Part shown: piece after piece, positions 1 through 37,561 of the stretch
How the letters are laid out: each line of letters opens with the position of its first letter
Numbering within the stretch: position 1 is the stretch's first letter
Source of the DNA: Flavobacteriales bacterium
GTDB lineage: Bacteria; Bacteroidota; Bacteroidia; UBA10329
Length of the DNA: 37,561 bases
Direction: 5' to 3'
Assembly (NCBI GenBank): GCA_016124845.1
Contig: WGMW01000050.1
Span: forward strand, 1 to 37,561
The notes under the pieces: generated by a model
Told to the model about the DNA's origin: nothing
Database searches by the model: none
Seen by the model: the letters and a program-made list of their open reading frames with translations, nothing else
Translations under genes and position numbers: made by a program

Positions 1-63
1 AACGTATAACAGGAAGAGACCACACCTGAGCCTGAATATGAAAACACCTAACTTCATACACCA

Positions 64-94
64 AAGAACCCTGCCCGATATCGGGCAGGTTCTT
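64..94 (-). terminator. Palindromic hairpin downstream of atpG
   Basis: A perfect 18-nt palindrome (71-88, with GATATC at its centre) is extended by a further six base pairs across one bulged C, giving a stem of about 15 bp. It lies 64 bases beyond the atpG stop, so it is well placed to end the ATP synthase transcript. There is only a weak T-rich stretch after the stem on the minus strand, so it is not a textbook intrinsic terminator and could instead be an mRNA 3-prime stabiliser. The rest of 1-157 holds no gene that I can support. Confidence 0.5.
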
Positions 95-157
95 CCAAAA
101 ATCAACAGTAAAAACCTGTCAACTTATTTTAGGACGACTCACTTAATTGGATTTCCT

Positions 158-1027
158 CTACCCTTCCTCCAAGGCAGCAGCTCCACCCACGATCTCGAGA
201 ATTTCGTTGGTAATGGCAGCTTGACGGGCCTTGTTGTACGATAGTTTCAGTTCTTTCAATAGCTCAGAAGCGTTGTCCGTTGCTTTATGCATGGCGGTCA
301 TACGCGCACCGTGCTCAGCAGCGTGGCTGTCCAACGTTGCCTTGTAAAGCTGTGTCTTCAATGAGCGTGGGATAAGATCCAGTACAATCTCTTCCTTGGC
401 TGGTTCGAAGATGTAATCGGTGGAAGATGTCTTCTCGCTTTTCGCTGGCGGAGCAACGGGAAGGAACTGCTCGGAAACGCATACTTGCGTGGCTGCATTC
501 TTGAACTGGTTGTAAACCACATCCACGCGGTCGTACTCTCCAGCAACAAATGCTTCCATAATGCTTTCAGCAATTGGGGAAACGGCTTCGAAGTTCAGGT
601 CATCATACACCGAATCAAATCGGCCTACGATCTCCAACCCTCTACGTTTCATGTAATCTCCAGACTTCTTACCGATGGTGATCACCTTCACGCTTTTACC
701 AGCGTATGGTCCTGTGACCAACGCATTGATCGTTTTGTTGACGTTGGAGTTGAAACCACCGCAAAGACCACGGTTGGAAGAAACAGCCACGATCAACACC
801 TTTTCAATTGGGCGCTCGGTGCTGTATGCTCCGCCCTCAGATGCATCGAGGTTGGCGCTCAGGTTCTCGAGGATCTCCTTCAGCTTTTCGGCATACGGTC
901 GCATACGCGTGATGGCATCCTGTGCTCTGCGCAACTTGGCAGCAGACACCATCTTCATGGCAGATGTGATCTGCATGGTAGATCCAATGGATGTGATCCT
1001 TTCGCGTACTTCCTTTAATCCTGCCAT
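158..1027 (-). CDS. atpG: F1Fo ATP synthase gamma subunit
   Basis: This is the central rotor shaft of the F1 sector; it turns inside the alpha3beta3 ring and couples it to the c-ring. The 289-residue product has the family's two terminal helices that form the coiled-coil shaft: an N-terminal helix starting MAGLKEVRERI and a C-terminal helix ending in ITNEILEIVGGAAAL. A Rossmann-like middle with the SNRGLCGGFN stretch lies near residue 85. The length is normal for the family. It is the last gene of the atpBEFHAG run and lies 78 bp after atpA; a heptanucleotide tandem repeat sits directly before its start. No atpD or atpC follows, as is usual in Bacteroidota, where beta and epsilon are encoded elsewhere. 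Confidence 0.97.
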   Translation of the reverse strand: MAGLKEVRERITSIGSTMQITSAMKMVSAAKLRRAQDAITRMRPYAEKLKEILENLSANLDASEGGAYSTERPIEKVLIVAVSSNRGLCGGFNSNVNKTINALVTGPYAGKSVKVITIGKKSGDYMKRRGLEIVGRFDSVYDDLNFEAVSPIAESIMEAFVAGEYDRVDVVYNQFKNAATQVCVSEQFLPVAPPAKSEKTSSTDYIFEPAKEEIVLDLIPRSLKTQLYKATLDSHAAEHGARMTAMHKATDNASELLKELKLSYNKARQAAITNEILEIVGGAAALEEG

Positions 1028-1031
1028 TTGT

Positions 1032-1060
1032 GGTTATTGGTTATTGGGTTATTGGTTATT
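1032..1060 (-). repeat. Four-copy heptanucleotide tandem repeat in the atpG leader
   Basis: On the plus strand the unit GGTTATT occurs four times (1032-1038, 1039-1045, 1047-1053, 1054-1060) with one extra G at 1046. Read in the direction of atpG transcription the unit is AATAACC, and the array ends 4 bases before the ATG at 1027. It occupies the ribosome-entry region of atpG, so a change in copy number would move or alter the leader without changing the protein. Confidence 0.8.
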
Positions 1061-1105
1061 CGGGTTTAGCCTTAGTAACCATTAACGATCATTTTAATAA
1101 CTCGA

Positions 1106-2680
1106 TCAGTATTTGGCTGCGAGGTCGGCTGCAACTTTCTCCAATGTACCTGTGATCTCATCGGTCAGTTTACCTGCCTTCAGATCATCAAGAACATCTC
1201 TGTGCTTGGCATCCAAGTACTCCAAGTACTCGGTTTCGAACTCACGAACCTTGTTCACAGGAACTTTTCTCAAAAGACCTTTTGTTCCAAGGTAGATGAT
1301 GGCAACTTGCTTCTCTACAGAAACCGGAGCGTACTGTCCTTGCTTCAGGATCTCCACGTTACGCTTACCTTTTTCAAGAACGTTCATGGTAGCAGCATCA
1401 AGGTCAGAACCGAACTTGGCGAATGCCTCCAGCTCACGGTACTGTGCTTGGTCAAGCTTCAAGGTACCGGCAACTTTCTTCATCGACTTGATCTGAGCCG
1501 AACCACCCACACGAGATACCGAGATACCCACGTTGATCGCTGGACGAACCCCTGAGTTGAACAGGTTAGACTCCAAGAAGATCTGTCCGTCAGTAATAGA
1601 AATTACGTTGGTCGGGATGTATGCAGATACGTCACCCGCCTGTGTTTCGATGATCGGAAGAGCGGTCAACGAACCACCACCTTTCACCTTGTCTTTCAAT
1701 GATGGAGGAAGGTCGTTCATGTCCTTCGCTACGTTATCATCCGCGATCACCTTTGCAGCACGCTCAAGAAGACGGCTGTGCAGGTAGAATACGTCACCAG
1801 GATACGCCTCACGACCTGGAGGTCTTCTCAAAAGAAGCGATACCTCACGGTAAGCAACGGCCTGCTTAGAAAGGTCATCATAGATGATCAATGCTGGACG
1901 TCCCGTATCACGGAAGTACTCACCGATGGCAGCACCAGCGAAAGGAGCGTAGAACTGAAGTGGAGCTGGATCGGAAGCAGTTGCAGAAACAACCACAGTG
2001 TAAGCCATGGCACCTGCATCTTCCAATGTCTTCACGATTCCTGCAACAGTAGAACCTTTCTGACCTACGGCCACATAGATACAGAATACAGGCTGGCCTG
2101 CATCGTAGAATTCTTTCTGGTTGATGATGGTATCGATACAAACCGCAGTCTTACCGGTCTGACGGTCACCGATAACAAGCTCACGCTGACCACGACCGAT
2201 TGGAATCATCGCATCAATCGCTTTGATACCAGTTTGAAGCGGCTCGTTTACTGGCTGACGGAAAACAACCCCTGGTGCCTTACGCTCCAATGGCATTTCA
2301 AATGTCTCGCCCTGAATGGCTCCTTTACCATCAATTGGCTCACCAAGTGTGTTCACTACACGTCCCAACATGCCTTCGCCCACATTGATAGAGGCGATCT
2401 GTCCGGTACGCTTTGCAGTAGAACCTTCCTTAATACCAGTTGACTCACCAAGAAGTACCGCACCAACGTTGTCTTCTTCCAAGTTCAGGATGATACCACG
2501 CGTTCCGCTTTCGAAATCGATAAGCTCACCTGCCTGTACGTTAGAAAGACCGTAAAGACGTGCAATACCGTCACCTACCTGAAGCACGGTTCCTACTTCC
2601 TGCAGTTCGGCTTCGGTTTTGTAGCCTGAGAGTTGCTCTCTTAAGATACCTGAGATCTCTGCTGGTTTGATGTCTGCCAT
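1106..2680 (-). CDS. atpA: F1Fo ATP synthase alpha subunit
   Basis: This is the non-catalytic nucleotide-binding subunit of the F1 hexamer. The 524-residue protein carries the Walker A loop GDRQTGKT at residues 171-178, the [14 protein letters not shown] Walker B region, and the downstream [21 protein letters not shown]-type stretch of F1 alpha subunits. An N-terminal beta-barrel domain precedes the P-loop domain, and a helical C-terminal domain follows. Length is typical. It lies 37 bp after atpH and 78 bp before atpG in the same direction, so all three are almost surely co-transcribed. The start [13 protein letters not shown] matches the usual N-terminus. Confidence 0.98.
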
Positions 2681-2717
2681 TTTTATTGTGTTTGTATCCG
2701 CTTCGCGAATGCGATTG

Positions 2718-3275
2718 TTATAATTCTTTTACGTAAAAGTTCTTTCCGAATTCCTGACGCAGGCTGTTCACCTTGGCAAGGATGGATGTGTCCAACTGTT
2801 GGTCTCCGATTCGAAGCACGAACCCACCGATCAGGTCAGGATTCACTTCCTCCTGAAGCTCCACCGTTCCGCCCACTTGCTTCTGAACGATATCGAGGAT
2901 GCGCTTCTTGGCATCGGCCGATAGTACCGCAGCGGAACTCACGTTTGCGGTGGTGATGTTCTTCATCTGCTTGTACTGAGCAATGAATTCCTTGGCAATT
3001 TCCAGTAGCGTTCCTTCTCTTCTCTTCTTAGTAACAAGAGTGACGAAAAGCATGGAGGCCTCACTCAAATTCTTCTCAAAGATGCTCTTCAGAATGCTCA
3101 CCTTCTTTTCGGTATGCACTACAGGGCTTTTCAGCAACAGAAGGAGGTCACGGTTCTCAGAAACGGTTCCGATCAACAACTCCATGTCTTTGAGTGCCTC
3201 ATCCAATTTTCCCTTCTCAGAAACCAGGTCTAAGAAAGCCTTGGCGTATCGTGATGCAACCTTACTCTCCGCCAT
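2718..3275 (-). CDS. atpH: F1Fo ATP synthase delta subunit
   Basis: This is the peripheral-stalk subunit that sits on top of F1 and holds it to subunit b (the OSCP equivalent). The 185-residue product starts [18 protein letters not shown], the usual N-terminal helical domain opening, and ends with the conserved C-terminal pattern [18 protein letters not shown], which is diagnostic of AtpH. It starts 1 bp after atpF ends, which suggests translational coupling so that the two stator partners are made together. Length and order fit atpF-atpH-atpA. Confidence 0.96.
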
Positions 3276-3276
3276 A

Positions 3277-3771
3277 TCAGTTCAGCTTGATGTCGTCAAG
3301 AAGGTTGTCAACCAATTGCTTCTGCTTGCTGGCATCAGCAAGTTCAGCCTTCAGGATCTTCTCGGCAATTTCTACAGAAAGTGATGCAACGTGCGTTTTG
3401 ATCTCTGCCATGGCAGAAGCTTTCTCCGTTTCGATGTTCTCGCGGGCAGCGGCAACGATCTTATCGGCCTCAGCCTGCGCACCAGTTTTTGCTTCAGCGA
3501 TCATCTTGTCCTTCAGCTCTCTTGCTTCTTTCAGAATCGTGTCGCGCTCTTCGCGTGCTTCCTTCAGAATGCGCTCGTTATCTGATTGAAGCTTGGCCAT
3601 TTCCATCTTTGCGTTCTCCGCAGATTTCAATGCGTTGGCGATGTTCTCTTCACGCTCTTTGATCGTGTTGAGGATGGAAGGCCAAGCGAATTTTCCAAGA
3701 CCGATCCAAACCACCAAAAAGGCGACAGTCATCCAAACGATCAGGCCTAATCCAGGTGTTACTAATGCCAT
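3277..3771 (-). CDS. atpF: F1Fo ATP synthase b subunit
   Basis: This is the membrane-anchored peripheral stalk. The 164-residue protein has one N-terminal membrane helix (about residues 8-30, ending in the KFAWPSI motif) followed by a long charged, alanine- and glutamate-rich coiled coil (about residues 35-150) and a C-terminal segment that contacts delta. An AAAAGGAAAAC sequence precedes the ATG and is one of the few Shine-Dalgarno-like sites in this window. A strong hairpin lies between this gene and atpE upstream, so expression of the b-delta-alpha-gamma part may be set apart from that of a and c. Confidence 0.96.
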   Translation of the reverse strand: MALVTPGLGLIVWMTVAFLVVWIGLGKFAWPSILNTIKEREENIANALKSAENAKMEMAKLQSDNERILKEAREERDTILKEARELKDKMIAEAKTGAQAEADKIVAAARENIETEKASAMAEIKTHVASLSVEIAEKILKAELADASKQKQLVDNLLDDIKLN

Positions 3772-3804
3772 GTTGTTTTCCTTTTAAATCGTGATCAATT
3801 GAAA

Positions 3805-3846
3805 GGAACCCCACCGATGCTGACCAACCGTCAGCATCGGGGTTCC
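3805..3846 (-). terminator. Strong hairpin between atpE and atpF (attenuator or mRNA-processing stem)
   Basis: The two arms are 3805-3823 and 3831-3846: ten perfect pairs (CCGATGCTGA with TCAGCATCGG), then a 3-nt bulge, then six more pairs (GGAACC with GGTTCC), closing a 7-nt loop. On the transcribed minus strand a short TTTC follows the stem. It starts 17 bases after the atpE stop. It could partly terminate transcription, or protect the 3-prime end of an atpBE message, which would help make the many copies of subunit c. The structure is certain as an inverted repeat; its role is inference. Confidence 0.7.
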
Positions 3847-3863
3847 TGAACCCTTGGTTCGTC

Positions 3864-4124
<261 letters not shown>

Positions 4125-4145
4125 TTAGGGTTAATTGATTACAGA

Positions 4146-5333
4146 TTAATGATGCTCCTCAACTGCGGCACCGAAGTACAGCGCAGACAGTAGCGTGAAT
4201 ACATAAGCTTGTAGGAACGCTACAAGGATTTCCAAGATGTTCATGAAAATGGCAAATGCCAAAGACACGACCGAGACTCCAAATCCAGCACCCGAACCGT
4301 AAAGGTTGGCGAAGATGAAGATGAGACTCATGAACGACAAGATGATGATGTGTCCAGCTGTCATGTTGGCGAAAAGTCGTGCGCAAAGGACAATCGGTTT
4401 GATGAAAAGTCCCATCACTTCAATCGGAATCATCAACGGATAAAGCGCCACAGGAACACCTGGTGCAAAAATGTGCTTCCAGTAATATTTGTTGCCACTC
4501 ACATTCGTAATGATGAATGTGATTAACGCAAGAATTCCAGTCGCGGCTAAGTTGCCTGTGATGTTGAACCCTCCGATAAATGGAATCAGGCCAAGCATGT
4601 TGGCTGTCCATATAAAGAAGAAAACCGTAAGCAAGTAGGGCATGAAGCGCTCATACTTAGGGCCGATTGAAGGCTTGGCAACCTCGTCTCGAATGAACAG
4701 GATCATCGGTTCCATGAGGGATTGAAGTCCTGTGGGAGCTTCGTTCGGATTACGAGCGTATGATTTCGCAATGCTCATGAACACCAAGAACATGATCAGA
4801 ACCGTGATCAGGATTCCTGTAGCGGTCTTGGTCAAAGAAAGGTCAATGAAAGCCCCTGGTTCACCAGCGAAATAACCGCCCCAACTTTCCTCGGTATATC
4901 CCATGCTTAGCGCTTCCTCGGCATGCAATTCTTCACTTTCTGCAAACGGATTCGTTTCGCCTAAGCGATACACGTGATTGTGTTCGAGGATGTAACGGTT
5001 TTTGGCAGCATGACCGTGATGAAAAGCTGATGATAGGAATACACTCAGGCCATCATCTGTACTCAGCAGGATCATCGGAAGAGGGATGCTTACGGCATGG
5101 TTGCCAATGTCCATCAAGTGAATGTCATGCGCATCAGTTACGTGATGCATGATCATATCACCTGCGTTGAACGCTTCTGCCTCTTCTGATTTTTCGTGTC
5201 CGTGCGCTTCTTCAGCATCCGAAGCTTCCGCATCAGATTCTTCCGAAGCCCACGAGGTTCCAGACGTTAAGAAAGCAATTGAAAGGAGAACGAAGATCGG
5301 CTTAAAAGCCTTGTCAAAACTGTATTTCAGCAT
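4146..5333 (-). CDS. atpB: F1Fo ATP synthase a subunit with long extracytoplasmic N-terminal extension
   Basis: This is the stator channel subunit that delivers protons to the c-ring. The conserved channel helix holds CARLFANMTAGH, with the essential arginine at residue 319. The 395-residue product is much longer than the roughly 250-280 residues of many bacterial homologues. The extra part is a signal peptide (MLKYSFDKAFKPIF onward, ending near TSWA) and an acidic, His-rich region (about residues 25-140, with DAEEAHGHEKSEEAE). I start at the ATG at 5333: an upstream in-frame ATG at 5405 overlaps the -33 box of the promoter at 5374-5405 and would add a poor leader peptide. First structural gene of the operon. 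Confidence 0.95.
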   Translation of the reverse strand: MLKYSFDKAFKPIFVLLSIAFLTSGTSWASEESDAEASDAEEAHGHEKSEEAEAFNAGDMIMHHVTDAHDIHLMDIGNHAVSIPLPMILLSTDDGLSVFLSSAFHHGHAAKNRYILEHNHVYRLGETNPFAESEELHAEEALSMGYTEESWGGYFAGEPGAFIDLSLTKTATGILITVLIMFLVFMSIAKSYARNPNEAPTGLQSLMEPMILFIRDEVAKPSIGPKYERFMPYLLTVFFFIWTANMLGLIPFIGGFNITGNLAATGILALITFIITNVSGNKYYWKHIFAPGVPVALYPLMIPIEVMGLFIKPIVLCARLFANMTAGHIIILSFMSLIFIFANLYGSGAGFGVSVVSLAFAIFMNILEILVAFLQAYVFTLLSALYFGAAVEEHH

Positions 5334-5373
5334 TACCGAAACGGGAATTAAGTACCGCTTGATTTTTCGGCCG

Positions 5374-5405
5374 CAAATATAGACGATACTTGTTGTAAAA
5401 ACCAA
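5374..5405 (-). promoter_or_regulatory. Bacteroidota-type promoter of the atpBEFHAG operon
   Basis: On the minus strand TTG (5403-5405) is followed by 21 bases and then TATATTTG (5374-5381), a perfect match to the TAnnTTTG -7 element with a -33 box at fitting distance. Transcription would start near 5367, giving a leader of about 34 bases before the atpB ATG at 5333. This separates the structural operon from the accessory genes upstream, although read-through is possible. Confidence 0.72.
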
Positions 5406-5459
5406 TGAAAATTCAGTGAATTTCCGAGGTTGAAAATGACCTGTGTAAATGGCTGTTTT

Positions 5460-5831
5460 TCAGTCTTTTGACTTCAGATAAGCCGTGGCCGAAATTACCT
5501 CAAGAACCGTGTAAACCACATAGAAACCGAGGAAAGCGATGACAACAGGTGTCGCGGCATCTTGAAAAATGTACACATAAATGCCCAGCGCGATCAGATA
5601 GGCAAGCATCTTCAAACCCGTAATTCCCATAAAGGAAGCTGGGAAGCGTTTCGGGTTTTCTGCAGCCGCTTTGATGGTGAAGTGATGCACCATCAAAGTG
5701 GAGCCATACATGAACAGACCCCAAAAGGAAATATGAACGGCATTGAACTCAACGGAAGAAAACTCGTTGAGCAGGAAGGTGATCGCCATTGCCAACAGAT
5801 AAACGAGAAGTGCTTTTGCCGAGTACTTCAT
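5460..5831 (-). CDS. Four-helix membrane protein beside atpB (DUF6168-like)
   Basis: The 123-residue product is almost wholly hydrophobic, with four predicted membrane helices (about residues 7-24, 32-50, 68-89 and 93-114) and the charged tail TAYLKSKD. The size and position between the AtpI-like gene and atpB resemble the small membrane protein often found there in Bacteroidota (I think DUF6168), but I am recalling the family from pattern only. Its ATG overlaps the stop of the preceding gene by 4 bp, so the two are probably translationally coupled. A role in assembly or stabilisation of the c-ring or the a subunit is a guess from context. Confidence 0.8.
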   Translation of the reverse strand: MKYSAKALLVYLLAMAITFLLNEFSSVEFNAVHISFWGLFMYGSTLMVHHFTIKAAAENPKRFPASFMGITGLKMLAYLIALGIYVYIFQDAATPVVIAFLGFYVVYTVLEVISATAYLKSKD

Positions 5832-6277
5832 TTAGAATCTAACCGATAGTCGAAGCGATTATTCTTTGCGTCAAAATAGACCGTGGCAACTTTAATAGGT
5901 GCTTCCATATTTGAATATGCACTGATGTCAACGGCAAACTCCCACGCAGGGTTGTTGGATGTCTCGGCATCTCCCATGCTTGTGTTCATCTCAACGTATC
6001 GGTCTTTAAACCCGTCTTTCTTCACATAGATCTTGTAGGATTCATCCCGTTTTAAACGGAACTCGAACTTCCCATTCGTTTTCGTGGTCTGACGGGCCAC
6101 TTCTTTGCAGTCAGGGCTTGCGGCATTCGTCTGGCACACGGTAATTTCTGCTTCGCCCACGTTTTTTGTACCGTTGATAACTTGACCTCTTACCAGGAGG
6201 TCTGAGGACTCTTGCGCATGAATCGTGTTAAACGATCCGCATGACAGCGCGAATAGAATGAGTAGCAACTTTCTCAT
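5828..6277 (-). CDS. Small secreted beta-sandwich protein inside the ATP synthase accessory operon
   Basis: The 149-residue protein begins with a clear signal peptide (MRKLLLILFALSCG onward, cleavage likely after IHAQ near residue 21). The mature part (VRGQVINGTKNVGEAEITV, later TNGKFEFRLKRDESYKIYVKKDGF) has the look of the carboxypeptidase-regulatory or CNA-B-like beta-sandwich domains common in Bacteroidota exported proteins. There is no lipobox and no T9SS sorting domain, so it is likely periplasmic. It overlaps the AtpI-like gene before it and the membrane protein after it by 4 bp each, so all three are made as a coupled unit. Function unknown. Confidence 0.8.
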   Translation of the reverse strand: MRKLLLILFALSCGSFNTIHAQESSDLLVRGQVINGTKNVGEAEITVCQTNAASPDCKEVARQTTKTNGKFEFRLKRDESYKIYVKKDGFKDRYVEMNTSMGDAETSNNPAWEFAVDISAYSNMEAPIKVATVYFDAKNNRFDYRLDSK

Positions 6278-6510
6278 GGTTTCATAAGGTCTTTAATGGC
6301 AAAATACATGGCCAAGATAACGCTTAAAATGGTCAGTCCGCCTGTGAACCAAGGTGTTTCGGTCTGCAAATATTTGTCGAGTTGGATTCCGCCCAAAGCT
6401 CCGGCCACAATGATGACGGCCATCTGCGTGGCCATGCTCGAATAACGGATGAACGCGTTACGCTGAGGCTGTTTTTTCCTGTCGCTGCTCTTCTCGTTGC
6501 GTTCCTGCAT
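6274..6510 (-). CDS. AtpZ/AtpI family protein
   Basis: The 78-residue product has a charged N-terminus (MQERNEKSSDRKKQPQR), then two membrane helices (about 28-46 and 54-74) with the pattern RYSSMATQMAVIIVAG and GGIQLDKYL; the G-x-x-L-D turn is typical of AtpZ/AtpI proteins. The family is thought to help c-ring assembly or magnesium supply to the ATP synthase membrane sector. I chose the ATG at 6510 because the longer reading to 6576 is non-homologous in character. The first 53 bp overlap the 3-prime end of the bactofilin gene in another frame. Confidence 0.88.
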   Translation of the reverse strand: MQERNEKSSDRKKQPQRNAFIRYSSMATQMAVIIVAGALGGIQLDKYLQTETPWFTGGLTILSVILAMYFAIKDLMKP

Positions 6511-6895
6511 TGGAAGAAATGTCTTTGACCACACCGCCCATGCTGCACGAACCGGTGAACGAAGCTCCCGGCTCAATGGCCAACTTCTTCGTTACAATGT
6601 CGCCATGCACTTTGGCGGTGGCTTTCAGCGATAGAAGTTCAGAAACCACTACGTTGGCCTTGATGCTTCCTTCAATTTCCGCATTCTCGCAGCGGATCTC
6701 GCCATGCACCGAGCCGCTGGCCCCGATCACCACGCGGCCTTGGCATTCGAGGTCGCCTTTCAGCGTGCCATCGATACGCAGATTTCCCTTGGCCTTGATG
6801 CTTCCTTCAATGACCGTATCGCTATTTATATGGTTCGGCATTCCAGACCCTGAAGTACCTTTTGAACTGTCGTTTCCTGATTTGCTATTGAACAT
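6458..6895 (-). CDS. Bactofilin (polymer-forming cytoskeletal protein)
   Basis: Bactofilins self-assemble without nucleotide into filaments that act in cell shape or polar localisation. The 145-residue product has a flexible polar N-terminus (MFNSKSGNDSSKGTSG), then a run of short glycine/valine-rich rungs (TVIEGSIKAKGNLRIDGTL, GDLECQGRVVIGASGSVHG, IEGSIKANVVVSE) that fit the family's right-handed beta-helix core at about residues 25-125, then a polar tail. The ATG at 6895 is preceded by GGGAAAG; a longer reading to 6922 is possible. Bactofilin next to AtpI-like and atpB is a recurring Bacteroidota neighbourhood. Its tail overlaps the next gene by 53 bp. Confidence 0.93.
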   Translation of the reverse strand: MFNSKSGNDSSKGTSGSGMPNHINSDTVIEGSIKAKGNLRIDGTLKGDLECQGRVVIGASGSVHGEIRCENAEIEGSIKANVVVSELLSLKATAKVHGDIVTKKLAIEPGASFTGSCSMGGVVKDISSNAGTQREEQRQEKTASA

Positions 6896-6960
6896 TTTTT
6901 CTTTCCCTTTGTAACTTTCCACCGCACCAAAAAGCCGTTGCTTTTTCTGACGAAGGAGGC

Positions 6961-6968
6961 CAAAGATA
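6961..6968 (-). promoter_or_regulatory. Probable -7 promoter element of the bactofilin/accessory operon
   Basis: The minus strand reads TATCTTTG, a perfect TAnnTTTG match, 65 bases before the chosen bactofilin ATG. No convincing TTG -33 box is seen 17-23 bases upstream. It lies in the 135-bp gap between the bactofilin gene and the divergent thioesterase gene, the right place for a promoter. A short reading frame (6826-7089) across this gap is not supported as a gene. Confidence 0.5.
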
Positions 6969-7030
6969 GTAATCCTTCATAAGTAGCTGTTTTTACGCAT
7001 GTTGCATAAACCATCGTTAGCAGACCAACC

Positions 7031-7474
7031 ATGGCAGATAATCCAATAAGGGAACACTTCAGAGCACAGATAGGAAAAGACGTGGCCAATACACCTCAAG
7101 GATTCAGTGAATGGCTACAGCCGAAGATGATTGAGGTGTTGGAAGACTCCATCACCATTGAGGTGAAAGTGCGGCCAGAGATGTGCAATCCTGTCGGGAC
7201 GCTGCATGGTGGCATTCATTCGGCCATTTTGGATGAGGTGATCGGAATGACGGTGGCCGCCATGGGCAATGAAACGCATTTCGTTTCGCTAAACATGACG
7301 ACCGATTATCTGCGTGCCGCACGAGCAGGAGAACTGATCAGAGCCACCAGCCAGATCGTCAAAAAAGGGAGAACCGCCATTCATCTGATCGGACAGATCA
7401 CCAATGCTGAAGGGAAAGAACTATCTCGGGCAACCCAGAATATGGTTACCACAGGTGCGCCAATGAGAATCTGA
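7031..7474 (+). CDS. PaaI-family hotdog thioesterase
   Basis: This is a predicted acyl-CoA thioesterase of the single-hotdog PaaI type. In its 147 residues the signature GTLHGGIHSAILDE places His59-Gly60-Gly61 and the likely catalytic Asp68, and the central strand SLNMTTDYLRAARAG follows as in this family (compare the usual LNI-x-FLRPA pattern). Substrate cannot be told from sequence. It is divergent from the bactofilin operon and 48 bp before the membrane glycosyltransferase. No perfect promoter element was found in front of it. Confidence 0.9.
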   Translation: MADNPIREHFRAQIGKDVANTPQGFSEWLQPKMIEVLEDSITIEVKVRPEMCNPVGTLHGGIHSAILDEVIGMTVAAMGNETHFVSLNMTTDYLRAARAGELIRATSQIVKKGRTAIHLIGQITNAEGKELSRATQNMVTTGAPMRI

Positions 7475-7482
7475 GTTAAGTG

Positions 7483-7490
7483 CATCTTTG
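7483..7490 (+). promoter_or_regulatory. Possible -7 element before the GT-C glycosyltransferase
   Basis: CATCTTTG differs from TAnnTTTG only at the first base and is followed by GC, as often seen in this phylum. It lies 32 bases before the TTG start at 7523 in a 48-bp gap. No -33 box is evident. Confidence 0.3.
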
Positions 7491-7522
7491 CGTAGCCCAA
7501 TTGTTTTTACTAAACGAGAAAA

Positions 7523-9280
7523 TTGAACTGGTTTCAAAGCGTTTCTGATCGAAGCAAGACGTTGCTCATATTTATGCTGGCATTTTCAGTACGCCTCATT
7601 TTGTTGCCATGGTCGCAGACGGTGCATGCCGATGCGGTGAGTCGGGTCTTTATTGCAGTAAACTGGTTGGACAACCCTCATTACATTTCGGATGGGTATT
7701 GGGGGCCGCTTCATCACTACCTTAATGCTTTATTTATCTGGCTTTTCCGAAGTTGGATTGTAGGACCTAAGATGTTGAACATTCTTCTTGCTTCCTTGAC
7801 AGTTTTTCCGCTGTATGGATTTACAAAAAATGTTTTCAGGACTTCAATGGGAGCCGTTTTCGTATCACTTGTGTATGTGTTCAGCCCCATTGTTCTGAGG
7901 AACAGTTTTCAGGCACTGGCCGGTGTTTCTTATGCTTTTTTCACGGTAAGTTCCATGTATTTCCTGTCCGAAGGTTTCAGGCGGGAAGGAAATTACCGGT
8001 ATGCTGCATTTGCAGGGCTCTGTATGACCTTTGCTGCTGCAACGCGCTATGAAGCATGGGTTGTAATTGCGGCATTTACGTTGGTGGGAGTGCTATCGGG
8101 AAAATGGAAATTCACCTTTGTCTTCTGGTTGTTTGCCATGATCTTTCCGGGAAGTTGGATGGTAGGGAATCAGATTCAGTTCGGAGACTTCCTCTACAGC
8201 GTCAATCAGAATGATGTCTGGAACATCAAAATGGAAGGCATAAACGATAGCGTGAGTTCCGTTGAGCGCATTCAGCGTGTACTTTTCTTTCCGATATCAT
8301 TCATTCAGAATGTATCTCCACTTACCTTCTTCCTTCTTTTGTTCGGCCTTGCATGGGCGGTTCTTAAGCGAAAGATCACAAGAATGCAGCTTGTATGGCT
8401 GTTACCGTTTATCATCATGGCCGCCATCTACATGCAAAAGGCTTTTGCGGGCACACTTATGCAGCAGCAACGGTTTATCATTACTTGGATCATTCTCTTG
8501 CTACCATTTCTGGCATTGGCCTTTGTCCATGAAAAGCAAATGAGGCTGAAGGCAACGCTCATGTCAATATCGGTACTTACACTTATTCCATTGTCATTTT
8601 GCTGGATGTATATTCCATACGAGAAGTTGTTTGGTGATGGGAATTTGCCAAAAGCACTCGATCATCTTGCACTGACAACCTCACAGGAAATGGAGGCGGT
8701 CCCCCTGTTGAGGAGTTCGGATACGGAGTATTTGACCTCAACGATAGATTCGACTTTGAAACCCGGTCAAGGTCTGGTGCTCGATTTTTTTGGTTGGGAC
8801 AGAACTTATTACACGGCACTCCATGCCCACGTACGCAGTTGCGTCATTGAGGGCTCAAAGCACGCACAGGTTGAATTCGGCCTCTTGGATGGCTATATCA
8901 GGTCGCATCCTTCAGGGTTGATTGCATTGAGCAGGGTTGGCAGGCTGAACGAATCAACATTGTCGTATGACACCATCATTGGTTGGAAAGAGATAAACCT
9001 GTGGCTTCGTGTTCAACCGGTAGCGAAGGTTGCCGGTGTAAGACTGTTCGATTATGAAATGGTCGATCAAGCAATTGATGAACCCGATTCATTAGGGCAA
9101 GCGGTATCGGGCGTGTTTCCGCAGGAGCTGGATGAAGAGTATTTCGAAGTTGTCATTCGGTCTGATAACGCATGGTACAACAAGTTGAGACGGGCTTCTT
9201 ATTGGAAAGGGGAAAGTCTCGAAAACGCTGTACATGAGAATGCGGAGTACATGGTTTGGCTCGAAAATCAACAGAAGTAG
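7523..9280 (+). CDS. GT-C type membrane glycosyltransferase (PMT/ArnT-like)
   Basis: This is a polytopic membrane protein of 585 residues with about ten hydrophobic helices in the first 370 residues and a soluble C-terminal domain of about 200 residues. The first helix is followed by an acidic motif QTVHADAVSR in which Asp37 is placed like the catalytic aspartate of GT-C enzymes that use polyprenyl-phosphate sugars; GPLHHYLNALF follows as the usual second conserved block. The frame has no ATG before Met18; starting there would cut the first helix, so I take the TTG at 7523, which follows a purine-rich AAACGAGAAAA. It leads the two GT2 genes and probably works with them on a surface glycan. 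Acceptor unknown. Confidence 0.82.
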   Translation: MNWFQSVSDRSKTLLIFMLAFSVRLILLPWSQTVHADAVSRVFIAVNWLDNPHYISDGYWGPLHHYLNALFIWLFRSWIVGPKMLNILLASLTVFPLYGFTKNVFRTSMGAVFVSLVYVFSPIVLRNSFQALAGVSYAFFTVSSMYFLSEGFRREGNYRYAAFAGLCMTFAAATRYEAWVVIAAFTLVGVLSGKWKFTFVFWLFAMIFPGSWMVGNQIQFGDFLYSVNQNDVWNIKMEGINDSVSSVERIQRVLFFPISFIQNVSPLTFFLLLFGLAWAVLKRKITRMQLVWLLPFIIMAAIYMQKAFAGTLMQQQRFIITWIILLLPFLALAFVHEKQMRLKATLMSISVLTLIPLSFCWMYIPYEKLFGDGNLPKALDHLALTTSQEMEAVPLLRSSDTEYLTSTIDSTLKPGQGLVLDFFGWDRTYYTALHAHVRSCVIEGSKHAQVEFGLLDGYIRSHPSGLIALSRVGRLNESTLSYDTIIGWKEINLWLRVQPVAKVAGVRLFDYEMVDQAIDEPDSLGQAVSGVFPQELDEEYFEVVIRSDNAWYNKLRRASYWKGESLENAVHENAEYMVWLENQQK

Positions 9281-9291
9281 CTTACGGTAAG

Positions 9292-10044
9292 ATGCGCAAA
9301 CTCTCAGCTGTCATCATCACGTATAATGAAGCGCGCAACATAAAGCGCTGCATTACCTCGTTGGATGGCGTGGCCGATGAAATTGTGGTGGTTGATAGTT
9401 TCTCCACCGATGCCACACCAAGCATCTGCAAAGGTTTGGGCGTTCAGTTCCACCAGCGCGAATGGAAAGGCTATAGCAAGCAGAAGAACTACGGCAACGG
9501 GTTGGCTTCAAACGATTGGATCCTTTCCATCGATGCGGACGAGGCACTTTCGGAAGCGTTGAAGGCTTCCATCGTTGCCGAGAAAGAGAACGGGAAAGGG
9601 TACAACTATTCGTTCAATCGACTCACCAATTACTGCGGAAAGTGGATCAAGCATTCAGGTTGGTACCCAGATACCAAACTTCGGATGTTCAATCGTGCAG
9701 AAAATGACTGGCAGGGCGAAGTGCACGAAAAACCGACCGTAGATCCAGCGAAGGCCAAAAAGCTGAAGGGCGACCTGCTGCATTACAGCTACCATTCGGT
9801 GAGCGATCACGTAAAACGGACAGATGTGTATTCTACGCTTGGGGCCAAAGAACTTTTCGAGAAAGGAAAGCGGTCAAGTGTTTTCAAGATGCTGTTCAAC
9901 CCTTGGCTCAAATTCAATCGAATGTACTTTCTGCGTTTGGGATTTTTGGATGGAATGGAAGGCTTCACCATCGCGCTCATAACCGCTTACGGAACGTTTC
10001 TGAAGTACATCAAACTGCATTTTCTACACAAGAACAACGGTTGA
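9292..10044 (+). CDS. GT2 glycosyltransferase, WaaE/KdtX-like
   Basis: The 250-residue protein opens with the GT-A nucleotide-sugar fold: LSAVIITYNEARNIKRC (residues 4-20), EIVVVDSFSTDAT, and the metal-binding DxD motif in SIDADEAL. The C-terminal half (NRLTNYCGKWIKHSGWYPD, EVHEKP) matches the LPS-core family of beta-glycosyltransferases often named WaaE or KdtX in Bacteroidota. The hydrophobic, basic end (LITAYGTFLKYIKLHFLH) suggests membrane contact. I start at the ATG at 9292, 11 bp after the previous stop. Its stop overlaps the next start by one base (TGATG), so the two GT2 proteins are probably co-translated. Confidence 0.9.
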   Translation: MRKLSAVIITYNEARNIKRCITSLDGVADEIVVVDSFSTDATPSICKGLGVQFHQREWKGYSKQKNYGNGLASNDWILSIDADEALSEALKASIVAEKENGKGYNYSFNRLTNYCGKWIKHSGWYPDTKLRMFNRAENDWQGEVHEKPTVDPAKAKKLKGDLLHYSYHSVSDHVKRTDVYSTLGAKELFEKGKRSSVFKMLFNPWLKFNRMYFLRLGFLDGMEGFTIALITAYGTFLKYIKLHFLHKNNG

Positions 10045-10868
10045 TGCAGTTCTCCATTCTCATCCCAACTTGGAACAATTTGGAATTTCTGAAGTGCTGC
10101 GTGGATAGCATTCGGAAGAATTCTGCGGAGGAGCATGAAATACTGGTTTATGTGAATGAGGGAAAAGATGGCTCGGCCGAATGGTGTGGGGAGCAGAACA
10201 TCAAATTCATCCATTCTTCAACGAATGTTGGAGTTTGCACCGCTCTGAATGCACTGTTCGAAATTGCAACGAAAGACATCATCTGCTACGTGAATGATGA
10301 CATGTACCTCTGCCCGAATTGGGACAAGGTGGTTATTGAGGAGATTTCAACTATCGGCCACGAGAAATTCTACTTGAGTTCAACCATGATCGAACCAGAG
10401 GAAACGGGCAACAAATGCGTGCTTTCGCCTTATGATTTTGGCAGAAACCCATCTGAATTCCGAGAAAAAGACCTTCTTGCCGAATTGCCAAATATGACCA
10501 AACAGGATTGGAGTGGAAGCACATGGCCGCCCAACGTCATGCACAGAAATCTGTGGAAGGCCATTGGCGGTTATGGCGAAGAATTCAGTCCAGGATTGTA
10601 CTCCGACCCTGACGTAAGCATGAAACTTTGGCAGCAGGGAGTTCGGATCTTCAGAGGATTGGGTGAAAGCCGTGCGTATCACTTCATGTCAAAATCCACT
10701 GGCCGCGTGAAGATGAACGATGGCAAAAGGACGTTCCTCAAAAAATGGGGCGTCAGTTCATCATGGTTTGTGAAAGAGGTTCTGAAACAGGGACAACCAT
10801 ACCAAGGACCGCTTCCTGAAAAGGCCATCAGCCCGAATTTGAAAGACCGCCTGAAGCGGCTTCTCTAA
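10044..10868 (+). CDS. GT2 glycosyltransferase
   Basis: The 274-residue protein starts FSILIPTWNNLEFLKCCVDS, the first strand-loop-helix of a GT-A domain, and has a metal-binding motif in ICYVNDDMYLCPNWD. The later block GEEFSPGLYSDPDVSMKLWQQG supplies the ED/DPD acidic motif typical of the catalytic-base region. The true start is the ATG at 10044, which shares one base with the stop of the previous gene. Its stop overlaps the stop of the opposing O-antigen ligase-like gene by 4 bp (CTAA). A role in LPS or exopolysaccharide is inferred from its neighbours. Confidence 0.88.
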   Translation: MQFSILIPTWNNLEFLKCCVDSIRKNSAEEHEILVYVNEGKDGSAEWCGEQNIKFIHSSTNVGVCTALNALFEIATKDIICYVNDDMYLCPNWDKVVIEEISTIGHEKFYLSSTMIEPEETGNKCVLSPYDFGRNPSEFREKDLLAELPNMTKQDWSGSTWPPNVMHRNLWKAIGGYGEEFSPGLYSDPDVSMKLWQQGVRIFRGLGESRAYHFMSKSTGRVKMNDGKRTFLKKWGVSSSWFVKEVLKQGQPYQGPLPEKAISPNLKDRLKRLL

Positions 10869-12433
10869 GTTTCGGCAAACTCCCTTCTCACGATTAACAG
10901 CGCATTGAAAAATGCAAAGAAGGTGACCCCAGATTGCCGATCGAACGTGTTGTCGGTGAGGAACGAGACAACCATGATCACCATAAAAGTGAGATACAGG
11001 AAATCTCTTCGATAGAGCCAGGTCGGGTAGCCGAGCATCAGGAGGAACACAATGAGACCCAAAACTCCCAGTACGATGGCCACTGCAAGGAATTCATTGT
11101 GCGCAATTCCCTGAAAACGCGGTTCTAAATTATGGCTGTTTTCAGCGTATTTCGATCGGTAAGCCAGCGAAATGTCTCCCGTGCCAACTCCAAAAATGGG
11201 ATGCTCCTTAAAGATCTCCCAACCCACCTGCGTGTAAACCCAACGTTGCATGGTTGAAGAGTTGTTCGCGTTCTGCTGATAGGTATATTCCTGATACGCC
11301 CAAAGCAATTGATCGATGCGTCTGTCAATGCCCAGTTTGCTCGTGTGGCGGAAGTTCGTGAAGCCGTGTTCGATATGGCGAATATCCTGATCTGAGAGTA
11401 GACTCAATCCGAGTGAATCCTTCGGAAGCCCTTTTGACGTGATGTACCGAATGGCAGTGTATCTGATCTCCTGCCCGTTGGCATCGGTAGAGTCGAAGTT
11501 GATGCTGCTTCTGTTCGGCCATTCCTTTTCCAGTTCCAGCCAACAAACGAAATCCCACACGCGATGACCATTTTCCGTATACGGAATGTGATCTGCGTGG
11601 ATGTATCCGATCCCATTCGGTGTTTTCCAAGGTAGGTCGGCATGCTCTCTTGGAATTTTCAGGAATCGGTATTCAGCGATGGATTTTACATAGAGAAAGC
11701 CGAAAACAGATACCGAAACCGTAGTTACAAAAACGGAGGTCTTCAACAGACGATTGTTGCTTTTCAGGAGCAGCCAAAGCGCGGTCATTACGAGAACCGC
11801 TGCAAATGCGGCATAAGCCGTGAAAGCCTCCAGAATGATGAGAAACCACAGGATCCAGAGCATTACTCCAGTTGTGATGACCTTGGACGCTATCGACCAT
11901 TCGCGCCATTTGGCGTAGAGAAAATAGGCGCAGATGAAGAAGGCGAAAACCAGCATCAGCCCAAAGCGGATGTGCGAAATGAAAACCGAGAGATGCCGTT
12001 TGTTGAGAAGTTCTTCGCCTGCGAGGCCGAAATAGCGGGCCATACCGAATAGAACTCCGACCAAACAGGCCACCACGAAAAGCAAAAGCAGTTCTTGGAT
12101 GCGTTTTCTGTTCGGGAGTTTGCTGGTGAACAGGAAAAGTGGCATCAGCAGCAGGGGCAGTTTTACCCGCAGATCCTTCACTCCCAAAGCAAGGTCATCG
12201 GTCCATAGCATTCCGATGCAGAGCATGAGGTAAAACGAAATCAGAACCAGCGAAAGTGGGCTTGTGAAGAATTGTTTCAGCCGCTTTTTGAAGTTGCCTT
12301 CAAGCAGCCAATTTCCTGCAAGTACGAATGTGCCAACGCTTACCAGAAATACGGAAAGCGGCAGTCCCATAACGATCATGGCCATGCCCCAGAAGGCAAT
12401 TTCCCGATGTTGGTTATCCGTCAGTTTGGGCAT
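10865..12433 (-). CDS. O-antigen ligase/polymerase-like membrane protein
   Basis: The 522-residue product has about ten to twelve membrane helices, with a large extracytoplasmic part (about residues 250-410) between helices in the second half, as in the WaaL/Wzy_C superfamily. The block WEIFKEHPIFGVGTGD followed by the His-containing GIAHNEFLAVAIVLGVLG is the family's conserved C-terminal signature. Such enzymes join undecaprenyl-linked glycans to lipid A core or polymerise repeat units at the periplasmic face. It follows the ctpA-like gene by 23 bp on the same strand and converges with three glycosyltransferase genes, so it may act on their product. Confidence 0.86.
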   Translation of the reverse strand: MPKLTDNQHREIAFWGMAMIVMGLPLSVFLVSVGTFVLAGNWLLEGNFKKRLKQFFTSPLSLVLISFYLMLCIGMLWTDDLALGVKDLRVKLPLLLMPLFLFTSKLPNRKRIQELLLLFVVACLVGVLFGMARYFGLAGEELLNKRHLSVFISHIRFGLMLVFAFFICAYFLYAKWREWSIASKVITTGVMLWILWFLIILEAFTAYAAFAAVLVMTALWLLLKSNNRLLKTSVFVTTVSVSVFGFLYVKSIAEYRFLKIPREHADLPWKTPNGIGYIHADHIPYTENGHRVWDFVCWLELEKEWPNRSSINFDSTDANGQEIRYTAIRYITSKGLPKDSLGLSLLSDQDIRHIEHGFTNFRHTSKLGIDRRIDQLLWAYQEYTYQQNANNSSTMQRWVYTQVGWEIFKEHPIFGVGTGDISLAYRSKYAENSHNLEPRFQGIAHNEFLAVAIVLGVLGLIVFLLMLGYPTWLYRRDFLYLTFMVIMVVSFLTDNTFDRQSGVTFFAFFNALLIVRREFAET

Positions 12434-12456
12434 GCTGCGTTACCCGCTGGCACCGA

Positions 12457-14130
12457 TCAGTTGGTGCTGGTGTCGGTCAGAATGCGGTTGTATTCGTCCA
12501 TATTGGCAAATACCTCCAGCGCTTTTTTCACGTCACGGTCTTCTTCCAGCATGGCCTGAATACGGCCTCGCTGGTGATAATATCTTGAGATGATCTCTCC
12601 GCGCAACAGGTCTTTCACCTCTTCCTGAAAATCCTCAAGGTCTTTCGACTTGTCGTGTTTCACACGCGCCTCCAGCGCATCATATTCCGTACTTATCCGC
12701 TTGAAGTATTTCTCCTCTTCGGCCACTTCCTTCAACTTTTCAAGCACCCTTTCGCTATCCGTGGTGTAGTCGAAATCCTTGGTTTCCAACCACTTTTCAA
12801 ATTCGGCATAGAGTGCATCATCAACTTTGAAATCCTTGATCGGCCCAATTTCAGGATGGTTGAAGTAATACTCTGTGGCGAAATCGAAATAGAGCATTTT
12901 GATGCCGAGGTTGAAAGCCACATCAGAGAGTTTGATGGGTTCCACTTTCACATCGGGTTCAATGCCTCCGCCATCGTAAACCAAACGCCCAGCCTTCGTT
13001 TGGAAAACAGAAATGAGCGAATCAGGAACTTTTCCAACACTGCCATCCTCATTTCGGTGCGAATAATCCAATGCTTGAATACAGCGTCCGCTTGGGATGT
13101 AATACTTGGCGGTGGTAACTTTCAGCTGCGAGTTATAGCTCAAGGGTCGCGTGGTCTGCACCAATCCTTTGCCGTAACTGCGTTGCCCGATGATGACTGC
13201 ACGGTCGAGGTCTTGCATCACACCCGAAACGATCTCGGATGCAGATGCTGAACCGCTGTTCACAAGCACGGCAAGCGGCATGTCCTTATCGAGCGGAGCC
13301 TGCATGGCCTTGTAGTCCTTGTTCCATTCTTTCACTTTGCCTTTTGTGCTTACGATCAGTTCGCCCTTCGGCACAAAAAGATTGCTCAGCGCAACCGCTT
13401 CGTTCAACAGTCCACCAGGATTTCCACGCAGGTCGATCACCAATTTTTTCATGCCCTTTTCCTTCAGCTCCACGATGGCATCTTTCACCTCTTTCGAACA
13501 GTTGTCCGTAAAACTGGAAAGGTTCAGGTAACCGACCTCATCGTTCAACATTCCCGAATACGGAACGCTCTTGATCTGGATCTCTTCGCGCATAATGGTG
13601 ACATCGAACGGTTTTTCCTGTCCATATCGTTTTACCTTCACCTTCACTTCGGTCTGTGGCTGGCCTTTCAGGATCGCGCTCACATCGCTGGTCGATTTTC
13701 CATCGGTCGATTTTCCGTTCACCTCCAAAATGATGTCTCCCGCGAGGAGCCCTGCTTTCATAGCAGGGAAATCCTCGTAAGGTTCGGCCACCACTACCAA
13801 ACTGTCTTTTTTACGGATCAGTGCACCGATTCCGCCATACTGACCCGTGGTCATGAAACGGTAGTCTTCAATGTCCGATTCGGGGATGAACGTGGTATAT
13901 GGATCGAGCGATTCGAGCATCCCGTCAATGCCTTTTTCCATCAGGTTTCCAGGCTGCGTTTCATCCACGTAGTAGAGGTTCAACTCTTTGAAAAGTGTGA
14001 TGAAGATGTCGAGGTTCTTGCTGATCTCGAAGTAAGAATCAACGTAACTGCTGGTGAGCAGCGAAAGTAGCACCACGGGAATGATGACGAGGACCGCTCT
14101 CAGTTTCTTGAACACGTTTGGAATTTTCAT
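12457..14130 (-). CDS. S41 family C-terminal processing protease
   Basis: The 557-residue protein has an N-terminal membrane anchor or signal (residues 11-30), a PDZ domain (about 95-180, with YGGIGALIRKKD and GLLAGDIILEVNG), and the S41 protease core. The catalytic pair is Ser296 in NSGSASASEI and Lys321 in RSYGKGLVQ, spaced by 25 residues as in CtpA/Prc. A C-terminal helical extension of about 150 residues follows. It cleaves the C-termini of periplasmic proteins. Its ATG overlaps the rnpA stop by 4 bp, so the two are coupled. Confidence 0.95.
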   Translation of the reverse strand: MKIPNVFKKLRAVLVIIPVVLLSLLTSSYVDSYFEISKNLDIFITLFKELNLYYVDETQPGNLMEKGIDGMLESLDPYTTFIPESDIEDYRFMTTGQYGGIGALIRKKDSLVVVAEPYEDFPAMKAGLLAGDIILEVNGKSTDGKSTSDVSAILKGQPQTEVKVKVKRYGQEKPFDVTIMREEIQIKSVPYSGMLNDEVGYLNLSSFTDNCSKEVKDAIVELKEKGMKKLVIDLRGNPGGLLNEAVALSNLFVPKGELIVSTKGKVKEWNKDYKAMQAPLDKDMPLAVLVNSGSASASEIVSGVMQDLDRAVIIGQRSYGKGLVQTTRPLSYNSQLKVTTAKYYIPSGRCIQALDYSHRNEDGSVGKVPDSLISVFQTKAGRLVYDGGGIEPDVKVEPIKLSDVAFNLGIKMLYFDFATEYYFNHPEIGPIKDFKVDDALYAEFEKWLETKDFDYTTDSERVLEKLKEVAEEEKYFKRISTEYDALEARVKHDKSKDLEDFQEEVKDLLRGEIISRYYHQRGRIQAMLEEDRDVKKALEVFANMDEYNRILTDTSTN

Positions 14131-14507
14131 GCTTCTATGGACTTCAATTTTTCAATAATTCGCTTCACGACCTCGTCCAGATCCTGAAACGATGGGATGT
14201 CGCTGCCAATGTAAACAAATGCGAGGGCAAAATATTTTCCATCGGCCTGCCATTTTTCCATCAGATCGGGTTTGTTCAGTCGGTACGCTTCGCGGATAAG
14301 CCGTTTGATGTGGTTTCGCGACACCGCTTTCTTGAACCGTTTTTTCGGCACCGAGATGAGCAATTTGGCGGGAACATCGCTGGTTTCCAATCTCAAATGC
14401 ATCACGCGCACCGGATATTCTTTGAATGATCTTCCTGATCTGAAAAGTTCGTCAAGGATCAATTTGGAGCAGAGTTTCTCCTTCTTTCCGAAAGTATATC
14501 TGCTCAT
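14127..14507 (-). CDS. rnpA: Ribonuclease P protein component
   Basis: This is the small basic protein that helps the RNase P RNA process the 5-prime ends of tRNAs. The 126-residue product has the diagnostic motif RNHIKRLIREAYR at residues 64-76, preceded by SVPKKRFKKAV, and the FAFVYIG-type strand (ALAFVYIGSD) near the end. Length is normal. rpmH is not adjacent, unlike the common bacterial rpmH-rnpA pair; the DUF4271-hemD-rnpA-S41 order is instead a recurring arrangement in this phylum. A terminator separates it from hemD upstream. Confidence 0.95.
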   Translation of the reverse strand: MSRYTFGKKEKLCSKLILDELFRSGRSFKEYPVRVMHLRLETSDVPAKLLISVPKKRFKKAVSRNHIKRLIREAYRLNKPDLMEKWQADGKYFALAFVYIGSDIPSFQDLDEVVKRIIEKLKSIEA

Positions 14508-14521
14508 GATCTTTTGAAGGT

Positions 14522-14555
14522 AGAAAGAAAAAAGGGGCCGTATTCTTCGAGCCCC
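14522..14555 (-). terminator. Rho-independent terminator after hemD
   Basis: Read on the minus strand, GGGGC and GCCCC (arms 14551-14555 and 14534-14538), with an inner CG pair across a one-base bulge, form a hairpin. It is followed at once by the T-rich run TTTTTTCTTTCT (14522-14533). It lies 28 bases after the hemD stop and just before the rnpA ATG, so rnpA needs its own promoter or read-through. Confidence 0.78.
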
Positions 14556-14582
14556 TCTTCCTTAAACATTTTTAACAGTCGG

Positions 14583-15335
14583 TCACTTCTTCTTGTTGGC
14601 CAAGGTGATGTACTGGTCCAACGCCATGGTCATGGATGGTGCATTGGGCACGGGCGCACCGATGTCCAATTTCAGGTGATGCTCCTTTACTGCGTGCGTT
14701 GTTGTCGGTCCGAAGGCCGCAATGCGCGTCTTGTTCTGCTTGAAATCTGGGAAATTCTCGAACAACGATTTGATCCCTGATGGGCTGTAGAAAACAAGAA
14801 TGTCGTAATTCACATCGGCCAGGTCAGAAAGGTCGCTGCTCACCGTTTTGTAGATCACCGCCTTGGTGTAATCTAAGCCCAGACTGTCCAACGTTTCTGG
14901 AATGCTTGGCTTCAGGTCATCGATACATGGCAAAAGGAATTTTTCGCCTTTGTTCTTCTTCAGCACGTCCACCATGTCTTTAAAGGTGTTTCCACCGTAA
15001 AAGATCTTGCGCTTGCGGTAAACCACGTATTTCTGCAAGTAGTAGGCAATGGCCTCCGACACGCAGAAATACTTCATGCCCTCAGGTACGGTAACGCGCG
15101 TTTCCTCGCAAATGCGGAAGAAATGGTCAGCCGCGTTCTTGCTTGTCAGAATAATGGCCGAGTGGTCCAGGATGTTCACTTTCTGCGTTCGGAAATCCTT
15201 GACATCAACGCCCTCTACATGAATAAATGACCGAAAGTCAATTTTTAGATTGTGTTTCTGAGCAAGATTGAAATAGGGGTTTTTGTCGCCTTCTGGTTTA
15301 GGCTGCGATACGAGAATGCTCTTAACTTTATCCAT
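14583..15335 (-). CDS. hemD: Uroporphyrinogen-III synthase
   Basis: The enzyme closes hydroxymethylbilane to uroporphyrinogen III in haem and sirohaem synthesis. The 250-residue protein has the bilobed HemD pattern: an N-terminal KSILVSQPKP strand, the first-lobe block SAIILTSKNAADHFF, the hinge, and the C-terminal block DILVFYSPSGIKSLFENF followed by RIAAFGPTTTHAVKEH. HemD sequences are poorly conserved, but these two ST/S-rich blocks are distinctive. I start at the ATG at 15335; the longer frame to 15413 runs into the preceding gene. It lies 20 bp after DUF4271, so they are one operon. Confidence 0.9.
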   Translation of the reverse strand: MDKVKSILVSQPKPEGDKNPYFNLAQKHNLKIDFRSFIHVEGVDVKDFRTQKVNILDHSAIILTSKNAADHFFRICEETRVTVPEGMKYFCVSEAIAYYLQKYVVYRKRKIFYGGNTFKDMVDVLKKNKGEKFLLPCIDDLKPSIPETLDSLGLDYTKAVIYKTVSSDLSDLADVNYDILVFYSPSGIKSLFENFPDFKQNKTRIAAFGPTTTHAVKEHHLKLDIGAPVPNAPSMTMALDQYITLANKKK

Positions 15336-15355
15336 AGGTCGGGAGAAGGTTTTTG

Positions 15356-16159
15356 CTACCCACGGTGAGCTATACGGATCAGCGCAAAAATGGGTAGCAT
15401 TTCGAGGGCGCAAAAGTAATAAAACAAATGCAGCGATGATATGGCGCTGGAATTGAACGCCACAGAAAGACCGCGTTGCAGCCCTTTCAGGTAGAAAAGT
15501 CCACCAATGGCTGCGCCTGAGATCACTACAACGTTGGTCGGCAAACTCGGACTGTAAAACAGCAGCAACGTAAGCGGAAGGAGGCAGACACCCGCAGCGG
15601 CAAGAAAAATGTTCAGGTTGAAACTGTGGATCTTCAACTCACTTTTCAGGTCGAATATGAAGGCCAACAACCAAAGCACAAAACGTTTGATCGAGATGAA
15701 ACCCACCGTGGCCGCCAGTCCTTGGAAGAACATGCTCGAAACAGACATGTCAAATTGCAACCATCGCGATAGCGCTGCGGCCACGAACAGCGAAATGGAA
15801 ATAATGGCAATTACCTGAAGAATAAAGATGTTCCGAACCTGTTGCGAACTCTCTTTCCTCGCGTCCTGCTGGGCAAGATTGGCATCGAAGCTGGCGCGGA
15901 ACACAAACGAGAAAATGCTGTCTGAACTGCGCTGCAGATACACGATAATGGCGGCACAAACGAACAGCACTGCAAACCCGAATCCATTACCGAAATCTTT
16001 TCTCTCCAAGTATTTGAACTGGTCGTTGTCTTTCAGTTGGTGTTCTGCAAAAAGGCTTACCACAGGTGTTTCCGCTTGCGCGGGAACAGAATCCGAGACC
16101 AATGAGGTCACCGAATCGGTCATCGTCATTTGAACCGTGTCCGAAGCATTCTCCTGCAT
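15356..16159 (-). CDS. DUF4271 membrane protein
   Basis: The 267-residue product has a polar N-terminal segment of about 60 residues and then six or seven membrane helices, with [10 protein letters not shown]-type ([16 protein letters not shown]) and [19 protein letters not shown]-like stretches. This matches the Bacteroidota-specific DUF4271 family, whose genes usually sit beside hemD. Function unknown. The start at 16159 is preceded, with only 4 bases between, by the promoter element TACCTTTG, so the message may be leaderless. In-frame upstream ATGs would lie inside or beyond that element. Confidence 0.85.
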
Positions 16160-16163
16160 GGCA

Positions 16164-16171
16164 CAAAGGTA
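16164..16171 (-). promoter_or_regulatory. -7 element directly before the DUF4271-hemD operon
   Basis: The minus strand reads TACCTTTG, a perfect TAnnTTTG match, ending 4 bases before the ATG at 16159. A start of transcription at the usual distance would fall on or next to that ATG. No TTG -33 box is visible at 17-23 bases. Confidence 0.55.
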
Positions 16172-16186
16172 GCGCACATTCATTCC

Positions 16187-16194
16187 TACTTTTA
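16187..16194 (+). promoter_or_regulatory. Possible -7 element of the DUF255 lipoprotein gene
   Basis: TACTTTTA matches TAnnTTTG except for the last base and ends 6 bases before the ATG at 16201. It shares the 41-bp divergent gap with the DUF4271 promoter element. Confidence 0.4.
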
Positions 16195-16200
16195 CCGAAC

Positions 16201-18300
16201 ATGAAGTCCACTTTGACGGTTTCGGTATTGCTTGCCTGGGCAATGCTCCAATCCTGCGGACAAACTCACAATCCATTCATGGCCGAACACAAACACACCA
16301 ACGCGCTCATTAACGAAACCAGTCCTTATCTGCTACAACACGCGCACAATCCAGTTGATTGGGTAGCATGGAATGATGAAAGCTTGGCGCGGGCCAAGAA
16401 AGAGCAGAAACTCATGCTGATCAGCATCGGTTACAGCGCCTGCCATTGGTGTCATGTGATGGAGCACGAAAGTTTTGAGGATAGCACGGTTGCCGCTTTC
16501 ATGAACGAGCATTTCGTGTGTATAAAAGTGGATCGGGAAGAACGCCCTGATGTAGACCAGGTGTATATGAACGCGGTTCAGTTGATGACGGGCCGTGGAG
16601 GTTGGCCGCTCAATTGTTTTGCGTTGCCCGATGGAAGACCACTTTACGGTGGAACGTATTTCCCCAAAGAGCAATGGTTGGATGTGTTGCAACGCGTGGC
16701 CAACATTTGGGAGAACGACCGCGAGAAAGCACTGGAATATGCCACCAATCTCACGCAGGGAATCAAGCAAAGTGAGCTGATCCAGAAGAGTTCGGATACT
16801 TCAAAAATGACCAAGGAGGAAATTGCTCCACTCGTCAAAAAATGTAGTATGGAGTTTGATAACCGTGAAGGTGGCCCAAATCGTGCACCGAAGTTTCCGC
16901 TGCCGAACAACTATGAATTTTTGCTGCGCTATGCGTTTTTGAGTGATGATCAGGAAGTGAAGGATCATGTTCAGTTGACACTTCAGAAAATGGCGTTCGG
17001 AGGCATTTACGATCAGATCGGTGGTGGTTTTGCGCGCTATTCGGTTGATGGCGTTTGGAAGGTGCCGCACTTCGAAAAGATGCTGTACGATAACGCACAG
17101 TTGGTTTCGCTGTATTCGGAAGCGTATCAGGCCACTAAAAACCCACTTTACAGGGAAATTGTAGAAGAAACACTGGAGTTCATAAAGCGCGAAATGACCT
17201 CCAAAGAAGGTGCTTTTTATTCTGCGTTGGATGCGGATAGCGAGGGTGAAGAAGGCAAGTTCTACGTGTGGAAGGATGACGAATTGAAATCTGTTTTGGG
17301 TACTGATTTCGGTTGGGTGAAAGACTATTACAACATCAACCAAAAAGGGTTTTGGGAGCACGAGAATTACATTCTATTGCGCGATAAAAACGATGAAGAT
17401 TTCGCGAAGCAGAAAGGTTGGTCGGTTGAGAAATTGAAAACGAAAGTTGCCTCAGTAAAAGCAAAGTTGTTGTCTGAAAGAAGCAAGCGAATCCGCCCAG
17501 GTTTGGATGATAAGCAACTTACCTCTTGGAACGCGCTGATGCTGAAAGGTTATGCGGATGCATATCGCGTTTTCGGAAGAGAAGAATATCTGAAGGCCGC
17601 TTTGAAAAGTGCCGATTTCATTCTCAAAACGCAACGTAATGATGATGGAGGACTGTGGCACAATCACAAGGAAGACCGCTCCACCATCAACGGATTTTTG
17701 GAGGACTACTGCTTCACTATCGAAGCGCTGATCTCGCTCTGTCAAGCAACATTTGACAGAAAATGGCTGGACGAAGCCGATGCGCTGGCCAAATACACCA
17801 TCGAGCATTTCCATGATTCAGAATCGGGTATGTTCTTCTTCAATTCCAATAGCGATGCGCAACTCATTGCCCGTAAAATGGAATTGACGGATAACGTCAT
17901 TCCGGCATCCAATTCCAGCATGGCAAAGGGACTTTTTCTGCTCGGACATTACCTTGATAATTCAGAATATTTGAAGATCGCAGAACAGATGTTCCAGAAT
18001 GTCAAACCAAGCCTCTCACAAGGTCCGAGTTGGTATTCCAACTGGCTGGAATTGGCGCTCTATCAGTCGTATCCATTCTATGAAGTTGCCATCGTTGGCA
18101 ATGAAGCCGAAGCAAAGCGGGTGCAATTGGAACAGCGTTATCACCCAAATAAAATGTTGGTTGGCGGAAAAACCGAGAACGGTCTTTCTTTGCTGGAAAA
18201 CAGATTGATCGAAGGAGAAACGCGTATTTACGTTTGTGTCGATAAGGCGTGTCAGATGCCGACTTCAGATGTTTCTGTCGCAATTGGTCAGATGAAGTAA
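16201..18300 (+). CDS. DUF255 (YyaL/SPATA20-like) thioredoxin-domain protein with lipoprotein signal
   Basis: The 699-residue protein has an N-terminal thioredoxin-like DUF255 domain with [17 protein letters not shown], the redox-type motif CHWC at residues 81-84, and the family block [20 protein letters not shown] large alpha/alpha-barrel-like C-terminal part resembles glycan-active folds ([32 protein letters not shown]). The N-terminus [19 protein letters not shown] looks like a lipoprotein signal with Cys19. Most relatives are taken as cytoplasmic, and an internal ATG at 16279 would give such a form, so two products are possible. Substrate and reaction are unknown. The Nramp-like gene follows after 9 bp. 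Confidence 0.9.
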
Positions 18301-18309
18301 TTTCCAAAC

Positions 18310-19542
18310 ATGAAAAACTTCATCAAGTCCATTCTTCCCGGCCTATTCCTTATCGGTTTCAACATTGGAACGGGGAGTGTGACCGCCATGGCGAAGGCCG
18401 GTGCCAACTACGGCATGGCGCTGCTTTGGACCATCCTGCTTTCGTGCCTCGTCACCTATTACCTCATTCGCCTTTTCGGAAAATACACGATTGTAACTGG
18501 TGAAACAGCCTTGGCTGCATTCCGAAAACACATTCATCCCGTTTTTGGAATGTTCCTTTTGGTAGCATTGACCGTCAACGTTTCGGGCGGAATCATGGGC
18601 GTGATGGGAATTGTGGCCGATGTGCTGCACGAATGGTCGAAGATGTGGGTCGATGGCGGCATTTCTCCGATTGTTTGGGCGAGTGGTTCCATTGCGCTCA
18701 TTTACGCCATTTTCTTTGTGGGAACGACTTCCACATTTGAGAAAGCCTTGGCGGGAATGGTCGCGTTCATGGGTTGTGCATTCTTCATCAATTTCGTGTT
18801 GATGATGCCGCCCGTTGCGGACATTCTGAATGGACTGATTCCATCGGTTCCCGAGACGAATGCAGCCTCAAATTCAAGCTCCTATCTGGTCATTGCTGGA
18901 ATGGTCGGAACCACGGTTTCTTCCATGGTTTTTATTGTGCGTACCACATTGGTGAAAGAGCAAGGTTGGGGCATTCAGGATATGAAAATTCAGAATCGCG
19001 ATGCAGCTGTAAGCGCAACGATGATGTTCCTGATCTCGGCTTCAATTATGGCTGCGGCTGCCGGAACGCTCTACTTAGCGGGGCAATCGCTCAACGATGC
19101 CAAGGAAATGATTCCGCTGCTGGAACCTGTGGCTGGCAAATACGCTGTGGCGATTTTCGTCATTGGAATTACCGCTGCGGGACTTTCATCTCAATTCCCG
19201 AATACACTGCTTTTGCCTTGGTTGCTGTGTGATTTCTTCGGTTGGGAACGCGACCTGAAAAAGTTCAATTTCCGAATGATCGTCCTTGTCATGTCGTTGC
19301 TCGGATTGGTCGTTCCGATTTTCCATGCACGGCCCGTGTTTGTGATGGTTGCGAGCCAGGCGTTTGCAGCCTTGGTTCTTCCAGTGACGGTTGGCGGCAT
19401 TTTCTATCTCACTTCCAGCAGGAAGATCATGGGCGAACATGCCAATTCAACCTTAGAGAACATTATCCTCTTCCTCATTTTTCTTTTTTCCCTTTTCATG
19501 GGGGGCGTTGGTATAAAAGGCTTCGTTCAGGATTTCTTCTGA
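18310..19542 (+). CDS. Divergent Nramp (SLC11)-family transporter without the canonical metal site
   Basis: The 410-residue product has about eleven membrane helices and the overall Nramp pattern (PGLFLIGFNIGTGSVTAMAK in helix 1; AGMVGTTVSSMVFIV in helix 6). In metal-transporting Nramps helix 1 has DPGN and helix 6 has MPH. Here the matching places read NIGTGS (18-23) and TTVSSM (201-206), so the Asp, Asn and Met that bind manganese or iron are missing. It may move another ion, or none of the usual ones. It is 9 bp after the DUF255 gene, most likely in the same transcript. Confidence 0.88.
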   Translation: MKNFIKSILPGLFLIGFNIGTGSVTAMAKAGANYGMALLWTILLSCLVTYYLIRLFGKYTIVTGETALAAFRKHIHPVFGMFLLVALTVNVSGGIMGVMGIVADVLHEWSKMWVDGGISPIVWASGSIALIYAIFFVGTTSTFEKALAGMVAFMGCAFFINFVLMMPPVADILNGLIPSVPETNAASNSSSYLVIAGMVGTTVSSMVFIVRTTLVKEQGWGIQDMKIQNRDAAVSATMMFLISASIMAAAAGTLYLAGQSLNDAKEMIPLLEPVAGKYAVAIFVIGITAAGLSSQFPNTLLLPWLLCDFFGWERDLKKFNFRMIVLVMSLLGLVVPIFHARPVFVMVASQAFAALVLPVTVGGIFYLTSSRKIMGEHANSTLENIILFLIFLFSLFMGGVGIKGFVQDFF

Positions 19543-19548
19543 AAACTG

Positions 19549-21099
19549 CTATTGGATTACAACCAGTTTATTGGCTTGCCACCTGCTTCCATTGACCGAT
19601 AGCAGATAGGTGCCAGATTTCAGGTCAGATACGTCCAACGTGAATCGCTGAGAACCCACGGCAGTACTGCCAGAACTTGCAGTTTTGACCATCCTTCCGC
19701 AACCATCGAAAAGTGAAATCCCGACCATGGATTTCCTCTCTACATCGAATTCGACAAAGAGTTGATCCCGCACCGGATTCGGGTAAACTGAAATAGGTGG
19801 TTCGGTCGATTCCGAAGCAATTCCAAGGTTAAGGTCGTTCTTGTATTTGGCGATGAACACATCGAACGAGGCCATGATGGCCACCTCTCCGACCACCCAA
19901 ATATCACCGTTGGCATCAAAAGTGGCCGCATATGCGAAATCATCACTTGTTCCGATCGGAGTAATGACACTTCCTGCCGACCCAAAATCAGTGTCAACCG
20001 TTCCATCAGCCAAGAATCTCGACAGGGAAATATCTTGCGAAGACATGGCTGAATTTCCGATCACGATCAACTTACCGTCCGGTTGAATGAGTACCCTTTG
20101 GCCATAGTCATTTCCTGCTGTTATCGAGTGGTAAACCACTCCACCAACCCCGAACGAAGTGTCGTAGGTCCCGTCTTGGTTGAAACGCGCAATGGTAAAG
20201 ACTGAGCCCGAAGCCTGACCGCTTTCGCCCACCGCTATGATTTTACCATCCGGTTGTAGCGCAACGTGGCGACAGAAACTTCCGGAGATGCCCAATTGGT
20301 AGTGAATAGTTCCGTTTGTGCCGAAGCTATTGTCCAAACTGCCGTTCGGATTGATTCGGGCCATGGCGAATTCCCACCCAATGGATCCTGCCGTGTTCCC
20401 GGCAACAATGATCTTTCCATCACTCTGTATCAGACCCGACCCAACGAGATCTACAATATTGCTGAATGGTGTTACCGCAAGTCCGTCACCGCTGAATGAT
20501 TGGTCGATGGAGCCATTGCTGTTCAGTCGCATGACCGCGGCAACGTAATCATTGGTCGTCACCGTAGTTCCGAAGATCACGATCCGTCCATCCTGCTGAA
20601 TGTCCACCGCCACAGGTATGTCCGAGATTCCGCTTGGATTGTAAATGGCGATCCCATCGTTGTCAAACGTATCATCCCATGAGCCATCGGGATTGAGTCG
20701 GTAAACACCGAACCCATCCGTGCCATTTACATCAGTCGGTCCCACAAACACCATTTTCCCATCCGGCTGTAGCACACCTCCGAACAATCGGTCATTTGAC
20801 GGCCCAAGGTCAAGGTCTTTCCAGCCGTTTGTTCCAAAATCCGTGTCGGCATCCCCATTGGGAAAGCATCGATAGACGAACATCTGGTTGTCGCTGCCAT
20901 TGTGCGAATAACCTGCAACAACCACTTTGCCATCGCTTTGGATCAATACCACCCGGCCATGTTCGGCATTACTGCTGGTGCCGATCGTATGTAGACCATT
21001 CTGGCTGAAAGCACCATCCAAGAAACCGGGTTGAGCCAGTGAGTGATCGAAGAAGCATGAAAGCAGAACTGAGAAAAGGAGTGAACCTGTTATTTTCAT
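19549..21099 (-). CDS. Secreted delta-60 repeat protein with type A T9SS sorting domain
   Basis: The 516-residue protein has a signal peptide (MKITGSLLFSVLLSCFFD, cleavage near SLAQ) and about seven copies of a roughly 55-60-residue repeat. Each repeat carries a QPDGK-I-V-x-G strand and a later R-x-x-x-DG-x-x-D-x-x-FG turn (for example LIQSDGKIIVAGN, NPNGSLDNSFGTNG), the delta-60 (DUF5122) pattern of a beta-propeller-like fold. The C-terminal 75 residues (ISVYPNPVRDQLFVEF, LKSGTYLLSVNG) are a type A type IX secretion sorting domain, so it is exported across the outer membrane and probably attached to the surface. It is a single-gene unit between two plus-strand genes. Confidence 0.92.
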   Translation of the reverse strand: MKITGSLLFSVLLSCFFDHSLAQPGFLDGAFSQNGLHTIGTSSNAEHGRVVLIQSDGKVVVAGYSHNGSDNQMFVYRCFPNGDADTDFGTNGWKDLDLGPSNDRLFGGVLQPDGKMVFVGPTDVNGTDGFGVYRLNPDGSWDDTFDNDGIAIYNPSGISDIPVAVDIQQDGRIVIFGTTVTTNDYVAAVMRLNSNGSIDQSFSGDGLAVTPFSNIVDLVGSGLIQSDGKIIVAGNTAGSIGWEFAMARINPNGSLDNSFGTNGTIHYQLGISGSFCRHVALQPDGKIIAVGESGQASGSVFTIARFNQDGTYDTSFGVGGVVYHSITAGNDYGQRVLIQPDGKLIVIGNSAMSSQDISLSRFLADGTVDTDFGSAGSVITPIGTSDDFAYAATFDANGDIWVVGEVAIMASFDVFIAKYKNDLNLGIASESTEPPISVYPNPVRDQLFVEFDVERKSMVGISLFDGCGRMVKTASSGSTAVGSQRFTLDVSDLKSGTYLLSVNGSRWQANKLVVIQ

Positions 21100-21168
21100 G
21101 GCGTAGAATATTCAGCCAAAGTTTTTAATACCTCGCTCGAAGTATGTTGAGTTAGGTCGGTGGAAAAG

Positions 21169-21687
21169 ATGATGTTGCTCAGAAAGTTAACACTTGCGGA
21201 TTTTGATGACTGGAACTCCATGCGAACCATGGCGCTGGATGTAGCTCCAATTGCTTTCGGGGCTTCCAACGAGGACGAAATACCCAAGCGAAAGGAGTTT
21301 TTTGAGCGGAACATTGAAATGCCCGACCACTTCATTCTTGGAATGTTCATAGAGAACAGGTTGATCGGGATTGCCGGATTCTACCGCCACAATCAACTCA
21401 AGGTCAGGCACAAAGGAACCATCTGGTCGGTTTTCGTTCACCCTGATTTTCAGGGACAAGGATTGGGACGGAAACTGATGCAGGAAATTATTGCCATCAT
21501 CTTCTCAATTGGTGGAATGGAGCGGATTCTCATAGGTGCTTCATCCGTCAATCCAACGGCTATAAATCTCTACAAAAGCCTTGGCTTTGAGGAATACGGC
21601 TATGAACCGCGATGTCTTATTCATGATGGCAATTATTATGATGAGGTTTTGATGGTGCTCGATCGGGCGGATTACCGCAAAGGCTGA
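21169..21687 (+). CDS. GNAT family N-acetyltransferase
   Basis: The roughly 172-residue product has the GNAT order: an N-terminal strand [12 protein letters not shown], a central strand pair ending [16 protein letters not shown] with the acetyl-CoA pyrophosphate loop (QGQGLGRKL), and motif B with [20 protein letters not shown]. The overall look is of RimI-type or small-molecule acetyltransferases; substrate unknown. Two adjacent ATGs (21169, 21172) could start it; a GTG at 21160 is less likely. It lies 26 bp before tyrS, which has its own promoter element inside the gap. Confidence 0.87.
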
Positions 21688-21695
21688 TAACTTTG
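21688..21695 (+). promoter_or_regulatory. -7 promoter element of tyrS
   Basis: TAACTTTG is a perfect TAnnTTTG match that begins at the last base of the gap after the GNAT stop and ends 18 bases before the tyrS ATG. Transcription would start about 12 bases before the ATG. No clear -33 box is seen inside the GNAT gene end. Confidence 0.55.
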
Positions 21696-21713
21696 CCGCC
21701 CAAATCGGAAAAA

Positions 21714-23009
21714 ATGGCGTTCAAACCCAACCACGACCTTGTTGAAGAATTGAAATGGCGCGGCCTGCATCACGACAGCATGCCTGAAACGCAGGAACTC
21801 CTGAACAAGGAAATGGTGACGGGTTATGTGGGTTTTGATCCGACCTCTGATTCACTGCACATTGGAAACTTGGTGCCGATCATGTTGCTCAAGCATTTGC
21901 AGTTGGCGGGTCACAAACCGATCGCGTTGGTCGGTGGCGCTACGGGAATGATCGGTGATCCTTCGGGAAAATCTGCCGAACGGAATCTTCTGGATGAGGA
22001 AACACTTCGCAAGAATCAGGAAGGTGTGCGAAAGCAGCTTTTGAAATTATTGGATTTCGAGAACGGTGAGAACAAGGCCGAATTGGCCAACAACTACGAT
22101 TGGTTCAAGGACATGACGTTCCTCGGTTTCATGCGTGACATTGGGAAGCACATTACCGTGAGTTATATGATGTCGAAGGACAGCGTTCAGAACCGTTTGG
22201 AAACAGGCATTTCGTTCACGGAATTCAGCTACCAGTTGGTGCAGGGCTACGACTTTGCGCATCTGCTGAAAACCAAAGGCGTGAAGCTGCAAATGGGCGG
22301 TTCCGACCAGTGGGGAAACATCGTAACGGGAACAGAATTGATCCGCAGAATGGGCTTGGGCGAGGCGAAAGCGTTGGTGGCTCCACTCATCACAAAAGCT
22401 GATGGCGGCAAATTCGGGAAGACTGAAAGCGGCAACGTTTGGCTCGATCCAGAACGAACTTCACCATACCAATTCTACCAGTTCTGGTTGAATGCTTCAG
22501 ATGAAGATGCCAAAAAGTATATCCGCATTTTCTCATTACTACCTAAGGAAGAAATTGAAGCGATTGAGGCAGAACATGAGCAAGCACCGCACGCTCGTGC
22601 ATTGCAAAAAGCCTTGGCAAAAGATGTGACTGTTCGTGTTCATTCTGAGGATGATTACAACGCGGCAGTTGCGGCTTCGGAAATCCTGTTCGGAAAGGGA
22701 ACAGAGGAAAGTCTGCGCAAGCTTTCTGAAACCGATCTGCTTTCAGTTTTTGACGGTGTTCCGCAGTTTGAGATTTCCAAATCTGAACTGGAAACTGGAA
22801 TCGGAGTTATTGATCTTTTGACTGAAAAAGCAGCGGTTTTCCCATCAAAAGGAGAAGCCAGAAAGATGATTCAGGGAAATGGTGTTTCCATTAATCAGAA
22901 CAAGGTTTCGGCAGTTGAACTTTCCGTTGATTCGTCTTTCCTCATCTCAGGAAAGTATATCCTCGCACAGCGCGGTAAGAAGAATTACTTCTTGATTAAA
23001 GTGGTTTAA
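21714..23009 (+). CDS. tyrS: Tyrosyl-tRNA synthetase
   Basis: This class I synthetase charges tRNA-Tyr. The 431-residue protein has the HIGH-type motif HIGN at residues 49-52, the tyrosine-pocket stretch [12 protein letters not shown], the [12 protein letters not shown] block, and the KMSKS loop in the TyrRS form KFGKT near residue 233. A C-terminal S4 RNA-binding domain ([17 protein letters not shown]) is present from about residue 365. The start at 21714 follows an A-rich GGAAAAA; seven residues upstream in frame begin with a TTG inside the promoter element and are not used. Confidence 0.97.
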
Positions 23010-23020
23010 AGTCGGGTTCC

Positions 23021-23458
23021 ATGAAGCAGATAATCGAAGACTGGAAGATAAATGGGGTTAAATCTCATTTGATTGTGTTTGCTTCTCTCTGTATACTAAT
23101 TCCCCTTGTCCATGTCTTGGCTGTGGGAAATGCGCCAAGGAAAAGTGTTGTGTTGACTCTTTCTATTTTAGTTGGGATTCTTGAGATTCCAGTTTTACTG
23201 GCTCTTTTTATTAAGACTTTTCACGGAAGGTTACCGTTAACGGTTAACGATAAGCTACTTGTTTTAGTTGGCTTAACCATTGTACTATTGGTTTCGACCT
23301 TTTTGGTTAACTGGATAAATATTTTCGATAGAGGTTTTGAAGAGAATGAGCTATATGAGAGTATACTAACCACTTTCTATGTGTATCTAATTGTAATGGT
23401 ATTCTGCTTGCCGCTTGTATTTTTTCTGAATTCAAGAACTAGCAGAGAGGATGTCTAA
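23021..23458 (+). CDS. Orphan four-helix membrane protein
   Basis: I do not recognise this 145-residue protein. It has a short polar N-terminus (MKQIIEDWKINGVKSH) and four predicted membrane helices (about 17-36, 43-64, 77-97, 115-138), with a charged tail. Its DNA is visibly richer in A+T than its neighbours: hand counts give 20 and 19 G+C in the 60-base lines at 23041 and 23341, against 30 in the tyrS line at 22381. This, and the lack of known relatives that I can name, suggests a recent gain. It starts 11 bp after tyrS and its stop overlaps the stop of the opposing gene by 4 bp. Confidence 0.72.
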   Translation: MKQIIEDWKINGVKSHLIVFASLCILIPLVHVLAVGNAPRKSVVLTLSILVGILEIPVLLALFIKTFHGRLPLTVNDKLLVLVGLTIVLLVSTFLVNWINIFDRGFEENELYESILTTFYVYLIVMVFCLPLVFFLNSRTSREDV

Positions 23459-24453
23459 ACCACCATCAGACTACACCCTCTTACTTCAGCATCATCCATT
23501 CTTCCGAGCACTTCGAATGAATGGTCTTGGTGGATATGCGCCAGATCTTGCGTAGCAATGAACGGACAGCTGTGCATGTTGGCCAGATCGATCACATTCA
23601 AAGCACCTTTTCCTCGTTCGCAGATGTTCAACGGGTCTGTTGCTTCACGAACGTAAACCCGCATCCAAGGCGGTGTTCTGAAAATTCCTTCGCCCAGCGA
23701 ATACGCTTGGCTTAGTAATTCAGTCATGCCGTATTCGCTGGCAATGTTCTCCAACCCAAAAGCTGATTTCAGAATCTCATGAACCTCTTCTCGGGGCATT
23801 TCCCTGCGTCTGCCTTTCATCCCGCCCGTTTCCAGAATGGTGCAGTTTTTCAGTTCCTGCGGATGCTTTTCGGCAAGTTCCAGTAATGCGAAGGTTACTC
23901 CGATCAGAAGTGTTTTCACACCCTTTTTTGAGTTTTTCTTTAGCACTTTGGAAAGTGATGTGAGGCGGTCCAAATAGAATCCATTGTCAGCGTGGCCGCT
24001 CTTGCGCATCAGCTTCTGCGTCATGTAAACCAACGAGGAATTCGACCGTTCCAAATAGGAGGGAAGCAACGCCAAAATGCAATATTCATCAGGCTTGCCG
24101 AAAAACTGCTGAAAGCATTGGAAAAGGCTTTGCTCATAAAGCGCCAAACTGGCCACGAAATGATGGCTGCGCTCCATTCCCGTGGTTCCGCTGCTGAGGA
24201 AAACCGCTTCCGGGGGCGCATTGAAAATTCCCACCTGATGCCGTTTGAACATGGAAATAGGCAGGAACGGAATGTCGCCTAATTTCTGAACAGCATCTGC
24301 ATTCACGCCCAAATGCCCAATAAAAGCGCGGTATGTTTCGTTCTTGGTGGCATGCAGTCGGAACAACTCCAACGCGATCTGCTCGAACAACACATCATTG
24401 TGTTCGTTCATAGAGAAAATGCGTTCAGATATGCGTGCCGTCTTCGCGTTCAT
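23455..24453 (-). CDS. LuxE-like acyl-protein synthetase domain protein
   Basis: The 332-residue protein resembles the LuxE/acyl-protein synthetase family, adenylate-forming enzymes that activate a fatty acid as acyl-AMP. Evidence: FLPISMFKRHQVG followed by the Gly/Ser/Thr-rich loop FLSSGTTGMERSHH at residues 85-98, the ILETGGMKGRRREM stretch, and the C-terminal ASEYGMTELLSQAY and LANMHSCPFIATQDL blocks, which match the adenylation core pattern Y-G-x-TE and the later Asp motif. No luxC/luxD-like partner is nearby. The start at 24453 gives a 39-bp divergent gap; a second ATG at 24411 is possible. A weak -7 match (CAATTTTG, 24471-24478) precedes it. Confidence 0.82.
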   Translation of the reverse strand: MNAKTARISERIFSMNEHNDVLFEQIALELFRLHATKNETYRAFIGHLGVNADAVQKLGDIPFLPISMFKRHQVGIFNAPPEAVFLSSGTTGMERSHHFVASLALYEQSLFQCFQQFFGKPDEYCILALLPSYLERSNSSLVYMTQKLMRKSGHADNGFYLDRLTSLSKVLKKNSKKGVKTLLIGVTFALLELAEKHPQELKNCTILETGGMKGRRREMPREEVHEILKSAFGLENIASEYGMTELLSQAYSLGEGIFRTPPWMRVYVREATDPLNICERGKGALNVIDLANMHSCPFIATQDLAHIHQDHSFEVLGRMDDAEVRGCSLMVV

Positions 24454-24460
24454 GCTGCTT

Positions 24461-24488
24461 TTGCTGGGCGCAAAATTGCCTAATTTTG
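24461..24488 (+). promoter_or_regulatory. Promoter of the small lipoprotein gene, apparently leaderless
   Basis: TTG (24461-24463) is followed by 17 bases and then TAATTTTG (24481-24488), a perfect TAnnTTTG. Only 4 bases separate it from the ATG at 24493, so transcription should start at or beside the start codon. A near-match on the other strand (24471-24478) would drive the LuxE-like gene, so the two promoters overlap back to back. Confidence 0.6.
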
Positions 24489-24492
24489 AAGG

Positions 24493-24999
24493 ATGAGAAA
24501 GGGATTTCTGTTCGTGTTGGTTGCCATAATGCTGAGTGCATGCCTGAAACGGCAGAATTATCCTGACAGACCATATATTGAGTTTCTCGGATTTTACCCC
24601 AATATTCAAGCGCAGAGTTCGGGCGATTCGCTGGGTTTTGTAAAGTTCAGATTCACAGATGGCGATGGCGATCTGGGACTTGGTCAGGGCGATACGCTGG
24701 GTGAGTTCGCTTCAGGACAGCCGTATCATTACAATCTGTTCATTTACTACTACGAGAAACAGAATGGGACGTATGTGCGGGTGGATCCGCCAGAAACGCC
24801 ATTCCATGTGCGCTTTAAACGATTGACCGCCACTGGGGGAAACGGTGCGCTGGAAGGAACCATGGACGTGGGCGTGTACGGCAGACCCGGAATTCCTTGG
24901 GACACGATCCGCTACGAAATGTTCATTGTGGACCGTGCGCTGCACATCAGCGATACGATCGTAACGCCAGATATTCTGCTTTCGCAATACAACTTCTGA
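24493..24999 (+). CDS. Small lipoprotein, function unknown
   Basis: The 168-residue product has a lipoprotein signal peptide ending in the lipobox LSAC (Cys17: MRKGFLFVLVAIMLSAC). The mature part is rich in acidic and glycine residues with FRFTDGDGDLGLGQGDTLGE, which looks like a calcium-binding or turn-rich segment, then beta strands (YNLFIYYYEKQNG, IRYEMFIVDRALH). It resembles the small lipoproteins of Bacteroidota that I cannot assign to a process. It ends 4 bp before the opposing Na/Pi transporter gene. Confidence 0.82.
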   Translation: MRKGFLFVLVAIMLSACLKRQNYPDRPYIEFLGFYPNIQAQSSGDSLGFVKFRFTDGDGDLGLGQGDTLGEFASGQPYHYNLFIYYYEKQNGTYVRVDPPETPFHVRFKRLTATGGNGALEGTMDVGVYGRPGIPWDTIRYEMFIVDRALHISDTIVTPDILLSQYNF

Positions 25000-25003
25000 T
25001 AGA

Positions 25004-26731
25004 TCAGGTGGTAACCTCGTCCTCGAGGTCGAGGTGATCGCCTCGCAGTGCCTCCGAAACATGGATCACGTTGTCTGCGATCTTTTCGTAACCGCTGATC
25101 AGATCCATGTAAATCAGTCCTGCCTGAAGGCTCACTTTTCCCTTTTCAACGCGCTTGAAATTCTTCGCTCTGAACTTGTCCCGTTTTCTGTTGATGTTCT
25201 TCTCCAGTTCGGTGGCCTTTTCAAGCACAATATTGTCAGGGTCTTGCGTAATGGTCACCATCATCAGTTTCATGGCCTCTAAGACCATGTCGCGCATTTC
25301 GCGAAGATCCACGCGATGGCTTTCCTCGAACCAGACCTTTTTCTCGATCTTCTGCTCAATGGAACGTGACATCTGATAGCAAAGGTCACCGACAGATTCC
25401 ATGTGGTTGACCACCGAAAGGAACGACTGCACTCGTCTGGAACTTTGGTTCGAGAGCTCGGAACGCGAAAGCTCCATTAGAAACTCGCCCACTTTCAATT
25501 CGATAAGATCCGTGTGGTCTTCGTATTCCTTGATCTTCTTCAGCAATTTCTGCTGTTCGCGATATTCCGTTTCTTCGATCAGTTGCCCCACGCGCTGCAC
25601 ACCTTTCAGGTTCAGCTTCGCGAATTTGACGATCTCGTTCTCCACCTCAACCAACGAGATCTCCGGTGTTCGCACCAACCCTCGGCCAATGAATTCCAAA
25701 CGGAAATCCTCATCATCTCCCTTGGAAGGCATGAGTTTGGTGACCGTTTTGGCGATGAACGGAATGAACCAGATCAACAGGAGCACATTGATGATGTTGA
25801 AGCTGGAATGGAAGATGGACAGCGCGATGGGAATATGCTCCGGATTGTAATCCGGGCTGGAAAGCGAAGGGTACATTCCCATGTATTTTCCCATGTACCA
25901 AGCAATTGCCTTGGTGAAGAATGGGAAAAGGATGAACATCCACGTAACCCCGAAAATGTTGAAAATGAAATGCGCCAACGCAGCACGCTTCGCATAAATA
26001 TTTCCTACAAGCGCGGCCAAGTTGGCGGTAATGGTTGTACCGATGTTCTCACCCAATACCATCGCTGCGGCAAGTTCAAAGGGAATCCAACCTTCGTAGC
26101 ACATCACCAACGTAAGCGCCATGGCTGCGCTGGATGACTGCACGATCAGCGTCAGCACCGTTCCAACCGTAATGAAAATGAATGTGGACAGGTAACCCAT
26201 ATCCGCATAATGCTGCAAGAAGCTGAGTATCTCCGGGTTCGATTTCAGATCCGGAACCGAATGCTTCAGAAAATCCAGCCCCATAAAAAGAAGCGCAAAA
26301 CCGATGAGCACCTGAGCCCATGAGTTCAGAGATGTTCGGGATGAGAATAGCATCGGGAAACCGATGGCAATGATCGGCAAGGCCAGATCCGAAATGTCCA
26401 GTTTGAAACCGAGGATGGAGATGATCCAAGCGGTGATGGTGGTTCCGATGTTGGCACCCATGATCACACCGATGGCCTCCACCAGTGTTAGCAGCCCAGC
26501 GTTTACAAAACTCACGATCATCACCGTGGTGGCGGATGACGATTGCACCAAGGCCGTTACCAGAAATCCGGTCAGCACTCCGAACACACGGTTCGAGGTC
26601 ATGGCGGCAAGGATCTCGCGCATTTTGGCACCGGCAACCTTCTGGATGCCATCGCTCATTTCCTTCATTCCGTAGATGAAGAATCCGAGGGCGCCAACAA
26701 GTTTCAGAAAATCAAATAATCCGAAGGACAT
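25004..26731 (-). CDS. Na/Pi cotransporter family protein with PhoU-like C-terminal domain
   Basis: The 575-residue protein has two inverted Na/Pi repeats with the hallmark QSSSAT motifs (ALVQSSSATTVMIV in the first, LIVQSSSAAMALTLV in the second) and about eight to ten membrane helices up to residue 330. The rest (about 350-575) is a helical, charged PhoU-like domain (VNHMESVGDLCYQMSR, GYEKIADNVIHVSEAL). It probably takes up phosphate with sodium or exports it. I use the ATG at 26731; the longer frame to 26767 would cover the promoter-like element at 26746-26753. Confidence 0.93.
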   Translation of the reverse strand: MSFGLFDFLKLVGALGFFIYGMKEMSDGIQKVAGAKMREILAAMTSNRVFGVLTGFLVTALVQSSSATTVMIVSFVNAGLLTLVEAIGVIMGANIGTTITAWIISILGFKLDISDLALPIIAIGFPMLFSSRTSLNSWAQVLIGFALLFMGLDFLKHSVPDLKSNPEILSFLQHYADMGYLSTFIFITVGTVLTLIVQSSSAAMALTLVMCYEGWIPFELAAAMVLGENIGTTITANLAALVGNIYAKRAALAHFIFNIFGVTWMFILFPFFTKAIAWYMGKYMGMYPSLSSPDYNPEHIPIALSIFHSSFNIINVLLLIWFIPFIAKTVTKLMPSKGDDEDFRLEFIGRGLVRTPEISLVEVENEIVKFAKLNLKGVQRVGQLIEETEYREQQKLLKKIKEYEDHTDLIELKVGEFLMELSRSELSNQSSRRVQSFLSVVNHMESVGDLCYQMSRSIEQKIEKKVWFEESHRVDLREMRDMVLEAMKLMMVTITQDPDNIVLEKATELEKNINRKRDKFRAKNFKRVEKGKVSLQAGLIYMDLISGYEKIADNVIHVSEALRGDHLDLEDEVTT

Positions 26732-26745
26732 GGATTGAATTTGGC

Positions 26746-26753
26746 CAAAAGTA
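26746..26753 (-). promoter_or_regulatory. Possible -7 element of the Na/Pi transporter gene
   Basis: The minus strand reads TACTTTTG, a perfect TAnnTTTG match, ending 14 bases before the ATG at 26731; the predicted leader would be about 8 bases. The nearest TTG upstream is 28 bases away, too far for a normal -33 box. Confidence 0.42.
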
Positions 26754-26804
26754 GGAATTAGACCCACCGCGTTTATTACGCCAATGTTAACACTCGAATG
26801 GTCT

Positions 26805-26908
26805 GACCACGGTTTGGTCGAAATATCAGGTTGGGGAGAACCTTATGTTATTTTCAGCGTACACACGCACCTGAGTGCGAGGCGAACCATTGGTTCTGCC
26901 GTGCAGAA
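26805..26908 (+). promoter_or_regulatory. Structured, ATG-free leader of the first giant surface-protein gene
   Basis: Four short inverted repeats crowd the region before the first giant gene: GACCA/TGGTC (26805-26819), CGCAC/GTGCG with a CTGA loop (26866-26879), GAACC/GGTTC (26884-26896) and TTCTGC/GCAGAA (26894-26908). The last two share bases and cannot form together. No convincing TAnnTTTG element was found here on the plus strand. Whether this is a regulatory leader or chance is open. Confidence 0.3.
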
Positions 26909-26917
26909 ACGACAGGT

Positions 26918-29900
26918 TTGAGAACAGTTCTATTCCCAATAAGATTTTCATTGATGCTTCTGGCATCCATGCTTGTAGCAAGTGCATGGTCGGGGCAAAT
27001 ATTCGGGCAGGCCATTACGGTCAATCAGGCCACTTCAACCACAGAAATTGAAGATTATGTTCAGAACGTGCTGCTCGGTTCGTGTGTCACCGCATCGAAT
27101 ATCACCTATGTTGGCGCAACAGGAGCTGCAGGAACATTCGATGGTTCGGGAACCGTTCTGGGTCTCAATGCCGGGGTCGTTCTTACATCCGGTTCGTCTG
27201 CATTGGCGGTTGGACCTGATAATGCCAATAGCATTGGAATGTCTAATGGACTCGGAGGCGATCCTGACCTGACGGTTCTTGCCTCTGGAATTCCAACGTA
27301 TGATGCCGCCATTCTCGAATTCGATTTTGTTCCGCAAAGCGACACGCTTCGGTTCAATTACATTTTCGGTTCGGAGGAATATCCGGAATACGTGAGTTCG
27401 GGTTACAATGATGTGTTCGGATTCTTCATCTCAGGTCCTGGAATTACAGGGCCTTTTACGGGTGGTGCAGCGAATATTGCGCTCATTCCGGGTACGTCAA
27501 CGCCTGTTGCGATCGATAACGTGAATAACGGCTACAGCGGTTCCGAGCCATCTACGGGCCCATGTACCAACTGCCAGTATTATGTCGATAATTCAAGCGG
27601 TCCTGCCGTGCAGTATGATGGTTATACAACCGTTCTTACCGCGCAGGTGGTGGTAACGCCATGCCAGACCTACCATATTAAAATTGCCGTGGCCGATGCA
27701 GGCGATGGCGCATTGGATTCGGGAGTTTTTCTGGAAGAAGGAAGTTTCTCCTCAAGTGGGGAAGATGCAGTTGAGCTGGCAGCCGTTTCAGGTGTTTCGG
27801 GCATTTACGAAGGTTGCGACATCGGAACATTCGTGTTCAGGCGTTTGCCTGGTTCCAGCAACGCTGCGCCACTTACAGTAGGCTACAACGTTTCGGGAAC
27901 GGCCACTCCTGGTGTGGATTACAACACATTGCCTGGCTCCATCACCATTCCTGCTGGCGAGGATTCGGTCATTCTCAATGTTCAAGGCGTTTTGGATTAC
28001 ACCACCGAAGGAACGGAAACCATCATCCTCGATCTTGTTGGCGGAGGTTGTACGTGTACGGCACCGCCATCGGTGAACATGAATATTCTTGACAACGATG
28101 TGCCGTTGTCGCTCACCACTTCGGGAACTACCACCATCTGTTTGGGCGAGTCGGCCAACCTTACGGCCAATCCCGCAGGGAGTATTTCGCCTTACGTCAG
28201 CAGTTGGGACAATGGCGCGCCTTCAGGCAATAATGTGGCGGTTTCGCCAACCGTTACCACTACGTATACCTATACTGTAACGGATGCGTGCAGCGGTCAG
28301 TCTCTTACAAGCAGCGAAACCGTTACGGTTGTCACACCCGATTTTACCGTGGATGACCAGCAGCAATGTTTTGATGGCAACGCCTTCAACTTCACGAATA
28401 CAGGCGCAAGTGGCGGAACCGTGACGCATTACTGGGATTTCGGTGACGGGAACACGTCCACGGTGGAGAATCCTGTTTACAGCTACGCTGCGAGCGGAGA
28501 TTACACGGTAACGCATTACGTGATCTACACGGCCGCTGGTTGTACTGCTTCGGCCGATGCGTTGATCAATGTCTATCCCGAACCTTCCGTTCTGGCCATT
28601 GTGGATCATAATGTCTCGTGTGTCGGAGGTTCTGACGGTGGGCTTTCGGCTTTCGTAACGGGCGGCACTTCACCGTATCAATATCAATGGTCTCCGAACG
28701 GTGAGACCACGGTTTCAATCACCAACCTCACCGCAGGGAATTACACCGTGACGGTTACGGACAACAGCGGCTGTACCGATATGGTCACGGGAACAATTAT
28801 TCAAGATGACTCTGAACTCCCAACGGCCATTTGTCAGGATGTATCGGTTTACATCAACGCAAGTGGAAATGCCACGCTTTCGGCCTCGCAGGTCAATAAC
28901 GGTTCGAGCGACAATTGCGGCATTGCATCATTGGTGGTTTCGTCCAACGTGTTCAGCTGCGCGGATGTTGGCGGCAATGCGGTTGTTCTGACCGTCACCG
29001 ATGTAAATGGAAATGTGGCCACCTGTAACGCCACGGTTACCGTGCAGGACACGATTCCGCCAACGGCCATCTGCCAGGATCTGACGGTCACACTCGATGC
29101 TTCTGGAAATGCTTCGGTCACAACTGCTCAGATCGACAACGGATCTTCAGACAACTGCGCCATTCAAAGTATTTCGCTCAACCCGAACGCCTTTACCTGT
29201 GCCGACCTCGGAGCGAACACGGTCACGCTTACGGTTACCGATGTTGGTGGAAATACTTCCACCTGCGATGCAACGGTTACTGTTCTTGAAGACACCGACC
29301 CGATCGCGGTCTGTCAGGATGTTTCTGTGAATTTGGATGCCACGGGAAATGTGTCTGTTACGGGTGCGCAACTTGGTTCAGGTTCTACCGACAACTGCGC
29401 CATTGTGGATATTTCGGTGACGCCTTCAGATTTCACCTGTTCCGAAATTGGAGACAATCCAGTTACGGTAACCGTTACGGATGCCAATGGAAATTCGGCC
29501 ACCTGCTCGGCAACGGTTTCGGTTTCGGACAACCTCGCTCCGAATGCTGTCTGTCAGAACATCACGGTGCAATTGGACGCTTCGGGCAATGCTTCCATCA
29601 CAGCTGCGGATGTGGATGGCGGCTCGACCGACAATTGCGGAATTGCCAACCTCTCGGCTACGCCAACAGCATTTTCGTGTGCGGATATTGGAGCCAAAAC
29701 GGTAACGCTTACCGTGACGGATGTCAACGGACTCGTTTCTACCTGCAATGCAACCGTAACGGTGGAGGATGCGCTTCCGCCAACCGCTGTCTGTCAGGAT
29801 ATTACCGTGGCGTTGGATGCCAATGGCATGGCTTCGATTGTCGCTTCGCAGATCGATGCTGGTTCGAGCGACAATTGCAGCGGTTCGCTCACCATTTCCA

Positions 29901-32900
29901 TCAGCCCCAACTCCTTCGATTGTACCGTCAGCTCACCCGGTCAAGTGGAACTCACCGTAACAGATGCGGCTGGAAATTCCTCTACCTGTACAGCAATTGT
30001 AACGCTGATCGAGAACACGCCTCCGACAGCCGTCTGTCAGGATATTACCATTCAGTTGGATGCCACGGGAAACGCCAGCATTGTGGGTGCCGATGTGGAT
30101 GGTGGAAGCACGGATAATTGCGGCATCGCCAGTTTGGATGTCGATCCTTCCACATTTGATTGCAGCAACATTGGAGAGAACTCAGTAACGCTTACAACGA
30201 GCGATGCCAACGGAAATTCATCCACGTGTACGGCCATTGTAACGGTGGAGGAAAACGTTGCGCCAACGGCCGTTTGCCAAGACATTACGGTGCAGTTGGA
30301 TGCCAGCGGAAACGCCAGCATTGTGGCAGCCGATGTCGATGGCGGAAGTTCGGACAACTGTGCCATTGCCAGCATCTCGGCCGGTCCAACCGCGTTCAAT
30401 TGTTCCAACACGGGAGTGAATACGGTAACGCTCGCGGTTGAGGATTTCAACGGGAACAGTTCAACCTGTACTGCAAATGTGACGGTGGAAGATGTAACGC
30501 CTCCAACGGCTGTTTGTCAGGATGTAACGGTGGCGTTGGATGCTTCTGGAAACGCGGTGGTCAACGAATCTCAGGTAGATAACGGCTCTTCGGATAATTG
30601 TGCCATCGTTGATATTTCGCTCACGCCAAGCACGTTCAATTGTACGAACGTGGGCACGGCACAGGCAGTACTCACAGTGACCGATGCCAGCGGGAACGCA
30701 TCGACCTGCAATGCAACCATCACGATAGAGGAAAATCTGCCGCCAACGGCTGTCTGTCAGGACGTTACGGTTCAGTTGGATGCTTCGGGAAATGCAAGCA
30801 TTGTGGCAGCAGATGTCGATAATGGTTCTTCAGACAACTGCGGCATCGCAGACCTTACGGTCGATCCTTCCGTGTTCGATTGCAGCAATTTGGGAGAAAA
30901 TAGCGTCACGCTTACGGCCACCGATGCCAGCGGGAATACGGGTAGTTGTACTGCCGTAGTTACGGTTGAGGACAACATCGATCCAACCGCAATTTGTCAG
31001 GACATTACCGTTCAGTTGGATGCTTCGGGCAGCGCGGTCATTTCGGCTTCGGATGTGGATAATGGAAGCTCCGACAACTGTTCTGTGACCGATATTTCGG
31101 TCTCGCCAAACAGTTTCAATTGCAGCAATCTGGGAACGGCAACGGTTACATTGACCGTTTCCGATGCCAACGGAAATACATCTACCTGTACGGCAAATGT
31201 TACGGTTGAAGATAACGTGCCGCCAAGTGCCATCTGTCAGGATATTACAGTTCAGTTGGATGTGAACGGTAGTTCCACCATTGTTCCTTCGCAGATCGAC
31301 AACGGCTCGGCCGATGTCTGTGGCATTGCCAATTTGAGTTTGGATGTAACGGATTTCGACTGTTCCAATGTGGGGTTGAACACGGTTCAGCTGACCGTGG
31401 AAGACAACAGCGGAAACGTTTCCACGTGCTCGGCAACCGTAACGGTGCAAGACAACACCGATCCGAACGCGGTCTGCCAGAATGCAACGGTTTACTTGGA
31501 TGCGAACGTAACGATAGCGGTCGACCCATTGTCCATTGATAATGGTTCGTCCGACAATTGCGGCATTGATTCGTACGCACTTTCGCAAAGCGATTTCCTA
31601 TGTTCGGATATCGGCCAGACCATCGTTACGCTCACGGTGGCCGATGCCAGCGGAAACAGGGACGATTGCATTGCCGTTCTGACCGTTCTCGACACGGTTT
31701 CTCCGATCATTTCTGGTTGTCCGACCGACATTCAGATCACACCAGACAGTTCCGATTGTACGCCTTCTGTTACATGGGCCGAACCTACGGCAAGCGACAA
31801 CTGCTCGGCAACCATGACAAGTAATTTCTCATCGGGAGCTAATTTTCCTGTTGGAACAACCGCTGTGACGTACAATGCTGAAGATCCATCAGGCAATACC
31901 GCCTCGTGTTCTTTCACCGTTACCATTCAACCATCGGAAGTACTTCTGTCACTTTCTTCGCCAACATTGGCATGCGGCTACAACATCAGTTGCAATGGGT
32001 TAGAGGATGGCGAGGCCAATGCGAGTGTTTCGGGTGGTTGCACGCCTTATCAGTTTCAATGGTCCAACGGACAGACCACGCAGACAGCGGTCGGTCTGGC
32101 GGCTGGAATCTACATTCTGGTGGTGACGGATGCCAATGGTACGCAAGCAACCGACACCATTGTTCTAACCGAACCTCAACCGCTGGTCACCGATAGCATC
32201 ACGAGCCCGACATTTGTTGGCGGAACCAATGTTTCGTGTGCGGGTGCCAACGATGGCTCCATCGATCTGAACATTCTTGGCGGAGCCGATTGCCAGAACT
32301 ATTCCTATTTCTGGACGACTGAAAATGGATTTAGCGCTGTGGATGAAGACCTCACGGGTGTGATCGCTGATACGTATACCCTCACCGTAACAGATGTGAA
32401 TGGTTGCACGCATGTCGATAGCATTACCTTGACAGAGCCAGAGCCGATGGACCTTCAGGCGTTTCCGACCACGTACAACGGTTACAATATTTCGTGTTTC
32501 GGTCTTTCGGATGGCTTCATCAACTTGGAAGTTTCTGCGGGAACCGCTCCGTATTCGTATCAATGGAGCAATGGCGAAACCACGCAGGACATCGATTCGC
32601 TGGCCGTGGGTACGTATGATGTGGCTGTGACCGATACGAATGGCTGTCAAGGGTCGCTCAGCGTGACGTTGACCGAACCGACCGACCTTGCGGTTGCAAC
32701 AACCGATGTGACGCAAGTGAACTGCTTTGGCGAACAGAACGGACAGGCGGTGGTGCAAGCATCGGGCGGGGTTCCGAATTACGCTTACCTATGGTCCAAC
32801 GGAGATGCAGACCCGACCTTGAATGCGGTGGGTGTTGGAACGTACCAAGTGGTGGTAACGGATGGCAACGGGTGCCAGGATTCGCTCACAGTGAACATCA

Positions 32901-34426
32901 CCAGCCCGACCGCCATTGTAGGAACCGTGGTGCAAGTGACCGATGCTACGTGTTTCGGCTATAATGATGGCAACGCGACCGTTTCTGCCACAGGTGGCGT
33001 TACTCCATATTCATACAACTGGCCCGCAGTAGGGCAGACCAACGCGACAGCAACAGACCTTTCGGCTGCAGATTACGTGTATGAAATAGAGGATGCCAAC
33101 GGCTGCGTTTTCACAGACACGCTTACGGTTTCGGAACCGGACCAGATCATTCTCGTTACTTCCAACGACACTACCATTTGCCCAGGAACAGTAGCTTCAC
33201 TTTCGGTGGAGGCGAGTGGAGGTGGAGGGACCTACCTCATTACATGGGATAACGGCCAAGGTTTTGGGAACACGTACGAACCGTATGTGACCAACACGTC
33301 CAATATTCCTGTGGTGGCTGTGGATCAGAACGGTTGCGAGGCAGTTCCGAATTCGGTGATTGTCACCACGTTCAGCCCCGTAACGGCCAATTTCGAAAGC
33401 ACGGTGGAGGACAATTGCGTTTCACCTGCCACGGTCGATTTCACCAATACAAGCATCAACGGCAGTTCGTTCAGTTGGACATTCGGCAATGCCGATTCTT
33501 CCACCCAGTTCATGCCATCGAGCGTCTATGCTGCTCCTGGTGTTTATTCAGTGCAGCTCGTAGCAACTTCGGATGATGGTTGTACCGATACCGTTTCGCT
33601 TCCACTTACTATTCACGAACTCCCTGTGGCCGATTTCGAGATTCCATATCCTGATGGCTGTTTCCCGATTGTTGTGGGTCTTTACAATCACAGCACCAAT
33701 GCGAGTACCTACTCCTGGAATTTCGGAGATGGAGATACCAGCGATGAGGCCAATCCGTACCATTTCTTCGAGAATGCTGGAGCTTACACGGTCACGCTGG
33801 TCGCCACCAACCAGTTCGGATGTTCCGACACGCTGACGGTTGACACGGCCGTGTTCGCCTATCCGCGGCCAACGGCTTCGTTCAATGCCATTTCCACAGG
33901 AAACATCGGTGGAGACGAATTCCTCTTCAACAACACCTCTACAGGTGGAACGGAATATCTGTGGACGTTTGATGACGGTCAATCGTCCGACCTGTTTGAG
34001 CCGACCCATCAATATGATGAGTTTGGCGACTACAACGTTGTACTGAGGGTTTACAACCAGTACGGATGTTTGGACACGGCCGAGTATCACGTGCACATCG
34101 ACCTCATTTCAGGTCTGTTTGTGCCGAACGCCATGGTGATCGGAGAACCTGGAGAAGCAGGGCAGTTCCTGCCGAAAGGAGCTGGTATAGGCGAATACCA
34201 TGCGTGGGTGTTCGACAAGTGGGGTAACCAGCTTTGGGAATCTGTGGAACTGGTTGATGGAAGCCCTGCTGAAAGTTGGAACGGACGCTATCGCGGAGCG
34301 TTGGTTCCCGAAGGTGCTTACACGTGGAAGATCGAAGCCAAATTCAAGGATGGCGAAATATGGAAAGGCATGAAACAGCCTTTCGGGAAACCGAAGAATG
34401 TAGGTTCTGTTACCGTCATCTATTGA
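26918..34426 (+). CDS. Giant T9SS-exported multidomain surface protein (choice-of-anchor L, HYR-like repeats, SprB, PKD, type B sorting domain)
   Basis: About 2502 residues. Domain order by position: signal peptide (to about 27013, ending GQIFGQA), choice-of-anchor L domain (27040-27760), Calx-beta-like domain (27770-28100), Ig-like segment (28100-28340), PKD with WDFGDGNTS (28340-28590), one SprB-type repeat (28600-28800), 12 HYR-like repeats (28820-31702), one true HYR domain (31703-31930), five SprB-type repeats (31960-33150), an Ig-like segment, three PKD domains (33385-34100) and a C-terminal type B (gliding-motility-associated) sorting domain (34110-34423, with VFDKWGNQLWES). It is probably a cell-surface adhesin or gliding-type filament protein. 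The frame has no early ATG: TTG at 26918 keeps a basic signal-peptide start, and ATG at 26954 would leave a signal without positive charge. Confidence 0.92.
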   Translation: MRTVLFPIRFSLMLLASMLVASAWSGQIFGQAITVNQATSTTEIEDYVQNVLLGSCVTASNITYVGATGAAGTFDGSGTVLGLNAGVVLTSGSSALAVGPDNANSIGMSNGLGGDPDLTVLASGIPTYDAAILEFDFVPQSDTLRFNYIFGSEEYPEYVSSGYNDVFGFFISGPGITGPFTGGAANIALIPGTSTPVAIDNVNNGYSGSEPSTGPCTNCQYYVDNSSGPAVQYDGYTTVLTAQVVVTPCQTYHIKIAVADAGDGALDSGVFLEEGSFSSSGEDAVELAAVSGVSGIYEGCDIGTFVFRRLPGSSNAAPLTVGYNVSGTATPGVDYNTLPGSITIPAGEDSVILNVQGVLDYTTEGTETIILDLVGGGCTCTAPPSVNMNILDNDVPLSLTTSGTTTICLGESANLTANPAGSISPYVSSWDNGAPSGNNVAVSPTVTTTYTYTVTDACSGQSLTSSETVTVVTPDFTVDDQQQCFDGNAFNFTNTGASGGTVTHYWDFGDGNTSTVENPVYSYAASGDYTVTHYVIYTAAGCTASADALINVYPEPSVLAIVDHNVSCVGGSDGGLSAFVTGGTSPYQYQWSPNGETTVSITNLTAGNYTVTVTDNSGCTDMVTGTIIQDDSELPTAICQDVSVYINASGNATLSASQVNNGSSDNCGIASLVVSSNVFSCADVGGNAVVLTVTDVNGNVATCNATVTVQDTIPPTAICQDLTVTLDASGNASVTTAQIDNGSSDNCAIQSISLNPNAFTCADLGANTVTLTVTDVGGNTSTCDATVTVLEDTDPIAVCQDVSVNLDATGNVSVTGAQLGSGSTDNCAIVDISVTPSDFTCSEIGDNPVTVTVTDANGNSATCSATVSVSDNLAPNAVCQNITVQLDASGNASITAADVDGGSTDNCGIANLSATPTAFSCADIGAKTVTLTVTDVNGLVSTCNATVTVEDALPPTAVCQDITVALDANGMASIVASQIDAGSSDNCSGSLTISISPNSFDCTVSSPGQVELTVTDAAGNSSTCTAIVTLIENTPPTAVCQDITIQLDATGNASIVGADVDGGSTDNCGIASLDVDPSTFDCSNIGENSVTLTTSDANGNSSTCTAIVTVEENVAPTAVCQDITVQLDASGNASIVAADVDGGSSDNCAIASISAGPTAFNCSNTGVNTVTLAVEDFNGNSSTCTANVTVEDVTPPTAVCQDVTVALDASGNAVVNESQVDNGSSDNCAIVDISLTPSTFNCTNVGTAQAVLTVTDASGNASTCNATITIEENLPPTAVCQDVTVQLDASGNASIVAADVDNGSSDNCGIADLTVDPSVFDCSNLGENSVTLTATDASGNTGSCTAVVTVEDNIDPTAICQDITVQLDASGSAVISASDVDNGSSDNCSVTDISVSPNSFNCSNLGTATVTLTVSDANGNTSTCTANVTVEDNVPPSAICQDITVQLDVNGSSTIVPSQIDNGSADVCGIANLSLDVTDFDCSNVGLNTVQLTVEDNSGNVSTCSATVTVQDNTDPNAVCQNATVYLDANVTIAVDPLSIDNGSSDNCGIDSYALSQSDFLCSDIGQTIVTLTVADASGNRDDCIAVLTVLDTVSPIISGCPTDIQITPDSSDCTPSVTWAEPTASDNCSATMTSNFSSGANFPVGTTAVTYNAEDPSGNTASCSFTVTIQPSEVLLSLSSPTLACGYNISCNGLEDGEANASVSGGCTPYQFQWSNGQTTQTAVGLAAGIYILVVTDANGTQATDTIVLTEPQPLVTDSITSPTFVGGTNVSCAGANDGSIDLNILGGADCQNYSYFWTTENGFSAVDEDLTGVIADTYTLTVTDVNGCTHVDSITLTEPEPMDLQAFPTTYNGYNISCFGLSDGFINLEVSAGTAPYSYQWSNGETTQDIDSLAVGTYDVAVTDTNGCQGSLSVTLTEPTDLAVATTDVTQVNCFGEQNGQAVVQASGGVPNYAYLWSNGDADPTLNAVGVGTYQVVVTDGNGCQDSLTVNITSPTAIVGTVVQVTDATCFGYNDGNATVSATGGVTPYSYNWPAVGQTNATATDLSAADYVYEIEDANGCVFTDTLTVSEPDQIILVTSNDTTICPGTVASLSVEASGGGGTYLITWDNGQGFGNTYEPYVTNTSNIPVVAVDQNGCEAVPNSVIVTTFSPVTANFESTVEDNCVSPATVDFTNTSINGSSFSWTFGNADSSTQFMPSSVYAAPGVYSVQLVATSDDGCTDTVSLPLTIHELPVADFEIPYPDGCFPIVVGLYNHSTNASTYSWNFGDGDTSDEANPYHFFENAGAYTVTLVATNQFGCSDTLTVDTAVFAYPRPTASFNAISTGNIGGDEFLFNNTSTGGTEYLWTFDDGQSSDLFEPTHQYDEFGDYNVVLRVYNQYGCLDTAEYHVHIDLISGLFVPNAMVIGEPGEAGQFLPKGAGIGEYHAWVFDKWGNQLWESVELVDGSPAESWNGRYRGALVPEGAYTWKIEAKFKDGEIWKGMKQPFGKPKNVGSVTVIY
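28820..31702 (+). repeat. Twelve tandem HYR-like repeats, exact 240-nt period
   Basis: Units begin at 28820, 29060, 29300, 29540, 29780, 30023, 30263, 30503, 30743, 30983, 31223 and 31463. All are 240 nt (80 codons) except the fifth, which is 243. The consensus starts PTAVCQDITVQLDASGNASI, has DNGSSDNC about residue 27-34, then F-x-C and a late STC. Units 6, 7, 9 and 10 are the most alike in DNA. Each holds four cysteines in fixed places. The array would be prone to unequal recombination. Confidence 0.92.
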
Positions 34427-34608
34427 TGGATGAACGACATGTTTTTATCGACAGACAACACAACCCGGTTAAGTTTTACACAGTATTAGTAGACCAAAAG
34501 TTCGCATTGGTCGAATCGCTCTTGCCCGTTGCATAACCTTTTCTGTAATGTGGCGTAGAACACACCTCTAAATGGAAAGTGTTTTTAAGCTTCCGAATCA
34601 GAGGGCGA

Positions 34609-37561
34609 ATGGATAAAACCTTTACAGACCTTTTCGTCTCGCTTCGAGATAAGAGCAGATCGGTCATCTGCTTTTTTGCGGTCCTATTTCTTTTTCAGAG
34701 CCCTTCGTTTGCCCAGCTGACCGTTACGGAGGCTACCACCAATGCCGAAGGAGCCGCATTGATCGAGAACGTTTTCCTCGGTTCATGTGTCTCAGTATCT
34801 AACGTCCAATACTCAAGCAGTTACAACCCTGCGGTTGGCGAATTTTCGAATGGAAATACAACGAACATCGGTCTTGATTATGGTATAATTATGACTTCTG
34901 GCCAAGCGAATTTGGCAATCGGACCGAACGATACAAAGTGTGCAGAAAGACAGAATGGTGGCCCAAGTGACAGCGACCTTGCATCGTTGGCAGGAGCGAG
35001 TATCCGTGACCGCACCGTGCTTGAATTTGATTTCATTCCTCAGAACGATACGATATCTTTTGATTATGTGTTCGCTTCTGAAGAGTACCATGAATGGGTC
35101 AACGCTGGCTACAACGATGCATTTGGTTTCTTCATCTCAGGGCCAGGTATTGCGGGGCCTTACAGTGGCGGTGCCCAGAATATTGCTCTTATCCCAGGGA
35201 CATCGACCCCAGTTACAATCGACAACGTCAATAATGGTCAGAAGGGACCGACAAGTTGCGGAAGTACGCCTGCGGCAGCAACAGGCCCATGTACCAACTG
35301 TTCCTACTTTGTGGACAATACAGGTGGGTCTACGATTCAGTACGATGGGTTTACAACCGTTCTTACTGCAACAGCGATTGTCACTCCATGTCTGACCTAC
35401 CATATTAAATTGGCGGTTGGTGATGCAGGAGACCAACGATACGATTCAGGGGTTTTCCTGAAGGGTGGCAGTTTCTCCGCTGGCGGAGGCGTAACGGTTG
35501 AGTTGGAAACCACTACCATTCCACCGGGCATCTACGAAGGTTGTAATGATGCATGGTTTATTTTCAGAAGGGTTGCGGGAGCCGATAATACGAGCTCTGT
35601 CACCGCAAATTTTTTGGTTACGGGAACTGCGATACCTGGAGTTGATTATTCCGCATTGCCATCTTCTGTTACCATCCCTGCGGGTCAGGATTCGGTGGCG
35701 TTCAACATCAGTGTGTTTCTCGATTACATCACCGAAGGCCCTGAGACCATTACTGTAACGCTGGAAGATCCACCATGCGCTTGCGAGGCCCCGGGTTCTG
35801 CAACCGTTACTATTCTTGACAATGACATTCCATTGGCGGTTACAACCACAGGAACCACCACCATCTGTCTTGGCCAGTCGGCCGATCTGACGGCAAACCC
35901 AAGCGGTTCTCAGTCGCCTTACACAAGTGGATGGGACAACGGTCTGCCAGCTGGCGATAACCAAACAGTGTCACCAACCACCACCACAACTTATACATAC
36001 ACGGTTACCGACCAATGTGGAGGTCAGACCGTATCGAGTTCAGAGACCATCACCGTCATCAGACCTGACTTTACCGTAGATGATGCCCAACAATGTTTGG
36101 ATGGCAATAGTTTTCAATTCACCAATACAGGAGCCACAGGTGGCTCCGTTACGCATTTATGGGATTTCGGTGATGGCAACTCATCAAACCAAGAAAATCC
36201 GAGTCACAGTTATGTGGCCGATGGCGATTTCACGGTAACGCATTACATCATCTTCACGGCTTCGAACTGTACGGCAGATGCTTCGGCCACGATCACGGTT
36301 TACCCAGAACCAGTGATCACCGCCACGGTCGATCAGAACGTGATCTGTTCGGGAGGAACAGACGGTCAGATCTCCACTTCTGTTTCTGGCGGAACGCCTA
36401 CGTACACATATTCTTGGTCTCCTGGCGGGCAGACCACCTCTTCAATTACAGGCCAAGCGGTTGGAACTTACACGGTTACGGTTACTGATGCCAACGGTTG
36501 TACCGATTCGGACGCGCAGACCATCACGCAGGTGGATCCCGTGAATCCGACTGCCGTCTGTCAGAACATCACGGTTCAGTTGGATGGTTCGGGCAACGCC
36601 ACCATCTCCGCAACAGATGTTGACAATGGTTCATCTGATAACTGTGGCATCGCCTCGATGGTGGTTTCACCGAATGCGTTCACGTGTGCCGAACTGGGCG
36701 CAAATACGGTTACGCTAACGGTAACAGACGTAAACAGCAACACAGACGATTGTACTGCTACTGTAACGGTTGAGGACAACGTGGATCCAACGGCCGTTTG
36801 TCAGAACATCACCGTTTATCTGGATGCTTCTGGAAATGCTTCGATCACCGCAGCCGATGTTGACGGAGGTTCAACCGATAACTGCTCTGTAACTGTTTCG
36901 GCTACTCCTTTGGCGTTTACGTGTGCCAATGTCGGTGCAAATTCGGTGACGCTCACAGCCACCGACCCAAGCAGCAACACCGACAATTGCACAGCCACGG
37001 TAACCGTTGCAGACACCACGGGTCCAACAGCTATTTGTCAAGATGTTACACTTTCTCTGGATGGTTCAGGAAGTCTTCTTGTACTTCCTACTGACATTGA
37101 CAACGGCTCGAATGATGCGTGTGGAATCAGCGGCATGTTTGCCAATCCAGCCGCCTTTGATTGTGCGGATATAGGCACACACACCGTCACCCTCACGGTT
37201 ACCGACAACAACAGCAACGTTTCAACATGTACATCAACCGTTACGGTTGTTGATGATGAAGCTCCAACGGCCGTCTGCCAGAACATCACGGTCTACTTGG
37301 GCGGAGCGGGAAGTGCCTCTATCGTGGCAAGCGATGTCGACAATGGTTCAAGCGACAACTGTTCGGTGAGCCTTTCTGCCACGCCCCTTTCGTTCGACTG
37401 CTCAAGCACAGGTACGAACACGGTCACGCTAACTGCCACCGACCCGAGCAGCAACACGGACAACTGCACGTCAACGGTTACGGTGCTTGATACGGTGAGT
37501 CCGACCGCAATCTGCCAGAACATCAGCGTTTATTTGGATGGAGCCGGAAGTGCCACCATCG
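34609..37561 (+). CDS. Second giant surface protein, tandem paralogue, cut off by the window end
   Basis: From the ATG at 34609 the frame stays open to the last base (984 whole codons plus one base), so this gene runs beyond the window. It has a signal peptide (MDKTFTDLFVSLRDKSRS, hydrophobic core, cleavage after PSFAQ), then the same order as its neighbour: choice-of-anchor L domain (34730-35480), Calx-beta-like (35490-35825), Ig-like (35830-36060), PKD with WDFGDGNSS (36065-36300), SprB-type repeat (36310-36535), then HYR-like repeats from 36547. Clear sequence likeness across all of these shows a tandem gene duplication. The C-terminus, and thus the expected T9SS sorting domain, cannot be seen. 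A 182-bp gap separates the two genes; no perfect promoter element was found in it. Confidence 0.9.
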   Translation, partial: MDKTFTDLFVSLRDKSRSVICFFAVLFLFQSPSFAQLTVTEATTNAEGAALIENVFLGSCVSVSNVQYSSSYNPAVGEFSNGNTTNIGLDYGIIMTSGQANLAIGPNDTKCAERQNGGPSDSDLASLAGASIRDRTVLEFDFIPQNDTISFDYVFASEEYHEWVNAGYNDAFGFFISGPGIAGPYSGGAQNIALIPGTSTPVTIDNVNNGQKGPTSCGSTPAAATGPCTNCSYFVDNTGGSTIQYDGFTTVLTATAIVTPCLTYHIKLAVGDAGDQRYDSGVFLKGGSFSAGGGVTVELETTTIPPGIYEGCNDAWFIFRRVAGADNTSSVTANFLVTGTAIPGVDYSALPSSVTIPAGQDSVAFNISVFLDYITEGPETITVTLEDPPCACEAPGSATVTILDNDIPLAVTTTGTTTICLGQSADLTANPSGSQSPYTSGWDNGLPAGDNQTVSPTTTTTYTYTVTDQCGGQTVSSSETITVIRPDFTVDDAQQCLDGNSFQFTNTGATGGSVTHLWDFGDGNSSNQENPSHSYVADGDFTVTHYIIFTASNCTADASATITVYPEPVITATVDQNVICSGGTDGQISTSVSGGTPTYTYSWSPGGQTTSSITGQAVGTYTVTVTDANGCTDSDAQTITQVDPVNPTAVCQNITVQLDGSGNATISATDVDNGSSDNCGIASMVVSPNAFTCAELGANTVTLTVTDVNSNTDDCTATVTVEDNVDPTAVCQNITVYLDASGNASITAADVDGGSTDNCSVTVSATPLAFTCANVGANSVTLTATDPSSNTDNCTATVTVADTTGPTAICQDVTLSLDGSGSLLVLPTDIDNGSNDACGISGMFANPAAFDCADIGTHTVTLTVTDNNSNVSTCTSTVTVVDDEAPTAVCQNITVYLGGAGSASIVASDVDNGSSDNCSVSLSATPLSFDCSSTGTNTVTLTATDPSSNTDNCTSTVTVLDTVSPTAICQNISVYLDGAGSATI
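36547..37561 (+). repeat. HYR-like repeat array of the second giant gene (partial)
   Basis: Units begin at 36547, 36787, 37024, 37264 and 37501 (incomplete), giving lengths 240, 237, 240, 237. The two 237-nt units (36787 and 37264) share SATPLAF/SATPLSF and TATDPSSNTDNC, which the other units lack, so the array has a two-unit higher-order pattern. All four complete units keep the four-cysteine layout of the first gene. Confidence 0.88.

Follow-up and report, generated by a model that had tools for sequence, protein, structure and literature searches.

Two tandem genes, A and B, at the end of a 37,561-nucleotide stretch of DNA (the window) probably encode a short and a giant T9SS rod that would be controlled together by an ECF sigma factor and would share a shuttle. 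The probability given to this explanation as a whole is about 0.7. The short protein A (~256 kDa) and the giant protein B (~650 kDa) would each begin with a Sec leader and a head built as a beta-sandwich (choice-of-anchor L with Calx-beta, Ig and PKD modules), continue in a Cys-rich HYR stalk (12 units in A and ~55 in B) with cell-proximal SprB and PKD modules, and end in a variant C-terminal signal. Both would be exported by the T9SS, and a single PorP/SprF-type shuttle, its gene lying elsewhere, would carry and hold them and would also serve a third, unlinked gene of the same signal class (the C39 gene). Since all three genes have AAC-N16-CGTA upstream, the set is probably under one ECF-type sigma factor, whose activity would yield surface filaments in two lengths at once, with a possible role in adhesion. 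A stricter proposal, that a dedicated ECF sigma factor controls exactly the T9SS substrates of one signal subclass and that a near-private giant promoter (AACCTT with TGGTCGAA) yields the two rod lengths together, is tentative and is given somewhat less than an even chance. If it is true, transcription and sorting would be matched substrate class by substrate class.

The window is all of contig C50 of a genome of 4.36 Mb in 65 contigs, and position 37561 is the contig end. The frame of gene A is complete (26831-34426, + strand); 26831 is excluded as its start because the -10 part of the promoter element lies downstream of it. The frame of gene B runs from 34579 and is open at the contig end, and its ATG aligns with an ATG in four relatives in an alignment of the A-B spacer. 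The window genes adjoining the pair encode a Na/Pi cotransporter, a LuxE-like protein, an ABC-2-like membrane protein, TyrRS, GNAT and Nramp, identities that rule them out as the sigma factor or the shuttle. A DUF5122 beta-propeller protein with a type A (Por_Secre_tail) T9SS signal is encoded at 19549-21099 on the - strand. Giant T9SS-type surface proteins in a tandem pair are in themselves nothing unusual for this phylum, as the genome holds 51 type B matches plus other giant HYR frames. A second possible tandem giant pair was seen at G000:C8:5867-27817 (L023, L024), where neighbouring same-strand HYR-repeat frames of 4,482 and 3,303 aa have no TIGR04131 match.

Table 1. Coordinates of genes A and B, their parts and related genes (window positions unless a contig is named)
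Feature	Position	Strand	Remarks
Gene A promoter element	26815..26863	+	TGGTCGAA 26815-26822, AACCTT 26839-26844, CGTACA 26858-26863
Gene A	26918..34426	+	~2,502 aa, ~256 kDa; T9SS-type surface protein; start TTG 26918 or ATG 26954
A choice-of-anchor L head	27059..27748	+	predicted beta-sandwich, pLDDT 92
A Calx-beta-like (below Pfam cut-off), Ig-like, PKD, one SprB-type module	27890..28750	+	limits approximate
A stalk, 12 HYR-like units	28820..31687	+	~80 aa each, four conserved Cys apiece
A single canonical HYR domain at stalk end	31691..31927	+	
A SprB repeats, then PKD domains	31943..34090	+	limits approximate
A variant type B-like C-terminal signal	34091..34423	+	FVPNAM.IG.PGEAG.FLPKG...GSVTVIY
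Gene B promoter element	34508..34559	+	TGGTCGAA 34508-34515, AACCTT 34535-34540, CGTAGA 34554-34559
Gene B, 5' part	34609..37561	+	start ATG 34609; rest on C30:93-16402 of the same genome
B choice-of-anchor L head	34762..35475	+	
B Calx-beta domain	35536..35826	+	
B PKD domain and first SprB repeat	36073..36429	+	
B HYR-like units 1-4 of ~55, plus start of next	36547..37561	+	
PKD-array gene with variant signal	C39:84382-89715 (L212:8382-13715)		1,793-aa frame; AACTTT-N13-CGTA element
Alternative-head gene	G004:C1:3-3533 (L074)		
Alternative-head gene	G008:C11 (L207)		
Alternative-head gene	G011:C2 (L199)		6,252-aa gene, another family

Domain architecture and C-terminal signal

An earlier note, made from the letters of the window, had placed two giant genes with the same modules here. 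Both frames were found, and their products have the same domain order and are 57% identical over 975 aa (990 bits, BLASTP); the stretches VDDQQQC and VDDAQQC, quoted in that note for the N-terminal likeness, match within this alignment. Profile searches detected choice-of-anchor L (NF038133) at 260.2 bits in A and 255.8 bits in B, both above the curated cut-off of 27, and SprB, PKD_4 and HYR in both proteins. Calx-beta passed its cut-off of 27 in B only (36.8) and scored 18.6 in A. The SprB repeats (PF13573) reached 140.5 bits over six stretches in A and 37.9 bits in the part of B that lies in the window. Structure prediction of the A head gave a beta-sandwich, for which a fold search returned generic beta-sandwiches only (CBM, MAM and GH16 folds and the gingipain K2 adhesin domain; best Z 8.2, Foldseek E 2.5e-3); as these matches are generic, a binding role for the choice-of-anchor L head is plausible, with a ligand that is not fixed by the fold. 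Two HYR-like units were predicted at pLDDT 97 as Ig-like rods, and their models resemble tandem rods such as Rib domains, SraP, RTX adhesin repeats and protocadherins (E 6e-7 to 1e-4). An Ig-like domain is roughly 4 nm long, and at ~4 nm per domain the modelled rods would be around 100 nm for A and around 250-300 nm for B. A search of the available literature found no reports on choice-of-anchor L, on HYR with T9SS giants, or on hyalin repeats in Bacteroidetes adhesins.

The earlier note also had A end in a type B sorting domain. By the curated cut-offs the signal of A and B is a divergent relative of type B and not a member: A scored 13-19 bits with TIGR04131 (cut-off 35) and 18-22 bits with CHU_C (cut-off 27), and the isolated domain gave 19.0 and 22.2 bits for A and 23.5 and 26.9 bits for B with TIGR04131 and PF13585, respectively (cut-offs 35 and 27). 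The A signal is ~30% identical to the classical type B ends of its own genome. A search of that genome with it returned A (252 bits), B (157 bits) and the C39 gene (132 bits), with the next best match at 43 bits, and the variant signal is limited in this genome to these three genes. The signal class was present in 12/12 relatives searched, most of which have a PKD-array gene of 1,775-1,885 aa; the C39-type PKD-array gene is likely a core surface protein.

The genome has SprA (contig C56, 2,044 bits) and 10 PorP/SprF genes above cut-off, spread over contigs C9, C30, C2, C3, C32, C58, C19 and C1, which, with repeats predicted as Ig-like rods, agrees with the description of A and B as duplicated giant T9SS-type surface proteins. 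The PorP/SprF-like gene suggested for the downstream side is not found there. Downstream of A is B, and downstream of B are rnhA (opposite strand) and yicC and no sprF-type gene; none of the 10 PorP/SprF genes adjoins the pair or lies on C50, and the nearest on C30 is ~81 kb from the B end. Paillat et al. 2025 (PMC12618676) showed for Flavobacterium johnsoniae that PorP/SprF shuttles are the partners of type B signals and that one orphan shuttle serves three unlinked type B substrates, none of which has a shuttle gene next to it. By analogy with these orphan substrates, one shared shuttle would be expected for A, B and the C39 gene.

Promoter element and signal class

The element at A and B reads TGGTCGAA-N16..19-AACCTT-N13-CGTA[GC]A; AAC and CGTA are separated by exactly 16 bases, and the TGGTCGAA box lies upstream of them at both genes. 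It was found by aligning the A-B spacers of five species, and the same kept blocks lie upstream of A. In every genus genome with readable 5' regions the same rare, fixed-spacing element stands at both A and B, which speaks against the earlier suggestion that the regulation of the two genes may differ. A search of nine whole genus genomes with AACCTT-N13-CGTA[GC]A gave 11 matches, each lying upstream of A or B, and 0 matches in the two genus genomes without the pair. A control pattern read backward matched every genome except one, so that a chance background of a few matches per genome is plausible for that composition; the absence of off-target matches of the element is notable but does not on its own amount to a probability.

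According to a review, the usual recognition sites of ECF sigma factors are AAC at -35 and CGT at -10 (PMC4153023); the element has both at fixed spacing, from which we infer that it is read by a sigma factor. It is rather unlikely that the element is instead a conserved bipartite transcription factor site. Such a site would fit with the TGGTCGAA box that accompanies the element at A and B and with the search for a cognate sigma factor, as a scan of ten window ORFs gave no sigma factor gene, and the ORF listing around the C39 gene no annotated candidate. In addition, the T9SS ECF factor already known, SigP of Porphyromonas gingivalis, has a different reported motif (PMC4800418). Against it, the general ECF form is just such a pair, AAC and CGT a fixed distance apart around variable sequence (PMC4153023), and the start codon follows the element after a few tens of bases. 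SigP was itself rejected as the reader on the same unlike motif.

Across several families, AAC-N16-CGTA was present upstream of 26/27 class genes (A, B, other-family giants and the PKD-array gene), a class whose members carry the variant signal or were assigned to it by orthology or head, some of those assigned by head having their 3' end on another contig. Spacings of 10 to 24 otherwise gave 0-3 matches. The -35 hexamers among class genes were AACCTT (13), AACTTT (9), AACATT (2) and AACCTA (2); one class gene (G049) and one alternative-head gene (G008) are without the element. Among the controls, AAC-N16-CGTA occurred at 3/40 classical type B genes of the own genome, 0 of them with AAC[CTA]T[TA], and at 2/76 other frames in the own loci (B removed). 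The possibility that the element tracks the head was rejected, as 80/86 head-bearing genes in the named genomes had neither the element nor the variant signal; the three head-bearing genes with AAC[CT]TT all lie within the two loci that hold variant-signal genes. The Fisher value across relatives is 4e-19, which is overstated because the targets are related to each other and the counts are not independent. Within the own genome alone, 3/3 class genes had the element vs 3/40 classical type B genes (p 0.0016). The pattern is read here as a putative small regulon that couples one sorting-signal class to one sigma factor. What is new, as far as the sequences go, is the link of one signal subclass to one promoter form, with a near-private version at A and B.

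Giant T9SS surface proteins are common in Bacteroidota, and their switches and shuttles are mostly unknown. With the element tracking the signal class, the sigma factor (which should follow the element) and the shuttle (which should follow the signal) become predictable from sequence. A rare export tag and a sigma-factor-type element in the same three genes point to one dedicated control circuit for surface filaments, and one promoter with two lengths would offer a simple handle on the roles of long and short surface rods.

History of the pair and length of gene B

Within the genus, A is followed by B in G005, G002 and G003 and by another gene in the slot of B in G004. The gene order TyrS-LuxE-NaPi-A-B is kept in G003, G004 and G005, and downstream of the B tail come rnhA and yicC (G003 and G005) or yicC (G007). 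In the tree, the A heads group in one supported clade (100/99) and the B heads in another (93/96), which places the duplication before the divergence of the species of the genus; on this phylogeny, A and B are old tandem paralogues. G053, from another family, has TyrS, LuxE and a Na/Pi cotransporter upstream of one head gene and a single giant tail with the variant signal beside rnhA and yicC, which suggests that a single giant was the ancestral state.

The earlier note took the pair to suggest surface variation, which is supported in part. In its favour, B contains homogenised blocks (units 4-7, 10-12, 31-34 and 39-42) that are up to 92-97% alike within the gene, and the G004 gene that follows A has the promoter of B and a similar leader with a different head. 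This alternative head (VPF..RTVP..K..GDFAM.GN) stands on HYR stalks in only three of the nearer genomes, G004, G008 and that with the 6,252-aa gene, and looks like head exchange on a common stalk. Against it, A in three species has 12 HYR-like units and one canonical HYR, and the units match mostly one to one and in order; B has 55 HYR-like units and one, of which the distal units (43-55) also match G005 in order. It is improbable that A and B are contingency or antigenic-variation loci that diversify the surface by swapping repeats and heads; neither donor cassettes nor inversion sites were seen.

Related arrangements were observed at other places. Near-identical long upstream DNA and leader were found upstream of 9923 in L116 and of 4737 in G011:C2, and the two genes differ in head (choice-of-anchor L vs alternative). 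L116:2120-15880 (JAJVIC010000007.1) holds, at a different chromosomal place, two variant-class head genes with two small genes between them, and both head genes have AAC-N16-CGTA.

The paralogy of A and B also allows that their common element is a mere relic of the tandem duplication and uninformative on current control, as the two upstream regions come from one ancestor. This is very unlikely, because the other upstream DNA of A and B is unlike, every genus genome read retains the spacing and the hexamers, and the same spacing stands before the C39-type gene and other-family giants with seemingly unrelated flanks. Common control by one ECF-type sigma factor is the preferred reading of the element.

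Beyond the window, frame B runs on through C30 to a stop, with a C-terminal domain like that of A; it does not stop soon after the contig end, and the two N-termini align, as the earlier note expected of a duplicated pair. The last 92 bases of C50 are exactly the first 92 bases of C30, and the best match of the last 154 codons of the window, after themselves, is the C30 start (91-95% identity). The joined frame has 6,430 codons to a stop at C30:16400, or 6,420 from the B start codon, and encodes a product of ~6,420 aa, 650 kDa, 269 Cys and pI 4.05, provided that the 92-base overlap is the true join. Its end resembles A (63% identity over the last 110 aa). The contig breaks within a homogenised repeat block (units 4-7) and the join depends on a short overlap inside a repeat; the repeat number is an estimate and may be too low. 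The join has independent support from G005, where the contig shared by A and the B head (C56) is interrupted in the same repeat block, and where the neighbours of the C30 tail, rnhA/yicC, stand next to a 5,759-aa tail that lacks a head and has the same signal. A 6,252-aa gene of the variant class is uninterrupted in G011. That gene B is shorter, or the C30 frame part of another gene, and 6,420 aa an assembly artefact, is highly improbable: an exact 92-base overlap comes more easily by chance among near-identical repeats, but C30 continues the frame, the domain order and the C-terminal signal as in A, the G005 tail and the G011 gene agree with it, and a join error could run the opposite way, through collapsed repeats. 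The start of C54 was dropped as the B tail, as it is a classical type B end, whereas C30 continues the repeat, with the 92-base overlap and the signal class of A. G000:C54:1-267 encodes the last 88 aa of a classical type B protein whose 5' part is on another contig. Overall, the pair illustrates clearly how assemblies split a giant repeat protein, the size of which is then easily underestimated.

Comparison with known systems

SprB of Flavobacterium johnsoniae is a 669 kDa T9SS gliding adhesin with the shuttle SprF. Like SprB, A and B are giant, contain SprB repeats and end in a signal related to type B, in a genome that has SprA and PorP/SprF. Unlike SprB, they have an HYR-like stalk and a choice-of-anchor L head, form a tandem pair, are not adjoined by an SprF-type gene and carry a signal below the type B cut-offs. 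The signal resembles TIGR04131 and PF13585 (CHU_C) in a partial match to the core FDKWGN..WES...W.G.Y.G..VP.GAY.W (E 5e-6 to 1e-3), whereas the subclass of A, B and the C39 gene differs from classical type B in conserved residues of its own (VPNA, PKG and SP.E.W). A likeness in shuttle use is that of Fjoh_1123, Fjoh_1720 and Fjoh_4934 with Fjoh_1677 (PMC12618676), which are likewise unlinked substrates without an adjacent shuttle gene; in contrast to these, a promoter element is common to A, B and the C39 gene as well, and their shuttle is putative. In control, the system resembles PorXY-SigP of Porphyromonas gingivalis (PMC4800418), where T9SS function is under ECF-type control, which is putative here. 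However, SigP acts on machine genes and has another reported motif, whereas the element described here marks substrates of one signal class.
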